A stretch of 64,000 nucleotides of DNA from Polynucleobacter bastaniensis (GTDB lineage: Bacteria; Pseudomonadota; Gammaproteobacteria; Burkholderiales; Burkholderiaceae). The notes beneath the pieces were generated by a model that worked only from the letters and a program-made list of their open reading frames with translations, ran no database searches and was not told where the DNA came from. The position numbers were made by a program, and so were the translations under genes. Shown here piece after piece: positions 1 through 64,000 of this stretch; position 1 is the first letter of the stretch, and every line of letters starts with the position of its first letter. Location: contig NZ_JACVOU010000004.1 of NCBI RefSeq assembly GCF_018882205.1, positions 62,001 to 126,000 on the forward strand, written 5' to 3'.

Positions 1-225
1 CGCCTGGAGTTGCTCGCTATTTAACCTCTCAACGGTGTAGATGGGCTTTTTGTCTAAAGGCGAGTAGTAGATCGCGAAATCATCAAAACAGAGGTCCCGA
101 CCGGCCTGGGCAGTACTAGGTATTTGTTGGGCTGGGAATAGATCTTGGCATTGGTCGAAGATAGCCAGGGTACTCAGTGGCAGCCAAAGTGAGCTAATTA
201 AGAGGAATGTGGCCAGGAATTTCAT
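1..225 (-). CDS. Secreted DNA/RNA non-specific endonuclease, N-terminal part
   Basis: This is a partial gene. Reading the minus strand from the ATG at 225 gives 75 codons that run off the window start. The product opens with a signal peptide (MKFLATFLLISSLWLPLSTLA), so it is exported. The mature N-terminus reads IFDQCQDLFPAQQIPS, then GRDLCFDDFAIYYSPLDKKP, which resembles the start of secreted NUC1/EndoG-like DNA/RNA non-specific endonucleases of Burkholderiales. The catalytic DRGH region would lie outside the window, so activity cannot be judged. The family call rests on N-terminal pattern recognition only. Confidence 0.65.
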   Translation of the reverse strand, partial: MKFLATFLLISSLWLPLSTLAIFDQCQDLFPAQQIPSTAQAGRDLCFDDFAIYYSPLDKKPIYTVERLNSEQLQA

Positions 226-744
226 TGCATGTCAGTGTAATGAGTGTCGATATCAGGTGGTAAAGGTTTTGCTCGTATTTGGGGATCAAGCTAGCCATAT
301 AGCTAGTATTGATGAGTGCTTAGATGTCTTTTGTCTGATATCTCAAGCAAGCAAAAACACGGCAGGACGGACTCAAGTACAAATGCGCTCATGAGCGAAA
401 AAACACTACCGGTAGAAAATTTAGCCCATCAAAATACTAGATGTACGGGTTAAGCAACTCTTTCGAGGGGTGAAAATAGTAAAAAAGTCGGATTTTGAGC
501 CCTTTTTTATTATATGAAATAAGCCCTTACTAACTTCTATAAGCTATTGAAATTAATACAGAAAATATCAAATTTACAGGCTCTCACAGGGATCATCTCT
601 ATTTCAAGACCTATAAGTTATGGAAATCAGTTTCCTTATTCTTGACTTGATATAAGAACCTTTTTACAGTGACTCATGTTTTTTACTTATTGCAATGCAA
701 CATAAATCTGAGTATTGATTTTTTGAGGCCCTGCAAGACTACAA
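226..744. other. Intergenic region with short palindromes and a candidate promoter
   Basis: No gene is supported in these 519 bases between the divergent nuclease and transglycosylase genes. They contain two perfect short palindromes, CGCTCATGAGCG at 386-397 and CTACCGGTAG at 406-415, then AT-rich sequence. A plausible sigma-70 promoter lies near the end. A short frame at 209-394 overlaps the nuclease start and shows no domain or ribosome-binding site. Confidence 0.5.
642..670 (+). promoter_or_regulatory. Candidate sigma-70 promoter for the lytic transglycosylase
   Basis: TTGACT (642-647), a 17-base spacer, then TACAGT (665-670). The spacing is ideal, the -35 matches 5/6 and the -10 matches 4/6. 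It lies about 75 bases before the ATG at 745. Prediction only. Confidence 0.35.
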
Positions 745-1728
745 ATGATTAAATGTTTTTCTGCTAATTCGAGTGACACGCAACTAGCGCAGCCAGCAAC
801 GGCTTACGCTAAGAATTTGCTCGCTCATGCTCTATCCCCTGTCTACAGAGTCATGAATGGTCTATTGATTGTGACCGTGTTCATGACCGTAGGACTCTGG
901 CTTTCCGGTAACGGAACTCAAGCAGGTGCTTTCGATTTAGCTCGAATCCTGGTTCCAGACGAAGCTCGCCATATAGTTTGGCAAAACGGTTTCAGCATGC
1001 TCGATCAGTATCAAGAAGCGACTGCTAAGGCATCTGCTGATGAAGAAATTACCAATGTACTTTACGGAAATTCATCGGCCATGCCTGGTAGTGGTTTATT
1101 TAGCGCCAAGCAACAAACAGTTGCCCTGTTGATGCCCTCAGTGGCGCATACCCAAGTAAAACCGATCTCCCACTTGGCTGATCGCATTCCTACTTCAAAA
1201 ATTGATCCTGAGGCACTGGACTCAAAGCTGATGGTTTCCATTCAAAATCAACGCGCAGTAGCTGACTTTTTTGAGAAGAAGTACAAATTAGATCGCGCCA
1301 AGATTGAGGAATATGTTTCTAATACTGTGTTGATTGCAAAAGAAGTCAAAATTGACCCGGTGCTGTTGCTCGCCGTGATTTCGGTAGAGTCCAACTTTAA
1401 TCCTCTGATCAAAAGCCATGCTGGTGCTGAAGGCTTGATGCAGGTGATGACTGCGATTCATAAAGATAAGTACGCATTGTATGGTGGCGCTACTGATGCA
1501 GTAAAGCCTGAGGTGAATATTCGGGTGGGCGCTTACATCTTGAAGTATTTGATTGCCACTAGCGGCTCATTACGTAATGGCTTGAAATACTATGTTGGTG
1601 CTGCAAATGCAGAGAATGATGGTGGCTATGCTGATAAGGTGCTGGCCGAAAGAAATCGTTTGATTAGTTTGTGTCAGCCAACAACATCTAATAAATTCAC
1701 TTTGAACGGCAAAGATTTGCGCTCATAA
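745..1728 (+). CDS. Lytic transglycosylase, SLT family
   Basis: A 327-residue peptidoglycan lytic transglycosylase that would cleave the MurNAc-GlcNAc glycosidic bond and leave 1,6-anhydroMurNAc ends. One hydrophobic segment (about residues 37-54) acts as an N-terminal anchor or uncleaved signal. The catalytic SLT domain occupies about residues 180-320. It has ISVESNFNP with the likely catalytic Glu215, AGAEGLMQVM (the GLMQ motif), and an N-x-Y-type segment near KYYVGAANAEN. The middle (55-170) is low in recognisable features. No good Shine-Dalgarno precedes the ATG at 745, so the start is the least certain point. It is monocistronic, ended by the hairpin at 1759-1791. Confidence 0.85.
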   Translation: MIKCFSANSSDTQLAQPATAYAKNLLAHALSPVYRVMNGLLIVTVFMTVGLWLSGNGTQAGAFDLARILVPDEARHIVWQNGFSMLDQYQEATAKASADEEITNVLYGNSSAMPGSGLFSAKQQTVALLMPSVAHTQVKPISHLADRIPTSKIDPEALDSKLMVSIQNQRAVADFFEKKYKLDRAKIEEYVSNTVLIAKEVKIDPVLLLAVISVESNFNPLIKSHAGAEGLMQVMTAIHKDKYALYGGATDAVKPEVNIRVGAYILKYLIATSGSLRNGLKYYVGAANAENDGGYADKVLAERNRLISLCQPTTSNKFTLNGKDLRS

Positions 1729-1758
1729 GATCTGCAGTTTTCTCTAGGGAAAAAAATA

Positions 1759-1791
1759 AAGGCCACTCAGTTTATTTAATTGAGTGGCCTT
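1759..1791. terminator. Bidirectional intrinsic terminator
   Basis: Perfect 11-bp stem AAGGCCACTCA / TGAGTGGCCTT with an 11-base loop, flanked by A-rich sequence on the left and TT on the right. It sits between two convergent genes and can serve both. Confidence 0.8.
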
Positions 1792-1816
1792 ATTACTTGC
1801 GAATGCAGGTTCGGAA

Positions 1817-2164
1817 TTAATTTACGCCATGAAGCTCTACATCAAATACCAAAGTTGCATTTGGAGGAATTACGCCACCGGCACCACGTGGACCATAGCC
1901 CATCTCAGATGGAATAATTAAAGTGCGCTTACCACCAATTTTCATGCCTTGTACGCCTTCATCCCAGCCCTTGATGACATGGCCGGCGCCTAAAGGAAAG
2001 TTGAATAATTGGCCGCGATCGAGGGAGCTATCAAACTTCTGGCCTTTGTGCTCAGGCGCATTCTCATCAAATAACCATCCGGTGTAGTGCACGTCTACAT
2101 CATTGCCGGCAACCGCTTCGGTGCCATCACCCACAACGGTATCTATTTTCTGGAGTTCGCTCAC
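1817..2164 (-). CDS. FKBP-type peptidyl-prolyl cis-trans isomerase
   Basis: A 115-residue single-domain cytosolic FKBP that would catalyse prolyl cis-trans isomerisation. The hallmark segments are VDVHYTGWLF, KFDSSLDRGQ, FPLGAGHVIKGWDEG, MKIGGKRTLIIPSEMGYG and VIPPNATLVFDVEL, covering the whole FKBP fold. I chose the GTG at 2164 as the start. It follows an AGAGGAAG ribosome-binding site, gives the normal family length, and leaves room for the divergent gene beginning at 2240. A longer frame to 2299 would add unrelated residues over that gene. The stop lies just before the shared terminator. Confidence 0.92.
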   Translation of the reverse strand: MSELQKIDTVVGDGTEAVAGNDVDVHYTGWLFDENAPEHKGQKFDSSLDRGQLFNFPLGAGHVIKGWDEGVQGMKIGGKRTLIIPSEMGYGPRGAGGVIPPNATLVFDVELHGVN

Positions 2165-2239
2165 GTTTATCTTCCTCTTTGGCTGAAATAGAAGGGCTAG
2201 TATATTCTGAGCGTAATCTTTTTGTGCGAGCAAACTAAC

Positions 2240-3256
2240 ATGACAAATTTCTGGCCTCATTCTGCATACAAAACCCTTACAGTGGGGTCGGACAAGCAAT
2301 TGTTGGTAACCGATGATTTTCTGCGCACCTACTTATTGTGCCCTGAGTTAAAACTCGTTCCTGAATCCTGCGATGTTGAGCGCGGCTTACATCAGCGCCT
2401 ACATGCGAACCCCCGCGCAGTGATTTCCGATGAGGAAATTGCTGGCATGGCAGATTCCGATATTCAGGTGAACTACCAAGTGTGGCTGAGATATCGAGCC
2501 AAGCTATTGGCCGCTAGCTCATTAGAAAACTTTTACATGAGCTTATTTAAGGGTGATGGCGTAGATGTGCCGCCTCTATTTATATCTCAACTAGCGCAAA
2601 TATTTATTCGGCATATTTTGGGTGAGAATTGCCATCCCTTGGATGTGCGCATGGGTGAACTCTTCTTTCGGACTCAAAAGATCACTGTGTTGGAGGACGG
2701 CGTGGTTATGGGCGCGGATGATGAGGTTGTGACTCGAAATGCGCAGGCAGGGGAGACTGGCAACATCATGGATCTGCTCAAGAGCAAGTCGATGTCTATG
2801 CGCTCTATCGACTTAGATGTCTTGCATGAAGAAAACGCGGAACTCTATTGGGATAAGAGCGAGGACTATGATTTTGCAGTACAGCTGAACTTTGGTCAGC
2901 CGCCTATTAATCATTTTTGTCGCGTCCTCGAAAAATGGGTGCAGCACTTTTTAGGTGCCCAAGTGCGCGTTACACCAATGCAGCAAATCTCTGATCCTAA
3001 ATGGTCTTGGCATGTTGGCCTAGATGCTGCAGCGACAGATATCCTCAATAAGCTCTACAACAAAGAACCGGTTGATACCGACGAACTTGAGAAAGTGATT
3101 TGCTTATTCCGTTTGGACTTTATTGATGAGGCTGCAGTGACTCAAGCTCAGGCTGGAAAGCCGGTATACATGGGTATTGCCATGAATGATGAGAAGCAGC
3201 TCAAACTCAAACCGCAAAACCTGCTCTTCAATCTACCTTTAGCAAAAGCTTCTTAA
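2240..3256 (+). CDS. DUF6352 family protein
   Basis: A 338-residue soluble protein of unknown function, recognised as the DUF6352 family found in betaproteobacteria. It starts TNFWPHSAYKTL and contains the acidic, aromatic-rich segments typical of the family (NYQVWLRYRAKLL, NFYMSLFK, HPLDVRMGELFFRTQ, HVGLDAAATDILNKLY). There are no membrane segments, signal peptide or catalytic motif I can name. The ATG at 2240 is preferred over an in-frame TTG at 2222 because homologues begin near this residue. Its stop overlaps the stop of the convergent MFS gene. Confidence 0.75.
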   Translation: MTNFWPHSAYKTLTVGSDKQLLVTDDFLRTYLLCPELKLVPESCDVERGLHQRLHANPRAVISDEEIAGMADSDIQVNYQVWLRYRAKLLAASSLENFYMSLFKGDGVDVPPLFISQLAQIFIRHILGENCHPLDVRMGELFFRTQKITVLEDGVVMGADDEVVTRNAQAGETGNIMDLLKSKSMSMRSIDLDVLHEENAELYWDKSEDYDFAVQLNFGQPPINHFCRVLEKWVQHFLGAQVRVTPMQQISDPKWSWHVGLDAAATDILNKLYNKEPVDTDELEKVICLFRLDFIDEAAVTQAQAGKPVYMGIAMNDEKQLKLKPQNLLFNLPLAKAS

Positions 3257-4455
3257 GCGCTAGATGAGGCGCTAGTCTTCTTAAGATTAGCGCTCAGCCA
3301 AATCAAAGCACCAGCAGTGACGGCGACGGGAAGTAGCGATCCTAGATTGAGGATATTCCAGCCCTGAGAGGTAATCAGCGCTCCAGAGCCGAAAGAGGTG
3401 AAAGCCATGGTGCCAAACACAAAGAAATTAATTGCTGCCTGAGCTTTATCACGCTCTTCTGGTCGGTATGCAGTCATCGCTAACGATGTGGAACCGGTAA
3501 ATAAAAAGTTCCAGCCAACGCCCAGTAAAAATAAGGCAATTAAAAATTGGTGGAAGTCGACACCGGTAAGTGCAATTGCAATACACAGGAGATTGAGGAT
3601 GACTCCAACACCCATAATTTTGAGTGTGCCAAAACGCTGAATGAGTGAGCCAGTAAAGAAACCGGGCGCGAACATGCCAATCACATGCCACTCTAAAACC
3701 ATAGCCGTATCCGAAAACGGGAGTTCGCAAATTTGCATGGCAAGGGGGGTGGCTGCCATGAGCAAGTTCATGACGCCGTATCCCAGAGAGGCGCCGATCA
3801 CGGCAACTAGAAAGACCGGTTGTTGCAGAATGGTTTTAAGACTCCTGCCGGCTGAAAGTGAATGCTGCGTCTCGAACTCTTCTGGAAAATGGATGAATTG
3901 CATCACGATGACGCCAATCAAGCCGGCTATCGAGAGAGTGAGGTAAGCGCCCAAGAAGGCGGTATCAAAGAAGTCTTTAGTCCATGAGGCAAGGTTGGGT
4001 CCAATCACTGCACCAAGAATCCCGCCAGCTAACACCCAAGAGACTGCCTTATCTCTCTGGCTGACCGAAGTCAACTCAGCAGCCGCAAATCGATAGAGTT
4101 GCCCGTTGGCGCTGTAATAGCCTGCAATAAAGGTGCCGAGCACCAGTAGCCAGAAGTTTTTGGAAACGGCGGCATAGGCGCATAGAAGGGCTGAAAAGAC
4201 AGCTACCAGAAGGCCCAGCTGAAAAGAAATCTTGCGACCAAAGTAATTTTGGGTTTTGGCAACAATGGAGGTTGAGAAGGCGCCCCCGACAACGTAGCCC
4301 ATTACGGGCAAGGTGGCCATCCAGGCGACTGGACTCAGACTGAGGCCTACTAGGCCATTAATGGCGATAAAGGTCACATTATTGGTCAAAAACAAGCCCT
4401 GGCAGAGAATCAACAGTAAGAGGTTTTTATTGAGTAGGGGGTGCTTGTTCATCAT
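3253..4455 (-). CDS. Major facilitator superfamily transporter
   Basis: A 400-residue inner-membrane carrier with about 12 hydrophobic segments. The loop after TM2 reads KTQNYFGRKISFQLG, which fits the MFS motif A region (G-x3-D-R/K-x-G-R-R/K) in degenerate form. The substrate cannot be read from sequence. The family looks like the multidrug or small-solute MFS type. The gene begins at a double ATG (4455 and 4452). It ends in a tail-to-tail overlap with the DUF6352 gene: the two TAA stops share bases 3254-3255, so there is no room for a terminator between them. Confidence 0.85.
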   Translation of the reverse strand: MMNKHPLLNKNLLLLILCQGLFLTNNVTFIAINGLVGLSLSPVAWMATLPVMGYVVGGAFSTSIVAKTQNYFGRKISFQLGLLVAVFSALLCAYAAVSKNFWLLVLGTFIAGYYSANGQLYRFAAAELTSVSQRDKAVSWVLAGGILGAVIGPNLASWTKDFFDTAFLGAYLTLSIAGLIGVIVMQFIHFPEEFETQHSLSAGRSLKTILQQPVFLVAVIGASLGYGVMNLLMAATPLAMQICELPFSDTAMVLEWHVIGMFAPGFFTGSLIQRFGTLKIMGVGVILNLLCIAIALTGVDFHQFLIALFLLGVGWNFLFTGSTSLAMTAYRPEERDKAQAAINFFVFGTMAFTSFGSGALITSQGWNILNLGSLLPVAVTAGALIWLSANLKKTSASSSA

Positions 4456-4706
4456 GCATTGCAGTTTACGATGTAAGTGAGTGCAGGCTGGGCATGGTGG
4501 ATTCCCTTAAATTGCGGCACTTATACCAATTTGCAGCCCAAATCCCCTGAAATTGCTGGGGTCGATGATTTAAAATAGATTTCTCGGTCCAGTACGTGAA
4601 ATTACACCCAAGATAGCCACAAGCGCCTGAAGTGTTGCGTACGGAATGCGAGAGTGGTTCGGTATATGGCCGGCTCCTAATATTTACCCATATCGAGGAA
4701 ACATCA

Positions 4707-6944
4707 ATGGCTTCAGAGCAATCAAAGATTATTTACACGCTGACAGATGAGGCGCCCTTATTGGCAACCTGTGCATTTTTGCCAATCATTCGTACTTTTA
4801 CAGCGCCAGTGGGAGTTCAGGTTGTAGAAAGCGATATTTCTGTTGCGGCGCGTATCTTGTCAAACTTCTCTGATTGTTTAACTGCAGAGCAAAAAGTTCC
4901 CGATAATTTGGCTGAGCTGGGTCGTATGACTTTATTGCCCGATACCAACATCATTAAGTTGCCCAATATCAGTGCTTCAGTTCCACAGTTGCTCGCTGCT
5001 ATTAAAGAGTTGCAAGCCAAGGGTTACAAAATCCCTGATTTTCCAGATGATCCTAAAAATGATGCTGAAAAAGAAATTCGTGCGCGTTACTCCAAGTGTT
5101 TGGGTAGCGCAGTAAACCCCGTATTACGCGAAGGTAACTCTGATCGCCGTGCACCAAACGCTGTTAAGCGTTATGCCCGTAAGAATCCGCACTCGATGGG
5201 TGAATGGAGTCAAGCCTCCCGTACGCACGTATCGCACATGCATGGTGGCGACTTCTACGCAGGTGAGAAGTCAATGACCATGACTAAAGCATGTGATGTG
5301 AAGATGGATCTAGTAACCAAGAGTGGCAAGACGATTGTTCTTAAGCCAAAAGTGAGCTTGATTGCTGGTGAAATTATTGACAGCATGTTCATGAGTAAAA
5401 AAGCACTCTGCGAATTCTATGAACAAGAGATCGAAGATGCTTACAAGACTGGCATGATGTTGTCCTTGCACGTCAAGGCCACCATGATGAAGGTGTCACA
5501 CCCTATCGTGTTTGGTCACGCTGTAAAGATTTTCTACAAAGATGCATTTGAAAAGCATGGCAAATTGTTTGATGAGTTGGGTGTAAATCCGAACAACGGT
5601 ATGAGTAGCTTGTACGAAAAAATCAAGACTTTGCCAGAATCCAAGCGCGAAGAAATCATTCAGGACTTGCATGCTTGCCATGAGCACCGTCCAGCCTTGG
5701 CTATGGTGGACTCTGCCAAAGGCATTACCAATCTCCATTCACCAAGTGACGTGATCGTAGATGCATCGATGCCAGCAATGATTCGTGTAGGCGGCAAGAT
5801 GTGGGGTGCTGATGGTCGTTTGCATGACACTAAAGCGGTCATTCCAGAAAGTACTTTTGCTCGCATCTATCAAGAGATCATTAACTTTTGTAAGACGCAC
5901 GGTAACTTCGATCCAAAAACGATGGGTACAGTACCCAATGTGGGCTTGATGGCTCAGCAGGCCGAAGAGTACGGCTCACATGACAAGACCTTTGAAATCA
6001 CTGAGGCTGGTGTGGCTCGCATTGTTGCGGATGATGGCACAGTCTTACTGGAGCAGAATGTGGAAGAGGGCGACATCTGGCGTATGTGTCAGGTTAAAGA
6101 TGCGCCGATTCGTGACTGGGTGAAGTTAGCCGTAAACCGCGCACGCTTGTCGCATACTCCAGCCGTGTTCTGGCTAGATGAGTATCGTCCACATGAAGCT
6201 GAATTGATCAAGAAGGTGCAAACCTATTTGAAAGACCATGACTTAACAGGCGTAGATATTCAGATCATGTCGCAGACTCGCGCAATGCGCTACACCTTAG
6301 AGCGCATCATTCGCGGCAAAGATACGATCTCTGTAACTGGCAACATTTTGCGCGATTACCTCACTGACTTGTTCCCAATTATGGAGCTCGGTACCAGCGC
6401 CAAGATGTTATCTATCGTTCCATTGATGGCTGGCGGCGGCCTCTTTGAAACTGGTGCGGGTGGTTCTGCTCCTAAGCACGTTCAACAGCTGGTCGAAGAA
6501 AATCATTTGCGCTGGGATTCCTTAGGCGAGTTCTTGGCTCTAGCAGTTTCTTTGGAGGATATTGGTGATAAGACTGGTAATGCCAAAGTCAAAATTTTAG
6601 CTCGCACTTTAGATGAGGCTACCGGCTCATTGTTAGATAATAATAAGTCACCATCACCACGCACTGGTGAGCTAGATAATCGCGGTAGCCAGTTTTATCT
6701 GGCGATGTATTGGGCCCAGGCCTTAGCTGCGCAAACCGAAGATAAAGAATTGCAAGCCCACTTTGCTCCGATTGCAAAAGCATTGACTGAGAACGAGCAA
6801 AAGATTGTTGCTGAGTTCAAAGCGGTACAAGGCAAACCGGCCGATATTGGTGGCTACTACATGCCTGATCACGACAAGTTCGTGGCGGTGATGTGTCCAA
6901 GTGCTACCTTAAATAACATCTTAAAAACGGCATCAGCCACTTAA
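4707..6944 (+). CDS. icd: NADP-dependent isocitrate dehydrogenase, monomeric type
   Basis: A 745-residue TCA-cycle enzyme converting isocitrate to 2-oxoglutarate with NADP+. Length and sequence fit the monomeric IDH-II family (about 740 residues), which is unrelated in size to the dimeric Icd. Family segments include [14 protein letters not shown] at the N-terminus, [20 protein letters not shown] (substrate-binding region), [48 protein letters not shown], and [20 protein letters not shown] near the C-terminus. The ATG at 4707 is chosen because GAGGAA lies just upstream and the family begins with MASEQSKI-like sequence. A further upstream ATG would add 25 unrelated residues. It is monocistronic with a strong terminator. 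Confidence 0.95.
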
Positions 6945-6963
6945 GATCAACTTGCTTTACGAG

Positions 6964-6995
6964 AAGGGTAAACCGCTGGGTTTACCCTTTTTCTT
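6964..6995 (+). terminator. Intrinsic terminator of icd
   Basis: Perfect 11-bp stem AAGGGTAAACC / GGTTTACCCTT with loop GCTG, followed by TTTTC, 19 bases after the icd stop. Confidence 0.85.
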
Positions 6996-7100
6996 GTCCG
7001 CATTTTGGGTCGGTACAGTAGCTCAGCAATAAAATGGTAGGCGTAGGAGAATAAGATCCTATTGTTACTATGAGATTAAATCCATTGAGGAGACTTTGAT

Positions 7101-8063
7101 ATGTCTACAAATGAGCAAAAGCGACTTTCCCAGGAAATTACCCCTAAAGCAGTCTTTGAGGGACGTCGAGACTTAATTAAGAGTGCTGCGGCTGGCGCCT
7201 TTGGTCTGGCACTCGCACCTTGGTTCTCGCGCGAGGCTCTTGCTGGCAATTCTCAAAAGTTAATTGCTACACCAAACCCAAACTTTGTTCTGAAAGAGGA
7301 ATCAACCAGTTATCAGTACGTCACTGGCTATAACAACTTTTATGAGTTTGGAACGGATAAATCAGATCCCGCTGCTTATGCCCATAGTTTGCAAACTCGG
7401 CCATGGACGGTGACGATTGAAGGTTTGGTTAAAAAGCCGATGACCTTGGATATAGATGCTTTACTTAAACTTGCTCCGATGGAAGAGCGTATTTATCGTA
7501 TGCGCTGCGTTGAGGGTTGGTCGATGGTCATTCCTTGGGATGGTTACTCTCTGTCCAAATTGCTGAATCAAGTGCAGCCTTTAGGTTCTGCTAAGTATGT
7601 TGAATTTATTACCTTAGCCGATCGCAAGCAAATGCCGGGTCTCAAGAGTCAGATTATCGAGTGGCCTTATCGCGAAGGTCTGCGCTTGGATGAGGCCATG
7701 AACCCCCTGACGCTACTCACTTTTGGCCTTTATGGTGAGACGCTACCAAACCAAAATGGCGCCCCAGTCAGAATTGTGGTGCCCTGGAAATATGGCTTTA
7801 AGAGTGCGAAGTCGATTGTAAAAATTCGTTTAACAGAAGAAATGCCTAAGACTAGCTGGAGCCAGTTTGATGCGCGTGAGTATGGGTTTTATTCCAATGT
7901 AAATCCTTCGGTTGATCACCCTCGCTGGAGTCAAGCGACTGAGCGCCGAATCGGCGACTCTAAAGGTGCCTTTGCCCCCAAAATCAAAACCCAAATGTTT
8001 AATGGGTATGGCGATCAAGTTGCGAGTATGTATGCCGGGATGGATTTGAAGAAATTCTATTGA
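7101..8063 (+). CDS. msrP: Protein-methionine-sulfoxide reductase catalytic subunit MsrP
   Basis: A 320-residue periplasmic molybdoenzyme (formerly YedY) that reduces methionine sulfoxide in exported proteins. A twin-arginine signal is visible ([20 protein letters not shown], residues 21-40), which fits Tat export with a pre-loaded molybdopterin cofactor. The sulfite-oxidase-like fold contains [17 protein letters not shown], where Cys136 is the expected molybdenum ligand. The C-terminal [18 protein letters not shown] segment is also typical. The ATG at 7101 follows a GAGGAG ribosome-binding site 8 bases upstream. The next gene is its membrane electron donor msrQ, 23 bases downstream. Confidence 0.95.
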
Positions 8064-8086
8064 TGCAAAACGATAAGTAAAGTGGG

Positions 8087-8674
8087 ATGAAGTTACTGAT
8101 TTTCCTATTGGCGCTACTCCCGCTAGATCGTTTGATTTGGTTAGGGTTTACCGATGGCTTGGGCGCGAATCCGATTGAGTTCATTACGCGCTCAACGGGA
8201 ACGTGGGCACTAGTCTTCTTATGCCTGACGCTGGCGATGACGCCATTGCGTTTGTTAACGAATTCAACGACGTGGATTCGGTATCGCAGAATGTTGGGCC
8301 TATTTAGTTTCTTTTATGCATCACTCCATTTTGTCATTTGGCTTTGGCTAGATCAGGATTTTGATCTAGTAGAAATGCTCAAAGATATAGTGAAGCGGCC
8401 CTTTATTACCATGGGCTTTATTAGCCTGGTTTTGCTATTGCCACTAGCGCTGACCTCTACCCACTGGGCGCAAAGAAAGCTGGCTCGTCGCTGGGCGATG
8501 TTACATCGACTCATTTATCTCATTGCCTGCACTGCAATCCTCCACTATTGGTGGCACAAGGCAGGCAAGAATGATCTAGATACCGTCACAATCTATGCAG
8601 TGGTTTTGCTATTACTCTTATGTTGTAGGATTCCTTATATTCGTAAGCTTTTGGGCAAGCGATTTACCATTTAA
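8087..8674 (+). CDS. msrQ: MsrQ, heme-binding membrane subunit of MsrPQ
   Basis: A 195-residue inner-membrane b-type cytochrome of the ferric-reductase-like family that passes quinol electrons to periplasmic MsrP. Five or six hydrophobic segments are visible. The family pattern GLGANPIEFITRSTGTWAL lies in the N-terminal third. Heme-ligand candidates are the histidines in FFYASLHFVIW, WAMLHRLIYL and ILHYWWHK. It pairs with msrP directly upstream. Confidence 0.93.
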   Translation: MKLLIFLLALLPLDRLIWLGFTDGLGANPIEFITRSTGTWALVFLCLTLAMTPLRLLTNSTTWIRYRRMLGLFSFFYASLHFVIWLWLDQDFDLVEMLKDIVKRPFITMGFISLVLLLPLALTSTHWAQRKLARRWAMLHRLIYLIACTAILHYWWHKAGKNDLDTVTIYAVVLLLLLCCRIPYIRKLLGKRFTI

Positions 8675-8687
8675 AGATATTGTGCTC

Positions 8688-9263
8688 ATGACCCTATTTC
8701 CTCGCTCTCGCGATTCATTGCTTGCTCTAATGGGCTTGCTACTGATTTGCTTCGGATCTACGCAGGTTTTGGCTCAGCCAGGCGATCAGCCAGTGAGGAC
8801 TATAGCTACTTTAGAGGTCCCTCGTTACCTCGGCACTTGGTACGAGATTGCAAAATTCCCGAATTGGTTTCAGAAAAAATGTGTCTCCAATACCAAGGCT
8901 GTTTATAGCGCTAAGTCGGATGGTAATCTTCGGGTCCTCAATAGCTGCAAAACTGCCGGTGGTGATATTTCGGAGGCAGAGGGTTTGGCTCGCCAAATTG
9001 GCAGCAAGGATTCACCTAAATTAGAAGTACGTTTTGCCCCCGAGTGGCTCTCTTTTTTGCCTTTAGTGTGGGGCGATTACTGGGTGATTGATATAGATTC
9101 GCAATATCAATTAGCAGCTGTGAGCGATCCTAGAAGGGAATATCTTTGGGTGTTATCAAGGACTCCTCAACTCGACCCCAAAGTCTATGCCGATTTATTG
9201 CAGCGCTTAAAGCAGCAGCAATTCGATATTCAAAAGCTTGAAGTCACTTCGCAAAAAAACTGA
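8688..9263 (+). CDS. Lipocalin family protein (Blc-like)
   Basis: A 191-residue exported lipocalin, a beta-barrel that binds hydrophobic ligands such as lysophospholipids in the Blc group. An N-terminal hydrophobic signal (about residues 12-28, ending FGSTQVLAQ) is followed by LGTWYEIAKFPNWFQ, the conserved lipocalin GxW motif. Later come GDYWVIDIDSQYQLAAVSDPRREYLWVLSRTP-type strands (quoted in parts: DYWVID, AAVSDP, LWVLSR). No lipobox cysteine is clear, so it may be periplasmic rather than a lipoprotein. A GTG at 8682 is an alternative start. Its stop overlaps the start of the MBL gene (TGATG), suggesting translational coupling. Confidence 0.88.
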   Translation: MTLFPRSRDSLLALMGLLLICFGSTQVLAQPGDQPVRTIATLEVPRYLGTWYEIAKFPNWFQKKCVSNTKAVYSAKSDGNLRVLNSCKTAGGDISEAEGLARQIGSKDSPKLEVRFAPEWLSFLPLVWGDYWVIDIDSQYQLAAVSDPRREYLWVLSRTPQLDPKVYADLLQRLKQQQFDIQKLEVTSQKN

Positions 9264-10204
9264 TGGTATTTGAAAAGCGTATCGGTAATTACTTGCTCCC
9301 ACCCGGAATAGAAATTTTCGAGCGCGGGTGGTTATCAGCAAACAATGTTTTACTCTTTAGTAGGGAGGATGTATCGCTGGTCGATAGTGGGTACTGTGCA
9401 CATCAGCAGATGACTGTTGATCTAGTCACGAATGTACTGAAGCAGCAGGGTTTAAATAAGCTCAATAAGGTAGTTAACACCCACCTGCATTCGGATCATT
9501 GTGGGGGTAACGCAGCTTTATCAGAAGTATTTGATTGCGAGATCTGGATACCAGAGGCGGAGGCAACCGCCGTGCAAGACTGGGATGAGAATTTACTCAG
9601 TTTTGAACAGCTGGGACAAGAGTGCCCACGCTTTAGTCACCAAGCTCTCTTAGTGCCCGGCGAAGAAATACTCTTAGGCTCTTATCGCTGGCAAATTCTG
9701 GCTGCTCCAGGCCATGACAACCATTCAATCATGTTGTATCAAGAGCAACATCAAATCTTGATCTCTGCCGATGCATTATGGGAAGAGGGTTTTGGAGTCA
9801 TCTTTCCTGAGCTCTGGGGTGAGGGTGGCTTTGAAGAAGTGGCGCAGACCTTAGAGTTAATTGAAGGGCTCCCCGTTGCTTTGGTTATTCCTGGACATGG
9901 CAAGCCCTTTACGGATGTCAGGAAATCGATTGAGACCGCAAAATCCCGCCTTGATTACCTCTCCAGCGATGCTGATCGCAATGCACGTCATGGGGCTAAA
10001 GTACTCCTCAAGTACAAGCTGTTGGAATGGCGAAGTCGCGAGATGCCAAAGGTAAAGCAATGGATCGCAGGAACACCAGTATTAGAAAATATACGCAAGC
10101 AACTTAATATGAGTACCGAAGATTTTCAAGTCTGGTTGGTGGAGGCTCTAGTGAAGTCGAATGCAGCCTCTATCCAGAAAGATTGTCTAGTGAACATTGC
10201 TTGA
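9263..10204 (+). CDS. MBL-fold metallo-hydrolase
   Basis: A 313-residue soluble metallo-beta-lactamase-fold hydrolase. The zinc-binding motif THLHSDHCGG places His74, His76, Asp78 and His79 as metal ligands. Further expected ligands are in APGHDNHS, ISADALWEEG and VIPGHGKPF. The C-terminal 80 residues form an extra helical domain (AKVLLKYKLLEWRSREMP), as in glyoxalase-II-like or RNase-Z-unrelated MBL proteins. The substrate is unknown. The ATG at 9263 overlaps the lipocalin stop, so the pair is probably one operon with msrPQ. Confidence 0.88.
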   Translation: MVFEKRIGNYLLPPGIEIFERGWLSANNVLLFSREDVSLVDSGYCAHQQMTVDLVTNVLKQQGLNKLNKVVNTHLHSDHCGGNAALSEVFDCEIWIPEAEATAVQDWDENLLSFEQLGQECPRFSHQALLVPGEEILLGSYRWQILAAPGHDNHSIMLYQEQHQILISADALWEEGFGVIFPELWGEGGFEEVAQTLELIEGLPVALVIPGHGKPFTDVRKSIETAKSRLDYLSSDADRNARHGAKVLLKYKLLEWRSREMPKVKQWIAGTPVLENIRKQLNMSTEDFQVWLVEALVKSNAASIQKDCLVNIA

Positions 10205-10235
10205 GTAGTACTCAGACAATGAAATTAGGAAGTGA

Positions 10236-10256
10236 GTAACAATACGTAACAATACG
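10236..10256. repeat. Short tandem repeat before the SDR gene
   Basis: Two exact tandem copies of GTAACAATAC (10236-10255) followed by G, in the promoter region of the SDR gene. Function unknown; it may be chance or an operator. Confidence 0.5.
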
Positions 10257-10308
10257 ATATACCCAGTAATATAAATGTCATAGTCAACTAGAAAAGTAAG
10301 TAGAACAT

Positions 10309-11082
10309 ATGGAACATACAGTTTTAGTCACCGGCGCCACTGCCGGCTTTGGAGAGGCAACTGCGAGACGGTTTTTAGCGCATGGCCATCAAGTAATCGC
10401 CCTGGGCAGAAGAGCCGAGCGCCTGGAAGCTTTGAAAGTATCCCTACCGGCAGAGCAGCAGAAAAAATTACTCACCTTAGCTGTCGATGTTTGCGATAGC
10501 GCAATAGTTGATGGACTCGCGGCCACACTACCAGCCCAATTTGCCAAAGTAACAGTATTAGTTAATAACGCTGGATTGGCTTTAGGCCTTGAGCCGGCAC
10601 ATCAAGCCTTGCTCACGGATTGGGATCGAATGATTGATACCAATATCAAGGGGCTAGTGCACATGACGCGTGCCTTTTTACCCGGAATGGTAGAGCGCAA
10701 GTGTGGCCATGTGATTAATCTAGGTTCAGTAGCGGCAAATTATCCCTATCCGGGTGGCAACGTCTACGGAGGTACTAAAGCCTTTGTTCAGCAATTTAGC
10801 TTAAATCTCAGGGCTGATTTAATTGGCACGCCAGTACGTGTGACTTGCGTTGAGCCTGGAATGTGCGCTGGAACTGAGTTTTCGAATGTACGTTTTAAGG
10901 GTGATGATAGTAAGGCTGGTAAGGTCTACACCGGCGTGAAAGCATTAAGTGCAGATGATGTAGCGGAGGCGATTTATTGGTCTGCTAACTTACCAAGTCA
11001 TATGAATATTAATTTAGTAGAGTTAATGCCAGTGCAGCAGGCTTTCAATGGTTTTAATGTTCACCGGGGTGAATTGCAATAA
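10309..11082 (+). CDS. Short-chain dehydrogenase, YdfG-like
   Basis: A 257-residue NAD(P)-dependent oxidoreductase of the classical SDR family. It closely resembles YdfG-type 3-hydroxy acid (serine/3-hydroxypropionate) dehydrogenases. Visible motifs are TGATAGFG (residues 8-15, dinucleotide binding), GRRAERLE (an arginine pair after beta-2, favouring NADP+), NNAG (86-89), catalytic Ser140 and YGGTK with Tyr153 and Lys157. The segment CVEPGMCAGTEFSNVRFKGD fits the YdfG substrate loop. The weak ribosome-binding site is AGTAGAA. Monocistronic. Confidence 0.88.
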   Translation: MEHTVLVTGATAGFGEATARRFLAHGHQVIALGRRAERLEALKVSLPAEQQKKLLTLAVDVCDSAIVDGLAATLPAQFAKVTVLVNNAGLALGLEPAHQALLTDWDRMIDTNIKGLVHMTRAFLPGMVERKCGHVINLGSVAANYPYPGGNVYGGTKAFVQQFSLNLRADLIGTPVRVTCVEPGMCAGTEFSNVRFKGDDSKAGKVYTGVKALSADDVAEAIYWSANLPSHMNINLVELMPVQQAFNGFNVHRGELQ

Positions 11083-11085
11083 AAC

Positions 11086-11625
11086 CTAGATTGTAGGTTT
11101 CCATTTGTAAAACTGGGGGTAGACGCGCATCACTACTGGTCCGTCGAAATCCCAAGATTTACAGGTTCCCAAATAGAGTGGCGGTTTATTGTCATCCGGG
11201 TCAAATAGTGCTCCTGGAATAGACTGAAATGCAGCAGTAGCAATGTTGCTCAGAAGTTCTCGTAAATGAGTGCACCCCTTAATACCTCCAAGGTGTTCAT
11301 TAATCGTTTTTCGCCAGCCCTTACCAATGCGAGTACCAATCAGTGCATCCATTGGGGGTATTACTTTTGGGCATTCTGGGTGGGGGTGGCTATCCATGGC
11401 CACTTCAATTGCTTGAATTACTAATTCAGTATTAACAGTAATGCGAACCCACATATCGTGGAAAGCTTGGCCTGGCTCCCAGGTTTTTCCACCGGTGGTA
11501 AATGGCTGAAATTTAAAATCTCGCAAATGCGCCTCAATGTCCCATAGACCATCTTCTCGAGCGTAGCCCTGAAAAGTAATTTCACGAGTGTGAAGGGAAT
11601 TTCTAGGGGCTGGGGTTGAGAGCAT
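11086..11625 (-). CDS. DUF2889 family protein
   Basis: A 179-residue soluble protein of the uncharacterised DUF2889 family. The family pattern is visible as HTREITFQGYAREDGLWDIE, then HLRDFKFQPF, MWVRITV, GWRKTINEHLGGIKGCTHLRELL and CKSWDFDGPVV. The GCTHLREL block and the cysteines may bind a ligand, but no activity is known. The ATG at 11625 (MLSTPAPRNS) is preferred to an upstream TTG at 11655; neither has a clear ribosome-binding site. It is convergent with the SDR gene and divergent from rsuA. Confidence 0.82.
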   Translation of the reverse strand: MLSTPAPRNSLHTREITFQGYAREDGLWDIEAHLRDFKFQPFTTGGKTWEPGQAFHDMWVRITVNTELVIQAIEVAMDSHPHPECPKVIPPMDALIGTRIGKGWRKTINEHLGGIKGCTHLRELLSNIATAAFQSIPGALFDPDDNKPPLYLGTCKSWDFDGPVVMRVYPQFYKWKPTI

Positions 11626-11725
11626 GGCAGTAGTAAGTAAGCGGCTTGAAAGCAAGATGTATCCATCATAACGGCTTCACTCTACGGCTCCTGTGAGGGC
11701 GGCTTTGTAGTATTCTCGGCAAAGT

Positions 11726-12460
11726 ATGGCCAAACCAATCTCTCTCGAAAAAATACTATTTAGCCAAGGCTTTGGCACTAGGCGCTTTTGCAGCGATTTA
11801 GTCTATGCCGACCTAGTTAAGGTCAATGGTATTCCAGCTTATGATCCAGAAGAGCGCATTGCTACCGAGGGATTAATACTTAATGTGGAGGGCAAAGATT
11901 GGGAGTTTCATGAAAAAGCCTACATCGCTTTTAACAAGCCGCCAAACTATGAGTGCTCTCACAAAACTACGCATCACCCCAGCGTCTACAGTTTATTGCC
12001 TAAACCTTTTGTAGAGCGAGGCTTGCAATGTGTTGGACGCTTGGACTTTGATACTACTGGCTTAATTTTGATTTCAGATGACGGCCAGTTTATTCATAAG
12101 ATGACCACGCCCAAGAAAAATATTGGAAAAGTATATGAGATCACCACGCCAGAGCCCATTACCCAAAAACAAATCGATCATTTATTAACAGGCGTAGTTT
12201 TAGATGATGATCCAAAACCTTGTTTTGCTACAGCATGCCAGCAGCTTGGAGAGCATGTTTTAGCAATGACGATTGTTGAGGGTCGCTATCATCAAGTAAA
12301 GCGAATGATGGCTGCAGTAGGTAATCATGTTGCCAAATTGCACCGTACCGAAATCGGACAATACATCATGCCAGCAGATTTGCCTGAGGGTGAGTGGCGC
12401 TGGCTGTATCCAGAAGATTTACAAAAACTATCTCAGAGTGTAGGGGCTCCCAATGTCTAA
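11726..12460 (+). CDS. rsuA: 16S rRNA pseudouridine(516) synthase RsuA
   Basis: A 244-residue RNA-modifying enzyme that converts U516 of 16S rRNA to pseudouridine. The N-terminal S4-like RNA-binding domain (about 1-55) includes LEKILFSQGFGTRR. The catalytic domain carries GRLDFDTTGLILISDDG with Asp107 as nucleophile and KTYEI-like GKVYEIT. The C-terminal block reads EGRYHQVKRMMAAVGNHV, typical of RsuA/RluE/RluF. The stop overlaps the next gene by 8 bases, suggesting coupling to phhB. Confidence 0.92.
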   Translation: MAKPISLEKILFSQGFGTRRFCSDLVYADLVKVNGIPAYDPEERIATEGLILNVEGKDWEFHEKAYIAFNKPPNYECSHKTTHHPSVYSLLPKPFVERGLQCVGRLDFDTTGLILISDDGQFIHKMTTPKKNIGKVYEITTPEPITQKQIDHLLTGVVLDDDPKPCFATACQQLGEHVLAMTIVEGRYHQVKRMMAAVGNHVAKLHRTEIGQYIMPADLPEGEWRWLYPEDLQKLSQSVGAPNV

Positions 12461-12755
12461 ACCGAATTTACTTGCCAAAGATTTTGACTTTTCAAAAGTG
12501 TTACCTGAGTGGCAGGTAAATCTGAATACTCAAGAGCTGGAGCGGGTGTTTGTATTTAGGGACTTTAAGAGCGCTTTTGAGTTTATGACGCTGTGTGCAG
12601 ACTTCGCTGAGGAGTTGGATCATCACCCAGACTGGTCAAATGCTTGGAATAAGGTGTCAGTGAAATTGAGCACCCATTCAATGAAGGCTCTGACTGAGTT
12701 AGATATCGCCATGGCAAGTGCCATGGATCAATTCGCCCTGCAAATCTCAGCTTAG
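12453..12755 (+). CDS. phhB: 4a-hydroxytetrahydrobiopterin dehydratase
   Basis: A 100-residue pterin-4a-carbinolamine dehydratase that regenerates quinonoid dihydropterin after aromatic-amino-acid hydroxylation. The active-site signature is clear: LDHHPDWSNAWNKVSVKLSTH, with the paired histidines and Pro-Asp-Trp (about residues 55-75). Length is typical (about 100). It starts inside the end of rsuA. No phenylalanine hydroxylase gene is visible nearby, so its role may be linked to molybdopterin or another pterin, as proposed for orphan family members. Confidence 0.9.
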   Translation: MSKPNLLAKDFDFSKVLPEWQVNLNTQELERVFVFRDFKSAFEFMTLCADFAEELDHHPDWSNAWNKVSVKLSTHSMKALTELDIAMASAMDQFALQISA

Positions 12756-12761
12756 TTCGTT

Positions 12762-12980
12762 TTACTGTACTTCCTCATCATCTTCATCCTCTGAGGTGAT
12801 GCTCATGAGAATGGTTGCCAAGAGACCGTAAACTACTTCTGTGGCTATCATGCCATCTTCATCAAGCTCATCGATCAGATCATTTAAACAATCTTCTGTT
12901 GGCTCATTTAAGAGCGTCATGGCGCATTCGCACCCGTAATCAAAATCTTCGTCGTTTTGGGTTTGAGTATCGTTCGTCAT
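12762..12980 (-). CDS. Small acidic protein of unknown function
   Basis: A 72-residue very acidic protein, with Asp/Glu runs at both ends (NDEDFDYG, TSEDEDDEEVQ). A more hydrophobic middle (MIATEVVYGLLATILM) could be an amphipathic helix. Two cysteines lie close together in YGCECAM. A good ribosome-binding site (AAAGGA) precedes the ATG, which supports a real gene. No family is recognised. Confidence 0.65.
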   Translation of the reverse strand: MTNDTQTQNDEDFDYGCECAMTLLNEPTEDCLNDLIDELDEDGMIATEVVYGLLATILMSITSEDEDDEEVQ

Positions 12981-13085
12981 AAAAATCCTTTAAGTGATGC
13001 TGCAGAATAGCAAATAAAGACTCGTAAGCCCAGTCCTATTTCAAGATGAGGATGGAGTTTTCTGAGTAGATTTGGTTTGATTGTT

Positions 13086-13616
13086 TTACAGTGTCAGACT
13101 CACAGTTTTAAAGTCAGGGTCATCATCTTGGACATGAATCTGAAAGCCCAGATCAGAGACTAGATGCAGCATTCTAGAATTTTTGCTCAAGACATAGCCA
13201 ATCATTTCCTGTAATTCATTCTTTTTGGCATGTTCAATGAGATCCAGCATCAAATGTGTGCCCACACCATGGGTGGTATGGTTATCACTTACGCTCAAAG
13301 AGAACTCACAAGCATTTCGATTGGGCGGCGTCACATAGCGTGCAATGCCAATAATCTCCTCGGTACCAGTGGGACTTGCGATTATCGCAAGTAAGGCCAT
13401 TTCCTTTTTATAGTCCAAGTGCAAAATATCATCGAGAAAGTCATCTGGAAGTTTTGAGATGGCATGGGCAAATCTGAGATAGCGACTCTCAGGTGAGAGA
13501 TGATTGAATAGCTCAATGATTCGCTCTCGATCATTTGCTTGGATAGGACGAATCTGGTAATGACTCCTATCGCTAAGCTTATAGGACGTATTGGTAAATG
13601 GGATTGACATATTCAT
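13086..13616 (-). CDS. GNAT family N-acetyltransferase
   Basis: A 176-residue acetyl-CoA-dependent N-acyltransferase. Visible are the N-terminal strand YQIRPIQANDRERIIELFNHL, the central strands ACEFSLSVSDNH, and the acetyl-CoA loop GVGTHLMLDLIEHAK, a Q/R-x-x-G-x-G/A variant (THGVGTHL). The C-terminus (NSRMLHLVSDLGFQI) is also typical. It resembles the GNAT modules that accompany CoA-binding protein acetyltransferases (Pat type), but here it stands alone. Substrate unknown. Confidence 0.87.
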   Translation of the reverse strand: MNMSIPFTNTSYKLSDRSHYQIRPIQANDRERIIELFNHLSPESRYLRFAHAISKLPDDFLDDILHLDYKKEMALLAIIASPTGTEEIIGIARYVTPPNRNACEFSLSVSDNHTTHGVGTHLMLDLIEHAKKNELQEMIGYVLSKNSRMLHLVSDLGFQIHVQDDDPDFKTVSLTL

Positions 13617-13705
13617 GAGTTATAAGTTGGAAAGCCTATTTGTCTTAGGATACCTTTTTAGCCCTAAAATGACTCCTGACTTATTATGTATTTAGTAAAC
13701 TTTTC

Positions 13706-14482
13706 ATGATTTCTTTTTTTCAAGCCTTTAACGACCACTCCACTGCCTTTTTTATATTTGCGGCGATTAGTGTCATTCTTGTGGGTATTTCTAAAAGTGG
13801 ATTCGGTGCTGGCCTAGGAGTGCTCTCCTTACCGCTAATGGCAAGCCAGTCCAGTATCAATGAGGCTTTAGCAGTGATGTTGCCGCTGTTGATCGCAATT
13901 GATTTAGTTGGGCTGCGACGATTTCTCAAAAATGCCGATTGGCGAATACTGAAGTTAGTTTTATTGCCTGCTGCATTTGGAATGCTTTTGGGCTATCTCT
14001 TCTTTTCGGCTATTACCCCCAAGATTCTCTCTCTTTCGATTGGAATTTTTACCTTCCTCTTTTTGATCCAAAGTGTTGTGATGTCGCGCATTGATCTAAA
14101 TGAGGCGAAGTCATTTCCGTGGCTTGGCAGATTGATGGGGGGTATATCCGGATTCACCTCTTTTGTTGCGCATTTAGGTGGACCCCCCATCACAATCTAT
14201 ATGCTAAGAGAGAAAGTCTCCCCCATCGTTTACTCTTCAACATTAGGCGTTTTTTTCACTGTAATGAATTTTGGGAAGCTAGTTCCCTATGCTTATCTTG
14301 ATTTACTCAACTTCAATCAATTAAGTACTTCGATACTGTTTTTACCTTTAGTGCCGTCAGGCGTTTACCTAGGATTTTATTTGGCTAAAAAGATTTCGGC
14401 TAAGTGGTACTACATCATCGTCCAATTTTTCTTATTAGTGGCTAGTATTAAATTAATTACTGATGGCTTTTGCCTAAGCTAG
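13706..14482 (+). CDS. TauE/SafE family sulfite or anion exporter
   Basis: A 258-residue inner-membrane protein with about seven or eight hydrophobic segments. Family motifs are visible as GISKSGFGAGLGVLSLPLMA in the first half and its weaker repeat FVAHLGGPPITIYML in the second, the two half-repeat signatures of TauE/SafE (formerly DUF81). Likely substrates are sulfite, sulfoacetate or related organosulfur anions. Gene context gives no specific hint. The next gene begins 9 bases downstream. Confidence 0.88.
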   Translation: MISFFQAFNDHSTAFFIFAAISVILVGISKSGFGAGLGVLSLPLMASQSSINEALAVMLPLLIAIDLVGLRRFLKNADWRILKLVLLPAAFGMLLGYLFFSAITPKILSLSIGIFTFLFLIQSVVMSRIDLNEAKSFPWLGRLMGGISGFTSFVAHLGGPPITIYMLREKVSPIVYSSTLGVFFTVMNFGKLVPYAYLDLLNFNQLSTSILFLPLVPSGVYLGFYLAKKISAKWYYIIVQFFLLVASIKLITDGFCLS

Positions 14483-14491
14483 GAAAGATTC

Positions 14492-14794
14492 ATGAATATC
14501 TTCATTCGACTTAAAGCAATTTCTTTCTTCTTTATATTTCCAATGACTGTAATTGCTCAGACCTTCTCACCCTATACTCCCACCCAAATTCAGGAGTTTA
14601 ATAGCCAGCCCATTGCGCCCGTAGAGACTCCTGCAGGCCCGGTTTATCTAGAGCCTCCCTCTATCGGTCAGCGTCCGAATGCACCTATTGATGCTCGCTA
14701 TGTCAAAAATCCCGATGGTGAGGAGCAGGCTCAAGCGCAGGGAGCCGAGTCGGCTGCGCCGTTTGAGCCAATCCCTGCAACCATGGTTTTTTAA
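14492..14794 (+). CDS. Small proline-rich exported protein
   Basis: A 100-residue protein with an N-terminal signal peptide (about residues 1-22, ending TVIAQ). The mature region is rich in Pro, Gln and Ala, with no recognised domain (APVETPAGPVYLEPP, NAPIDARYVKNPDG). It lies between the TauE-like exporter and a parvulin gene, probably in one transcript. It may be a periplasmic linker or low-complexity protein. No function can be assigned. Confidence 0.65.
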   Translation: MNIFIRLKAISFFFIFPMTVIAQTFSPYTPTQIQEFNSQPIAPVETPAGPVYLEPPSIGQRPNAPIDARYVKNPDGEEQAQAQGAESAAPFEPIPATMVF

Positions 14795-14843
14795 TGATCG
14801 CAAACTGTTAATATTACTTCTACATTTTAGAAAAGAGTTATCC

Positions 14844-15662
14844 ATGAAATCCCTTTCTATTTCTCATCTTGCAAGCCTAGTGATAGCTTTAGGCATTTCA
14901 ACGACCGCATATTCCCAGAATGCACTACCTGTGAATGCTGCTGCTTCAGTTAATGGAGTGATCATCAGCAATGATGTTGTTGAGCAAGGTATTCAGGCGG
15001 CCTTAGCGCAAGGTCAAAAAGATTCTCCAGATCTTCGTAATGCAGTCTTAGGAAAAATGATTGAAATATCACTCCTTTCTCAGCAAGCTGAGAAAGATGG
15101 ACTTGCTAACTCTGACAGAGCGAATAGTCAGCTAGCATTGATTCGGCAAAATTATTTGGCAGATCTCGAGTTATCTACTTACATGTCAAGAAATCCAGTG
15201 AGTGATGCTGACGTGCAAGCGGAGTACAACCGTGAGATCGCTACTTTAGGCCCACAAGGCATGATTGTGGAATATAAGGTGAGTGATATTGCTGTTGCTA
15301 CTGAGGCTGATGCACAAGCCGCCCTAGCCAGAATTAAGAAAGGTGAGTCTTTTGATAAAGTGGCTAAGAGTGTTTCGCTTGCACCCAATAAGGTTCAAGG
15401 TGGGGCTATAGGCTGGGTGCAGGCTGGGCAAACCTTGCCACAGATTGCTACTGTTCTCACAGTCCTATCTAAGGGCCAGGTTTCTCCTACTCCGATTCAG
15501 ATGCCACAGGGATGGTATTTAATCAAGTTGGAAGACAAAAAAACTAGCAAGCCCCCAACTTATGAACAAGCGAAAGCGGTTATTCGTAATGGCTTGATTC
15601 AGAAGAAGCAGTTTGAATTCCTCTCCCAGTTGCGTCAGGGTGCAAATATCGTTGTACGCTAA
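14844..15662 (+). CDS. Periplasmic parvulin-type peptidyl-prolyl isomerase (PpiC/SurA-like)
   Basis: A 272-residue exported foldase. A signal peptide (about 1-24, ending TTAYSQ) is followed by a SurA-N-like helical chaperone region (ASVNGVIISNDVVEQGIQAA). The parvulin domain lies at about residues 140-235 (VSDIAVATEADAQAALARIK, GAIGWVQAGQTLP, PIQMPQGWYLIKLED). The C-terminal helix (AKAVIRNGLIQKKQFEF) packs with the N-domain in the family. The ATG at 14844 is chosen because it begins the signal sequence, with GAG/AAAAG upstream. The role is probably outer-membrane or secreted protein folding. Confidence 0.88.
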   Translation: MKSLSISHLASLVIALGISTTAYSQNALPVNAAASVNGVIISNDVVEQGIQAALAQGQKDSPDLRNAVLGKMIEISLLSQQAEKDGLANSDRANSQLALIRQNYLADLELSTYMSRNPVSDADVQAEYNREIATLGPQGMIVEYKVSDIAVATEADAQAALARIKKGESFDKVAKSVSLAPNKVQGGAIGWVQAGQTLPQIATVLTVLSKGQVSPTPIQMPQGWYLIKLEDKKTSKPPTYEQAKAVIRNGLIQKKQFEFLSQLRQGANIVVR

Positions 15663-15690
15663 ACCAAGGTAGCTAGCTTGCTACACCTAA

Positions 15691-15712
15691 AAGGGCGCCT
15701 GAGCGCCCTTTT
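15691..15712 (+). terminator. Intrinsic terminator after the parvulin gene
   Basis: Stem AAGGGCGC / GCGCCCTT with loop CTGA, followed by TT. It lies 28 bases after the stop codon. Confidence 0.8.
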
Positions 15713-15807
15713 GCATTTCTGCATGCCTCTAGTGGTATTTCTCTATCTCAATGCCCAGCGTTCAGGAGTAGATTAAATAAATTACTAATTAAACTACGGA
15801 GATATAC

Positions 15808-16332
15808 ATGAGTAAGAACCCATTTGACTTGAATATGATGGCAAATCATACTAAGGGTATGAAGGCTGCTAAGGCAGCTGGCCAGGTAGCGCTAACAAGC
15901 GCACAGGAGATCGCTCAATTAAATCAGCGCGCTGCACAAGAGCTATCTTCTCGAATGCAAGCCAAAGTAGCAGAGCTCATGAAAACGCAAGATCCTAAGT
16001 CGGCATTTGATTATGTGCATGCTGAGGTATTGCAAGATGCCGCTAAAGAGGTGGCTGAGTATCAGTCCCAACTGTTTCAAGCCTTGGCCAGCGGAAATAA
16101 AGAGTTGGCAAAAATTGCTGAGACGATGATCAAAGAGTCGCAGCATGACTTAATTCATTTTGTGAACGAGGCAACACAAAATTCGCCTGCGGGTGCTGAG
16201 CCATATACCTCGATATTTAAAGCTTCCTTTAATAGTGCACTTGAGAATTTTGAGCTAATTCGAGCGGCTATGACAGATTCATATTCAAGTTTTGAAAAGA
16301 GTAGTGCTGCGGTAAAGAAAACAAAGAAGTAA
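15808..16332 (+). CDS. phaP: Phasin family protein
   Basis: A 174-residue amphipathic helical protein that coats polyhydroxyalkanoate granules. The sequence has no membrane segment and is mostly Ala/Gln/Glu/Lys helix. It has the phasin arrangement QVALTSAQEIAQLNQRAAQE, then SRMQAKVAELMKTQDPKSAF and YQSQLFQALASGNKELAKIAE, and ends in a basic tail (AVKKTKK). A strong ribosome-binding site (CGGAGA) precedes the ATG. It implies that the organism stores PHB. Confidence 0.88.
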   Translation: MSKNPFDLNMMANHTKGMKAAKAAGQVALTSAQEIAQLNQRAAQELSSRMQAKVAELMKTQDPKSAFDYVHAEVLQDAAKEVAEYQSQLFQALASGNKELAKIAETMIKESQHDLIHFVNEATQNSPAGAEPYTSIFKASFNSALENFELIRAAMTDSYSSFEKSSAAVKKTKK

Positions 16333-16403
16333 ACAAAAAGCAAGTAAATTAAAAATAAGGCCCATGAAAATTAATCAAGAGCATAAAAAATCCAAGGATT
16401 AAA

Positions 16404-17246
16404 TTACGGATTGCAGTGACTGCAAAGAGATGGGTCTGCAAATTTGAGTGTCTTGATGGCCTTGACGTCTCGATGTTCACATTTAAGGCAACCCCATATT
16501 TTTGTGATCTCTTGATTGGTAGGCATGCCACAGGCATTACAGGGTAAGCCGCGCTGGATGTCTTTGATCCAATAGCCTGGTGTCTGGCATGCTGGGCATA
16601 AGGAATTGATCTTATTTGCAAGATCGAGAGTGGCTAGCCGAATATTTTCCATGCGCGTAGGATTAGCAAAGGCTCTGAGATCATTTTCAACATAAACAAT
16701 CCCCTTTGAAGAGTGCGTTGAGGCCCATTCAAAGGCATCCTTTAGCTGCTGGATATTGCTAATATTCTTGATTGATTGGGGATGGTATTGATCTGTAGGT
16801 TTAATCACCAGAAGATGCGATGGAAAAAGTGCAGTATGCGCAAATTTTTCTAACTCTTCCCAATGTTTTACATAGGCATTATTATTTTGTGCGGGGGCGC
16901 TATAAAACCCTGTGATTTCTAATTGTAGTTTTGAGTCAATCAGAATAACTAGTTCACTATTCCATGCCAGCATCCCAGTATATGGGTCGGCACTAAACGA
17001 GCCTTCATTTGCTAGGCCTAGGTCTGTGCCGATCAGCTCCATACCGATCTGAGCTTTTTTTCTGACGGCATCGAGCTGACTGCCATACCTGGGCGTTTCC
17101 AGAGTAAAAGTTCCCAGTAGATCGGTATCGTAAGCATCAGTATGCTTTATCTCCACCCCGGTAGCGGGCTGTAAGACTGCAGTCAATACATGCTCTTTAC
17201 CGTGCTTTGTTAACACGCTTGCTGTTCTATTGGAATAAATACCCAT
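16404..17246 (-). CDS. DUF6671 family protein with C-terminal zinc ribbons
   Basis: A 280-residue soluble protein of the DUF6671 family, function unknown. The N-terminal about 200 residues form one domain (RTASVLTKHGKEHVL, TDLLGTFTLETPR, LIGTDLGLANEGSFSADP). The C-terminal quarter holds four CxxC pairs (CPAC, CNAC, CLKC, CSHC), which look like two zinc ribbons. It is the last gene of a minus-strand operon, 7 bases after the sbtA-like stop, so a role in bicarbonate or sodium-linked physiology is possible, by inference only. Confidence 0.8.
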   Translation of the reverse strand: MGIYSNRTASVLTKHGKEHVLTAVLQPATGVEIKHTDAYDTDLLGTFTLETPRYGSQLDAVRKKAQIGMELIGTDLGLANEGSFSADPYTGMLAWNSELVILIDSKLQLEITGFYSAPAQNNNAYVKHWEELEKFAHTALFPSHLLVIKPTDQYHPQSIKNISNIQQLKDAFEWASTHSSKGIVYVENDLRAFANPTRMENIRLATLDLANKINSLCPACQTPGYWIKDIQRGLPCNACGMPTNQEITKIWGCLKCEHRDVKAIKTLKFADPSLCSHCNP

Positions 17247-17253
17247 GGACTGA

Positions 17254-18222
17254 TTACATTACTAATTTTGCAATCATGGCATAAAGCGGTATGCCCAAAA
17301 TAATATTGAATGGGAAGGTGATGCCTAAAGACATACCCATATAAAGGGCTGGATTCACCTCAGGCAATGCATGTCGTAAAACTGCTGGTACGGCAATATA
17401 AGAGGCGCTTGAAGCAAGCACCATCAATAAAATAGTGTCACCAAGTGGTAGGCCAATAAGTTTGCAGAAGGCTAGTGCAATCAAGGCATGTGAAAGTGGG
17501 GAAGCGATGGCGTAGAGCAGGGTAATAGGAGGTTTGCCATACAAGCCCTTGATATTTCGGGCTGCCATTAAGCCCATATCTAATAGGAAAAATGCGAGCA
17601 TACCTTTAAAAAGATCAATAGAAAACGGTGCCATGAGTTTTTGACCAGCATCGCCGCTCATCAGGCCGACCACCATTGAGCCTAGTAGCAGGAGCTGCGC
17701 ACCATCGGTGAATGACTCATGCAGGATTTTTGAGATACCGGTTTGTTGAAGTCCTGTTTGGGTTTGTTTTGCGTGCGCTGCCCTCGCTTTATTTGCTAAG
17801 ACAATTGCCAATATGATCGCTGGGGACTCCATGAGAGCCATGGCTGCTGCCATGTGACCCCCGTAAGCAATATTAAATTGATCTAAGTATTGGGTGGCAG
17901 TAATGAATGTAACTGCACTAACAGAGCCATAGGTTGCGGCTATAGCTGCTGCATCAAACGCATTGAGTTTGGTTCTGAGGATTTGGTAAGCAATGATAGG
18001 AATCAAAATAGCCAAAAAGATAGCCAAGCCTAGTGAGAGTGCAATCTCTGTTGTAAAGCCTGATTTATGTAGGGCAAATCCTCCCTTGAGACCTAAGGCC
18101 ATTAGCAGGTAAAGCGATAAAAAGCGGGCTATTGGGGGAGGAATTTCTAGGTTGGATTTAATGGCGCCAGCAAATGCGCCAAATAGGAAAAACAGAATTG
18201 CGGGGTCTAGGAAATTTGCCAT
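17254..18222 (-). CDS. Sodium-dependent bicarbonate transporter, SbtA-like
   Basis: A 322-residue inner-membrane permease with about ten hydrophobic segments in two inverted halves. It matches the SbtA/DUF897 family: LDPAILFFLFGAFAG at the start, YGSVSAVTFITATQYL with the likely Na+/bicarbonate-binding serines in the first half, and ASSASYIAVPAVLRHALPE in the second. The reaction would be Na+-driven bicarbonate uptake. It begins 3 bases after the upstream LysR-type gene stop, so the two are co-transcribed. No companion PII-like SbtB gene is adjacent. Confidence 0.88.
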   Translation of the reverse strand: MANFLDPAILFFLFGAFAGAIKSNLEIPPPIARFLSLYLLMALGLKGGFALHKSGFTTEIALSLGLAIFLAILIPIIAYQILRTKLNAFDAAAIAATYGSVSAVTFITATQYLDQFNIAYGGHMAAAMALMESPAIILAIVLANKARAAHAKQTQTGLQQTGISKILHESFTDGAQLLLLGSMVVGLMSGDAGQKLMAPFSIDLFKGMLAFFLLDMGLMAARNIKGLYGKPPITLLYAIASPLSHALIALAFCKLIGLPLGDTILLMVLASSASYIAVPAVLRHALPEVNPALYMGMSLGITFPFNIILGIPLYAMIAKLVM

Positions 18223-18225
18223 GGT

Positions 18226-19098
18226 CTAACGTCTAATAATTGCTTCTACGAGCGGGTGCTGAATTTTCTTTTCTGAACGAATGGCATAAAAGTATTCGTA
18301 AACATGCTCACATTTACCAATCATTTCAATGTGATAGGTTTCTTGTAAATCTTTCCTAATACTTTCTCCGGCTGGAAAGACTCCGAGGCCGCTAGCTGCA
18401 AAGGTTTTTAGTAGGGCGCTATCCTCAAACTCCCCCGTAATATTGGGGATGATGTGGTTTTCAGCAAACCATTGATCAATTAAATGGCGAACTTTCGAGT
18501 GAGAGGTTGGTAGTAGGACGGGTAACTCATTAAGACATTCGGGAAATGGTTTCTTAGATTGTTTGAGCAGTTTCTTGGGGCCAAACCAAGCAATTGATGT
18601 CTTAATTAATTCTTCGCTGTAGACGTGAAGATTTTTGTTGGCAGGGGCGGGTCTGTCAGCGAGCACGATATCTAATCGATGCAAAGCTAGATCAGCCAGG
18701 AGGTCTTCAAATTCACCCTCATGTGCAATTAGCTGTACACCGCTCCTCTCCAGAATCGGTGCTAGCAGTTGCCGAGTTAGGAGTTTAGGGAGTCCATCAG
18801 AGACGCCAACCGTAATTTTGATTTTGCGGGAGCTTGCAGCTTCTCTCACCGCTTCAGGCAGTCGCTCGCCTAAGAGAAAAATCTGATCCGCAATTTCTAG
18901 GGCTGCAAATCCAGATTCCGTTAGAGTAATGCCACGACCAGCCGGTTTAAATAGTAAATAGCCGAGAGATTTCTCTAATTCATGAACTTGGGCGCTAATC
19001 GTCTGAATTGCGATATTGAGACGTTCAGCGGCTCGAGACATACTGCCTTCTTTGGCTACTACCCAAAAGTAGTATAGGTGCCGGTAGTTATAGAGCAT
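18226..19098 (-). CDS. LysR-family transcriptional regulator, NhaR-like
   Basis: A 290-residue LysR-type regulator. The N-terminal winged helix-turn-helix (about 1-62) reads NYRHLYYFWVVAKEGSMSRAAERLNIAIQTISAQ. This specific start (YRHLYYFWVVAKEG) is characteristic of NhaR, the Na+-responsive activator of nhaA in enterobacteria. The remaining about 220 residues form the ligand-sensing domain. It is the first gene of an operon with the SbtA-like transporter and is divergent from the terC-like gene. It may sense Na+ or bicarbonate and control its own operon, which is inference from context. Confidence 0.87.
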   Translation of the reverse strand: MLYNYRHLYYFWVVAKEGSMSRAAERLNIAIQTISAQVHELEKSLGYLLFKPAGRGITLTESGFAALEIADQIFLLGERLPEAVREAASSRKIKITVGVSDGLPKLLTRQLLAPILERSGVQLIAHEGEFEDLLADLALHRLDIVLADRPAPANKNLHVYSEELIKTSIAWFGPKKLLKQSKKPFPECLNELPVLLPTSHSKVRHLIDQWFAENHIIPNITGEFEDSALLKTFAASGLGVFPAGESIRKDLQETYHIEMIGKCEHVYEYFYAIRSEKKIQHPLVEAIIRR

Positions 19099-19224
19099 TT
19101 TTAATTATCAGTTTTTTACGAAATTATTATCAATATATATCTGCTTTTAACTTAAAGCAAATCAGCCTAAATTAACCCCATAGAAATCCATGGAATTCAT
19201 GGGTGATTTTTTGGGGAGATGAAA

Positions 19225-20490
19225 GTGGAACTATTTAGCCCGGAGTTTTTTTCGGCATTACTGGCAATTATTGTCATTGACTTAGTGCTTGCGGGTGACA
19301 ACGCCATTGTTATTGCGATGGCTGCGAGAAATCTGCCAGCACATCTGCAGAAAAAAGCCATTATTTGGGGCGCCGTTGGTGCAATTGCAGTGAGAAGCGC
19401 CATGACACTGGTGGTGGTCTATTTATTGAAGATCCCTGGTTTGATGTTAATTGGTGGCTTATTGTTGGTTTGGATTGCATATCGCTTACTCAATCCCGAG
19501 CAAGAGAATGATGAGCACGGTAATGCTTCCACTACCTTTTGGGGTGCCATGAAAACCATTGTGATTGCCGATGCCATCATGGGTCTGGATAACGTACTTG
19601 CAGTAGCAGGCGCATCACACGGTAGTTATGTGCTGGTTGTATTGGGTCTCCTCATTAGTATCCCAGTCGTTATCTGGGGTTCAACCCAAATACTGAAAAT
19701 TGTTGAGCGCTATCCCTCTGTGACTTACTTAGGCGCTGCTGTCCTTGCATGGACGGCTGCAAAAATGATGATTTCAGAGCCTATTTCTCAAGAGTGGCTT
19801 GCTTCTCAGAGTCCAGTCTTGGAGTACCTCATTCAAGTGGTGGTTGTTTTAGGTGTATTAACTAGCGGCTTTATTAGAAGTAGACGTGCGCTTGAAGATG
19901 TCATTGCCCCTTCGGTTGTTATTCCGGAGTCTGCAAATATTGTTTCATCACAGCAGTCAATTCATTTTGGAGAAAGTAACATGAATAAAATTCTGATTCC
20001 AGTAGATAGTTCAAAAAATTCAGAGATGGCAGTAAAGCATGCTGTAAAGACTTATGGTCAAGATCCTAATGCATCTTTTCATCTGTGTAATGTACAGCCT
20101 ACCTTATATCGTCACATCGGAAAATATTTGAGCAAGCAAACAGTTAATGAGTGGCATGCTGAGCGGGCAGCTCTAGCATCAGCATCAGCATCGGCTTATC
20201 TCGAAAAGCAGGGCCTGAAATTTTCGTTTACCTACGTCTGCGGAGACACGGGAACTGCCATTCGTGATGAGGCTGTGCGACTTGAATGTGACCGCATTGT
20301 GGTTGGCACTTCAAAGAAAAATTCTCTGAGCCGTTTATTTGAAAACTCCACAACTGCCAAGCTACTAGAAATCAGCGATATTCCGGTAGAGGTAGTCACC
20401 GGTAGCTCCTTGCCTATGCTTGAGCGTTGGGGTATCCCAGCAATCGGCGCTGGTGCTGCAACAGCCCTGATGGCTGTAGTGATCGACTAG
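19225..20490 (+). CDS. TerC-family membrane protein fused to a UspA domain
   Basis: A 421-residue fusion. Residues 1 to about 230 form a TerC/YjbE-type integral membrane domain with about seven segments and the paired acidic motifs LAGDNAIVIAM (about 22-32) and GLDNVLAVAG. The family is linked to Mn2+ export. Residues about 253-400 are a universal-stress-protein domain starting MNKILIPVDSSKNSEMA. Its ATP loop (VVGTSKKNSLSRLF) lacks the second glycine of GxxG, so ATP binding is doubtful. A hydrophobic tail (AIGAGAATALMAVVID) ends the protein. I prefer the GTG at 19225, six bases after GGGGAG, over the ATG at 19219 that abuts it. An internal ribosome-binding site precedes codon 253. Confidence 0.85.
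   Translation: MELFSPEFFSALLAIIVIDLVLAGDNAIVIAMAARNLPAHLQKKAIIWGAVGAIAVRSAMTLVVVYLLKIPGLMLIGGLLLVWIAYRLLNPEQENDEHGNASTTFWGAMKTIVIADAIMGLDNVLAVAGASHGSYVLVVLGLLISIPVVIWGSTQILKIVERYPSVTYLGAAVLAWTAAKMMISEPISQEWLASQSPVLEYLIQVVVVLGVLTSGFIRSRRALEDVIAPSVVIPESANIVSSQQSIHFGESNMNKILIPVDSSKNSEMAVKHAVKTYGQDPNASFHLCNVQPTLYRHIGKYLSKQTVNEWHAERAALASASASAYLEKQGLKFSFTYVCGDTGTAIRDEAVRLECDRIVVGTSKKNSLSRLFENSTTAKLLEISDIPVEVVTGSSLPMLERWGIPAIGAGAATALMAVVID
19969..19983 (+). promoter_or_regulatory. Internal ribosome-binding site and start before the Usp domain
   Basis: GGAGAAAG at 19969-19976 stands four bases before an in-frame ATG at 19981, exactly where the UspA domain begins (MNKILIPVD). It could give a separate 169-residue Usp product from the same message. 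Confidence 0.5.
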
Positions 20491-20511
20491 TTTTTCCTGC
20501 TGTTCTCTTTT

Positions 20512-20537
20512 TGCCCTCTTTTTGAGGGCATTTTTTT
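20512..20537 (+). terminator. Intrinsic terminator of the terC-usp gene
   Basis: Stem TGCCCTC / GAGGGCA with a five-base T loop, followed by seven T residues (20531-20537). Confidence 0.9.
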
Positions 20538-20643
20538 ACCCAAAAATATTCAGTTAAATACTGAAATAAACTCAATTAAATTCTTCTTTATTAGGAAAGA
20601 ATATCTGTCTATTCTGTATAGGTGTTTAACAAAGGAGATGTTT

Positions 20644-20976
20644 ATGACTGTGATCTTAGAGGCTCAGGAAGAGGTCGAGCCAGAATTAAAAGTCTTCACA
20701 GAAAATCGCGTGAAATTTTCTTTAAAACGACTTTTATGGGTGGTGCGGAAAATGAAGATTTGCTACTCAACAATTTCGTCCGCTAAGACCACTTGTAATC
20801 AAAATTGCGTAGTGATCTTGGAGACATTTGATCATCATCAAATCGAGGTTAGCATGACCGCTAGAGATAAGCGCATAGCGCTTGAAATGTGTTTGAAGAA
20901 AATATACAAGCTGGTGCAAAAGGCATTTCACAAAAGCCAGCAATATGGCCGATTTTCAAAACATGTCTACACATGA
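20644..20976 (+). CDS. HPF/RaiA-like small ribosome-associated protein
   Basis: A 110-residue basic protein. The pattern RVKFSLKRLLWVVRKMKICYS, then CNQNCVVILETFDHHQIEVSM, then ARDKRIALEMCLKKIYKLVQKAF resembles the beta-alpha-beta3-alpha layout of short ribosome-hibernation HPF/RaiA-like proteins of Burkholderiales (R-F-x-L-x-R-x6-V-x-V and a D/RDxxxAI helix). The ATG at 20644 lies six bases after AAAGGAG; the ATG at 20638 sits on the Shine-Dalgarno itself and is rejected. It follows the terC-usp terminator, so it is an independent transcript in a stress-gene neighbourhood. Assignment is by pattern only. Confidence 0.6.
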   Translation: MTVILEAQEEVEPELKVFTENRVKFSLKRLLWVVRKMKICYSTISSAKTTCNQNCVVILETFDHHQIEVSMTARDKRIALEMCLKKIYKLVQKAFHKSQQYGRFSKHVYT

Positions 20977-21291
20977 GTAAATTATTTCAAATGCAATTCA
21001 TTCGACATAAGTGTGATCTAATATCTCTTGAATATGTGGGGAGTAGCCTGCTCAGCTATCTGAGTCCTTTTTATCGTCAATTCGACCTTTGGGTCCGGTA
21101 TAGAGGTGAATCAATATCAAGGCAAGACCATTTAAATCTTTATAAATGGTTATCTTTTGAATATGCAGCCCCAATCTTTTCTTTACTTGCCAGAAATTAT
21201 GCGCAAATCCCTGATTTTGGGAATTTTGTCAGCTGTCGATCCAGCGTGGCGAGATAATCAAAGTTCTTATTTATCTTCTCAAAGTTTGGTA
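20977..21291 (+). other. Intergenic leader before the metal-efflux operon
   Basis: No gene is supported in these 315 bases. Weak open frames cross it (for example from an ATG at 20973) but have no ribosome-binding site or family pattern. It probably contains the promoter of the downstream RND operon; no clear metal-regulator operator is visible and no regulator gene is adjacent. Confidence 0.4.
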
Positions 21292-22557
21292 ATGAGTGCC
21301 ATGAGGTTCGCGCCGATACTCCTGATATGTTTCCTATCTATAGGAGGCGTCAGTGCGCAAGTTCAAAAGCCATTGACGGTCAATGAGCTCATTGGAATTG
21401 CACTGGAGTCGAGTCCCCAGGTGTTATCAGCGCGGGATCAATCCAAAGCCATTAGGGGGCAACTCTCTTCAGCTCGCGCGATCCCCAATCCTGATTTTGA
21501 AATGAATACCGGACAGCAGAGGTCGGTATCTGGGCCGTTAACTACCGGCAATGTCTCGTCGTGGTCAGTGACCCAGCCTTTGGATATGCCTTACACCCGC
21601 TACCCTAGAGTCAATGCTGCCGAGGCGAATGTCCGTGCTGCAGAGGCAACCCGTATCGCTTTTGAAATCGAAATGATTTCCAGAGTACAGCAGCGTTTTT
21701 ATGAATTGATGCGTCGCGATGCAGAATTAAAAGCTGCCGAAGAGGATTTGAGTCTGACAAAGCAAATTCGCGATCGCATGCAAATTCGTTATGACGTCGG
21801 CGATACCGCTCGATTTGAATTGATCCGAGCGCAAACTGAATTTCTGAATGCGCAAATTAATGCTGAATCTAGTAAGCTCAGGGTTGAACAGGCCAAGGGC
21901 CAGCTGAGGCAGGTAGTAGGGCATAGCTTGCCACCTGACTATGAGGTTGTACCGCAAACTCTCAAGATGGAGCCCTTACCTCCTTTACCCATATTACTCA
22001 GTGAGCTTCATGCGCAAAGTCCTGAGTTGCAAAAGGCAAAAGCAGATGTCGAGGCAACTGAGTCAAAGCTAAGTTTTGAGCAGAACTCGCGCTTACCTCG
22101 ACTTTCCATAAAAGCGCAGCAATATAACGACCCAAACTTTACTGATCGCCTATATGGCTTAGTGGTGAGTATTCCGATTTGGGATTTTAAGGGTGGGCAA
22201 ATTGCTGAGGCAGAGGCTAATGCATCCAGAGCCAAGAATCAATTGAATGCTCAAAGTCAAAGTCTTGAGCAGCAATTAGAGACCGCTTATAAGCTTTACC
22301 AAATGACGAGCTATCAAGTAAAAATATTAGATCAAGAGGTTGTTCAGTTGGCATCGAGTGCCAGAAGAATTGCAGAGGTTTCTTATCGTTATGGTGAGCG
22401 AGGAATGCTCGAGTATTTAGATGCGCAAAGAACATTCAGAGTAGCTCGTAATGATTTGATTAAGGCTCGTTTTGATTTGGCTTCTGTCCTTACGGAGATT
22501 CAGCGTTTAAGGGCAAGCCCAGAGTGGCTTGCAAAAATTGAGAGTGGAAAGCAATGA
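21292..22557 (+). CDS. czcC: Outer-membrane efflux protein, TolC/CzcC-like
   Basis: A 421-residue outer-membrane channel of a tripartite efflux system. A signal peptide (about 1-25, ending GGVSAQ) is followed by two OEP repeats rich in long coiled helices (ELIGIALESSPQVLSARDQ, AAEATRIAFEIEMISRVQQR, and RFELIRAQTEFLNAQINAES in the first; GERGMLEYLDAQRTFRVARN in the second). The CzcC/CusC-like subgroup is indicated by the operon. A start at 21292 or 21301 gives the signal peptide directly; longer frames add unrelated residues. The stop overlaps the next start (ATGA at 22554). Confidence 0.9.
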   Translation: MSAMRFAPILLICFLSIGGVSAQVQKPLTVNELIGIALESSPQVLSARDQSKAIRGQLSSARAIPNPDFEMNTGQQRSVSGPLTTGNVSSWSVTQPLDMPYTRYPRVNAAEANVRAAEATRIAFEIEMISRVQQRFYELMRRDAELKAAEEDLSLTKQIRDRMQIRYDVGDTARFELIRAQTEFLNAQINAESSKLRVEQAKGQLRQVVGHSLPPDYEVVPQTLKMEPLPPLPILLSELHAQSPELQKAKADVEATESKLSFEQNSRLPRLSIKAQQYNDPNFTDRLYGLVVSIPIWDFKGGQIAEAEANASRAKNQLNAQSQSLEQQLETAYKLYQMTSYQVKILDQEVVQLASSARRIAEVSYRYGERGMLEYLDAQRTFRVARNDLIKARFDLASVLTEIQRLRASPEWLAKIESGKQ

Positions 22558-23900
22558 AGCAAAAGTTCACAGTAATGGTAGATCAGTTAAAGGCTTGGTA
22601 TTCCCAATACTTGGCGATTGCAAAAGTCTATGTACAGGAATGGATCGCTGTTGTTATCAAAACCCAGAATGATTTATATGTTTTGACTCATGAGTGGTTT
22701 AGCGCTCACTTACCTCGCGTCGCTCAGCGGTATGACAAGAGTCCTCAGTGGACACAAAAAAGTCTTTTTTACTTTCCGTGGTTTTGCTTATTTTTGATCA
22801 TCCTGAATTACTTCAACGTATTTGATCGCAGCCCGAGGATTAAATCTGTCCAAGATCCCAATGTGGTGATTGTGAATCAGGACTTACGCAACATGATTAC
22901 CTACGGAAGCATCTACACCGGTATCTTTGTGGAGGAACTGCGTGCCTCTGGCCGTATTGATTTCAATGAATTATTTCTGTCGCGTATTGGAGCAAATGTG
23001 ACGGGCCGCGTCTCTGACATCTTGGCTATCCCTGGTCAGCTTGTAAAGCAGGGTGATATTTTAGCGAAAATTACCTCTACTGAATTGACGCAATCACAAC
23101 TTTCCTTTTTAAAAGCGAAGAGTGCGAGTCAGTTAGCCGATCAAGCGGCTAATCGTGCCAGAATTTTGTATAAAGAGGATGTGATTGCTTTGGCAGAGCT
23201 ACAAAAGCGTGAAGCTGAAGCTAGTAGTGCAAAGGCCGAGTATCGGGCTAGCAATGACCAATTGCGCGTTCAAGGAATGGATCAACCCAGCATTGATCGT
23301 TTGGCAAAATCGGGTGTGATTGAATCAATCAATAATGTCATTGCAACTATCCCGGGTGAGATTGTTGAGCGCAAAATTAATAAGGGGCAAGTAGTTCAGC
23401 CTGCCGATGCTTTATTCACTGTTGCTGATCTGAGTTCTCTTTGGGCTGTCTCGGAGATTCCGGAGAGTAATGCCTACCTTATTCATAAGGGTCAGAAAGT
23501 CACTCTGGTAATCCCCGCCTTGCGAGGCTCATCAATTGAGGGTGTGGTTGCTCACGTAGATTCGATCGTTAACCCGCAAACACGCACAGTAGTTGTCAGA
23601 ATGGAAGTGCCAAATAAGGATAGCCTCATCAAGCCAGGTATGTTGGCAACCATGATGATTGAGAGTCAGCCTACTGAGCGCTTGCTAGTTCCATCTAGCG
23701 CTGTGATCCGTGAAGATAACCATGATCATGTCTTCATACGTGAGGATGAAGATACCTATCGGATGGTCACGGTGAAATTGGGCCCTGAGGGCAGGGGTTA
23801 TCGTCCCGTGATCTCCGGCCTGAAGGATGGTCAAGAAATCGCCGTCAATGGTGCCTTCCATTTAAATACTGAACGTAAGAGACAGTTGAGCGGTGGTTAG
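22554..23900 (+). CDS. czcB: RND efflux periplasmic adaptor, CzcB-like
   Basis: A 448-residue membrane-fusion protein linking the RND pump to the TolC-type channel. It is anchored by one segment at about residues 71-89 (LFYFPWFCLFLIILNYF), after an unusual 70-residue N-terminal extension. The periplasmic part has lipoyl-like halves (ANVTGRVSDILAIPGQLVKQGDILAKI, quoted in part: ILAIPGQLVKQGD; and IVERKINKGQVVQPADALF), an alpha hairpin with Ala/Gln/Glu-rich helices between, and beta-barrel and MP domains at the C-terminus. No His-rich metal-binding N-terminus as in classic CzcB is seen; HDHVF near the C-terminus is the only cluster. Confidence 0.9.
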   Translation: MKQKFTVMVDQLKAWYSQYLAIAKVYVQEWIAVVIKTQNDLYVLTHEWFSAHLPRVAQRYDKSPQWTQKSLFYFPWFCLFLIILNYFNVFDRSPRIKSVQDPNVVIVNQDLRNMITYGSIYTGIFVEELRASGRIDFNELFLSRIGANVTGRVSDILAIPGQLVKQGDILAKITSTELTQSQLSFLKAKSASQLADQAANRARILYKEDVIALAELQKREAEASSAKAEYRASNDQLRVQGMDQPSIDRLAKSGVIESINNVIATIPGEIVERKINKGQVVQPADALFTVADLSSLWAVSEIPESNAYLIHKGQKVTLVIPALRGSSIEGVVAHVDSIVNPQTRTVVVRMEVPNKDSLIKPGMLATMMIESQPTERLLVPSSAVIREDNHDHVFIREDEDTYRMVTVKLGPEGRGYRPVISGLKDGQEIAVNGAFHLNTERKRQLSGG

Positions 23901-23905
23901 TCACG

Positions 23906-26900
23906 ATGATTGAAAAAATTGTTCGCCTTTCACTACAACAGCGTTTATTAGTTGTCATCATGGCGCTGGTATTGTTTGTTGCGGGCTTACTGGCAACAAA
24001 ACGCTTATCGGTCGATGCCTTTCCGGATGTGACTAACGTTCAGATTCAGATTGCAGCGAAAGCCCCAGGGCGATCTCCAGAAGAGGTTGAGCGTTTTGTA
24101 ACGGTACCGATTGAATTGAGTATGACGGGCTTACCCGGCTTAACGGAGATGCGCTCACTCAATCGTAATGGCCTATCAGTGATTACATTAGTCTTTACAG
24201 AAAAGACGGATCTCTACTTTGCAAGGCAGCTGGTTACAGAGCGTTTGATTGAGGTAGCCTCTGCTATGCCAATCGGCATCACTCCAGTAATGGCGCCACC
24301 GTCGACTGGTTTGGGAGAAATCTATCAATACACGCTCGATCATCCTTCCGATGGCGATCGGCAGTTGACGGTTGAGGAACTTGAGGAGCGTCGCACGATT
24401 CAGGATTGGGTTGTTCGTCCAATGTTGCGTTCAATTTCTGGTGTTGCTGAGATTAATACGCAAGGCGGTTATGCACGCGAGTATCAGGTTTTAGTAAACC
24501 CTGAAAGATTGCGTCACTATCAAGTAGGTCTTCGAGATATCTATGAGGCACTGGCTAGAAATAATGCAAACTCCGGCGGTGGGCAGCTGCCTACCTATGC
24601 AGAGCGCTATCTGATCCGAGGTGTGGGCCTGATCACTAAGCCTGAGGATATCGGCAAAATTATTCTTAAGGAAGTCAAAGGTATTCCGGTCTATGTCAGG
24701 AATGTGGCTGAAGTAAGCATTGGGAGCGAAATTCGGCAGGGTGCTGCCATTAAGAATGGCTATACCGAAAGCGTTGCTGGAATCATTCAAATGATCCGTG
24801 GTGGTAACGCGCGCGAAGTAGTTAATCGCATCAAGCTCAAAGTAGCAGAGATTAATGAGGGCAAGTTATTACCTGATGGACTCCAAATCGTACCGTTTTA
24901 CGATCGTACAGATCTTGTCAATGCAGCGATGTTTAATGTTGCTAAGGTATTGATTGAAGGTGTCATTCTCGTAGTCATCTTGCTATTTTTATTCCTGGGT
25001 GATGTTCGCTCTTCCCTGATTGTGGTGGCGACTTTAATTTTGACGCCCCTGTTGACCTTCTTGGTGATGAACCGTTACGGTATCTCTGCCAACCTGATGT
25101 CTCTTGGAGGTCTTGCGATTGCGATCGGCATTATGGTGGATGGATCTGTAGTAGTGGTAGAAAACACCTTTGCCAAGTTAGGCGAAAGACTCAAAATGGG
25201 CGAGTCGAAGATTCGTATTATTTTGGAGGCCGCTACTGAGGTTGGTACACCAGTCTTATTTGGTGTGGGCATCATTATTTTGGTTTTCATGCCACTGCTT
25301 TCCTTGGAGGGCATGGAAGGAAAAATGTTCGCACCTATGGCGATTACGATTGCCATTGCATTAACCATCTCCCTCATTCTTTCATTTACCTTATCACCAG
25401 TCTTGTGCTCTTACGTTCTGAAGGGCGGGAGTGAAGATGACACAAAAATTGTGGCTCGTTTGCGCGCACCGTATGAGCGCTGGTTGCATTGGTGTCTCGC
25501 CAATCCTAAGTTAGTTGTTAAAAGATCCTTGATGGGATTGGTTGCCAGCATCATTGGATTTACCTTGCTTGGAAAGGCGTTTATTCCAGTGATGCAAGAG
25601 GGTTCGATTACGCCAGTCATCATTCGTGCCCCAAATATTTCTTTAGATGAATCCATTAAGTTGGAGTTTGAGGCGATCAAACGGATCATGACCATTCCAG
25701 ATGTGAAGATGGCAGTATCTCGTTTAGGGAAGGGTGAGTCTCCTGCAGATCCGGGTCAGCCTAATGAATCTGATCCGATTGTGACGCTCAAGCCTATAAG
25801 TGATCGCAAGTTTAGCCAGGAAGAAATTGCCCAACAAATCCGTGACAAGTTAAAAACTTTGCCGGGAATTGAGCTCTCCATTTCTCAGCCCATTGCAGCA
25901 CGTGTTGATGAGATGGTCTCCGGAGTTCGCTCTCAGGTCGCAATCAAAATTTTTGGAGATGATCTAGTTACTCTACAAAAGCTAGGTGGTCAAATTAGTC
26001 AGATCCTGACCAAAATGAAGGGTAGTAATGACTTGCGTATAGAGCAGGCTTCTGGTCAAAATTACTTAAACATCACGATTAACCGTGATGCAATTGCTCG
26101 CTACGGCATTAATGTTTCCGATGTCAATGATGTGATTGAAACTGCTATTGGCGGCAAGCAAGCTAGTATTGTGTATGAAGGTGAGAGAAGATTTCCCTTG
26201 CTATTGCGTTATCCAGCCCCTTATCGAGATAACGTAGATGCAATCAGCAATATTATTTTGCATTCTCCAGATGGCGCTCAGGTGCTTATGCGCGACCTAG
26301 CCGATATTGCCCTGGTCGATGGCCCGGCGCAGATTTCTAGAGAGTCTGGCAAGCGTCGTTTGGTAGTGGGTGTGAACGTTGATGGACGAGATCTGGGCGG
26401 CTTTGTTAAAGAAGCTCAAGAGTTGATTGCTAAACAAGTGGAGCTTCCACAAGGTTATTCATTGCAGTGGGGTGGCCAGTTTGAGAATATGCAGCGGGCG
26501 ATGGCGCGTCTGATGATCATTATTCCGCTAACCATCTTAGCGATCTATTTCCTGCTCTTTATGCTCTTCAAGTCATTGCGCTTGGCTGGATTGATTATTT
26601 TGGTCTTACCATTTGCCTCTATAGGCGGTGTATTTGGTTTATTTATATCCGGCGAGTATCTATCTGTACCTGCGGCGGTTGGGTTTATTAATCTCTGGGG
26701 TATTGCGGTACTCAATGGTGTGGTGCTGATCTCATTCATTAAGCAATTACGTGAAGATGGTTACTCTATGGAAGATGCGCTATTACATGGTTGTGGTCAT
26801 CGCTTTAGGCCAGTCATGATGACTGCCTCAGTCGCTATGCTGGCTTTGGTGCCAATGCTATTTTCTGGCGGCCCAGGTTCTGAGGTGACGCGCCCGCTAG

Positions 26901-27001
26901 CAGCCGTGGTGATCTCGGGTTTGATTACCTCAACCGCATTAACATTACTAGTACTCCCCGTCTTATATAGATGGTTTGAAGATAAAGAGGTGGAAGCATG
27001 A
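23906..27001 (+). CDS. czcA: Heavy-metal RND efflux pump, CzcA/CusA family
   Basis: A 1031-residue inner-membrane proton-driven pump of the HME-RND type, expelling metal cations from the periplasm. It shows 12 hydrophobic segments with two large periplasmic loops, a start typical of the family (VRLSLQQRLLVVIMALVLF), and DAFPDVTNVQIQI. TM4 reads GGLAIAIGIMVDGSVVVVEN. This resembles the monovalent Cu/Ag class (AIAIG-x-MVD) rather than the DFG-type Zn/Co/Cd class, so the substrate is uncertain. It overlaps the PII-like gene by 4 bases, and the four genes form one operon. The symbol denotes the family only. Confidence 0.92.
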   Translation: MIEKIVRLSLQQRLLVVIMALVLFVAGLLATKRLSVDAFPDVTNVQIQIAAKAPGRSPEEVERFVTVPIELSMTGLPGLTEMRSLNRNGLSVITLVFTEKTDLYFARQLVTERLIEVASAMPIGITPVMAPPSTGLGEIYQYTLDHPSDGDRQLTVEELEERRTIQDWVVRPMLRSISGVAEINTQGGYAREYQVLVNPERLRHYQVGLRDIYEALARNNANSGGGQLPTYAERYLIRGVGLITKPEDIGKIILKEVKGIPVYVRNVAEVSIGSEIRQGAAIKNGYTESVAGIIQMIRGGNAREVVNRIKLKVAEINEGKLLPDGLQIVPFYDRTDLVNAAMFNVAKVLIEGVILVVILLFLFLGDVRSSLIVVATLILTPLLTFLVMNRYGISANLMSLGGLAIAIGIMVDGSVVVVENTFAKLGERLKMGESKIRIILEAATEVGTPVLFGVGIIILVFMPLLSLEGMEGKMFAPMAITIAIALTISLILSFTLSPVLCSYVLKGGSEDDTKIVARLRAPYERWLHWCLANPKLVVKRSLMGLVASIIGFTLLGKAFIPVMQEGSITPVIIRAPNISLDESIKLEFEAIKRIMTIPDVKMAVSRLGKGESPADPGQPNESDPIVTLKPISDRKFSQEEIAQQIRDKLKTLPGIELSISQPIAARVDEMVSGVRSQVAIKIFGDDLVTLQKLGGQISQILTKMKGSNDLRIEQASGQNYLNITINRDAIARYGINVSDVNDVIETAIGGKQASIVYEGERRFPLLLRYPAPYRDNVDAISNIILHSPDGAQVLMRDLADIALVDGPAQISRESGKRRLVVGVNVDGRDLGGFVKEAQELIAKQVELPQGYSLQWGGQFENMQRAMARLMIIIPLTILAIYFLLFMLFKSLRLAGLIILVLPFASIGGVFGLFISGEYLSVPAAVGFINLWGIAVLNGVVLISFIKQLREDGYSMEDALLHGCGHRFRPVMMTASVAMLALVPMLFSGGPGSEVTRPLAAVVISGLITSTALTLLVLPVLYRWFEDKEVEA

Positions 27002-27321
27002 TGGAAGTGAAGGCGGTTATTCGCCCAAATAAGTTAGCTGCTCTCAGAACAGCGTTGCTAGAAACCCCAGGTTTTCCAGGGATGACTGTGACTAAGGTTG
27101 AAGGCTGTAGCGCTCCTAATCGAACCGCCAAATTCAATATTAAAGATGAGTTAACTGACTACTCGGCAAAAGTGAAGATTGAAATCGTCTGTAACGATGA
27201 GATTGCAGAAGTCCTGATGGACCGTATCGTCACTATTTGCCAAACAGGTCAGGTAGGGGACGGTGTGGTTTGGTGTACTGAAGTTCCGAAGGCTTTCTTC
27301 ATCTCTAAAACTTCTGTATAG
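26998..27321 (+). CDS. PII-like protein of a metal-efflux operon
   Basis: A 107-residue protein with a PII/GlnB-type ferredoxin-like fold: MEVKAVIRPNKLAALRTALLE (the first beta-alpha with K-A-x-I-R-P-x-K-L), GMTVTKVEGCS, and KVKIEIVCNDEIAEVLMDRIV followed by GQVGDGVVWCTEV, the PII signature loop (G-x-x-G-D-G-x-I/V). Such variants (PII-NG group) are known beside heavy-metal RND pumps. The T-loop lacks the uridylylated tyrosine context of GlnB. It probably senses a nucleotide, metal or small ligand and modulates the pump; mechanism unknown. It begins within the end of czcA. Confidence 0.85.
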   Translation: MMEVKAVIRPNKLAALRTALLETPGFPGMTVTKVEGCSAPNRTAKFNIKDELTDYSAKVKIEIVCNDEIAEVLMDRIVTICQTGQVGDGVVWCTEVPKAFFISKTSV

Positions 27322-27395
27322 CTATCCCCTTCAATTCTTCGGTATGATGTTTTGGGTAAGTTGCTCAATTATTACCAATCATCTTGGAGATTGTT

Positions 27396-27794
27396 TTGAA
27401 AAATATCATCGATCGTATTGATCACATTGTTCTGACTGTGACTGATATTGAGCTCACGACTCAGTGGTATGAAAAAGCATTGGGTTTTGAGCGCGAGTTC
27501 TTTACCGGCCCTGAAGGGCAGCCACGGTATTCATTGCGTTTCGGGCAGTTAAAAATCAATCTTCAGGATAAAAATACTGAAACACCTACCAAGGCTAAAG
27601 TACCCACGATTGGTTCGGGAGACTTTTGTTTAATTGCAGTAATTCCCTTGGATGACTTTATCGCGCATCTTCAGAAGCAGGGCGTTGCTATTGATGTTGG
27701 GCCTGTACCAAGACGAGGTGCTCTTGGACCCATTCGTTCGGTCTACTTGCGTGACCCAGACAATAATCTCGTAGAGGTTGCTGAGTACGTCTAG
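27396..27794 (+). CDS. VOC family protein (glyoxalase/dioxygenase superfamily)
   Basis: A 132-residue vicinal-oxygen-chelate protein. The two beta-alpha-beta3 modules are seen as IDRIDHIVLTVTDIELTTQWYEK with metal-ligand His near residue 9, RYSLRFGQLKINL, and VYLRDPDNNLVEVAEYV with the C-terminal Glu. The specific substrate is unknown; the family includes glyoxalase I and fosfomycin-resistance enzymes, and this version resembles the small virulence-linked YaeR-like type. The TTG at 27396 is chosen since GGAGA lies five bases upstream. It converges with the HAD gene with overlapping ends. Confidence 0.88.
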   Translation: MKNIIDRIDHIVLTVTDIELTTQWYEKALGFEREFFTGPEGQPRYSLRFGQLKINLQDKNTETPTKAKVPTIGSGDFCLIAVIPLDDFIAHLQKQGVAIDVGPVPRRGALGPIRSVYLRDPDNNLVEVAEYV

Positions 27795-28510
27795 TGTTGA
27801 TCTGGATCCGATACGCCTAACTGGCGAGCAAGATCCAGAAAATCTTTTGCATGGTAGTTGGTAAATTGCTCGACATGCAGATCATTGCGCAAATGATTTT
27901 TACCAAACTCTAGTGGGCGCTCAATAAAGGCTGTTTGTAACCCACAGGCATGGGCAGCCTCTAGATCATCCTTATGCGCTGCTACCAACATGACTTCCTC
28001 AGCTGCAAGATTGAAGATGTCTGCTACACCCAAATAGGTTTCGGGATCTGGTTTGTAGTGACGGAAAACTTCAGCTGAAAGAATTAAGTCCCAAGGCAAG
28101 CCTGCGTTTTTTGCCATATTAGCTAATAAGCCCATATTGCCATTTGAGAGAGTGACGATCGTGAACTGACTTTTCAGCTTGTGCAGACCCTCGACAGCCT
28201 CTGGCCAGGGATTGAGTCTATGCCAAACGAGATTGAGATCTTGTATTTGACTTTCAGATAAAGAGTGGACTTTAAATGTCTTGAGAACATCAATCAGGAT
28301 CATGTGATGGAGATCATCAATTTTGGTCCAAGGCAATTCACCAGACCGTACCCGAGCCATAGCTGGCCTGTAACCTTGCCGCCATGCAGTAGCAAAGGCA
28401 TCGGGATCAGCCACAAGCCCCAGTCGAGTGACCTCAGCGGCTATGGAGCCATGCCAGTCGACTACCGTGCCAAATACATCAAATGCCAGTACCTTAGGAG
28501 CTTTATTCAT
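27791..28510 (-). CDS. Haloacid dehalogenase type II, HAD superfamily
   Basis: A 239-residue HAD hydrolase. Motif I is FDVFGTVVDWHGS with the nucleophile Asp10, matching (S)-2-haloacid dehalogenases (FDxYGTLxD). Motif II is TLSNGN with the Ser/Asn, motif III is the Lys in HYKPDPETY, and motif IV is VAAHKDDLEAAHACG. The aromatic and arginine residues that confer dehalogenase activity (RQGYRPAM) are partly present. The substrate could be a 2-haloacid or a phosphate ester. The stop overlaps that of the VOC gene by 4 bases. Confidence 0.85.
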   Translation of the reverse strand: MNKAPKVLAFDVFGTVVDWHGSIAAEVTRLGLVADPDAFATAWRQGYRPAMARVRSGELPWTKIDDLHHMILIDVLKTFKVHSLSESQIQDLNLVWHRLNPWPEAVEGLHKLKSQFTIVTLSNGNMGLLANMAKNAGLPWDLILSAEVFRHYKPDPETYLGVADIFNLAAEEVMLVAAHKDDLEAAHACGLQTAFIERPLEFGKNHLRNDLHVEQFTNYHAKDFLDLARQLGVSDPDQH

Positions 28511-28631
28511 GAAGGGGATTCTTGCTTGCTATGGGGCTTTTGTCAAACAAGGGGCTCAAACAGAAATGGCTGGGAGTTGATAAAATGCCCAATGCCCTTA
28601 AAGGGGTCATTGCATCTAACAAGGATTGAAT

Positions 28632-31532
28632 ATGGGTAGTATTTCTCAGTGGGAGCAGCTCAACGTTGAGCTCACGGCAGCTCTTGGAAGCTCCGTTCAT
28701 TTTGATACGGCTCATCAGGCGGTTTACGCATCAGAAGCTTCTAATTACCGTCAAATTCCGATTGGGGTTGTTACCCCGAAAAATACCGAAGAATTTGTCA
28801 AAGGCATCGAGATTTGTCATCGTAATAAGGCTCCAGTGCTCATGCGTGGCGCTGGTACCTCCATGAATGGCCAGACGGTCAATAATGCGGTGGTCTTTGA
28901 TATCTCAAAGTATTGCAACCATATTCTTTCCTTAGACCCTGCGGCCGGTAATGCGCTTGTTGAACCCGGAGTCATTTGTGATTCACTGCGTGATGCGGCT
29001 GAGCTACATGGCTTAACTTTTGCGCCAGATCCTTCTACGCATAGCCGTTGTACCTTAGGTGGTATGGTTGCCAATAACTCTTGTGGCGCCCATTCGGTGA
29101 TGGCCGGCAAGACACTAGAAAATACCGAAGCTCTGGAAATTCTGACTTATGACGGTGAGCGTTTTTGGGTTGGTCCAACATCTGATCAAGAATTGCAAGA
29201 CATCATTGCTGCTGGTGGGCGAAAGGGTCAGATCTATCAAGACTTGCTGACTTTACGTGATCGCTATGCTGATCTCATTCGTGCGCGCTTCCCAAATATT
29301 AAGCGTCGCGTCTCTGGTTACAACTTAGACCAACTCTTACCGGAAAATGGATTTAACGTTGCCAAGGCTTTGGTCGGGACCGAGGGAACCTGTGCATTAA
29401 CACTCGCCGCTAAGGTGAGATTAGTGAAGAGTCCCGCTAAGCGCGTGGTTCTGGTACTTGGCTTTGAAGATATTTATGTAGCAGGTGATGCTGTACCCGA
29501 GTACCAATCTTTTAATCCTATTGCAATCGAAGGTTTGGATTACAAAATTATCCGCGGCTTGCAAGAGCGTAACTTAGCAAAGGCGGAGATCGACTTATTG
29601 CCAGCTGGAAATGCTTGGGTAGTTGTGGAGTTCGGTGATGATACCGTTGAGGGCGCTGTTGCTCAGGCTGAAAAGGCACAGGAGTATTTCAAAGCAAGAA
29701 CTAAGGGTCCAATACCATCAACTTGGTTAGAGTCCGATCCATTAGTACAAAAGCGTATCTGGTCGATTCGTGAAAATGGTGCATCTGCCACCCATTTATC
29801 GATTGATCCAAACTCCCCCGACCCGGTAGTGGGATGGGAAGATGCTGCAGTTGATCCAGCGCGTTTAGGTGAGTACTTGCGGGCTTTCCAGAAATTAGTG
29901 GACTCTTACGAGTATGAAACTTCGCTCTACGGACACTTTGGGGATGGGTGTATTCATGCGCGTATTACTTTTAACTTCCGATCTGTAGAAGGCGTTGCCA
30001 AATTTAGATCTTTTATTCGCGACGCAGCAACCTTGGTGGTTGCATTTGGCGGTTCGCTCACGGGCGAGCATGGTGATGGTCAGGCCAGAGCAGAATTCCT
30101 CCCCATCATGTTTGGTGAAGAGTTAATGGGCGCGATGCATGAGTTCAAGCGCATCTGGGATCCTCAAAACAAACTCAATCCTGGCAAAGTAGTTCACCCT
30201 TACCGTGTAGATGAGAATCTGCGCATGGGCCCAGAATACAAAATTGTTAATATCAAGACGCGTCTGAATTTCTTGAGTCAAGAGGGCAATGGCTTCCAGA
30301 GAGCCGTTGAACGTTGTGTTGGTATGGGTAAGTGCCGTAGTGAAAAAGTAGGCACGATGTGCCCAAGTTATCGAGCTACAAAAGAAGAGCGTTTCTCCAC
30401 TCGTGGACGTTCACGACTCTTTTGGGAAATGATCCAAGGCGAAGTCATTCAAGATGGTTGGGAAAGTAAGGAGCTTAAAGAGGCTCTCGATACCTGTCTT
30501 TCTTGTAAAGGCTGCAAGAGTGACTGTCCTGCCCACGTTGACATGGCCTCCTATAAGGCTGAGTTCTTGTCTCACTATCACGAGAATAATAGTAGGCCTC
30601 GTCAAGCTTTGACCATGGGTCGCATTGGAGATTGGGCGCCATTGGCAAGTAAGTTCTCATGGCTGATGAATGGCGTCATGCAAACCCCCGTAATCTCTAG
30701 TCTCGCAAAATGGGTTGGTGGCATTGCGCAAGAGCGTAGCCTGCCCAAGTTTGCAAGCCAGTCATTTAGAAAGCAATTTAAGCCATCCAAGAATGTCAGT
30801 ATTGGTCAGAAGAAAGTCATTCTTTGGGTAGATACATTCTGTGAGCATTTTCATCCAGAGGTTGCAAGTGCAGCAGTGGAAGTGCTTGCTCATGCAGGCT
30901 TTGAAGCGACCCTACCTAAAACGCCTTTATGTTGTGGCCGCCCTTTGTATGATTTTGGTTTTCTAGATCTTGCCAAGCAGAAGCTAGAGAAAATTCTGGA
31001 TACGATCGGAAGCGAGATTAATGAAAATCCTAATTCTCCTATCGCAGTAGTCGGTCTTGAGCCAGGCTGTATGTCGGTATTTAAAGATGAATTGTTGAAG
31101 TTTTTCCCGAACGATCCTAGGGCAACGCTTTTAGCATCGAGCAGTTATTTGTTAGGAGATTTCTTGCATGAGCAAGGCTATACCCCACCGCAGCTAGACT
31201 GCAATGTCCTAGTTCACTCACATTGCCATCAGAAATCACTATTTGGTACTAAAGGTGATGTAGCGCTCCTGGCGGCTTTGGGTGCTAAAGCAAACTTCAT
31301 TGATAGTGGTTGCTGCGGTATGGCAGGTTCATTTGGATTTAATCCAGAGCATGTCGGCATATCCAAAGCGGTTGGCGAGCTCGTTTTGTTGCCAGCAATT
31401 CGGGCTGCAGAGCCAGAGACCATCATTCTGACCAATGGCTTTAGCTGTAGAGAGCAGATTGAGCAAGAGACAGGTCGCAAGGTAAAGCACTTAGCGGAGT
31501 TACTGCAGATGGCACATCAATCTGAAATATAG
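28632..31532 (+). CDS. FAD-linked oxidase fused to Fe-S/CCG subunit (glycolate or D-lactate dehydrogenase type)
   Basis: A 966-residue cytosolic or membrane-associated flavo-iron-sulfur enzyme oxidising a 2-hydroxyacid such as D-lactate or glycolate. The N-terminal half has the FAD-binding fold (GVVTPKNTEEFVKGIEICHR, MRGAGTSMNGQ, VEPGVICDSL, PDPSTHSRCTLGGMVANNSC, and the C-terminal HFGDGCIHARI and LTGEHGDGQARAEFL). The C-terminal half has two ferredoxin-like clusters (CVGMGKCRSEKVGTMCPSY; CLSCKGCKSDCPAHV) and two CCG domains (CCGRPLYDFGF; CCGMAGSFGF). This is a GlcD-GlcF type fusion. The ATG at 28632 follows AAGGA by seven bases. Confidence 0.9.
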   Translation: MGSISQWEQLNVELTAALGSSVHFDTAHQAVYASEASNYRQIPIGVVTPKNTEEFVKGIEICHRNKAPVLMRGAGTSMNGQTVNNAVVFDISKYCNHILSLDPAAGNALVEPGVICDSLRDAAELHGLTFAPDPSTHSRCTLGGMVANNSCGAHSVMAGKTLENTEALEILTYDGERFWVGPTSDQELQDIIAAGGRKGQIYQDLLTLRDRYADLIRARFPNIKRRVSGYNLDQLLPENGFNVAKALVGTEGTCALTLAAKVRLVKSPAKRVVLVLGFEDIYVAGDAVPEYQSFNPIAIEGLDYKIIRGLQERNLAKAEIDLLPAGNAWVVVEFGDDTVEGAVAQAEKAQEYFKARTKGPIPSTWLESDPLVQKRIWSIRENGASATHLSIDPNSPDPVVGWEDAAVDPARLGEYLRAFQKLVDSYEYETSLYGHFGDGCIHARITFNFRSVEGVAKFRSFIRDAATLVVAFGGSLTGEHGDGQARAEFLPIMFGEELMGAMHEFKRIWDPQNKLNPGKVVHPYRVDENLRMGPEYKIVNIKTRLNFLSQEGNGFQRAVERCVGMGKCRSEKVGTMCPSYRATKEERFSTRGRSRLFWEMIQGEVIQDGWESKELKEALDTCLSCKGCKSDCPAHVDMASYKAEFLSHYHENNSRPRQALTMGRIGDWAPLASKFSWLMNGVMQTPVISSLAKWVGGIAQERSLPKFASQSFRKQFKPSKNVSIGQKKVILWVDTFCEHFHPEVASAAVEVLAHAGFEATLPKTPLCCGRPLYDFGFLDLAKQKLEKILDTIGSEINENPNSPIAVVGLEPGCMSVFKDELLKFFPNDPRATLLASSSYLLGDFLHEQGYTPPQLDCNVLVHSHCHQKSLFGTKGDVALLAALGAKANFIDSGCCGMAGSFGFNPEHVGISKAVGELVLLPAIRAAEPETIILTNGFSCREQIEQETGRKVKHLAELLQMAHQSEI

Positions 31533-31695
31533 TTAGTAGTCACTCACTACTGAGCACTCCTCAACCCCAATAATTATCAAGACCATGATTAAAATTCCCT
31601 AAAGATAGTCTAGTTAAAGATAGAATAGTCGTCCGGCGGGAATATTGGAGTAAGCAGCTTATTGCGTAATTGCATGATAGTTAAAGGAATGAACA

Positions 31696-32145
31696 ATGAT
31701 CTTCAAAAAATCACAGTCTATTAAGTTTCTACAGCCCACAATGGAGTCCTTTGAAACAATCGTGGGGCCAGCAACGGAGGTTCATGGGCGAATTGTTGCG
31801 AATGAAAGTTTACGCATTGATGGTCGCGTTGTTGGGAATATAGAATCACGCCAAGGAAAAAACGTGAGCATTGCTCTTGGACGCACTGGTGTGGTGCAAG
31901 GCGATATCAATGCTTTTAGGGTGCTAGTTGCAGGACGAGTTGAGGGTAATATTTATGCCACTGAGCGCGTGGAGTTACATGAGGGGGCGGAAGTGCGCGG
32001 AGATATTACTTATGGCCAGCTGGGAATTGAGCATGGTGCCAAGTTAAACGGTTTGATGATTTCCAAAAGTAGCGATGAACCAGAGGGAGCAACTGATTCA
32101 ACCGCAATTTTCCAAGCAAATTGGAACAAAATTAAAAGTCAATAA
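31696..32145 (+). CDS. Bactofilin A
   Basis: A 149-residue polymer-forming cytoskeletal protein. The central bactofilin beta-helix (about residues 18-125) shows the repeated hydrophobic/glycine ladder: GPATEVHGRIVANESLRIDG, VVGNIES, VVQGDINAFRVLVAGRVEGN, EVRGDITYGQLGIEHGAKLNG. It would assemble into nucleotide-independent filaments at the membrane and help place cell-wall or flagellar machinery. AAAGGA precedes the ATG. It is the first of three bactofilins here. Confidence 0.9.
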   Translation: MIFKKSQSIKFLQPTMESFETIVGPATEVHGRIVANESLRIDGRVVGNIESRQGKNVSIALGRTGVVQGDINAFRVLVAGRVEGNIYATERVELHEGAEVRGDITYGQLGIEHGAKLNGLMISKSSDEPEGATDSTAIFQANWNKIKSQ

Positions 32146-32230
32146 TTTATTATTAATGTGTGAATGATCAGTTGTGCAAGATAGATCAATTCAATTTATT
32201 GCTCATGCGATTGCCTGATCATGGGGCAAA

Positions 32231-32258
32231 AAAATACCTCTATCTGTAGAGGTATTTT
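32231..32258. terminator. Bidirectional intrinsic terminator between bactofilin genes
   Basis: Perfect 12-bp stem AAAATACCTCTA / TAGAGGTATTTT with loop TCTG. The convergent bactofilin genes on each side can both use it. Confidence 0.88.
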
Positions 32259-32273
32259 ATGTGTGTTGCATAT

Positions 32274-32678
32274 TTACTCAGTATCGCTAATCTCATCTTT
32301 TGGATGAATGTCAGTTTCACTAAAAGATTGCTTGGCTGAGGATATGGGGGCATCAATTAAGCGTAGCTCACCACTGAGCTTTGCTCCTTTTTCTACACTC
32401 ATTTCAGCATATTGAGTAAGACCAGTAATTTTTGCACTGGATCGAACGTTCAAATGATTCGTGACATTAAGGCCTTGGGTAACTTCACCACGAACTTCAA
32501 CAACTTCCGCGTTGATTCTTCCATTAACAATTCCTGAGGTGTCAACCAAGACTTCTTTGGTGTTCAATTCACCCTCTACAAGGCCTGCAACCACTGCCAT
32601 TTCTGGTACCTCAAAGGTGCCTCTGACAATTACCCCTTCGCCTACGAAAAGTGATCCTCTGGGATTGTTATCGGCCAT
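32274..32678 (-). CDS. Bactofilin B
   Basis: A 134-residue bactofilin. The repeated beta-helix rungs are VGEGVIVRGTFEVPEMAVVA, VEGELNTKEVLVDTSGIVNG, INAEVVEVRGEVTQGLNVTN, and KITGLTQYAEMSVEKGAKLSG. The N-terminus is short and lacks the usual membrane-binding hydrophobic tail. The C-terminal tail is acidic (TDIHPKDEISDTE). It is convergent with bactofilin A and in the same direction as the small membrane gene at 32783. It differs strongly from A and C, so it is not a recent duplicate. Confidence 0.85.
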   Translation of the reverse strand: MADNNPRGSLFVGEGVIVRGTFEVPEMAVVAGLVEGELNTKEVLVDTSGIVNGRINAEVVEVRGEVTQGLNVTNHLNVRSSAKITGLTQYAEMSVEKGAKLSGELRLIDAPISSAKQSFSETDIHPKDEISDTE

Positions 32679-32782
32679 GAATTTTCCTGAATAAGTAAGT
32701 ACACGCTAATGATATAACAATACTAACAACTTATGGAAAGGCGCAGAGGAGCGTCCCACTGTGTAAGCTATCGGAATAAAAG

Positions 32783-33130
32783 TTAATCTTTGGTACTTGT
32801 GGGGATAGATAGTTCCGCAAACTGATCCTTTAAATTCTTCAGGGTGAGGATTTTGCTCTCAATCAAGGGGAGCTGCGTCTGAAATGTTTGGATTTTCTGC
32901 TGGTAAATGAGTTCTAAATCATCCATCTCCTTGCGGGAAATGACCCCCCCCATTTGTTTTGCCATTTCTGGGTTAAAGCGGATTGCCACCCTAAAGCCAA
33001 AAAAATGGATACTCATGCCAATCAGAATAAACACGCTAAAGGATAAAAGCGCGATCTTAATAACAGTTTTACGGGTAATTTTTATCTGCTTCATGGATGA
33101 AGTAGACCCAGAAATCCAAATTAACTGCAT
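32783..33130 (-). CDS. Small single-span membrane protein with coiled coil
   Basis: A 115-residue protein with one hydrophobic segment at about residues 26-45 (IKIALLSFSVFILIGMSIHF) preceded by basic residues. It is followed by a helix-forming, Gln/Leu/Lys-rich region (KEMDDLELIYQQKIQTFQTQLPLIESKILTLK, quoted in parts: MDDLELIYQQ, LIESKILTLK) likely to be a periplasmic coiled coil. It resembles the N-terminal membrane and coiled-coil part of M23-type peptidases encoded beside bactofilins, but no peptidase domain follows. The ATG at 33130 is supported by AAGGG six bases upstream. Confidence 0.65.
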   Translation of the reverse strand: MQLIWISGSTSSMKQIKITRKTVIKIALLSFSVFILIGMSIHFFGFRVAIRFNPEMAKQMGGVISRKEMDDLELIYQQKIQTFQTQLPLIESKILTLKNLKDQFAELSIPTSTKD

Positions 33131-33323
33131 TTTTAACCCTTAAATTATCTTTAAAAGATTTTAACATTGGGATGTATTGAGTTTATTTCTTTTTAATAAG
33201 CTTATTTGAGGATAATTTGATAACATACTATTATTAAAAGTAATGCTGTTTTATAAAGAATATGGGATATCTTAGATTTTCAAGATGATTTGTGCGTTGC
33301 AATAATTTAATGGCGTTACATCA

Positions 33324-34358
33324 ATGCGGCCTCACAAGCACTATGCACAACTAGAAATTATTGGCTCTGTATTAAAAGATGCTAGAGAGAAAAAAAATCT
33401 AGCCAGGGCAGAGTTTGCCAACTTATGTTGTTTGTCCGCCAAAATGATTTTGGAGTTGGAAGAGGGTGGCATGAGCTCTTTTTACACTTTTGAAATTAAG
33501 GTCATCACTGCAAAGAAAGTTGGTAAATTTCTGGGGCTAGATGAATCATCTTATTTGATAGATCCTAGCGCCACGGAATCGATTGAAGAAACTTCGATTG
33601 AGCCTAGTGAAGCCCCAAAAATTTCTGCCTCTACAAAACATGAGGAAGTCAGAACTGATTCAGGTCCAAAGAATCTTCCGTCAAGAAACGAGACCATATC
33701 ATCCTCAGAGCTTGCAAGCCCTCAGGTTCTGAATCTGGAAGAGTCGCTGAATCAGATTAATAAAGAACATGGGTTTAAGTTAGGTACTACTGGGGCTAGT
33801 GCCGTATCAATCAGAGTGATGACAATCCTGTTTGGTTTTTTAGTACTGACGGGCGCTATTTATGGGTTAAATGATCGATTCAACATCATCACTCTAGCTG
33901 TTGGATTAGTGAAACCCCCGCAAAAAGCCATCGTAGTAAATGAAACTCAGGATTTAAAAGCTGATGAAGACTTAGCTCTCAAGCCCGAGAGTTCTGATAC
34001 TGTAGCTAAATCGCCAGAAACTCAGCCAGCTCAAGCGCTTCAAACTACTCCTAGTGAGCAATGTCCTTATAAACAAGAGGCGCAATTGCCCAGTTATCAG
34101 TCGCCCAACCCCTCTAAACGGGGAGATACTGTGAATATCAAATCGCTAATTAAGCAAGCCATTTGTGTTGTAGATAATTCTGGGAAACAAACCGTCGTTA
34201 ATCTAGAGTCAAATGCCTCTTACGCATTTCGAGGCACCTCTCCATTTGTGGTGATTACTCAGGATTTAGATAGTGTTGAAATGTATTTTCAGGGTTGGAG
34301 AGTGCGCTCACCAAGCGCAGGCGCAAAGCAGATTAAATTACTGGAAGTTTCCCTGTAA
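33324..34358 (+). CDS. RodZ-like HTH membrane protein
   Basis: A 344-residue protein with the RodZ layout. The N-terminal helix-turn-helix (about 10-70) reads IGSVLKDAREKKNLARAEFA and LELEEGGMSSFYTFEIKVIT. A disordered acidic linker follows, then a transmembrane segment at about 164-182 (IRVMTILFGFLVLTGAIYG). A second linker leads to a C-terminal beta-rich domain like DUF4115 (TVVNLESNASYAFRG, PFVVITQDLDSVEMYFQGW). RodZ links MreB to the cell wall. Here the gene stands between two bactofilin genes, so it may instead couple to bactofilin filaments. No clear ribosome-binding site. Confidence 0.75.
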   Translation: MRPHKHYAQLEIIGSVLKDAREKKNLARAEFANLCCLSAKMILELEEGGMSSFYTFEIKVITAKKVGKFLGLDESSYLIDPSATESIEETSIEPSEAPKISASTKHEEVRTDSGPKNLPSRNETISSSELASPQVLNLEESLNQINKEHGFKLGTTGASAVSIRVMTILFGFLVLTGAIYGLNDRFNIITLAVGLVKPPQKAIVVNETQDLKADEDLALKPESSDTVAKSPETQPAQALQTTPSEQCPYKQEAQLPSYQSPNPSKRGDTVNIKSLIKQAICVVDNSGKQTVVNLESNASYAFRGTSPFVVITQDLDSVEMYFQGWRVRSPSAGAKQIKLLEVSL

Positions 34359-34398
34359 AGTTTCCACAGGTTAAAAGAAACAAAATTAAGGTTTGTAA

Positions 34399-34866
34399 AT
34401 GTTTGAATTTTCTAAAAAAAGTAATCCTAATACAGACACTCAACTGACGTATTTAACTACAGTTGGGGCCGGTTCCATTATGAAGGGTGACTTTATTCAT
34501 AGTGGAAACATGCTTTTGTTAGGGCATTTAATTGGCGATATTTCCCAGATTGAAGAAGAGGGCTCTGGTAATGGCCATACCGCTGTAATCGGATCAACTG
34601 GATTCTTATTAGGGAATATTTACAGCCCACATGCAATCATTATTGGAAGAATCGAGGGTTCGGTTTTTGCAAAAGGACGCGTTGAAATTTATCCTGGAGC
34701 AGTAGTCATTGGGGATGTTACCTATGCGCAGATTAATGTGCACCCAGACGCTAAGGTCAACGGTAATCTCAGATGTTTATTGCCAGATGCGGTTGAGCAA
34801 AAAAATCTCTCTTTGAGTGATGAAGAGGTTCCGAGTAATGTTGTTCTATTAGCTAAAGCAGAGTGA
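34399..34866 (+). CDS. Bactofilin C
   Basis: A 155-residue bactofilin. The beta-helix rungs include GAGSIMKGDFIHSGNMLLLG, HLIGDISQ, TAVIGSTGFLLGNIYSPHAI, GSVFAKGRVEIYPGAVVIG and VTYAQINVHPDAKVNGNLR. It has an insert (QIEEEGSGNGH) between rungs not seen in A or B. It lies 40 bases after the RodZ-like gene with AAGG upstream of the ATG, so the two are probably co-transcribed. Confidence 0.87.
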   Translation: MFEFSKKSNPNTDTQLTYLTTVGAGSIMKGDFIHSGNMLLLGHLIGDISQIEEEGSGNGHTAVIGSTGFLLGNIYSPHAIIIGRIEGSVFAKGRVEIYPGAVVIGDVTYAQINVHPDAKVNGNLRCLLPDAVEQKNLSLSDEEVPSNVVLLAKAE

Positions 34867-34946
34867 TATCAAACATCAATAAGATATTTCGGTTGATGAT
34901 CTGCAGTCAGCAAGCTCGCTCATTAGTTTGAGGTGTTGACATAAGT

Positions 34947-35330
34947 ATGCCTACCCCAATAAAAATCCCTGCTCTCCTTCTAGGCCTCTTTGTTTTATTG
35001 CTAGCTTCAGGAGGGCTTTTTTACAGTTATTACACTCGGGATTTGCCTTAATGTAAGGACGAATACATACAAATATTGTTAAACCAAGAGATTCGGAATA
35101 ACGAGACTTTGATTCAAGAGTCACGCACACTAGCTTTTAATAATATTGCAGAAGTTTCGCATCGCAGTGGGGCGCGTATTTGTTCTACTAATTTACTCAC
35201 CAATCAAGGCACTTATTCTGTAGGCTATCTGGTAGTCAATCGAGGGATGGAGAACGATACAATCTGGCAGCGATTAACAGGACCTACAGATTATTCTGTC
35301 AAAATCGAATCTGTAAGGAAAACAGATTAA
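34947..35330 (+). pseudogene. Membrane-anchored small protein interrupted by an in-frame TAA
   Basis: From an ATG at 34947 the frame encodes 34 residues with one hydrophobic anchor (ALLLGLFVLLLASGGLF) and stops at TAA 35049-35051. The same frame then continues open for 92 codons (CKDEYIQILLNQEIRNNETL, then RSGARICSTNLLTNQG and GYLVVNRGMENDTIW) to 35330. Together they would form a typical signal-anchored 127-residue protein with a helical and a beta-rich part. So the gene appears split by a single stop. Alternatives are two genes (the second from a TTG at 35076), read-through, or a sequencing error. No family recognised. Confidence 0.55.
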
Positions 35331-35336
35331 AAATAG

Positions 35337-35711
35337 TTATTTGGGATAAGCAACGTTCTTCTGGAAATTCTCAGTGTTCCAGCTTTTACTTAAATCCCCT
35401 GTGGGGCCATACACCACAAATGTATATAAGATGCCGATGATTAATCCCGCAATTAAGCCTATTTTTATAATTGAGTAATCTCGTTTCTGCGGAACTGTTT
35501 TACTGATAGGGGATGGTTTATGTACAGTAAAAAATTCTGGGAATGCTGCCTCTAAGGTGGTGCGTGCATTTTTAATGTGCTGGTAAGCCTGTTCTTCACT
35601 CCCGCCTTGTTCTAAACCAAGCGCAGCATTTTCATAAGATTTGCTCGCAGAATCCAGAAGTTTTGCAATATGCGCATAGCTTTTTTGGCGATTGGTTGTA
35701 TCAGGTGTCAT
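35337..35711 (-). CDS. Small protein with one C-terminal membrane segment
   Basis: A 124-residue protein of unknown function. The N-terminal about 60 residues form a helical hairpin (YAHIAKLLDSASKSYENAAL and AYQHIKNARTTLEAAFPEFF). A basic stretch and a membrane segment at about residues 82-101 (IIKIGLIAGLIIGILYTFVV) follow, then a short tail. No ribosome-binding site stands out. It lies between other small membrane genes and may be part of an accessory patch. Confidence 0.6.
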   Translation of the reverse strand: MTPDTTNRQKSYAHIAKLLDSASKSYENAALGLEQGGSEEQAYQHIKNARTTLEAAFPEFFTVHKPSPISKTVPQKRDYSIIKIGLIAGLIIGILYTFVVYGPTGDLSKSWNTENFQKNVAYPK

Positions 35712-35753
35712 GACAAGGTTGTATTTTTTATCTCAATAGCTTATTGCTAAGGT

Positions 35754-36053
35754 TCACAGAAAAAATCTACCTACTATGTACAGAATTATTCCGGCAGCAA
35801 ATACATAGGCAATAGACTTAAGCAGGGTTTTTTCTATAGTGTTTTCTATAGTTTTTTCGATACCATTTTGTAGACTTTTATTCTGGGCTATTTCCTCAGA
35901 AATAATATTTTTAATATTCCAAAGGTCCTTGCGGATGACATTTAAGCTCTCATCCAATTTTAGATCTTTTTGCTGTAAGAGCGCGCCTATTGTCGAAAGA
36001 TGTTTATTAACTTCTTTTAGCTCATTAACAACGGATTCGTCTAGATTACTCAT
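35754..36053 (-). CDS. Small coiled-coil tail-anchored protein
   Basis: A 99-residue protein predicted to be one long helix ending in a membrane segment (about 80-97, SIAYVFAAGIILYIVGRFF). The helix carries leucine/isoleucine heptads (ELKEVNKHLSTIGALLQQ and WNIKNIISEEIAQNKSLQ). It also has a short near-repeat IEKTIENTIEKTL, visible in the DNA as repeated TTTTCTATAG units. Layout suggests a tail-anchored oligomeric coiled coil. Function unknown. Confidence 0.6.
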   Translation of the reverse strand: MSNLDESVVNELKEVNKHLSTIGALLQQKDLKLDESLNVIRKDLWNIKNIISEEIAQNKSLQNGIEKTIENTIEKTLLKSIAYVFAAGIILYIVGRFFL

Positions 36054-36318
36054 ATTTACCCGACACTAGAGATAATTTATTTGCGACATTTTTTAATCCT
36101 AACCGATGACTTAGTCCTTGGGGTGAAATTAAACATTGATATGATAAATATGGCTTCATAGTAGGTGATTATTAGAAAAAAGTCGAATTTGCTTAGTGTT
36201 TGCGTAGCTCGGTTATGTTTTTCCGCTTTCTTTAAGGGGTCTCAAAAGATTTGCTTTATAGTTAGCTAATAATAGCAAATTCAATTTGCAGGATGATCAA
36301 CTAGATATCGCCTGGACT

Positions 36319-36879
36319 ATGCCCAAACAACCAATATCCACTGCTGCAAAAATAAGGAAGTTGGTGATGAATTTCACCAAGTGGCTTCTTTATGTATTGC
36401 TCATCCTCGTTTTAGCATACGCCTCTTTCAAAGTTTGGGAATATAAGGGCGAATATGAGAAAGAAAAAGAAGCAAAAATCCTCGCCAAAGAACAAGAAAT
36501 AGAATTCAATGATTTGAGAAAAAATCTAGCAACCTACGCTCCTTTATTGGTTGGCAGTCCCTCCTCGATATTGACAACGCGTGCGAATGGAAAATTCATT
36601 CTTGCTTATATGCTTGGAGCAGAGGTTGAAGCATTTCAAAATGCATTTGAAGAAAGTATACCCATCATTTATGTGGGCAGCCAACTGCTAGGTGCTGGGT
36701 GTAAAAAGTCGGATTGTGAGGAATCCAGCGCCGCTTTTGTAATTGAGCCCGCCAATGGCAAGGTTTATTTAGCCCTTAGAAAAGGTGGGGAGTTAACTTT
36801 TTATGGGCTAGAGGATAGTAAAACTATCCCACTAGCTTTTGAGAAGTGGCAAGGCTTCAAGAAAGCAGGAGTGCAATGA
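36319..36879 (+). CDS. Single-span membrane protein with GCxxxDC motif, possibly Ivy-like
   Basis: A protein of about 186 residues (197 if the TTG at 36286 is used). A membrane anchor (about 21-39, WLLYVLLILVLAYASFKVW) is followed by a charged helix (YEKEKEAKILAKEQEIEF) and a globular periplasmic domain. The domain contains VGSQLLGAGCKKSDCEESSA and then AAFVIEPANGKVYLALR. The CKKSDC pair recalls the CKPHDC loop of Ivy-type lysozyme inhibitors, and the fold order is similar, but similarity is weak. It overlaps the next gene (ATGA at 36876), so they are coupled. Confidence 0.6.
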   Translation: MPKQPISTAAKIRKLVMNFTKWLLYVLLILVLAYASFKVWEYKGEYEKEKEAKILAKEQEIEFNDLRKNLATYAPLLVGSPSSILTTRANGKFILAYMLGAEVEAFQNAFEESIPIIYVGSQLLGAGCKKSDCEESSAAFVIEPANGKVYLALRKGGELTFYGLEDSKTIPLAFEKWQGFKKAGVQ

Positions 36880-37337
36880 TGAAGATTGTCATCAGCTTTT
36901 TAATCATGTCACTCTGGGTGACGATAGTCCCTGCAAAATCTACGCAGGAACCCCAGTCCCTCAAATCAAATTTACAAAAATCTGAACCAAAGTTAGCAAA
37001 CGATAAAGATACTATATTGAGTAAAAATACTCAAAGCACTTTGTATTTATTATCGGGTTGGGGAAAGGCGGAGGGGCCTTATGTCTGGTTTACTGTTTCT
37101 GCGCATTTCAATGAAAATCAAACTGCCCCAAATAGCCAAACTTTCAACTTATTCAGCGCAAGTGGCGCCCTAGATTGTAAGGACAACAGTACCTTCTATT
37201 ATCTAATTTCTTATATGTATTTTGATGCTAAGACGAAAAAGCTTAACGAGATTTACTCTGAGAAAAATAAATCTAATGTCATGAAAATTGAACCTACTAC
37301 AACTGAGTCGGATATTAAGAAGATTGTTTGCAACTAA
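36876..37337 (+). CDS. Exported surface-adhesin-E-like protein
   Basis: A 153-residue protein with a signal peptide (about 1-21, ending TIVPAKS). The mature domain shows the layout of the surface-adhesin E (Haemophilus protein E-like) family: YVWFTVSAHFNENQT, then ALDCKDNSTFYYLISYMYFD, and a C-terminal SDIKKIVCN with paired cysteines. A second member lies at 40178-40600. An excellent ribosome-binding site (AGGAG) precedes the ATG at 36876. Function in this organism is unknown; it could bind host or matrix components or be a periplasmic protein. Confidence 0.6.
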   Translation: MMKIVISFLIMSLWVTIVPAKSTQEPQSLKSNLQKSEPKLANDKDTILSKNTQSTLYLLSGWGKAEGPYVWFTVSAHFNENQTAPNSQTFNLFSASGALDCKDNSTFYYLISYMYFDAKTKKLNEIYSEKNKSNVMKIEPTTTESDIKKIVCN

Positions 37338-37421
37338 GTTAGACATTCGTTTAGCGAGGGTGAGTATTCAGATCGCCCATCTTCTACCGTAACGCCTGGC
37401 CACTGACTACAGAGGATTCAA

Positions 37422-38150
37422 ATGGAAGAAAGCTTGAATGAGAATAATTCGAATCTAATCACAAGTTCTGCTGCTGATTCAATTCAAGCAGCTGAGTATT
37501 TTTCAAACTTAGTCGCCAATTTGCAGCAGTTTGTACAGACTGCAAATCAAAATGATTTATTGAAATATTTTCATGAAGGCAGCAATACAACAGCTGTTCA
37601 GCGCCGCATACTGGATCTGATGATTTATGGCGAAGAGTTTGGAATAGAAACTAGGCATGACCATTTAACTGGCTTATTGGACCGCACTAGTTTTTTAGAA
37701 AAACTCAAATTTACTTTGGCGAAGACTCTCCAGGAAGATCATTTAACAGCCATAATATTTGTTGATCTTGATAACTTCAAAGCTATTAATGATCAGTATG
37801 GCCATAGTACTGGAGATGAGGTGATATCAATCATTGGCAGAAGAATCTCTGCGTCTATTCGGGCTCAGGATTTAGCCTGTCGGTGGGGTGGTGATGAGTT
37901 TGTTTTGGCGTTACAAGCCATCACAAGCAAAGATTTAGTCAGTCAATTGGCCAATCGATTACTTGCAGTAATTTCGCAAGCTCTTCAGCTTGGATCCAAA
38001 GAATCATTACAACTACTGCTAGGTGCAAGTGTTGGTATTGCCATCATGGATGATATAAATCTTAGTTCGATGGATTTAGTTGAGAGGGCTGATAAAGCAA
38101 TGTATCTTGCTAAAAAGGCTGGAAAGAATTGTATCGAGTTTTACTCTTAG
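37422..38150 (+). CDS. Diguanylate cyclase, GGDEF
   Basis: A 242-residue cytosolic enzyme making c-di-GMP from two GTP. The N-terminal about 75 residues are helical with no recognised sensor. The GGDEF domain follows from HDHLTGLLDRTSF, with DLDNFKAINDQYGHSTGDE, and the active site GGDEF at residues 156-160. The inhibitory I-site RAQD is at 147-150, five residues before GGDEF, so product inhibition is expected. It lies just before rpoN and near the YcgR-like c-di-GMP receptor, so it may feed motility control. Confidence 0.93.
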   Translation: MEESLNENNSNLITSSAADSIQAAEYFSNLVANLQQFVQTANQNDLLKYFHEGSNTTAVQRRILDLMIYGEEFGIETRHDHLTGLLDRTSFLEKLKFTLAKTLQEDHLTAIIFVDLDNFKAINDQYGHSTGDEVISIIGRRISASIRAQDLACRWGGDEFVLALQAITSKDLVSQLANRLLAVISQALQLGSKESLQLLLGASVGIAIMDDINLSSMDLVERADKAMYLAKKAGKNCIEFYS

Positions 38151-38154
38151 GAGT

Positions 38155-39549
38155 CTATTTTTTTCGAAGATGCACCGCTGGAATGCGCATCCCTTCTCGA
38201 TATTTAGCTACCGTTCGCCTAGCAATTTCATAGCCTTGATCGCCCAGTAACTTAGCAATCCTGCTGTCAGAAATAGGTTTTAATGCAGGCTCTTCTTGAA
38301 TAATTCGCTTAATCAGTTCTTGGATTGCTGTCGAGGATATTGCTACACCTTTATCAGAATTTAATTGACTGCTGAAAAAGTATTTAAATTCAAAAATACC
38401 TAGCGGACAGGATAGATATTTTTGTGTCGTCACTCTCGAAATTGTTGATTCATGCATCTCTAATGTTTCTGCTATTTCACGAAGAACAAGTGGCTTCATT
38501 CCAATTGCGCCCATGGAAAAAAACTTTTGTTGATGTTTGACGATTTCATTCGCAACCCTGAGGATCGTATCCTCTCTTTGAGCAATATTTTTAATAAGCC
38601 AGCTTGCTTCTAGAATTTTTTGTTTTAAGACTCCATCAACCTTCCCTTGACCACTCTCTTTGAGTATTTTGGCGTACTCGCCATTGAGTGAGATTCGTGG
38701 TCTTGCATTTGGATTTGATTCGACAACCCATAAGTTATTGATGGATTTGACCACGACATCCGGCAAAATCCATTGGTCGTTTTCATGGTCGAAGTAAGCG
38801 CCAGGATTATGTTGCAAACTGCGTATGAGCTCTACCGCTTTGAGAACTTCTGCCTCAGTTTTGTTGCTCGCTTGTTTGATCTTAAGCCAATCTTTTGAAC
38901 CAACCTTATTTAAATGGGTATTGACAATATATTTGGCTAGTTCCCATGCTGATTGATCGGGGATAGGTTTTTCTAAAATACGATCAATTTGCAGGGATAG
39001 GCATTCTGCTAAATTGCGTCCGCCAATGCCGGGCGGATCAAGTGACTGCAGTTTTTTTAGTGCGGACTCTAGTAGATAAAGCGTGCTTGATTCTTGACTA
39101 TCAAGTTCATTTTTGATTTCCGCATGAATTGACTCGAGATCATCAATGAGATAGCCTCTGTCATCCAGGCAGCCCGCCAGATAGGTAATGATCGACTGCT
39201 CTTGTGGACTTACATGAAGGAGATGAATTTGCTCCTCGACATACTCTAAAAGGGTTTGTTGATGAGCTATGCGCTCATAGCGCTCTGCCCAGTCATCGTC
39301 ATCATCCTGCGACGCCCTATTGCTTGAGGTCCAAGAGTTTTGTGTCTGTTCAAGCCGTTCAGAAGATTGAGAGGCATTAAACTCAATTTCTGGATTAGGC
39401 TCAAATTCCAGCAAGGGATTATCTTCAGCGGCCTTCGCTAATTCCTGCTCTAGTTCGTTATTGGATAACTGCAATAAGCGGATTGTTTGTTGCAGTTGAG
39501 GTGTTAGGGTGACCTGCTGACTAACTCTAGTATTAAGCGAAATAGCCAT
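38155..39549 (-). CDS. rpoN: RNA polymerase sigma-54 factor
   Basis: A 464-residue sigma factor that recruits polymerase to -24/-12 promoters under enhancer-protein control. The N-terminal Gln/Leu-rich activator-interacting region reads LTPQLQQTIRLLQLSNNELEQ. A core-binding region follows, and the C-terminal DNA-binding part holds the RpoN box ARRTVAKYRE with the upstream helix-turn-helix (ISDSRIAKLLGDQGYEI). It is inside a motility region and pairs with the FlrC-like enhancer binding protein at 60577. It is unusually not beside the common lptB/hpf genes. Confidence 0.95.
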   Translation of the reverse strand: MAISLNTRVSQQVTLTPQLQQTIRLLQLSNNELEQELAKAAEDNPLLEFEPNPEIEFNASQSSERLEQTQNSWTSSNRASQDDDDDWAERYERIAHQQTLLEYVEEQIHLLHVSPQEQSIITYLAGCLDDRGYLIDDLESIHAEIKNELDSQESSTLYLLESALKKLQSLDPPGIGGRNLAECLSLQIDRILEKPIPDQSAWELAKYIVNTHLNKVGSKDWLKIKQASNKTEAEVLKAVELIRSLQHNPGAYFDHENDQWILPDVVVKSINNLWVVESNPNARPRISLNGEYAKILKESGQGKVDGVLKQKILEASWLIKNIAQREDTILRVANEIVKHQQKFFSMGAIGMKPLVLREIAETLEMHESTISRVTTQKYLSCPLGIFEFKYFFSSQLNSDKGVAISSTAIQELIKRIIQEEPALKPISDSRIAKLLGDQGYEIARRTVAKYREGMRIPAVHLRKK

Positions 39550-39857
39550 TTTTATATTTTCTTGTGGTTCGCTAGTGAAAATTCTATCGTTGCTGACCTA
39601 ACTCAACGTTGTAAAAGAGGGCTTTTTGAGACTTTCGGCTCATATAAATTGTTTAAATTTGAACTATTTCTCGGTTGCAAAAGTAGTATGCAATCAACTG
39701 CAACTATTCTAACCATTTATAATAAAAAAACTATATAAATTAAAGGGTTAAGAAATTTTCTTGCTATTTCCAGGAAACTTAGCCTAAATTAATCTAAGCA
39801 AACACAGAAAACTGACCGTAATAAGAGGTCAGAAGACTATATAAAGCGTTTCATATT
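39550..39857. other. Intergenic region upstream of rpoN
   Basis: No gene is supported in these 308 bases. They hold a loose repeat cluster GTTGCA (39674-39679), TGCAAT (39689-39694) and TGCAAC (39699-39704), the outer pair forming an inverted repeat. AT-rich sequence follows, with CTTAG / CTAAG arms around 39780-39800. Promoters for rpoN and the next gene must lie here, but none is convincing. Confidence 0.4.
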
Positions 39858-40043
39858 ATGGAAAATCCTGTCATTACAGAGCACCGTATTCGTGGTGATC
39901 GCTTTTATGCCATAGAAAAAAACAACAAAATTGCTTTTTACACAACCAATATTGCGGCAGCGCGATATTGGGTCAAAAATGTGATCGACAAAGAGACTCT
40001 TGTTATTGAGGAATCATTAGAGGCTAAGCCTGATGGCCAGTGA
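39858..40043 (+). CDS. Small protein of unknown function
   Basis: A 61-residue soluble protein (RIRGDRFYAIEKNNKIAFYT, then AARYWVKNVIDKETLVIEES). It looks like a small beta-strand/helix module with well-balanced composition, which supports translation. No Shine-Dalgarno is apparent and no family is recognised. Confidence 0.5.
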   Translation: MENPVITEHRIRGDRFYAIEKNNKIAFYTTNIAAARYWVKNVIDKETLVIEESLEAKPDGQ

Positions 40044-40177
40044 TGGCTTGATTTTGATGTTTATTTAGGGTTAATTCAGCTTATTTCAGCAATTGCCTTA
40101 AAAGTAGCAAAACCATCTTAAGCGGTTCAATTTAGACCATAAAATCGTATAATCATCCATTAATTTGGATTATTAGC

Positions 40178-40600
40178 ATGATTTATTCACGTCGCCTTTT
40201 TTTTACCATTGTTTTGCTTTTGGGCTCTCATGAGTCGAGCTTCGCAATGGCTCAGGCCGAAAATGATATGGTGACTGTTTTGGATAAAAAAGGCTATTCC
40301 ATTGCTTACTATAAAAGCTCTATTAAAGCATTGCCTCCAGAGTCAAAAAAGGTATGGATTATTACCAATCGCCAAACAATAGACGAAGCCACGAAACAGC
40401 GCGTTGGATCCGTGCGCAGTAATATTTTATTCAATTGTAAGTACGGCACTTACTCCACCTTGGCCACTATCCAATACTCTGAACCAAATGCACAGGGTAA
40501 GAAGATTTTACAAACAGAGACTGGTTTCAATTTGGCGGATGATCCAGTGCCAGAAGATAGTGCTCTAGCAATCATACGAAAACAAGTTTGCAATCCTTAA
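40178..40600 (+). CDS. Surface-adhesin-E-like exported protein
   Basis: A 140-residue exported protein with a signal peptide (about 1-26, ending SFAMAQ). The mature domain shows the surface-adhesin E pattern: KVWIITNRQTIDEATKQ, then SVRSNILFNCKYGTYSTLAT with the first cysteine, and DSALAIIRKQVCNP with the second, probably joined by a disulfide. Proteins of this family were named after Haemophilus protein E, but most environmental members have no known role. It lies between rpoN and the YcgR-like gene. Confidence 0.72.
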   Translation: MIYSRRLFFTIVLLLGSHESSFAMAQAENDMVTVLDKKGYSIAYYKSSIKALPPESKKVWIITNRQTIDEATKQRVGSVRSNILFNCKYGTYSTLATIQYSEPNAQGKKILQTETGFNLADDPVPEDSALAIIRKQVCNP

Positions 40601-40616
40601 TTTAATTCCAATTTAT

Positions 40617-41378
40617 ATGGCCATCATTACCTACCCCCCCGAATTAGTAGACAAAATAGATCCTAAATTTCACATAGAGCACTCAGCTATTGCTAAAACT
40701 ATGCTTCGAGAAATTAGTAAAACCCCTTTGGCAGGGGTATATGCGATTGATGGATCTGGTGCCGAGTTTGCAGCCACCGTCCTCGATATCTACAAAGGAT
40801 TATTGGTGTTAAAGCCAGAGACCGAGCCTCCTAAGGGATTTAGTAGCGTTATTGGCACCAGTCAGATTATTGTGGCCTGTACTGAAAACTCAAAAATGCA
40901 GTTTCTTTCAAGTGATTTTAGGATGCATGAAGATGGCAGTTTAATAACCTGCTCTCTCCCGCAAGAACTCACTGTGATCCAGCGTCGCAAAGAGTTTAGA
41001 ACATTGGGGCCGAGTGATGAACAGTTTAATTTCGTTCTTTCACTAGGGGCTGGTCAAGAATTATTAGCAAAAGTAGCCGATGTTTCTGATCATGGGATTT
41101 TGCTAGATATTCGTTTGGGTGCAGCTGAAGTTGAGGTGGGGCGCTATTGGCATTCAGGATACTTTGAGCGCCAAAAATTCCGCTCAGGCAGTATCGATTT
41201 AATCATCCGCAATGTACGCCCTGGTAAAGCGCTTGATCGCATTCGAGCGGGTTGCGAGCTATACAACCCTAGCAAAACCGCACTCAAAGAATTTGAGTCT
41301 ACTAGAAATGCCATTGAAAATGCCCGTGTACAAGGACGCTTAAATCGTTGGTATGCGTCGGCTAGTTGGTGTGAATAA
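40617..41378 (+). CDS. ycgR: YcgR-like flagellar brake protein with PilZ domain
   Basis: A 253-residue c-di-GMP receptor. The N-terminal YcgR domain (about 15-118) is followed by a PilZ domain with both c-di-GMP binding motifs: QRRKEFR at 122-128 and DVSDHG (DxSxxG) at 155-160. In enterobacteria the c-di-GMP-bound form acts on the motor to slow swimming. Here the gene starts an apparent operon that continues through two membrane proteins, the degenerate chemosensory set and flgA. No strong ribosome-binding site is seen before the ATG at 40617. Confidence 0.87.
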   Translation: MAIITYPPELVDKIDPKFHIEHSAIAKTMLREISKTPLAGVYAIDGSGAEFAATVLDIYKGLLVLKPETEPPKGFSSVIGTSQIIVACTENSKMQFLSSDFRMHEDGSLITCSLPQELTVIQRRKEFRTLGPSDEQFNFVLSLGAGQELLAKVADVSDHGILLDIRLGAAEVEVGRYWHSGYFERQKFRSGSIDLIIRNVRPGKALDRIRAGCELYNPSKTALKEFESTRNAIENARVQGRLNRWYASASWCE

Positions 41379-41416
41379 CCAAAATGCTTACACTCTAATT
41401 TGATGAAGCTAAAGTC

Positions 41417-42232
41417 ATGAGCTTGTTTACTAACTTTACAAGTGGAAAATTGATCATGATCCTCAGTGTGATCATGCTTATTCCACTGCTGTATTTTTTT
41501 ATTCGTGATTTTTACAGCAAAGTGGTTGATGAGGTAAAAAATACTGGTTCATCTATCCCAGTTGAACCCATTATGGTGACCAGCTTAAATAAAACAAACC
41601 AGCTTGAAGAGGTTATCAACCAAAAGATTGCAAACATGAAGTTGGATTTAATGGCAGAGCGTTTACGTATTACATCTACGGCAGACGTCCTAAAAAATCT
41701 TGCTTTTGAACGTCATCTTCCAGAAACTCTTTATCAGATTTATTTTGAGACACGAGCCTTCCCTAGAAAAAATGTAGAAGCTCAGCAAACGGATTTGGAA
41801 TGGCATGCCAAAGCAGGTATTACAGAGCTGAAGGTAGAGCCGATGCCTTTAGATGATGGCACTGTTATTCAATTCACTTTGCAGAACTACCCATATACGC
41901 TAAGTGCTATCAATCATCGCTTTGCTAGAACCTATTTTGTTGAATTAACTCTCCGAGATGTTGATAGCACTCGCTTATTTGTAGTGCGTATTAAGGCTAA
42001 TGAATTAACCGGCAGAGAGATTCTGGAAACAGCCATTATTGAAATGAAGTCCGGTGAGTGGATAGATGATCTTGCTAGTTGCCGCCTCTTAATGGATAAG
42101 CGCAAGACTGAGGTTCAGTTAATGGCTGAGCATCGTGAAGTAGAGATGCTAAAAAAGCGCTTCATTTTAAATAACGCTGGCGATAGGCTTGTAGCAAATA
42201 AAGTTGCCGCTAAGTCGCGCAAGAGTGAATGA
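41417..42232 (+). CDS. Membrane-anchored protein of unknown function
   Basis: A 271-residue protein with one N-terminal membrane segment (about 11-29, LIMILSVIMLIPLLYFFIR). A coiled helix follows (NQLEEVINQKIANMKLDLMA), then a beta-rich globular domain (AGITELKVEPMPLDDG, IQFTLQNYPYTLSAINHRFA, RTYFVELTLRDVDSTRLFVV) and a C-terminal charged helix. I recognise no family. It overlaps the PDZ gene by 4 bases (ATGA), suggesting tight coupling. Whether the globular part is periplasmic or cytoplasmic is unclear from charge distribution. Confidence 0.7.
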   Translation: MSLFTNFTSGKLIMILSVIMLIPLLYFFIRDFYSKVVDEVKNTGSSIPVEPIMVTSLNKTNQLEEVINQKIANMKLDLMAERLRITSTADVLKNLAFERHLPETLYQIYFETRAFPRKNVEAQQTDLEWHAKAGITELKVEPMPLDDGTVIQFTLQNYPYTLSAINHRFARTYFVELTLRDVDSTRLFVVRIKANELTGREILETAIIEMKSGEWIDDLASCRLLMDKRKTEVQLMAEHREVEMLKKRFILNNAGDRLVANKVAAKSRKSE

Positions 42233-43257
42233 TCATTGTGACTGAAAAAATTACTTTCTACTCACAAAAAAATATTTATTTTTGGTTTTTAACCTTTTCT
42301 GGATTCCTGTTTGCGGTCTCTTTATTGGTATTACTTGGGGCTGCAAATGATTTATCCGAATCTTCTTCGGAGCTGAAACAGCTGAAAGTAGCGATGCCAG
42401 TACTGGATGATTTTGTTGCGACTCAAAAAATTGACGTTCGCCTTAATAAAAATCAGCGACGCTTAAAATCAAGTGACATTCCAAAATTGGTTGATGGGGC
42501 GATTATTCCAGTTAATACAGATGAGGCAGTGAATCGAACTTTTCAATTTTTCTCAGAATTTGAAAACAAACGTTCTGCATCATTGCTCGCAGTTGAATTG
42601 CCTGCCGTAGAGTCCATTGAGCTGGGCTCACCTGCTGAGGCAGCAGGCATAAAACCAGGCGATTTAATCCTAGCTGTTAATGCAACAAAGATTGAATCTG
42701 CCTTAGGTTTTTATCTCGCACTAAACGAAAAAACTTCCGCAGATGTAAACGTTAAATTATTGAGAAATAAAAGAGATAGTTTGACGGTTGCAATGCGCAT
42801 GGCAGATAGGTCGACAATCACTGGAAATAATTGTGGAATTAAGTTCATTCTGCCGGGTGATGTGATCTACCTAACAGAAGTTGAGACAAAACGTCTTGCA
42901 GAGCAATATCGTCGCGATATATTGTCAACTATCCCGGTAGATTGGCGAACCGAAGTGTCCAATGATTTAATGCAAATTGCTAGACGTCTAAATGCAATCG
43001 CTAAAAACGTGATTGATCCAACCGGTGTAAACCCAGTCAAATTGCAAACCAGAGATATAGTTGTCTGGCATAGCAAAAAGGTTGCAGAAAACATTGATAT
43101 TTACTTTTCCCAGAGACGCAAGATTGAAGCTAAAAATGTTTCGTATATGACGGGGATCGGGGATGCATTTGTTGGTTTTGTGTGCAGCGTGCTCATTTTT
43201 GCTGTGGCACTTGCCATGTTTTGGTATCAAGGTCGTGAATCAGGAAAAAAATCATGA
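42229..43257 (+). CDS. Membrane protein with PDZ domain
   Basis: A 342-residue protein with membrane segments near both ends (about 17-37, FWFLTFSGFLFAVSLLVLL; and about 309-331, GDAFVGFVCSVLIFAVALAMF). The middle therefore faces one side of the membrane, probably the periplasm. A PDZ domain is clear at about residues 125-190 (SIELGSPAEAAGIKPGDLIL, VNATKIESALGFYLAL, VNVKLLRNKRDSLTV), with no protease domain. The region after it (GNNCGIKFILPGDVIYLTEV) is unassigned. It is coupled to both neighbours by overlapping codons. Confidence 0.8.
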   Translation: MIIVTEKITFYSQKNIYFWFLTFSGFLFAVSLLVLLGAANDLSESSSELKQLKVAMPVLDDFVATQKIDVRLNKNQRRLKSSDIPKLVDGAIIPVNTDEAVNRTFQFFSEFENKRSASLLAVELPAVESIELGSPAEAAGIKPGDLILAVNATKIESALGFYLALNEKTSADVNVKLLRNKRDSLTVAMRMADRSTITGNNCGIKFILPGDVIYLTEVETKRLAEQYRRDILSTIPVDWRTEVSNDLMQIARRLNAIAKNVIDPTGVNPVKLQTRDIVVWHSKKVAENIDIYFSQRRKIEAKNVSYMTGIGDAFVGFVCSVLIFAVALAMFWYQGRESGKKS

Positions 43258-43661
43258 CAACATTACAAATGCAAGATTACTGGTTAGGAATGCGGATTAA
43301 TGGCGGCCGTTATGCGATTTCGACAAAATTCATACATGCCGTCTTTTTGCATCCCGAACCTGAGCAGGGCATGAAAGATCTACGTATTAATGGTGTTGTA
43401 GTCTATAAGGGTGAACCCATTTGCTTGCGTAATCATTTTCAACTACTACGCTTTGATCAACGCGGAGATAGTTTTGTGGATTGGCATCAGTCTCTAAAGC
43501 AGTCTAGCGCACCTTGGATCATTGTTTTGAGAAATGGCCCTCAAGAAGGCTTGGGTTTCAGGATTAATAATATTGTGGGGCCCTTTTACGCTGAGACGAT
43601 ACCTGATTCTTCATTCTTTTATCACAACGGCGCTGATTATCATTTGGTGGGGGTCTCTTAA
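43254..43661 (+). CDS. CheW/PilI-like protein
   Basis: A 135-residue protein that fits the CheW fold, the coupling protein between a receptor and a kinase. The order of strands matches: YWLGMRINGGRYAISTKFIH, then DLRINGVVVYKGEPICLRNH (where CheW has the R-G-x-(I/V)-(I/V)-P-(I/V)-x-D-L block), then PWIIVLRNGPQEGLGFRINN and IVGPF. Conservation is low, and it has no canonical RG pair. It lies between the PDZ gene and an MCP-like gene, the same order as pilI-pilJ-chpA. So it is likely a divergent adaptor. Confidence 0.65.
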   Translation: MTTLQMQDYWLGMRINGGRYAISTKFIHAVFLHPEPEQGMKDLRINGVVVYKGEPICLRNHFQLLRFDQRGDSFVDWHQSLKQSSAPWIIVLRNGPQEGLGFRINNIVGPFYAETIPDSSFFYHNGADYHLVGVS

Positions 43662-43709
43662 GGCCGACAATACCGATCAGTCACTTAATCGCTAGTCGAG
43701 ATCATTTAT

Positions 43710-45704
43710 ATGAATAAGAAAAATAATAGCCATATCTTTTCCCAGCACCCAATTCTTTTGTGGCAATGGGTTTCCTATGTTTCGTTTGCGCTGGTGTTGG
43801 CTGCCAGTATCGGTGCTTTTCTCTCTGCGCGCTCTTGGGTATCTGAAGGTAAGTATCTGCAATCAATTGATGGCGAACAGATTCAAGTGTTACGTTTGAT
43901 TCCTTTCTTAAAAGAGTTACAGCAGCAAACAAACGGTCCCGTTACCTTAGAGCCTGTTTTTTTTACAAACTTAAAAAAAGCTGAGATCTTCTTAAAGTCA
44001 GCAACTACAGACTTGAAGAACCAGCCTGAGCTAAGTCCTAATTCAGCGTCTGCTGTGTCGACCAAGGGGATAAGTGAACCTACTGCATTGAAGTCTTTGA
44101 GTGGCCAAGCTTCGGCTTCAGCTGTAAAAAATCCTAGCACGACTAAAGAGGCAGAATCGTCTACTCCTTTGTTGCCACTATCCGATAATCCGGTAGTTGC
44201 TCTTTTTCAAAGGTTGGACTCTAAGGTAATGGCTGTCGTTTTCGGTAAGCCTGAGAAATATGCTGTCAAGTCCGACAAAAAAAATGACGATGAGAAATCT
44301 GAGCAGACTGAGGAAGCTGAAAATCTCAAGAAAAATCCAAAACCTTCCACCCCACTTGAGGTGCTGATAAGTGCTAAAAATACTGAGCAGGCAATCGGAG
44401 TAATACTCGCACAAGAAAAAAGCTTAAATGATTTAGCTGTCTTAGCAAGGTCAGGTGAAGTACTAATTGGCCCTAAGGGATCACTCGAGTTGGATAAACT
44501 TCCCTCTGAATCTGCTGTAAAAAAATATGCAGAAAGCATTGGTAATTTTGTCAAGGCACACAATGCTTGGCAAAAAAATATCACTGATATTGCGACAATA
44601 TCAGACCTTCAAAAATCACTTGGTGTAGTTCTTGAGCAAAAGGTGCTTTTGGAAATTGATGTCGGTAAAAAAACAGCTGGTAAGTCAAACCTCAAGCTAA
44701 CAGATGTAGCGCCTAAGGTGCCGCAAAGTCCTTGGTATTCAAAGTTACCGCAAGAAAGTGTAGCAGTGCTGAATGCTTATGTTTTGAATATGCGGATAAT
44801 TAAGGATTTCGCTAACGACTATGGGTCTTTGCGTCTTGCTGCGCAAAAAAAATCTCAATCAATTCAATATTTTGATTTTAAAGATGCTGGCGGATTTTTA
44901 GGTTTGATTTTAGTTTCGATCATTACCGCTTTTGGAATCATCTTAGGTGCTTATATGGCGCTCGTGAATACCCGACGTAATGCGCAAGATTTGCAGCGGG
45001 CATCTAAACAGACTAGGGCTGCCGGTCAGCTATTAAAAACAATTGACTTAGGCTTTGCTAGTGCGCCAAGTAACAAAACATCCAAGGCTAATTCACAAAA
45101 TAATGATTCTGATCAATCGACAGACCAACTCAATGTGAAGACAGTGATGAATGTCATTTCCGAGTTAAGTGATGATTTAAAAAATAAAATTAAGAAAATA
45201 GACACGCACTTTAAAGTACTTTCACAGCTCAATACCAAATTACGCCATTCTATTGATACCCTGCATGAGAAGAGTGGCCAGATTCGTACAAATACGTCTG
45301 ATAAAAGTAGTAATTCACCCTACAGCCAAGAGATGGGTATTAGTAGGGGCGGACCTTTAGATCAGCTTCAAGATGCTTTTTCTGCCTTAAAGCAACAGGG
45401 TGTCCGTCTTTACTTGGCCATATTGGATAACCATTCTAGTAAACAACTTGCCGTTGAAACAGAGCAGCTGAATTTATTAGTAGAGAGAGTCGAGGCTACT
45501 GTATCGAAGATGCGCTCGACGCTCGCTGTCGCACTAGAACAAGCTACGCCTATGGAAGTGCAGGCGCCACAGATTTCTTTAGAGGCTATTGAGCTTCTGA
45601 GTATGGATGCCAAACAGGTCATGCGTGATCTTCAGTTATGGCAAGGTGAATTTGATGGATTGAATAAAGCTTTCGCTGAATTAAAACGAGAAGCAAGGGT
45701 CTAA
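43710..45704 (+). CDS. MCP/PilJ-like two-span membrane protein, degenerate
   Basis: A 664-residue protein laid out like a chemoreceptor. The first membrane segment (about 17-36, VSYVSFALVLAASIGAFLSA) is followed by a large periplasmic region with a long low-complexity Ser/Ala/Lys/Glu insert, a second segment (about 397-420, GGFLGLILVSIITAFGIILG), and a 240-residue cytoplasmic helical tail (ELSDDLKNKIKKIDTHFKVL, VERVEATVSKMRSTLAVALE). The conserved receptor tip (E-x-G-x-x-G-x-G-F-A-V-V-A-x-E-V-R) is absent. So it may be a structural receptor-like protein rather than a standard methyl-accepting one. Confidence 0.7.
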   Translation: MNKKNNSHIFSQHPILLWQWVSYVSFALVLAASIGAFLSARSWVSEGKYLQSIDGEQIQVLRLIPFLKELQQQTNGPVTLEPVFFTNLKKAEIFLKSATTDLKNQPELSPNSASAVSTKGISEPTALKSLSGQASASAVKNPSTTKEAESSTPLLPLSDNPVVALFQRLDSKVMAVVFGKPEKYAVKSDKKNDDEKSEQTEEAENLKKNPKPSTPLEVLISAKNTEQAIGVILAQEKSLNDLAVLARSGEVLIGPKGSLELDKLPSESAVKKYAESIGNFVKAHNAWQKNITDIATISDLQKSLGVVLEQKVLLEIDVGKKTAGKSNLKLTDVAPKVPQSPWYSKLPQESVAVLNAYVLNMRIIKDFANDYGSLRLAAQKKSQSIQYFDFKDAGGFLGLILVSIITAFGIILGAYMALVNTRRNAQDLQRASKQTRAAGQLLKTIDLGFASAPSNKTSKANSQNNDSDQSTDQLNVKTVMNVISELSDDLKNKIKKIDTHFKVLSQLNTKLRHSIDTLHEKSGQIRTNTSDKSSNSPYSQEMGISRGGPLDQLQDAFSALKQQGVRLYLAILDNHSSKQLAVETEQLNLLVERVEATVSKMRSTLAVALEQATPMEVQAPQISLEAIELLSMDAKQVMRDLQLWQGEFDGLNKAFAELKREARV

Positions 45705-45737
45705 TGCAATTGATTTTTTATAAGGCGTAATGCAAAT

Positions 45738-47222
45738 ATGGCCGAAGAAAAACCCCTGTTTTTAATTGATATTGATCGTGCTATTGAAGGTCTGCAGACT
45801 GCTGCCCCTAAAAAAGGTTCGGCGTCAGCAGTATCGATTGAGCCATTAATCATGCATAGCGTTGATTTAGCTAATGCGCTAGATGGCGCTGGATTAGATG
45901 ATTTAAGTGGGATGACTAACGAATTAGCGCAGTGTTTTAAGAAAAATGATGCACAAGCTTTTTTGGTGTTGGATGATCTAGTTAGTCTAGTGAAGTCAGA
46001 AGTCGCATTTACGCATCCATCGGTAGCGAGTGGAGCGTCTTGCACTCTAGAGCAATTAAATCAAGCAAAAGTATTATTTGCCGCCAATTTATCGCAAATC
46101 CAAAATGGTTTGCCGATCACCAAAAATCCTGATGCAGTATTAGCGCAAGATCTTCCTGCTGAGGCAGATCCTGATGTAACTCAGGAAGCGATTGAGGCTG
46201 TCAGCAGTAAAGAAGAGGAATTGGTCTTTAGTAAATCGCCAATCTCTGAGTTGTCTGCTTCTCCAGTGATCCCAACTATCCAGGAATTATCGCCAGAACC
46301 TTCTATCGCAGAATTGAGCGCCCTATTTGCACCGCGTCTTCATGAAGAGTCTCCAGTAGTTTTTACTCCTCCTGAGCCCAAAGCATTCTCTTTTCCCGAG
46401 GGTTTGACTCGTCCTCTAGAGCGTGAGAATTCATTAGATTATTCAGGTAGTCAGCGTTTCTTAGATAAGCACTTTTCCTTGAATCGTGCCCACAACCTCA
46501 ATCGTATGCAAATAGCACGAAGTTTAGTTACTAAGACTGAAAACTGGAATGCTGTAGAGCTTGATTTCTTGCTTGGGCGTGAGCAAGATGAGCTCACTAA
46601 AGCTGGTCAACAATCATTACGCCATGTATTTGAGAATTTGACAGAGGAGCTCTTGATTGATGAGGTGTATGCCGATCCCGAGATCGTCCAACAACTAGTC
46701 ACGATCATTAGCATCTTGCCGCCCTGTCCGAGTATTTTTGCAGTTCAGCAAGATTTAATGATTTTTATTGATTTAGACCACATATCCTTATCTGCGGAAC
46801 ATCTCTTGTCAGCAGGCAAAATGATGGCTGAAATTGGGGGCTCACTCGAAATGCATCATGAAGGAGTGCGTCTATCATGCCCATCTAGTTTATTAAGAAT
46901 GCCCATGGTCTTTTTTGGACGGCACGGGCAAAACTATGCTGTTTCAGCAATTCAGTATTTAGGGGAAGAGGCCCTCAATAAACCAGTGGATAGTAAGGTC
47001 GATGCATTGGGCGAGATTTTGCATCCCGCTAGGATGATTAATCTGCTTGTAGGTAATCAGCATTACTCTATTTATGCCCATGAATTTTTAGGGGTTCAGA
47101 ATATGAATATTCACCTCAACATTCCTAAATTACTAGAGCGACCCTATTGGTTGGCTGGTATGGCCTTAGATGGTATGAATAATGTGTACCCTTGGGTAGC
47201 TTTAGATCGGTTTACCAAATAA
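45738..47222 (+). CDS. CheA/ChpA-like protein with degenerate kinase domain
   Basis: A 494-residue protein. The C-terminal 130 residues match the two CheW-like modules at the end of CheA/ChpA: RMPMVFFGRHGQNYAVSAIQ, then MINLLVGNQHYSIYAHEFLG, and PYWLAGMALDGMNNVYPWVA. Just before them GGSLEMHHEGVRLS corresponds to the end of the HATPase domain (GGxIxVxSxxGxGTxF). But the N-box, G1 (DDGxG) and G2 (GRGVGMD) motifs are missing and no HPt histidine signature (HxxKG) is visible. It therefore appears to be a non-catalytic scaffold derived from CheA. It ends overlapping flgA (TAATG). Confidence 0.7.
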   Translation: MAEEKPLFLIDIDRAIEGLQTAAPKKGSASAVSIEPLIMHSVDLANALDGAGLDDLSGMTNELAQCFKKNDAQAFLVLDDLVSLVKSEVAFTHPSVASGASCTLEQLNQAKVLFAANLSQIQNGLPITKNPDAVLAQDLPAEADPDVTQEAIEAVSSKEEELVFSKSPISELSASPVIPTIQELSPEPSIAELSALFAPRLHEESPVVFTPPEPKAFSFPEGLTRPLERENSLDYSGSQRFLDKHFSLNRAHNLNRMQIARSLVTKTENWNAVELDFLLGREQDELTKAGQQSLRHVFENLTEELLIDEVYADPEIVQQLVTIISILPPCPSIFAVQQDLMIFIDLDHISLSAEHLLSAGKMMAEIGGSLEMHHEGVRLSCPSSLLRMPMVFFGRHGQNYAVSAIQYLGEEALNKPVDSKVDALGEILHPARMINLLVGNQHYSIYAHEFLGVQNMNIHLNIPKLLERPYWLAGMALDGMNNVYPWVALDRFTK

Positions 47223-47908
47223 TGCCGCTCTTTAGTCGTTTTTTGATTGGGCTGCTATTTTGCACGCTGTCGCAGAGCCTTTATGCTGCTTTACCCCCAG
47301 ATCTTGAGCAAGCTATTAAGCGATTTATTCAAAAAAGTCCCACTGTCAATGGTTTGCGGGTGGAGACTGAATGGCTCGAGCCTAATCTCACGATTCCAGC
47401 TTGCTTGGGCGGTAGCATTGAAATTTTGACTCCCCCAGGTGCGCGCTTATGGGGTCGGTCCATGATCCAATTGCGGTGCGCCAAAGCCGCCTGGTTAATC
47501 AATGTGCCAGTCAATATTCATGCCTATGGAGATTATGTTGTAGCCAGCCGCTACCTACCTTTTGGCCAAAAGCTTGAAACTGGGGATATTCGGGTAATTG
47601 AGGGTGATTTAACCGTGCTACCAGATGATGTACTACGGAACCCTAAAGCTGCTTATGAGCGAGTTTTGGGTAAATCTTTGCAAATGGGCATGCCAATTGG
47701 GCTAAACGATTTGAAAGAATCTGCCGTAATAAAAGTAGGAGATCCTGTTAGGATTCAATTAACAGGTAAAGATTTTCAGGTTTCCGGTGAAGGTGTTGCC
47801 CAAACCACCGGAATGATTGGGGATATGGTAAGAGTGCGCTTGTCCGACGGGCAGGTTTTACAAGGCAAGGTATTGAGGCCAGGAATTATTAGCGTTAATA
47901 TGGAATAA
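47222..47908 (+). CDS. flgA: FlgA, flagellar P-ring assembly chaperone
   Basis: A 228-residue periplasmic chaperone for P-ring (FlgI) assembly. A signal peptide (about 1-23, ending QSLYA) is followed by a SAF domain and the conserved C-terminus (VLGKSLQMGMPIGLNDLKES, VKVGDPV-like VIKVGDPVRIQL, VSGEGVAQTTGMIGDMVRVR). The ATG at 47222 overlaps the preceding stop and begins the signal peptide. It thus shares a transcript with the CheA-like gene, and its own promoter is not obvious. Confidence 0.92.
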   Translation: MPLFSRFLIGLLFCTLSQSLYAALPPDLEQAIKRFIQKSPTVNGLRVETEWLEPNLTIPACLGGSIEILTPPGARLWGRSMIQLRCAKAAWLINVPVNIHAYGDYVVASRYLPFGQKLETGDIRVIEGDLTVLPDDVLRNPKAAYERVLGKSLQMGMPIGLNDLKESAVIKVGDPVRIQLTGKDFQVSGEGVAQTTGMIGDMVRVRLSDGQVLQGKVLRPGIISVNME

Positions 47909-47976
47909 ATCGCTAATTTGCGGTAGTATTTGGTTGTAGAAGTTGTGTTTTACTAGGTTGTACTGAGGAGAATGAG

Positions 47977-48321
47977 ATGAAAATTAACGAGAATGCACCA
48001 CTAATTCCGCCAAATACTGGAACAGCCAAACCTGTGCCAGGCTCGAACTCGACTGCCAATACAACTAACACAGCTTTAAATCAAACCTCAGCATCTGCGG
48101 TCAGTCGCCCTGCAGTCAATTTAGATATTGGTTTAGCAGCCAAGCTTGCTGAAGCGCACAGCAGTACTAGCGCTACCAATCAGGTTAGTGATGAGCTCTT
48201 AATTAAAAAACTACGCGATAAGGTTGCTGCTGGTCAGTTTGAGATTGATTACAACAAGATCTCCCAGTCAATGTTGAAGGATGTTGTTGCAGCAATTGGG
48301 CAAAAACCAAGTCGTCCTTAA
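47977..48321 (+). CDS. flgM: FlgM, anti-sigma-28 factor
   Basis: A 114-residue inhibitor of FliA, exported through the completed hook-basal body to release late gene expression. The N-terminal half is Thr/Asn/Ser-rich and disordered, and the C-terminal half has the FlgM sigma-binding helices (DELLIKKLRDKVAAGQFEID and YNKISQSMLKDVVAAI). A strong ribosome-binding site (GAGGAG) precedes the ATG. fliA is close by on the opposite strand. Confidence 0.88.
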   Translation: MKINENAPLIPPNTGTAKPVPGSNSTANTTNTALNQTSASAVSRPAVNLDIGLAAKLAEAHSSTSATNQVSDELLIKKLRDKVAAGQFEIDYNKISQSMLKDVVAAIGQKPSRP

Positions 48322-48423
48322 TACGAAGCCCGCATTAATTAATTCGTTTTACTGTAATCTTCTTGCTCACATTCTGAGCTCAATTAGCCCCCCTCTTTTT
48401 ACTTAGAAAAATCTATCCCTCAG

Positions 48424-48837
48424 ATGGTAAAACCACATCCATCCATGTCTTTTGACGATTTATTAAAGTTCTTAAAGGGTATTGCAAGTGCTATTGAGGG
48501 TCTGCGTACAGCTTTAGAGGCTAACGATATGGATCGACTTCCAGAATCGCTAGAAAGCACTAATCAGGCTTTGGATGCTATTCAGAATTATCCAGGAGGT
48601 GCTGACAAGCTCAAGCAAGATATTCACCAATTTGAGTCAGCACAAACTAAGCAATTATTAGCATTACTAGATGAAGCCTCAGTTAACCACCAAATCAATG
48701 GGGATCTGATTCGCTTAGCGATGCAACGCAGCTCTGCCATGCAGTCTTTTATTGCTCAGCAAGCGCCAAGCGCGACTTACGGAAGTGATGGAGGTGTTCC
48801 AGGATCCGTAGGCGGTGTACTGTCTCGCAAAGTCTAG
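48424..48837 (+). CDS. flgN: FlgN-like flagellar export chaperone
   Basis: A 137-residue helical protein downstream of flgM, the usual place for flgN, the chaperone of hook-associated proteins FlgK and FlgL. Helices read SFDDLLKFLKGIASAIEGLR, LPESLESTNQALDAIQN, and IHQFESAQTKQLLALLDEAS. The tail is Gly/Ser-rich. Sequence identity to FlgN is low, so the call leans on position and helical layout. An in-frame ATG at 48445 is an alternative start. Confidence 0.7.
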   Translation: MVKPHPSMSFDDLLKFLKGIASAIEGLRTALEANDMDRLPESLESTNQALDAIQNYPGGADKLKQDIHQFESAQTKQLLALLDEASVNHQINGDLIRLAMQRSSAMQSFIAQQAPSATYGSDGGVPGSVGGVLSRKV

Positions 48838-48857
48838 GGCAAAAAGTGTTTAATGTA

Positions 48858-49547
48858 CTAAGACTTTAGTTTTGCCCGAATACGTATCATGCCTTGCGTA
48901 TGGATCTGGCTAATGCGCCCAGGGGTAATATTCATGACTTGGGCAATTTCTCGATAAGATAGATCTTCTTGATAATGCAAGGCCATGACTAATTTTTCAT
49001 TATCAGGTAAGCCTGACAAGATAAGGGCTATTCGTTCTGCAAATTGACTCATGGCGACAGAGCGCATTGGGTCAGATTCATCGGTATCTGAAGGCATGAG
49101 ATCATCCGACAAATCATCTAACGGCATTAAATGGACCATGTTGGTGATGATGGCGTGGTATGCCTCAATACTCAAATCAGCGCCTTGCGCAATTTCTTTT
49201 TCCGAGGGGTGGCGTCCCAAGGTTTGCTCCAAGCGGCGAGTCACTTTTTCGATTCCAACCAATTCATCTCGCTGATTGCGCGGCAAAATATCATTTTTGC
49301 GGCAGGAGTCATAAATAGCACCCCGTATGCGGGTTTTAGCATAAGCCTCAAATGCTAAGTTGGGCTGGGGTTCATAGCGCTTGAGAGCATCTAATAAACC
49401 TGTTAAACCTTCCTGGATGAGATCATCTACCTCAACATTAGGCGGTAAGCGAGAGCAAATCTGATGGGCTATCCGCTTTACCAGAGGTAAATGAGTGCGA
49501 ATAGCTTCATCAATATCAATAGATGCAAAATAACTAGAAGGCTTCAA
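48858..49547 (-). CDS. fliA: Sigma-28 factor for flagellar operons
   Basis: A 229-residue RpoF/FliA sigma factor directing late flagellar and chemotaxis transcription. Region 2 (VKRIAHQICSRLPPNVEVDDLIQEG and AFEAYAKTRIRGAIYDSCRKND, quoted in parts: VDDLIQEGLTGLLDAL, TRIRGAIYDS) and region 4 (EDLSYREIAQVMNITPGRIS) are complete. It is the fourth gene of the minus-strand flhA-flhF-flhG-fliA operon, 36 bases after flhG, and is inhibited by FlgM encoded 500 bases away. Confidence 0.94.
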   Translation of the reverse strand: MKPSSYFASIDIDEAIRTHLPLVKRIAHQICSRLPPNVEVDDLIQEGLTGLLDALKRYEPQPNLAFEAYAKTRIRGAIYDSCRKNDILPRNQRDELVGIEKVTRRLEQTLGRHPSEKEIAQGADLSIEAYHAIITNMVHLMPLDDLSDDLMPSDTDESDPMRSVAMSQFAERIALILSGLPDNEKLVMALHYQEDLSYREIAQVMNITPGRISQIHTQGMIRIRAKLKS

Positions 49548-49583
49548 TGACAGATCGCTTAATTGGTTAACGGTGGATTGCTA

Positions 49584-50396
49584 TTAACTGCTAATTTTCG
49601 CAGAAATTGCTTTAAAAAAGCCCATCGGCAAAACAAATTCTTCTCGCGGGCCTTCGCTGGGCGGATTCCAACTCAGGTCATCTGGATCTAATGTGACTCG
49701 CTGTGCAGTTACCGCAGCAATCCAGCCAATCAATTCGATTTCCTCGTGCAAAGCAGATCTGGCTGCATGTTGTAGTCGCTCAAATGCAGCGGTACCAGCG
49801 GCCTCATCTTCCCCGCCAACGATGATGACCGCTAATGGTTCATCGACCTGGAAAATAGCCATTTGCCTTAACATCACTAAGGCTTTAGTAAGCGATGCTT
49901 GATCACCAGCGGTTACTAAAATCCGCTGAATATTGCTGCCATAAAACGCCACAATTTGCGCTTGTGGATCAATCGTGGGAAAGATGACATAGTCAATGCC
50001 CATCTCTTCTTGAACAAGTCGCACATCTAACTGGGGATATTTTGCAAAGCGATGCTCAACTTCAGATCGCAGCTTGGTACTAGTGGCATACCAAAGATAT
50101 TCATCAATCTGACGAATACTGCGAGATAAAGGAACTGCGTTATTAAAAACTTGGCCCAAATCATACCGTGTGGGATATAAAAATCCAGACATCGTCTTAC
50201 GCTGCGCAAGGGGGATTTCATCAACCAGTAAAACATGGTTATTGTGTTGCTTCAGACTTTGGGCGGTGCCATGGCCTAAATGGATTGTGCTATCTGCATC
50301 TAGAGTGCTTGCAATGCAAATAACGCGACACAGCTCTGCGCCAAAGATATTGCGTAGCCCTTCAGCCTGATCGTTACCACTCACTGCTGTGCTCAT
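49584..50396 (-). CDS. flhG: FlhG-like ParA/MinD-family protein with lost Walker A
   Basis: A 270-residue protein at the flhG (fleN/ylxH) position, directly after flhF with a 4-base overlap. FlhG is normally a MinD-like ATPase limiting flagellar number. The N-terminus keeps the family start (EGLRNIFGAELCRVICIAST) but where GKGGVGKT should be it reads LDADSTIHLGHGTAQ, with no lysines of the P-loop. DAD of the Walker A' strand reads VDEIP. So ATP binding is doubtful. Residues 190-240 resemble the receptor part of the fold. Confidence 0.75.
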   Translation of the reverse strand: MSTAVSGNDQAEGLRNIFGAELCRVICIASTLDADSTIHLGHGTAQSLKQHNNHVLLVDEIPLAQRKTMSGFLYPTRYDLGQVFNNAVPLSRSIRQIDEYLWYATSTKLRSEVEHRFAKYPQLDVRLVQEEMGIDYVIFPTIDPQAQIVAFYGSNIQRILVTAGDQASLTKALVMLRQMAIFQVDEPLAVIIVGGEDEAAGTAAFERLQHAARSALHEEIELIGWIAAVTAQRVTLDPDDLSWNPPSEGPREEFVLPMGFFKAISAKISS

Positions 50397-52099
50397 GAAT
50401 TGACTTTGCGAATCCAGTCGCCTAGGTGATCGGACAAAATAGCGGGAACTTGTTCGTCAGTGATGGAAAACGTTTCAGAAAAAGCACGCATTGCCATCGC
50501 GCGGTGACTCAGATAATTAATATCAGGCAGACTTAAATCTTCGGGCACCCGCTGACCATTTGAAACAAACAAAATCGACAAATCATGACGGATAACGCTG
50601 TCAATGACTGGCGCTAAGTGAGCTGCTTCATCAATTTTGGTAATGATGACAGAGTCTAATTTATTGTTGTGGCTATTTTGCATTGCTTGGTTATGCAAAT
50701 TAATCACCTCTTCTTGGGTGCGTAAATCGGTAGTAGAGCTCATTACCAAAATCCGTTTTGCACGATCTGATCCATTTTGGAGAAGTTGGCATTGCTCAAC
50801 CATCAGAGTATCCCGCTGACTTACACCAGCGGTATCTAACAAAATAATTTTGCGGTTAGAGAATTCTTTAATCTTGGCTGCTAAATCTTCACTATCCCGT
50901 AGTGCCGTAACAGACAGACCTAAAATTTTTGCATAGGTCTTGAGTTGTTCTTGAGCTCCAATTCGGTAGGTATCAGTGGTGAGTAGTGCCACTTGGTTAC
51001 GGCCATAACGCAGGACACAACGCGCTGCAATCTTGGCAACAGTCGTGGTTTTACCCACGCCAGTCGGACCAATAAAGGCAAAGACACCACCCCGATCAAA
51101 AATATCAAACGCCCGAGAAGTTTTGATTAAGCACTTGACTTGTTCACGCGCGTTTTTTATAAGCTGTTGGGTATTAAAGTCATCTGGTAAATTACGCGCA
51201 ATTTGAGCGCACAGTTTCGGGGAAAAACCACTATTGATTAAGTGCTTCACAATCTCGGTTACGTGGGAACTTTCTTGTTGTATGTTGCCCCATAAGTTGC
51301 CAGCTACATGAGATTGCAGCAAATACTTTACTTCACTAATTTCAGCGAGTAGTTGCTCTACTTTTGGAGAGCTTGCCGCTGCAGGTAATGATGGGGCGCT
51401 AACTGCAGATGCGGAATCAGTGCTGATACTTGCCAAGCTTGAGGGCGTAGCACTGGTAGTACTGGAAACTGGGATTTGATTGGCAATCGGAGCCGGATTG
51501 AGTGCCGCTTTAGCATCTGCTTTTGCTTCTGCAAAGGCAATTGCATCTTGTTTCTTTTTGGCACTGACGGCGGCGCTAGCGCTAGCGCTAAAAAAAGCAT
51601 CGTTATTCGATGGATTAATGACGCTTGCATCTCCGCGACGGATACGTTCAGCGCCATTAAAAGAAGTGGGTATAAAAGTTTCTGAGCCCGGAGCTCTGAC
51701 TGAGCGCTCTGAGCGATCAGCACGTTCAACTCTAGCAGGATTGCGACGCAAAGACCCTAAGGGCAAGTCTGCGCTAAAAGGATTGCGAGCGCTTGGCGGT
51801 GCAATGGCACGATCAAAGCTAGAGCCGAAGTTGCTGCCTGAGTTACTGCCTAAGTTGCTGCGTCCAATCGGTCTGTTTGAGGTGTAATTTGGGGAGTAGC
51901 TCACTGCTTTTTTTGCGCTCATGCTGCTAGCAACTGAGGGGTCTGAAAGTGAAGCAAGGTCTTTAGAACTAATGGCAACGATTTCTACGCCATGGTCGAT
52001 ATCTGTAGTGGAGATCACCATGGCATCGGGGCCCATACGGGTGCGTATCAGCTTTAAGGCTTCTGCTGAACTTGGGGCGGTAAATTTTTGGGGGCCCAT
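50393..52099 (-). CDS. flhF: FlhF, SRP-type GTPase for flagellar placement
   Basis: A 568-residue signal-recognition-particle-like GTPase that specifies polar flagellar position. The family N-terminus (GPQKFTAPSSAEALKLIRTR, then GPDAMVISTT) is followed by a long Ser/Ala/Asn-rich linker (about 60-230) with short repeats such as GSNSGSNFGSS, then the NG domain: FAFIGPTGVGKTTTVAKIAA, ALLTTDTYRIGAQEQLKTYA, ILLDTAGVSQRD and VIITKIDEAA. I chose the ATG at 52099, preceded by TTGGAG at seven bases and matching the family start; an ATG at 52126 adds nine residues. Confidence 0.93.
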   Translation of the reverse strand: MGPQKFTAPSSAEALKLIRTRMGPDAMVISTTDIDHGVEIVAISSKDLASLSDPSVASSMSAKKAVSYSPNYTSNRPIGRSNLGSNSGSNFGSSFDRAIAPPSARNPFSADLPLGSLRRNPARVERADRSERSVRAPGSETFIPTSFNGAERIRRGDASVINPSNNDAFFSASASAAVSAKKKQDAIAFAEAKADAKAALNPAPIANQIPVSSTTSATPSSLASISTDSASAVSAPSLPAAASSPKVEQLLAEISEVKYLLQSHVAGNLWGNIQQESSHVTEIVKHLINSGFSPKLCAQIARNLPDDFNTQQLIKNAREQVKCLIKTSRAFDIFDRGGVFAFIGPTGVGKTTTVAKIAARCVLRYGRNQVALLTTDTYRIGAQEQLKTYAKILGLSVTALRDSEDLAAKIKEFSNRKIILLDTAGVSQRDTLMVEQCQLLQNGSDRAKRILVMSSTTDLRTQEEVINLHNQAMQNSHNNKLDSVIITKIDEAAHLAPVIDSVIRHDLSILFVSNGQRVPEDLSLPDINYLSHRAMAMRAFSETFSITDEQVPAILSDHLGDWIRKVNS

Positions 52100-52132
52100 G
52101 GCGTTGCTCCAAATAGGGTGGCTCATGATATT

Positions 52133-54223
52133 TTAAGGGGTTTTGCCCGTTTGGGAGCAAAGTACTTTATAGAATTCAAGGTTGGATGTCGGTGGTAACT
52201 CACTTAGGGCCAAAACAATCGCTTGGGGGCAAACTCTTCTGGCAATCCGAGATAGCGTCATGCGGGTGCGGGTGCCACTGACAATGACTGGAGGCAGATT
52301 TTGACTCTCTAATTCTTGAACTCCGCTAATGACCTCTTCACCAAACATCCGGGCCAAAGAGGGCTCAATTAGACCATCGGGTGCAATGGCACCTTGACCA
52401 ATCGATTGCTCAATTAAGCGTTCAAACTCTGGCTGAATACCGAGTACTTGGTAGGAGTTGCCTTCACCGAGCGAGTCCTGAACAATAGTGCGTCTTAGCG
52501 CATAGCGAATGTGGGGCAATACCTCCAGTGGATCACCTAGCTTAGCGGCAAACTCACTAGCGACTTCTAAGATGGTGCGCATATCTTTAATCGGAATGCT
52601 TTCATCAAGCAACAACTGTAAGAGGCGTTGCAACTGTGCAAGACTCACAATTTTGGGAATCACATCTTCCACTAGCTTGGGATAACTCATCTTAAAGTGG
52701 TCTACCAAATCTTGCGTTTCTTGGCGACCCAACAACTCACCGGCATATTGATGAATTAAATGATCTAAATGGGTAGTGATCACAACTGCTGGCTCTACTA
52801 CGGTATAGCCTTTAGCAATCGCTTCGTCTCGCAGACTACGCTCAATCCATACTGCCGGCATACCGAAAGTAGGATCTTTTACGTCTAGTCCCGGCAAGGC
52901 TTCATTGCCGCTTTGCTGGATAGCCAGCAAGCGATCGGGCAGGCATTGACCACGACCCACCTCGGCACCATAGAGCAAGATACGGTAGGTTTCTGCATTG
53001 AGTTGCAAGTTATCGCGAATATGCACTGATGGAATTAAAAAACCCACCTGAGTAACAAACTTGCGCCGGATCGCCCGAATTCGCTTGATCAAATCACTCT
53101 CATCACCTTTATCTACGAGTGGAATGAGTCGATAGGCAAGCTCCAAAGACAGGGGCTCGACAATCGGAACATCTTTCCATTCAAGCTCTTGGTTTATCTC
53201 GGGAGGTTGTGAGGCCGCAAGTTCAGCTGCCTTAGCATTACGATCGATCTTTTGATAAGCTAAATAGGCCAAGCCGCCAAAAAGGCAAGCAAAGCCTAAA
53301 AAGATAAAGTGGGGCATCCCAGGCAGAATACCCAAGATCCCCAGTACCGCTGCCACCACGCCCAGGGCGCTACTGTTTGCTTCAAATTGCTTAGAGACCT
53401 GCCCAGAAAAGTCATCTTCAGTGGCAACCCGGGTAACCAAAATACCGGCCGCAGTAGAAATAATGAGCGCAGGGATTTGCGCAACTAGGCCGTCACCAAT
53501 GGTCAGAGCAGCAAAGGTAGCTAAGGCTTTGCCAAAATCCATATTGTGTTGCAAGACCCCAATGAGCAAACCACCAATGAGGTTGATGACCAAAATCATG
53601 ATGCCGGCCATGGCATCACCCCTAACGAACTTAGAGGCACCATCCATGGAGCCAAAAAAGTCTGCCTCTTGAGCCACATCGGCGCGACGCGATTTTGCCT
53701 CTTCTTGTTGAATTAGACCTGCATTGAGATCCGCGTCAATCGCCATTTGTTTGCCAGGCATTGAATCTAAGGCAAAACGAGCAGAAACTTCGGCAACTCG
53801 GCCTGAACCCTTGGTGATCACCACAAAGTTAATAATGGTGATCACAATAAAAATCACAATACCGACTGCAAAATTACCGCCAATTAAGAATACGCCAAAG
53901 GCCTCAATCACTTTTCCAGCAGCGTCTGTTCCCTTATAGCCCTCCATGAGTACGATTCTGGTGGAAGCTACGTTCAATGACAGGCGCAGCAAGGTGGTGA
54001 GGAGCAACACCGTTGGGAAGGCAACAAAGTCTTTAAAGGTCTTAATATTGATCGCCGTAAATAGAACGATGATCGATAGCGCAATATTGAAAGTAAACAG
54101 AACATCGAGCAAGATAGCTGGTAGCGGCACCAACATCATCACTAAGACGAGCAAGACTAAGATCGGGATAGCGCCTTGCGCTGATGGCCTTACTTTGCTG
54201 AGGTCAACACCTAAGATCTTCAT
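52133..54223 (-). CDS. flhA: FlhA, flagellar export-gate protein
   Basis: A 696-residue core component of the flagellar type III export apparatus. Eight membrane segments cover the first about 310 residues, including the FHIPEP-type loop (TKGSGRVAEVSARFALDSMP, GKQMAIDADLNAGLI, EADFFGSMDGASKFVRGDAM). A cytoplasmic domain with the substrate-chaperone docking region follows (WIERSLRDEAIAKGY, VEPAVVITTHLDHLI). It is the first gene of the minus-strand operon. No flhB lies upstream, so flhB must be elsewhere. Confidence 0.96.
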   Translation of the reverse strand: MKILGVDLSKVRPSAQGAIPILVLLVLVMMLVPLPAILLDVLFTFNIALSIIVLFTAINIKTFKDFVAFPTVLLLTTLLRLSLNVASTRIVLMEGYKGTDAAGKVIEAFGVFLIGGNFAVGIVIFIVITIINFVVITKGSGRVAEVSARFALDSMPGKQMAIDADLNAGLIQQEEAKSRRADVAQEADFFGSMDGASKFVRGDAMAGIMILVINLIGGLLIGVLQHNMDFGKALATFAALTIGDGLVAQIPALIISTAAGILVTRVATEDDFSGQVSKQFEANSSALGVVAAVLGILGILPGMPHFIFLGFACLFGGLAYLAYQKIDRNAKAAELAASQPPEINQELEWKDVPIVEPLSLELAYRLIPLVDKGDESDLIKRIRAIRRKFVTQVGFLIPSVHIRDNLQLNAETYRILLYGAEVGRGQCLPDRLLAIQQSGNEALPGLDVKDPTFGMPAVWIERSLRDEAIAKGYTVVEPAVVITTHLDHLIHQYAGELLGRQETQDLVDHFKMSYPKLVEDVIPKIVSLAQLQRLLQLLLDESIPIKDMRTILEVASEFAAKLGDPLEVLPHIRYALRRTIVQDSLGEGNSYQVLGIQPEFERLIEQSIGQGAIAPDGLIEPSLARMFGEEVISGVQELESQNLPPVIVSGTRTRMTLSRIARRVCPQAIVLALSELPPTSNLEFYKVLCSQTGKTP

Positions 54224-54312
54224 ATCTTAATTAGGTAGAGATAAACAGGAGTAAAAGAAGCCTTCAAAAAATTACCTTAAGGATAATAAAAGCACTACAA
54301 AACTTATAAAAA

Positions 54313-54344
54313 CACTATATATGGTAGAAAAGGAAATATTTGCC
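54313..54344 (-). promoter_or_regulatory. Candidate activator-dependent promoter of flhA
   Basis: On the minus strand, GGCAAAT (54344-54338) is followed 22 bases later by ATATATAGTG (54322-54313). The same pair, in the same order, lies upstream of fliF at 63328-63360. AGGCAAAAAT also recurs at 54405-54414. There is no good -35, which suggests an activated promoter. The ATG is 90 bases downstream. Confidence 0.4.
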
Positions 54345-54494
54345 ACTAAATATACCCCATTCGCACTAAAAATAGGGGTAAAAAAAGCCCCAAAAGTGTG
54401 AAAAAGGCAAAAATTTCCGCATGAGCAGAAGTCATGCGCCAGGATGGGCTAAATTGAGCGTCTAAAGTGCTTGGCGCTCAAAAAATAAGCACAA

Positions 54495-55178
54495 TTAGAG
54501 TGCGCGATAGAGTTTGCGCATATTTTGAATTTTCCAGAATTGTTGCTCTGCAGCATCATAGGCTTTGGTGAAATCGCCCTTGATCGCTTTTTCAAAAATA
54601 ATCAGGCAGCGGTGCGCATGCACGTGTTTTTGCAAGGTGGCCAGCGTTAAAAAATAGAATGCTTTGTCATAATCTTGGGTGATAGCAGTGCCTTTTTCGT
54701 ATAAAGTACCCAAGTTATAGGCGGCTACTCGGCTGCCCCCATTGGCTCCCACAGTGAGCAATTCAACACCTCTAGGGATATCTTTTGGCACCCCATGGTC
54801 AGCGCCTGAACCGAATACGTATATATTGCCCAGATTGCAATAGGCATCCAAAACTTCATCTTTGATGGCTTTTTCATAATAATGAACCGCTGTCTTGATA
54901 TTACGAGCGATGTCGCCTATACCCAATTCGTATAAAAGGCCTACATTGAAGTTGGCATAGCCATTACTCTCACGACTGTTGGAATTGAGCCATTCAAATA
55001 GCTTATTGACCTGTTCAGGGTTTAATTGCCCATCAAAGCACATTCTGGTCAGGGCAAAAGAAGCTTCTTCGTCGGCCTCGTTGACTGCAATGTCAAAAAA
55101 AACCTCAAAAGCAGCCTCGTAGCGACCGCGCTCCAGGTTAGAAACACCAGCTTGTAAACGGGGATTGTCAAATTGCAT
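54495..55178 (-). CDS. Sel1-repeat protein
   Basis: A 227-residue soluble helical-repeat protein. Sel1-like repeats are visible (GYANFNVGLLYELGIGDIAR, DAYCNLGNIYVFGSGADHGV, AAYNLGTLYEKGTAITQDYD), with the usual A-x-x-x-L-G/A-x-x-Y spacing. Sel1 proteins act as protein-binding scaffolds. It lies alone between flhA and fliC, on the flhA strand. It may be a flagellar or signalling accessory factor, but nothing in the sequence proves it. Confidence 0.78.
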   Translation of the reverse strand: MQFDNPRLQAGVSNLERGRYEAAFEVFFDIAVNEADEEASFALTRMCFDGQLNPEQVNKLFEWLNSNSRESNGYANFNVGLLYELGIGDIARNIKTAVHYYEKAIKDEVLDAYCNLGNIYVFGSGADHGVPKDIPRGVELLTVGANGGSRVAAYNLGTLYEKGTAITQDYDKAFYFLTLATLQKHVHAHRCLIIFEKAIKGDFTKAYDAAEQQFWKIQNMRKLYRAL

Positions 55179-55509
55179 GGCAAAAATACTTTCAAAAACA
55201 GTAGGAAATTGGCTCTAGAGCGAATAAAAGGAAATGCTATTTTAGGGTCTAAATAGCCGATGTACATCATCTTTTTCAAGTCCATTTGCACAGATTTAGC
55301 ATCAACTCAAGGCAAATGGGGGTGGTCTTCGGGTAATAGGACACTTTTTAATATATTAATTTTTATTAATAAAATCAATGACTTATATTTTTAAATCATG
55401 CAAAAGGAATTCAAAGTGAAGTTTATCTAAACGCTTAGGTAGGCATCTCCGTAATAGGTTAGGCAAGGGGCGCTAATGTTAATAGCCCTGAAAATTTTAG
55501 GAGAAAACG
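55179..55509 (+). other. Intergenic region with fliC control elements
   Basis: These 331 bases separate the Sel1 gene from fliC and contain no supported gene. They hold AT-rich tracts and a candidate sigma-28 promoter (see 55428). A second sigma-28-like -10 at 55254 (GCCGATGT) has no matching -35. Confidence 0.5.
55428..55455 (+). promoter_or_regulatory. Candidate sigma-28 promoter of fliC
   Basis: TAAA (55428-55431), 16 bases, then TCCGTAAT (55448-55455), resembling TAAA-N15-GCCGATAA with one base shift and missing the A of CCGATAA. It is in the expected place for a FliA-dependent flagellin gene, 55 bases before the ATG. Confidence 0.4.
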
Positions 55510-56292
55510 ATGTCAACCGTTATCAATACAAACATGGCTTCTGTGTATGCCCAAAACAATTTGAGCGCTGCTCAATCTAAATTGGCTACATCTGTACAAC
55601 GACTCTCATCTGGTGTGCGTATCAATAGCGCAAAAGACGACTCTGCTGGTTTAGCAATTAGTATGGGTATGTCTTCACAAATCGCTGGTCTTGAGCAAGC
55701 GAACCATAATTTAAGTGACATTATCGGTATGGCGCAAGTAGCTGAAACCGCGCTATCTACGATTCAAGATATGCTGTTGCGTATGAAAACTTTGGGTACT
55801 GAGTTTGGTAACAATGCTCTAAGTACAGATCAAAAAACAGCGATCACTACTGAAGCGCAATCTATTAAAGATCAAGTTGATTTGACTATTCGTGAAGCAG
55901 TTTATAACGGCGTTAACCTACTTGATACCAGCGGTTCAACTACCTATGATATTCAGTCTGGCGTTGATGTTGGTACTACAATTTCATTTACTGTAGCCAA
56001 CGCTACTGTTGACACCACTGCTACAGACTTCTCAGTAGTCGATGCTGACCTACTGCGTATCTCTAACGAGCGTGCAAAGATGGGTGCTCTAGTAGGTCGT
56101 GCTACTTATTCTTCACAAAACCTCATGGCGCAAAGTGCCAATATGCAAAATGCGCGTTCAGCGATTGTGGATACTGACTTTGCCTCTGAGACAGCACAAT
56201 TGACCAAGGGTCAGATCATGCAACAGGCCGCTACAGCGATGTTGGCTCAAGCAAATCAAATGCCTAACGTCATCTTGTCATTATTGAAATAA
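55510..56292 (+). CDS. fliC: Flagellin
   Basis: A 260-residue flagellin that forms the filament. The N-terminal D0/D1 part (STVINTNMASVYAQNNLSAA, LATSVQRLSSGVRINSAKDD, SAGLAISMGM) and the C-terminal D1/D0 part (SQNLMAQSANMQNARSAIVD, FASETAQLTKGQIMQQAATA, MLAQANQMPNVILSLLK) are complete. The middle is only about 40 residues, so domains D2/D3 are nearly absent; this is a short flagellin. A strong ribosome-binding site (AGGAGA) precedes the ATG. A hairpin follows and flaG is next. Confidence 0.97.
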   Translation: MSTVINTNMASVYAQNNLSAAQSKLATSVQRLSSGVRINSAKDDSAGLAISMGMSSQIAGLEQANHNLSDIIGMAQVAETALSTIQDMLLRMKTLGTEFGNNALSTDQKTAITTEAQSIKDQVDLTIREAVYNGVNLLDTSGSTTYDIQSGVDVGTTISFTVANATVDTTATDFSVVDADLLRISNERAKMGALVGRATYSSQNLMAQSANMQNARSAIVDTDFASETAQLTKGQIMQQAATAMLAQANQMPNVILSLLK

Positions 56293-56310
56293 GCGGTTAT
56301 CTTAAGTAGA

Positions 56311-56330
56311 AGTCGGCCCATCGGCCGATT
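56311..56330 (+). terminator. Hairpin after fliC
   Basis: Stem AGTCGGCC / GGCCGATT (one G-T pair) with loop CATC, followed by TCT. The T tract is weak, so partial read-through into flaG-fliD is possible. Confidence 0.6.
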
Positions 56331-56357
56331 TCTGACTTTAGATTAAGGGAGTAGGAA

Positions 56358-56759
56358 ATGGGAGAAATTACTAGTAAATCTGCTGCATCAGTCATTCCAT
56401 CTGGCTCTGCACAACTTAATCAACCTCCAGGTATGGGTACGGTAGTAAGTGCTCGCACTAATACAGATGCTCAAGCTGTTTCCGCTGCAGCTAGCGTGGA
56501 ATTCAAACCTTCCAATATTCAACAAATCACTCAGCAATCCCGCCAAGCAGTCGAAGCCGCTGCCCAGCAAATGCAAAGTTTTGTTAGCTCCATGGGACGC
56601 AATTTGGACTTTTCGATTGACGGCTCGACTGGCTACCATGTGGTTCGCGTAACCAACCCGAGCACTGGCGAAGTGATCAGACAGATGCCCTCTGAAGAAG
56701 TCTTGAGATTGGCACACAGTTTTGATCAGATTTCAGCTCTGATTCATCAAAAGGCCTAA
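56358..56759 (+). CDS. flaG: FlaG, flagellar filament-associated protein
   Basis: A 133-residue protein with a disordered Ser/Ala/Gln-rich first half and the FlaG domain at about 60-130: FSIDGSTGYHVVRVTNPSTG, then EVIRQMPSEEVLRLAHSFDQ. FlaG influences filament length in polar-flagellate bacteria. AAGGGAG lies before the ATG. It sits between fliC and fliD, the typical order. Confidence 0.9.
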   Translation: MGEITSKSAASVIPSGSAQLNQPPGMGTVVSARTNTDAQAVSAAASVEFKPSNIQQITQQSRQAVEAAAQQMQSFVSSMGRNLDFSIDGSTGYHVVRVTNPSTGEVIRQMPSEEVLRLAHSFDQISALIHQKA

Positions 56760-56780
56760 ATCTAGCCAAAGCTTCTAAGT

Positions 56781-56796
56781 TGGCATGAAAATTGCT
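56781..56796 (+). promoter_or_regulatory. Sigma-54 promoter of fliD
   Basis: TGGCATGAAAATTGCT matches the -24/-12 consensus TGGCACGNNNNTTGCW at every fixed base but one (C to T). It is 52 bases before the fliD ATG, on the right strand. Confidence 0.75.
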
Positions 56797-56847
56797 TTCT
56801 TAATAATGCAGTTCGTCTTAAGAAACGCATTTTTTAAATAGGCATTT

Positions 56848-58344
56848 ATGGCGATTTCCTCCACATCCTCAAGCACTAGCTCTGGTACTGCCAGTATCGA
56901 TGTGGCTAGTATTGTCTCGCAGTTAATGGCGACTGAAAATAAGCCGATGACAGCGCTGAAGGATAAAATCGCTAGCAAGACTACGCTTATTAGCGATTTA
57001 GGCACATTAAAGAGTAAGGTAGCTAGTTTCCAAACAGCATTAGAAAGTTTGCAGGATCCAGCTGCTATGTCGGCAGCAGTTGCCTCCAGTTCAGACGAAA
57101 CCATCGTCAAGATTACGAATTCAACTGGCGCAATTCAAGGGCGGCACGATATATTAGTGAGTCAAGTCGCTCAGCCCGCTCAGATCACTTTTGATCAGTT
57201 TGGCTCCAGTACCGCCAATGCGGGATTGGCTGCGGGTGATGCATTTTCGATCACCATTGGCTCAAGGTTATATACCTACACGCCACCAACAGGCGTAACT
57301 TTGGCCACCACCACGATTGATAATCTGAAAAATTGGGTCAATGCCCTTGGTGATAATCTCAGTGCCAGCATTGTTCCAACGTCAGGAAGCAATTACGCCC
57401 TAAAAATCCAGGGAACCCAGCCGGGCACTGATAATGCGATCTCTTATTCGCATACATCCTCGGGAGCGGCGGTCAATGGCCTAGGATCCCCAACGGTTGC
57501 CCCCACCATTGTGGCTGCTCAAAATGCCGCCTTTACGCTAGACGGCGTTTCTTACACTAGACGTACAAATACCATTACCGATGCCCTATCAGGTGTCACC
57601 ATTAATTTAGTTAAGGCCGATACGGCACATCAAAGTATTAGCGTAGATAAGGGGGAAGATCAGGCCCCACAAGTAATGCAAGGTCTTGTGGATGCTTTTA
57701 ATGACTTGGTCACCACTGCTAAAAAATTAAGCGTAAGAGCAAGCTCTGCTAATGGCGTCAAAACTGATGGCTCATTAGCCGGCTCACCAACAGCTTTAAA
57801 TTTTTTAAATCAAATTAAGTCGATGTTGAATGGCGATATTCATTACACTTTGGCTGGCAATCCAGGCACGATTAGTATGGGTGAGCTAGGTTTTGAAATG
57901 AAATACGATGGCACGGCAAAATTTAATGCAACAACTTTTAAAGAAGTGAGTAACGCGTCAGCAATTTTAGCCTCGGGAATTAAGGTTGGTTATCAAACCT
58001 ATGTAGTAAGGGATCCTGAGACTGGGGTAGAAATCAGTAAAAACACCACTAACGTTACTTTAAATTCTTATCTCACCTCCTTATTGAAGGTCACTACATC
58101 AACGACTGATGCAGGCACCCAGACATTAGCCGGCGCTTTTGATCAGATGATTAAGAACGAGCAAAGTAATATAGATAATATGAACAAAAAAGAACGTGCC
58201 TTGCAACTTCAATTAGATCAAAAGCAGAGAAGCTACATTAGCCAATACTCCGCTTTAAATGAATTATTGTTTAAATTAAGTAATACTAGTAACTCGCTAA
58301 CAAATGCATTAAGCGGTTTAACAAACGGTCAAAATAATAATTGA
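56848..58344 (+). CDS. fliD: FliD, filament cap protein
   Basis: A 498-residue hook-associated protein 2 that caps the filament and helps flagellin fold. The N-terminal coiled region (SIDVASIVSQLMATENKPMT and LISDLGTLKSKVASFQTALE) and the C-terminal region (FDQMIKNEQSNIDNMNKKER, QKQRSYISQYSALNELLFKL) match the FliD_N and FliD_C domains. The middle is Ala/Thr-rich beta structure. It is preceded by a near-perfect sigma-54 promoter. Confidence 0.94.
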   Translation: MAISSTSSSTSSGTASIDVASIVSQLMATENKPMTALKDKIASKTTLISDLGTLKSKVASFQTALESLQDPAAMSAAVASSSDETIVKITNSTGAIQGRHDILVSQVAQPAQITFDQFGSSTANAGLAAGDAFSITIGSRLYTYTPPTGVTLATTTIDNLKNWVNALGDNLSASIVPTSGSNYALKIQGTQPGTDNAISYSHTSSGAAVNGLGSPTVAPTIVAAQNAAFTLDGVSYTRRTNTITDALSGVTINLVKADTAHQSISVDKGEDQAPQVMQGLVDAFNDLVTTAKKLSVRASSANGVKTDGSLAGSPTALNFLNQIKSMLNGDIHYTLAGNPGTISMGELGFEMKYDGTAKFNATTFKEVSNASAILASGIKVGYQTYVVRDPETGVEISKNTTNVTLNSYLTSLLKVTTSTTDAGTQTLAGAFDQMIKNEQSNIDNMNKKERALQLQLDQKQRSYISQYSALNELLFKLSNTSNSLTNALSGLTNGQNNN

Positions 58345-58378
58345 TGACTTCTAATAACTTAGTTTGGATATCTGAATA

Positions 58379-58780
58379 ATGTCAAGAAAAGCAGCCTATA
58401 GATACGCAGAAAACGAGACGATGACTGCAGTCTTGGGTGGCGACGCTCGTGAACTCATTGTGTTAATTCATCAACGCATCTTTGATCATTTAAAACTCGC
58501 TAAGCAAGAACTTGAAAAAGGTAAATTAGGAATTGAGTACTTTATTAAAGCCAGTGATTTAATTCAGCAGGGCTTGCTGGGTTGCTTGGATTACGAAAAA
58601 GGTAAAGATGTGGCCCATAATCTGAGCGCCATATACGTATGGTCTATGCAAGAACTATTAAACGCCAGAGTGGGTCGTTCACCAGAAAAGGTACAAGACG
58701 TCATTAATACGCTGACCCCACTATATGAGGCTTGGATTGAGCTTTCTCCAAATAGTGTCAGCCTCAGTCAAGCGGGTTAG
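58379..58780 (+). CDS. fliS: FliS, flagellin export chaperone
   Basis: A 133-residue helical chaperone that binds the C-terminus of flagellin before export. It has the family pattern RYAENETMTAVLGGDARELI, then VLIHQRIFDHLKLAKQELEK-like helix (LIVLIHQRIFDHLKLAKQEL) and LSAIYVWSMQELLNARVGRS. It follows fliD by 35 bases, in the standard fliD-fliS order. Confidence 0.93.
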   Translation: MSRKAAYRYAENETMTAVLGGDARELIVLIHQRIFDHLKLAKQELEKGKLGIEYFIKASDLIQQGLLGCLDYEKGKDVAHNLSAIYVWSMQELLNARVGRSPEKVQDVINTLTPLYEAWIELSPNSVSLSQAG

Positions 58781-58868
58781 AATCGAGTCATCTATTCTTA
58801 TATAGAATTTAGCCTAGCAAGCTTTCAGGCGTTGATCGCTGAATAGTGTATTTAGTAAGGGAGGTAGC

Positions 58869-59930
58869 GTGCCAATACCAATTCCTTCAAACCTCTCCAT
58901 CAGCCCAATGGTGGACGTCCGTAAAAACGACCTAGTTACCCCACCAACTGCCCCATCAGTGATTGAAAGTTTGAATGCGATAGATCCGCGGATTGCGCTG
59001 AATATGCCCATGCCAGTAGGGGATTCAGCCGCAGGAAATGCAGTCAGAACTGCTTTGCAAAATGGTAATTTGGCAGAATTAAAAACAATGCTCGAGTCTG
59101 GCGAGCCCAGTGTTCAACAAGCAGTTTTATTGGAAATTTCCAATCTATCCTCGGGTAAATCTGATTTGCCGGCCAAGCTCACTCAGGCAAATTTAAATAA
59201 CCTGGTATCTGAGAATTTAAGCAAGATGGATAGCTTAGGAAGCGCCGCCTTAGGTCAGTTGCTATCTGATATCTTAGTTGCTGATACGCCAGAATCAGTG
59301 CCAATCTCTCGCCAGCAAGCGAGTTTAAATCCATCAAATAATGTGGTGGTGAGCTGGCCAGCAATCGATGTAAATCACCTTAATGCCCAAGATCCTAAGA
59401 TAGTGTTAGGTGCCCTGTACCAAAGCTTACAAGCTTCTGGCATTTTTGCGGCTGACCAGTTAAAGAGGGTGCTATTTCCTGCGGGTAACTCTGATGACGT
59501 TAGTAATTCTTTTGCGCCAAGTGGTGATCATCAGCAAGCTAGTGAGCTCATGGCCCAATTATCAAATAATGCGCCGATAGTTCAAGATTCAGTACGATTA
59601 CTTTTGCGTGGCGACTTGTTATGGCAAGGTCAATTGATGCCTAATGTACAAGGTCGTTTATACCGTGAAGATGCTTGGCGATCAGACCCTAGTCAGCCAA
59701 ATCAATTAGAAAAAGGCTCTCGTATTACCTTAGAAGTGGGCTTACCCAATCTTGGCCCTTTAAAAATTATTGGCACTCAGTTTGGAGAAAGCCTACAGTT
59801 GGCCATTCAGGCTGATTCTTCGGCCCAAGCAAGTCTGTCAAAGGCTTTTCCGAATTTAGAGGAGCAGCTGCATGCGCATATTGATCCCGAAACTCGGGTT
59901 AGTCTGGGTCAAATCGAGACATCAATCTGA
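58869..59930 (+). CDS. fliK: FliK-like flagellar hook-length control protein
   Basis: A 353-residue protein with a long low-complexity N-terminal part and a FliK-type C-terminal domain (VRLLLRGDLLWQGQLMPNVQ, GSRITLEVGLPNLGPLKIIG, LAIQADSSAQASLSKAFPNL). This domain switches export specificity when the hook reaches its proper length. A GTG start at 58869 follows GGGAGG. Its stop overlaps the flhX start, so the two are coupled. Identity is low, as usual for FliK. Confidence 0.8.
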   Translation: MPIPIPSNLSISPMVDVRKNDLVTPPTAPSVIESLNAIDPRIALNMPMPVGDSAAGNAVRTALQNGNLAELKTMLESGEPSVQQAVLLEISNLSSGKSDLPAKLTQANLNNLVSENLSKMDSLGSAALGQLLSDILVADTPESVPISRQQASLNPSNNVVVSWPAIDVNHLNAQDPKIVLGALYQSLQASGIFAADQLKRVLFPAGNSDDVSNSFAPSGDHQQASELMAQLSNNAPIVQDSVRLLLRGDLLWQGQLMPNVQGRLYREDAWRSDPSQPNQLEKGSRITLEVGLPNLGPLKIIGTQFGESLQLAIQADSSAQASLSKAFPNLEEQLHAHIDPETRVSLGQIETSI

Positions 59931-60214
59931 TGGAAGAAAAAAAGACGCTGAAGGCAGTTGCACTCAAGTATGAGATGAATAGTGCTGCTCCCCGTATTAC
60001 GGGACAAGGCGAAGGTTTCATTGCTGAAGCCATTTTGGCGAAAGCCAAGGAAATGGGAATTCCGACCAAAATTGAGCCTGAATTAGTAGAGTTCTTAATG
60101 CAACTCAAATTAAATGAGCTAGTACCCCCAAAACTGTACGCTGCGGTCGCAGAAGTGCTTGCCTGGGCTTATGAGTTAGATGGTAAAACGCTCGAGAGAC
60201 CTGCAAAAGATTAA
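59930..60214 (+). CDS. FlhX, stand-alone FlhB C-terminal-like protein
   Basis: A 94-residue protein equal to the C-terminal cytoplasmic domain of FlhB/YscU: KTLKAVALKYEMNSAAPRIT, then GEGFIAEAILAKAKEMGIPT, PELVEFLMQLKLNELVPPKL and YAAVAEVLAWAYE. It has no membrane domain and no NPTH autocleavage motif, like FlhX in other bacteria, which can replace the FlhB C-terminal part. It is coupled to fliK, the protein with which FlhB acts in hook-length switching. Confidence 0.9.
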   Translation: MEEKKTLKAVALKYEMNSAAPRITGQGEGFIAEAILAKAKEMGIPTKIEPELVEFLMQLKLNELVPPKLYAAVAEVLAWAYELDGKTLERPAKD

Positions 60215-60232
60215 TCGCTCTGAAGCGAAATC

Positions 60233-60562
60233 TTAGACTTGTAGATTGGTGACTTCTTTGTAGGCGTCAACTAGTTTATTTCGAACTGCGATCATGCCTT
60301 GCAGCGAAAGGTTGGCTTTTTGCAAAGAGACGATCACATCTTCCAATGAGGTATCGGACGCACCGGTAGAAAATGATTGGGCTTTTGCTTGGGCGCTATT
60401 TTGCGCCGTATTGACATTCTCTATGGCATTTTTCAAAATAGCAGAAAAGTCAACTCCATTGGCGCCTTGAGTATCTGTAGCGACAGGTTTACCACTAGCA
60501 GCAGCAGCAAGCGCTTGCATCCGGGTAATCATGGCATCTACGTTTGGAGTACTCATAGTCAT
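60233..60562 (-). CDS. fliE: FliE, flagellar hook-basal body protein
   Basis: A 109-residue rod/MS-ring junction protein. The C-terminal region shows the family pattern: VDFSAILKNAIENVNTAQNS, then DTSLEDVIVSLQKANLSLQG and AVRNKLVDAYKEVTNLQV. The ATG at 60562 follows TTGGAT; one at 60556 is an alternative. It is transcribed after flrC on the minus strand with its start only 15 bases from the flrC stop. Elsewhere fliE usually precedes fliF; here it is divergent from fliF. Confidence 0.88.
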   Translation of the reverse strand: MTMSTPNVDAMITRMQALAAAASGKPVATDTQGANGVDFSAILKNAIENVNTAQNSAQAKAQSFSTGASDTSLEDVIVSLQKANLSLQGMIAVRNKLVDAYKEVTNLQV

Positions 60563-60576
60563 ATTATCCAACAAAA

Positions 60577-62076
60577 TCAATCATTAATAAAGCCAGACTC
60601 TTTATAAGATTTCAGCTTGTAGCGTAGTGCTCTTGCTGAAATCCCTAGTATTTCCACTGCCTTGGTTCTATTGCCATCTACTTTGGCCAAAACTTTCAGA
60701 ATGTGTTCACGCTCTACTGAATCAATATCTTGTCCAGTTTCATCATTAATAGATGCAATATTTGTGCCACTTTTTGGGGCATCTATAGCGCTATCCAAAG
60801 CTGCATTTAAAGCCTCATGGGCCACTGGTGGCGTATCTATAGGGGCACTTTTTGCCATTTCTAAAGAATGAATACTCATATCTTCTAGCTCTAAGTCTTC
60901 TGCCAAGATTTGGTCACCATCTGCTAGTAATACGGCTCTTTGGACAATATTCTCTAGTTCCCGAACATTTCCTGGCCAAGAATAGGTTTGCAGTAGTTTT
61001 TTTGCCCCTTCGCTCAAGGTGAGCTGATCTCGACCAATATTGAGGCGATAGCGGGATAAAAAGAAATCAGCCAGCGGCAAGATATCCAGTGGGCGCTTAG
61101 AAAGCTCGGCTACATGGATGGGGAATACGGCTAATCGAAAGTAAAGGTCTTCTCGAAACTTGCCACTTTTAACTTGCTCTTGGAGGTTGCGATTGGTAGC
61201 CGCAATTACTCTAACATCTGCTTGAATTAATTCGGTAGAGCCAATCCGCTCTACCATTTTGTCTTGTAGTACCCGCAGTAACTTCGCTTGTAAAGAGGCT
61301 GGCATTTCACCAATCTCATCTAAAAAAAGTGTGCCTTTATGGGCTTGCTCAAATTTACCAGTTTGAGCTTTGGTGGCACCAGTAAAGGAGCCTTTTTCAT
61401 GCCCGAACAAAATGGACTCAAGTAAGGTGTCTGGAATCGCTGCGCAGTTAATCGCTACGTAAGGGCCTTTTACTCTTTTTGAATGCAGATGGATGTGACG
61501 TGCTACTAACTCTTTACCAACTCCAGACTGGCCGGTTACCAAGACGCTTGTATCTGTTGCTGCCACTCTCTCGCAGCGAGCAAACGTAGCAATAGTTTCA
61601 GGGTCAGCTGCAATTAATTGATGCTCGGGCGCGCGTATTTCTGAGCCAACTAGTGGCGCGTCCTTAGCAGGAGCCACATTGGTATTTACCTTAATCGACT
61701 CAGGTTGATGGCGCGCAATGATGTCAATGAGTTGTTGCGGCACAAAGGGCTTAATTAAAAAATCCCTTGCTCCAGCACGCAGGGCTTCTACAGCCAACTT
61801 GGCATCTGCAAAAGCAGTCATGATCACTACCGGAAGATCAGGACATTCTTTTTGCGCGATCTTGAGTAAATCTAATCCCGTCATTCCGGGTAATTTGTAA
61901 TCCGTTACTAAAACTGTTTTCAGATCTGGGCGCAATAAGGGGATGACTGTCTCTGCTCTTTGGTGAGTCACAAAGTCGATCATATTCATCCGCAAAGTAA
62001 CGGCAATCGCCTCTCTGAGGTCATCATCATCTTCGATCAAAATCACGGGAAATGGCTGTGGGTCGCTGGCATGCAT
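60577..62076 (-). CDS. flrC: FlrC-like sigma-54-dependent response regulator
   Basis: A 499-residue enhancer-binding protein. The N-terminal receiver (about 10-125) has the phosphoacceptor Asp59 in VTDYKLPGMTG. The AAA+ domain carries GQSGVGKELVARHIH (Walker A), GSFTGA (sigma-54 contact loop, with Ser in place of the usual Ala), and GTLFLDEIGEMP (Walker B). The C-terminal Fis-like helix-turn-helix reads GNRTKAVEILGISARALRYK. It pairs with the kinase directly upstream (14 bases) and would activate sigma-54 promoters such as that at 56781. Confidence 0.92.
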   Translation of the reverse strand: MHASDPQPFPVILIEDDDDLREAIAVTLRMNMIDFVTHQRAETVIPLLRPDLKTVLVTDYKLPGMTGLDLLKIAQKECPDLPVVIMTAFADAKLAVEALRAGARDFLIKPFVPQQLIDIIARHQPESIKVNTNVAPAKDAPLVGSEIRAPEHQLIAADPETIATFARCERVAATDTSVLVTGQSGVGKELVARHIHLHSKRVKGPYVAINCAAIPDTLLESILFGHEKGSFTGATKAQTGKFEQAHKGTLFLDEIGEMPASLQAKLLRVLQDKMVERIGSTELIQADVRVIAATNRNLQEQVKSGKFREDLYFRLAVFPIHVAELSKRPLDILPLADFFLSRYRLNIGRDQLTLSEGAKKLLQTYSWPGNVRELENIVQRAVLLADGDQILAEDLELEDMSIHSLEMAKSAPIDTPPVAHEALNAALDSAIDAPKSGTNIASINDETGQDIDSVEREHILKVLAKVDGNRTKAVEILGISARALRYKLKSYKESGFIND

Positions 62077-62090
62077 AAGGGTTTTCTGAC

Positions 62091-63245
62091 TTAATGATTT
62101 AAAGAGGGTTGGGCATAAGGTAGGTTGATCTGGAAGATGGCACCTTGTTTAGAGTTCTCAGCGCTGATGCTGCCGCGAAAGCTCTCAATCGTATTTTTTG
62201 CAATCGAAAGACCAAGTCCAGTGCCATTAGCGCTGGTAGTAGAAAAGGGCTCAAATAGGGATTTGAGCATTTCTTTGGCGATGCCTGGGCCTTGATCAGA
62301 AATCGTAATGGTTAGCGTTTGTTGATTACTTGTCGCTAGCATTCTGACTGTTTGATTGGCTTTAGAAACAGCTAAAGCATTTTCGAGAATGGCAACAATG
62401 GCATTGGAGATCGCTTTGGGCTCTACCAATAAGTTTCCGTTATTTATATTGTTGGCTGTGAGGGATAGTTTGACTTGCTTGGCTTCAAAGAGAAACTGAA
62501 TGCTTGCTTGTGCGTCTTCAATAATTTGGACCGGATTTACCAGCTTAGTCTTATTGGGCTTATTCGAAATAAAGCGCAGCATATCTTGCGAGAGCTTTTC
62601 TAAATCCAATAATTGTTTACGCAGGCGATCAGCAAATTCCTTAGAGGTGTCAGCGTTGATCTGCCCGTCACAAAGATGCGATGCATATAGCAGGGCGGTT
62701 GCCAGAGGCGTTCTAAATTGATGGGCTATACCAGCAGCCATACGACCCATCGCTGCTAATCGATTTTCTCGTTGCGTCTCTTCGTGACGCAAAATGTTGG
62801 TAGTGATGTCTTGGATCTGAATAAAGCTACGTGGGCCTTCGTTGATCCGAACGACTTGCACAGTTTTTTGAATGCGTTTTTGACCGTCCTTTTGGGTAAT
62901 GAGATATTCCCCCGGCGTGATAGAAGCTTGCCAATCGCTTGGAATTTCAAAAGTGGCCCCAGGTTTTAATTGGGGCAGAAAGATCAGCACAGCAGGGTTA
63001 TGTAATAAAACGACTTCATTTTCCAGCAAGATAACCCCTGCTGGAATGGCGTTTAAGAGAATCGCCAAGCGTTGGTTGGATTTTTGGAGCTCGCTACTGA
63101 GTTGATTAATCTTTTCTTGAAGCGCAGTTTGTTGAGCTTCCAGTTTTTGGGATTCCGCATAAAAAATTGCAAAAGCCTCCTCGAGATGCTTGGTAGCATC
63201 TAATGAATCTTGCGGAGAGGGTAACTTGTCGGTTTTTGTGCTCAA
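62091..63245 (-). CDS. flrB: FlrB-like sensor histidine kinase
   Basis: A 384-residue histidine kinase with no membrane segment, hence cytosolic. A coiled N-terminus leads into a PAS-like domain (about 58-150; AILLNAIPAGVILLENEVVL). HisKA carries AAGIAHQFRTPLATAL with His175, and the HATPase part carries AILENALAVS (N-box), SDQGPGIAKEML (G1) and GTGLGLSIAKNTIE (G2). It is the first gene of the flrB-flrC-fliE minus-strand block and would phosphorylate FlrC in response to an internal flagellar-assembly signal. Confidence 0.92.
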   Translation of the reverse strand: MSTKTDKLPSPQDSLDATKHLEEAFAIFYAESQKLEAQQTALQEKINQLSSELQKSNQRLAILLNAIPAGVILLENEVVLLHNPAVLIFLPQLKPGATFEIPSDWQASITPGEYLITQKDGQKRIQKTVQVVRINEGPRSFIQIQDITTNILRHEETQRENRLAAMGRMAAGIAHQFRTPLATALLYASHLCDGQINADTSKEFADRLRKQLLDLEKLSQDMLRFISNKPNKTKLVNPVQIIEDAQASIQFLFEAKQVKLSLTANNINNGNLLVEPKAISNAIVAILENALAVSKANQTVRMLATSNQQTLTITISDQGPGIAKEMLKSLFEPFSTTSANGTGLGLSIAKNTIESFRGSISAENSKQGAIFQINLPYAQPSLNH

Positions 63246-63273
63246 GTAACGATTTTTTTAAGGGGTGTGGTTT

Positions 63274-63292
63274 AGAGGCAATATTTGCCTCT
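63274..63292. promoter_or_regulatory. Palindromic operator candidate
   Basis: Perfect inverted repeat AGAGGCAA / TTGCCTCT separated by TAT, in the divergent flrB-fliF promoter region. AGGCAA recurs at 63327-63332 and 63336-63341. A regulator, possibly an enhancer-binding protein, may bind here. Confidence 0.45.
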
Positions 63293-63327
63293 TTTTGGTA
63301 AATATGGCTTTAGGATATCAACATTTA

Positions 63328-63360
63328 GGCAAAATAGGCAAAAATGTTCTATATATAGTG
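63328..63360 (+). promoter_or_regulatory. Candidate activator-dependent promoter of fliF
   Basis: GGCAAAA at 63328 and again GGCAAAAAT at 63337-63345, then ATATATAGTG at 63351-63360. This mirrors the arrangement before flhA. The fliF start codon is 49 bases beyond. Confidence 0.4.
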
Positions 63361-63408
63361 ATATTATTATTTTTAGAATTTTCCCTGACATGACGGAATT
63401 GATCAAAA

Positions 63409-64000
63409 TTGAGTGAAGAAACGCAACCGGGAATACAGGAAAGCGAGCGAGATGCGGCAGTAGTCAATATTGGCTCTGTTGGCGCCCCCACCTCAGCAAC
63501 TCCTGTTCAAAGTCCTAACGGTGGCGGCACAGCACTCCCCCAAAGTTTAGTAGGCCTACAAAATCGTTATAAAGCGCTAAACGCTCAGCAGCGCCTGATT
63601 TTGTTCGCCGCAGTGTTTTTGGTGGTTGCCGTAATGGTGTTTGTTTCGGTTTCTGGAAGAAGTAAAGATGACTATCGAATCTTGTTTTCGAGTATCAATG
63701 AGCGTGACGGGGCTGCCATCGTAGCGGCTTTGCAGCAGATGAATGTGCCTTACAAGTTTACTGAAGGCGGGGCAGCAATCTTAGTGCCTGAATCCGCTGT
63801 TTATGAGACCCGTCTTCGTTTAGCGGGTCAAGGGTTGCCTAAGGCTGGTAATGTCGGCTTTGAGTTGCTGGAAAACCAGAAAATGGGAACTAGCCAGTTT
63901 GTCGAGCAAGTGAATTACCAGCGTGGCCTTGAGGGTGAATTGGCTCGCAGCATTAGCTCCTTAGCGCAAGTTAAATCAGCAAGGGTGATGCTGGCGATTC
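63409..64000 (+). CDS. fliF: FliF, flagellar MS-ring protein, N-terminal part
   Basis: A partial gene, 197 codons to the window end. FliF forms the membrane ring of the basal body. A disordered N-terminal region is followed by a membrane segment (about 70-88, LILFAAVFLVVAVMVFVSV), then the YscJ/FliF ring domain (DDYRILFSSINERDGAAIVA, MNVPYKFTEGGAAILVPESA, RLRLAGQGLPKAGNVGFELL in part, and FVEQVNYQRGLEGELARSIS). A TTG start at 63409 is inferred because an in-frame TGA lies nine bases upstream and no ATG or GTG fits; GGAA is 10 bases before. The rest of the fli operon should follow. Confidence 0.92.
   Translation, partial: MSEETQPGIQESERDAAVVNIGSVGAPTSATPVQSPNGGGTALPQSLVGLQNRYKALNAQQRLILFAAVFLVVAVMVFVSVSGRSKDDYRILFSSINERDGAAIVAALQQMNVPYKFTEGGAAILVPESAVYETRLRLAGQGLPKAGNVGFELLENQKMGTSQFVEQVNYQRGLEGELARSISSLAQVKSARVMLAI

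Follow-up and report, generated by a model that had tools for sequence, protein, structure and literature searches.

A kinase-free module of CheW-like, receptor-like and CheA-like proteins linked to a divergent flagellum in Polynucleobacter

Background

Chemosensory operons typically follow a coupling-receptor-kinase gene order, and in the Pil-Chp system (pilI-pilJ-chpA) the genes run CheW-MCP-CheA. In the passages of PMC5706961 that describe it, the Vibrio protein ParP is kinase-free and P5/CheW-like, and it forms and places arrays without CheA; it does so inside a complete chemotaxis system that comprises MCP, CheW, CheA and the anchor ParC. CheA3 of Rhodobacter sphaeroides, as portrayed in parts of PMC6829392 and PMC10782961, keeps P5 and has no working kinase domain, yet it retains the phosphorylatable histidine domain and partners the kinase CheA4 and CheY6. 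A survey in PMC10782961, in the portion on which we draw, reports a HATPase domain in every CheA homologue examined. Among open-access papers, we found no description of a kinase-free CheA/CheW/receptor module of flagella.

Here we analyse a window of 64,000 nucleotides from Polynucleobacter bastaniensis, in which a preliminary description had recognised three adjacent genes for CheW-like, receptor-like and CheA-like proteins in the pilI-pilJ-chpA order. Its observations hold for the CheW-like protein and for the kinase-less CheA-like protein; MCP homology is not supported, and the two CheW-like modules are better read as one domain. Its interpretation is supported where it saw a loss of signalling chemistry and a link to the flagellum. 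The data do not support a special relationship to pilI-pilJ-chpA, retention of the P4 fold or descent of the receptor-like protein from MCPs.

Results and Discussion

The three open reading frames at 43254-47222 (135, 664 and 494 amino acids) are present, adjacent and all in the same orientation; we call their products CheWl, MCPl and CheAl. The triad is real, but the unit to which it belongs is larger: five genes (TM1, PDZ, CheWl, MCPl and CheAl) extending from 41417 to an overlap with flgA at 47222. The features of the region are as follows.

40617..41378, + strand: PilZ/YcgR-like protein, with matches under curated cut-offs
41417..42232, + strand: TM1, 271 amino acids, matching no known family, with a single N-terminal hydrophobic region
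42229..43257, + strand: PDZ protein, its PDZ domain flanked by two hydrophobic regions and probably periplasmic
43254..43661, + strand: CheWl, 135-amino-acid coupling-like protein with a predicted CheW fold
43710..45704, + strand: MCPl, 664-amino-acid receptor-like protein
45738..47222, + strand: CheAl, 494 amino acids, putatively CheA-derived, without kinase motifs or HPt histidine
46818..47219, + strand: CheAl residues 361-494, predicted P4 end (GGSLE) and shortened P5 (CheW-like) domain
47222..47908, + strand: flgA (P-ring chaperone), whose likely ATG shares one base with the CheAl stop (TAATG)
47977..48321, + strand: flgM-like gene, slightly under curated cut-offs
48424..48837, + strand: flgN

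The module genes are closely spaced or overlapping: the CheWl start codon and the end of the PDZ gene overlap by 4 bases, and CheAl, the final gene, overlaps flgA by 1 base in an operon-like linkage. Upstream of the operon, sigma-54 promoter candidates score no better than shuffles, and a sigma-28 promoter scan, run with no control, gave nothing striking. Because the window copies of four of the five module proteins have no Pfam match above cut-off, ordinary annotation misses the module.

Co-occurrence with flgA, which the preliminary description had raised, is conserved: the order CheWl-MCPl-CheAl-flgA is kept in all 14 loci read, drawn from two families. The CheAl frame is open in 14 of 14 genomes, at identities as low as 24% among the nine first aligned. 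The module goes with one divergent type of flagellum. Across 13 same-genus genomes, FlhA scores 816-835 bits in the eight with the module, versus 870-902 bits in four of the five without it, the fifth (659) having an incomplete gene where its contig stops; the window FlhA shares 66-70% identity with that of three carriers from the other family, versus 49% with two congeners that lack the module. Values of dN/dS are 0.013-0.166 across the five module genes and 0.059 and 0.080 for flgA; against the more distant L037 they could be computed for just 2 of 8 genes, dS being saturated. Purifying selection on the module is similar to that on flgA, which makes decay unlikely. A broken chemotaxis operon surviving by chance in streamlined genomes would account for the CheAl frameshift at a run of C in the named P. 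hallstattensis draft, and for the two carriers in which TM1 was not found, but a close relative of that draft (G031) has an open frame like the other genomes, and with these dN/dS values we put the probability of a decaying remnant very low.

For CheWl, Pfam CheW (PF01584) matches four of nine family members (best E 1.4e-4), the window copy by itself giving no match, and the top three matches of the family profile in the PDB are all CheW chains (E 0.037-0.057). CheWl scores 27.3 against CheA-P5 profiles, where 200 column shuffles reach at most 19.0, and 28.9 against the CheA profile, where one unrelated window family reaches 28.8; against the P5 of CheAl its score of 19.3 is within shuffle range (maximum 20.1 of 100). 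AlphaFold2, given a two-row alignment of CheWl with one relative, returned a pLDDT of 33.5. These profile comparisons show a predicted CheW fold in the first protein of the triad, in agreement with its original description as CheW-like.

The corresponding evidence for CheAl lies at its C-terminus. In hhalign comparisons residues ~361-484 align to the P4 end and then to P5 of CheA, with GGSLE over the CheA GGxxE; the preliminary description had read GGSLEM as the end of the ATPase region. With 29 templates the score is 44.3 (E 2.7e-5), whereas the best of 200 shuffles gives 23.2 and the reversed comparison 11.4, and for these residues the claim of a CheA-like protein without a kinase is confirmed. 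The templates derive from 32 loci (L083 and L087 were not parsed, and L051 was dropped, its longest frame not being CheA), and the score varies with the set used: 25.7 with the first 12, 39.9 with 7, 44.3 with 29, and 13.7-44.9 with five subsets whose names are our own. When 27 window protein families were compared with CheA as decoys, the sole higher scorer was a true histidine kinase (FlrB type). Removal of the P4 end from the template lowers the CheAl score to 27.1, a drop of 17 units that favours an origin from CheA over one from a plain CheW. What had been read as two terminal CheW-like modules are, in the alignment, two halves of one shortened P5. Pfam CheW matches none of the 14 CheAl P5 regions; a plain HMM search of the PDB with the CheAl P5 profile recovers no CheA, nor does a two-sequence profile, and the full-length CheAl profile has no relevant match there. 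Against real CheA segments the CheAl profile reaches E 0.049 at best, and AlphaFold2 of residues 240-494, with a two-row alignment to one relative, gave a pLDDT of 36.6. Taken together, the hhalign comparisons show the last ~130 residues of CheAl to be a predicted descendant of CheA, made up of the P4 end and P5.

Among the five subsets, Polynucleobacter CheA gives 44.9, flagellar CheA 34.9, ChpA 31.2 and two other CheA sets 25.4 and 13.7. With ChpA not the closest, an origin from type IV pilus (Tfp)/ChpA systems is not favoured, and the specific tie to pilI-pilJ-chpA is not supported.

Kinase motifs are absent from CheAl. Patterns that we take to represent the N-box, G1 and HPt occur in none of the 14 homologues, and the HPt histidine string H[TS]xK[GA] is found in 0 of 14; G2, likewise described as missing, is so apart from one GTxF-like string in a single homologue, and intact kinase motifs were found in none of the 14. 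Residues 240-381 score 17.3 against P3/P4, under the best of 100 shuffles (27.3), so that retention of a P4 fold is not supported. The N-terminus scores 19.8 against HPt (hhalign P 0.011; maximum of 199 shuffles 18.1) in a comparison of 13 CheAl members, one with a long insert having been dropped, which points to a faint, putative HPt-like region.

Chemotaxis parts have been lost together from the carrier genomes. Canonical CheA, with its P3 dimerisation domain (PF02895), was not found in any of the nine carriers tested, namely that of the window and eight others (the search excluded G376, G402, G249, G142 and G218), and PF01584 has no match in the window's own genome. MCPs (PF00015) were not found in 12 of the 14 carrier genomes, G376 and G402 having one each. 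The CheY-binding peptide of FliM is absent in 13 of 13 carriers; among non-carriers (10 loci, of which G037 was not parsed) it is canonical in seven of nine and altered in the other two. The absence of CheA and of the FliM peptide strengthens the view that signalling chemistry was lost while array-type parts were kept: coupling-type parts are present, and kinase and phosphoacceptor motifs are gone. If the module instead served a catalytically active CheA from another locus, in the way that Rhodobacter CheA3 works with CheA4, it would have a precedent in that split kinase (described in parts of PMC6829392), and two carriers do have one MCP each, but the missing matches to PF02895 in nine carriers and to PF01584 in the window's own genome, the missing HPt histidine string and the lack of the CheY-binding peptide on FliM make such an arrangement extremely improbable.

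MCPl has two hydrophobic regions in nine of nine family members (~15-33 and 390-419), with a long predicted extracytoplasmic part between them and a cytoplasmic tail after, so that its topology is probably that of a receptor in this predicted orientation. That much of the receptor-like assignment stands, but the match to MCPs is weak: against 23 MCP segments the score is 22.9 (P 0.022), 1 of 150 seven-column block shuffles reaches this value, and the alignment falls close to the membrane, away from the tip; with only 3 MCP segments the score is 18.5. The lack of a conserved tip noted earlier agrees with the lack of PF00015 (MCPsignal, hairpin tip) among the matches of nine MCPl members. MCPl may nonetheless descend from a receptor of the MCP type. 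The ten most conserved residues of the tail, LKQQGVRLYL (560-569), are near its middle. By eye, 'LKxQxxxLxL' and the turn that comes after it resemble an MCP tip, a resemblance that we do not claim as homology.

The absence of convincing MCP similarity in MCPl is one of several observations that would suit flagellar accessory proteins which share the CheW-type SH3 fold and were never part of a chemosensory core unit. CheAl upstream of the P4 end lacks P3/P4 similarity, the CheA-profile score of CheWl is equalled by an unrelated family, and CheWl shows no match to the P5 of CheAl. Against such a fold-only resemblance stand an alignment that continues from the P4 end into P5 and owes that end 17 score units, the Pfam CheW matches in the CheWl family, the faint HPt-like N-terminus and the gene order typical of chemosensory operons, and we consider it quite unlikely.

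Of the five module families TM1 is the best conserved. It has no match in the PDB and weak, scattered ones in Pfam, where no family matches more than 5 of 12 members. In 2 of 14 carriers the triad has neither TM1 nor PDZ as a neighbour, and TM1 was found nowhere in those two genomes; the two proteins are thus not essential to the triad. A PilZ/YcgR-like gene directly adjoins the module upstream in 7 of 14 loci, and the window copy contains RxxxR and DxSxxG, strings that we presume to be significant in a protein of this type. These neighbours bear on a possible signalling route free of phosphorylation, in which MCPl and PDZ would sense the periplasm or envelope state, and CheWl and CheAl would relay a conformational change to the motor or to a PilZ/YcgR-like brake, replacing CheY. 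The receptor-like topology of MCPl, with its long part between two hydrophobic regions, and the similarly flanked PDZ domain would suit such a role, and the genome encodes all of FliG, FliM, FliN, MotA and MotB, which leaves the motor able to turn. Nevertheless, the PilZ gene is inconstant (none was seen alongside in G005, G018, G036 or the other family), no output protein was identified, and TM1 is missing from two carriers. We regard phosphorylation-free signalling as unlikely.

Conclusions

We tentatively favour, at slightly less than even chances, a kinase-free, membrane-anchored complex that originated as a chemosensory core unit and now serves one divergent flagellum alone, in a binding or positioning role. 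CheWl and the P5-like end of CheAl would bind one another and the cytoplasmic tail of MCPl, a small lattice or ring would form at the inner membrane, and the one-span TM1 and the periplasmic PDZ protein would join it. With the kinase, the phosphoacceptor histidine and the docking site for CheY all gone, the complex would work by binding and positioning, and may place, assemble or steady the flagellar base or dock to the motor; placing or gating of the flagellum had also been envisaged at the outset. More generally, these data suggest that old sensor parts found a new, non-signalling use in the flagellum of some freshwater bacteria, the proteins being at least partly array-derived. That a core unit stripped of all its phosphorylation chemistry now belongs to the flagellum as a structural component, or as one that acts directly by conformational change, with receptor, CheW and P5 joined by PDZ, inherited in the flagellar cluster in two families and with the link to CheY cut, is in our judgement evenly balanced.

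If this is true, a chemosensory array has been reused without its signal, with receptor-like and coupling-like proteins under selection beside flagellar genes, and the building role of CheW/P5 lattices is separable from their signalling role. It would also raise the question of how planktonic freshwater bacteria use a flagellum that CheY cannot switch. The analysis also adds a module (TM1, PDZ, CheWl, MCPl, CheAl) that is invisible to ordinary annotation.

With the CheW/CheA/MCP core signalling unit the module shares the CheW fold, the P5 of CheA and the coupling-receptor-kinase gene order, but it lacks kinase motifs, an HPt histidine and a recognisable MCP signalling domain, and its FliM has no CheY-binding peptide. 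It resembles Pil-Chp in its CheW-MCP-CheA order and differs in adjoining flagellar genes and in that the ChpA subset is not its best match. As in CheA3, a P5 is present without a working kinase domain, whereas for CheAl our searches gave no HPt histidine and no kinase partner. ParP, which we set beside CheAl by description only, likewise has no kinase; its C-terminal SH3-like domain is similar to CheA P5/CheW, and it joins receptor arrays, whose formation it can drive without CheA (in the relevant passages of PMC5706961), which makes it a precedent for the complex favoured here. Unlike ParP, CheAl occurs where no CheA was found and MCPs are mostly absent, its P4 end is still readable, and its gene overlaps flgA.

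Organization of the locus

The window belongs to contig C5, and the genome as a whole measures 2.14 Mb. It carries a five-gene module, two parts of which are recognisable as chemosensory but which lacks the features that define a CheA or a chemotaxis system. The module lies among flagellar genes:

38155-39549, upstream of the module, rpoN (sigma-54)
40617-41378, + strand, PilZ/YcgR-like gene (matches below curated cut-offs)
41417-42232, + strand, TM1, a 271-aa one-span protein
42229-43257, + strand, PDZ protein, two hydrophobic regions with a PDZ domain between them
43254-43661, + strand, CheWl, a 135-aa CheW-like protein
43710-45704, + strand, MCPl, a 664-aa receptor-like protein
45738-47222, + strand, CheAl, a 494-aa CheA-like protein
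after CheAl, + strand, flgA, a flgM-like gene and flgN, in that order
after flgN, opposite strand, a sigma-70-family factor (FliA type), an FlhG-like protein, an SRP54-type GTPase (FlhF type) and FlhA
farther along the window, flagellin, FlaG, FliD, FliS, FliE and a weak FliK-like match, together with genes for a sigma-54 activator and a histidine kinase

One base is shared by the stop codon of CheAl and the probable start of flgA (TAATG), and four bases each by TM1/PDZ and PDZ/CheWl. The FlhG-like protein, presumptively so named, has no Pfam match, and the activator and kinase are presumably of the FlrC/FlrB type. Against the near relatives L039 and L038, dN/dS is 0.013-0.166 for the five module genes and 0.059 and 0.080 for flgA. 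In the draft of P. hallstattensis (L013), whose CheAl is 95% identical to the 494-aa protein in its best segment, the CheAl frame is shifted at a run of C (about 10608-10616); this may be a sequencing error or a variable tract, and in the closely related G031 the run is interrupted and the frame open.

Three bactofilin genes, at 31696-32145 (+), 32274-32678 (-) and 34399-34866 (+), occupy ~3.2 kb ahead of rpoN and the flagellar cluster; in L060 and L061 a homologue of the third flanks the cluster on this side too. Adjoining the FliK-like gene, a stand-alone protein (59930-60214, +) matches the C-terminal part of FlhB only (PF01312, E 6.8e-14), with homologues at the equivalent place in L098, L099, L103, L105 and L111; the genome also encodes a full-length FlhB.

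Homology of the chemosensory-like proteins

Because the window copies of CheWl, MCPl and CheAl by themselves gave no useful Pfam or NCBIfam matches, families were built from relatives. Aligned to 29 CheA/ChpA segments from other genomes of the order, the 14 CheAl members score 44.3 (E 2.7e-5), against a maximum of 23.2 in 200 column shuffles and 11.4 when reversed. The score varies with the template, from 13.7 to 44.9 for smaller or different CheA sets and from 11.5 to 36.1 for single CheA sequences. The match spans the last part of the ATPase domain P4 (GGSLE) and then a shortened CheW-like domain P5, and leaving the P4 end out of the template lowers it to 27.1. In a decoy comparison of 27 window protein families with this CheA profile, the scores were 119.7 for the FlrB-type kinase, CheAl 42.5, CheWl 28.9, the FlhB-tail protein 28.8, FlhA 26.0 and all others at most 23.4; CheAl therefore clearly stands out. 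Four results count against this reading of the proteins: a plain HMM search of the PDB with the CheAl P5 profile returned no CheA, plain HMMs reach real CheA segments from CheAl at E 0.049 or worse only, Pfam CheW matched none of the 14 P5 regions, and CheWl and the CheAl P5 resemble each other no more than shuffles do.

The preliminary description held that CheAl lacks the kinase boxes and the HPt phosphoacceptor histidine, and this stands: patterns for both were not found in 14 homologues, save one GTxF-like string in one of them. At its N-terminus CheAl bears a faint resemblance to HPt (score 19.8, against at most 18.1 in 199 shuffles), and its residues 240-360 could be assigned to no domain. 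The G003 homologue (L032:9691-12315) reaches 874 aa, a long insert separating its N- and C-terminal parts.

CheWl is not set apart from the FlhB-tail protein by the decoy comparison, and its probable identity rests on other matches: Pfam CheW matched four of nine family members (best E 1.4e-4), the three best PDB matches of the family profile are CheW chains (E 0.037-0.057), and the score against a CheA-P5 profile is 27.3, where 200 shuffles reach at most 19.0. All nine MCPl members have two hydrophobic regions, and the most conserved decade of the tail lies near its middle. The MCP signalling domain PF00015 has no match in MCPl, and a weak match to MCPs is located near the membrane; we call the protein putatively receptor-like solely on its layout and the order of the genes.

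Distribution and flagellum type

CheAl was found in 9 of 61 genomes; eight are among the 37 of the genus, counting the window's own, and one is from another family. Searches for CheWl and for MCPl each hit the same eight of the 61, and in the ninth both were recognised solely from position and alignment. TM1 is present in 8 of the 61 relatives and in 5 of 26 genomes of the second family; in wider samples it turned up in 7 of 399 genomes of the order and in 1 of 369 of the class, the latter being the window's own. The co-occurrence with flgA that the preliminary description had suggested checking is conserved, the order CheWl-MCPl-CheAl-flgA-flgM-flgN recurring in all 14 genomes read at the locus. 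TM1-PDZ lies directly upstream of CheWl in 12 of these; the other two genomes (G018, G036) have no TM1 match anywhere. Two further contigs stop inside the module.

Of the 37 genus members, 13 have an FlhA match that passes the cut-off. Its Pfam-model scores are 816-835 bits in the eight carriers of the module and 870-902 in four of the five non-carriers, the fifth (659 bits) being a partial gene at a contig end. The window's FlhA shares 66-70% identity with its counterparts in three other-family carriers and 49% with those of two flagellate non-carrier congeners. The module is thus tied to a single type of flagellum. An outside genome, G045, has an intermediate FlhA score (838) and neither CheAl nor TM1.

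The flagellar genes of Polynucleobacter fall into two distinct sets, whose FlhA proteins are 49% identical; sigma-54 activator genes and the module accompany one set, and the other has no module.

Loss of chemotaxis and control of the motor

The CheA dimerisation domain (PF02895) was detected in none of the nine carriers in the 61-genome set (14 carriers overall), and in 24 of the 61 genomes. PF01584 (CheW) has no match in the window's own genome, and MCPs were not found in 12 of 14 carriers, with one each in G376 and G402. The N-terminal peptide of FliM binds CheY; FliM was recovered from every carrier except G142, and none of these 13 sequences has the peptide. FliM of nine of ten non-carriers was parsed; the peptide is canonical in seven of them and altered in G007 and G014. 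PF02895 is also missing from the non-carriers G007, G014 and G029, and the FliM of G029 keeps the peptide, so the two losses do not always coincide. The other switch and motor components (FliG, FliM, FliN, FliL, MotA and MotB) are all encoded in the window's genome.

In the flagellate congener G007, which does not carry the module, a receptor gene (L095:9774-11720) between motB-like and flhB-like genes has a Tar-type sensor domain and a partial, sub-threshold MCP signalling match; with the missing PF02895 and the altered FliM peptide, this may mean that chemotaxis was lost a second time, independently.

A GGDEF (diguanylate cyclase) gene (37422-38150, +) and the PilZ/YcgR-like gene flank rpoN just upstream of the module, and control of the motor may have been taken over by c-di-GMP. 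The main rival to a structural role of the module, direct conformational input to this motor, perhaps together with the PilZ/YcgR-like neighbour, seems to us the less likely of the two.

Proposed function and comparison with known systems

CheW and P5 domains form ring lattices on receptor tails, and ParP, a kinase-free protein with a P5/CheW-like domain, is reported to be able to form arrays without CheA and to couple their formation to placement (PMC5706961). It is therefore as a lattice or ring without a signal that we tentatively read the module: the building function would be kept and the signal lost, and the structure might well now serve the flagellum with which it is encoded, in placement, assembly or steadying of the base. 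The mismatch between CheWl and the CheAl P5 lowers our confidence slightly.

P. duraquae is reported to encode flagella, yet as a rule no motility is seen, though strain MWH-MoK4 may spread slowly through soft agar (PMC5018217); the free-living strain QLW-P1DMWA-1 is described as having neither motility nor chemotaxis (PMC3308952). A kinase-free CheW/receptor/CheA module of flagella was not found described in the open-access literature searched. A survey of CheA gives four core domains, kinase included, for all homologues collected (PMC10782961). The nearest kinase-defective CheA known to us is CheA3 of Rhodobacter; it differs in that it keeps a phosphorylated histidine and a kinase partner (PMC6829392).
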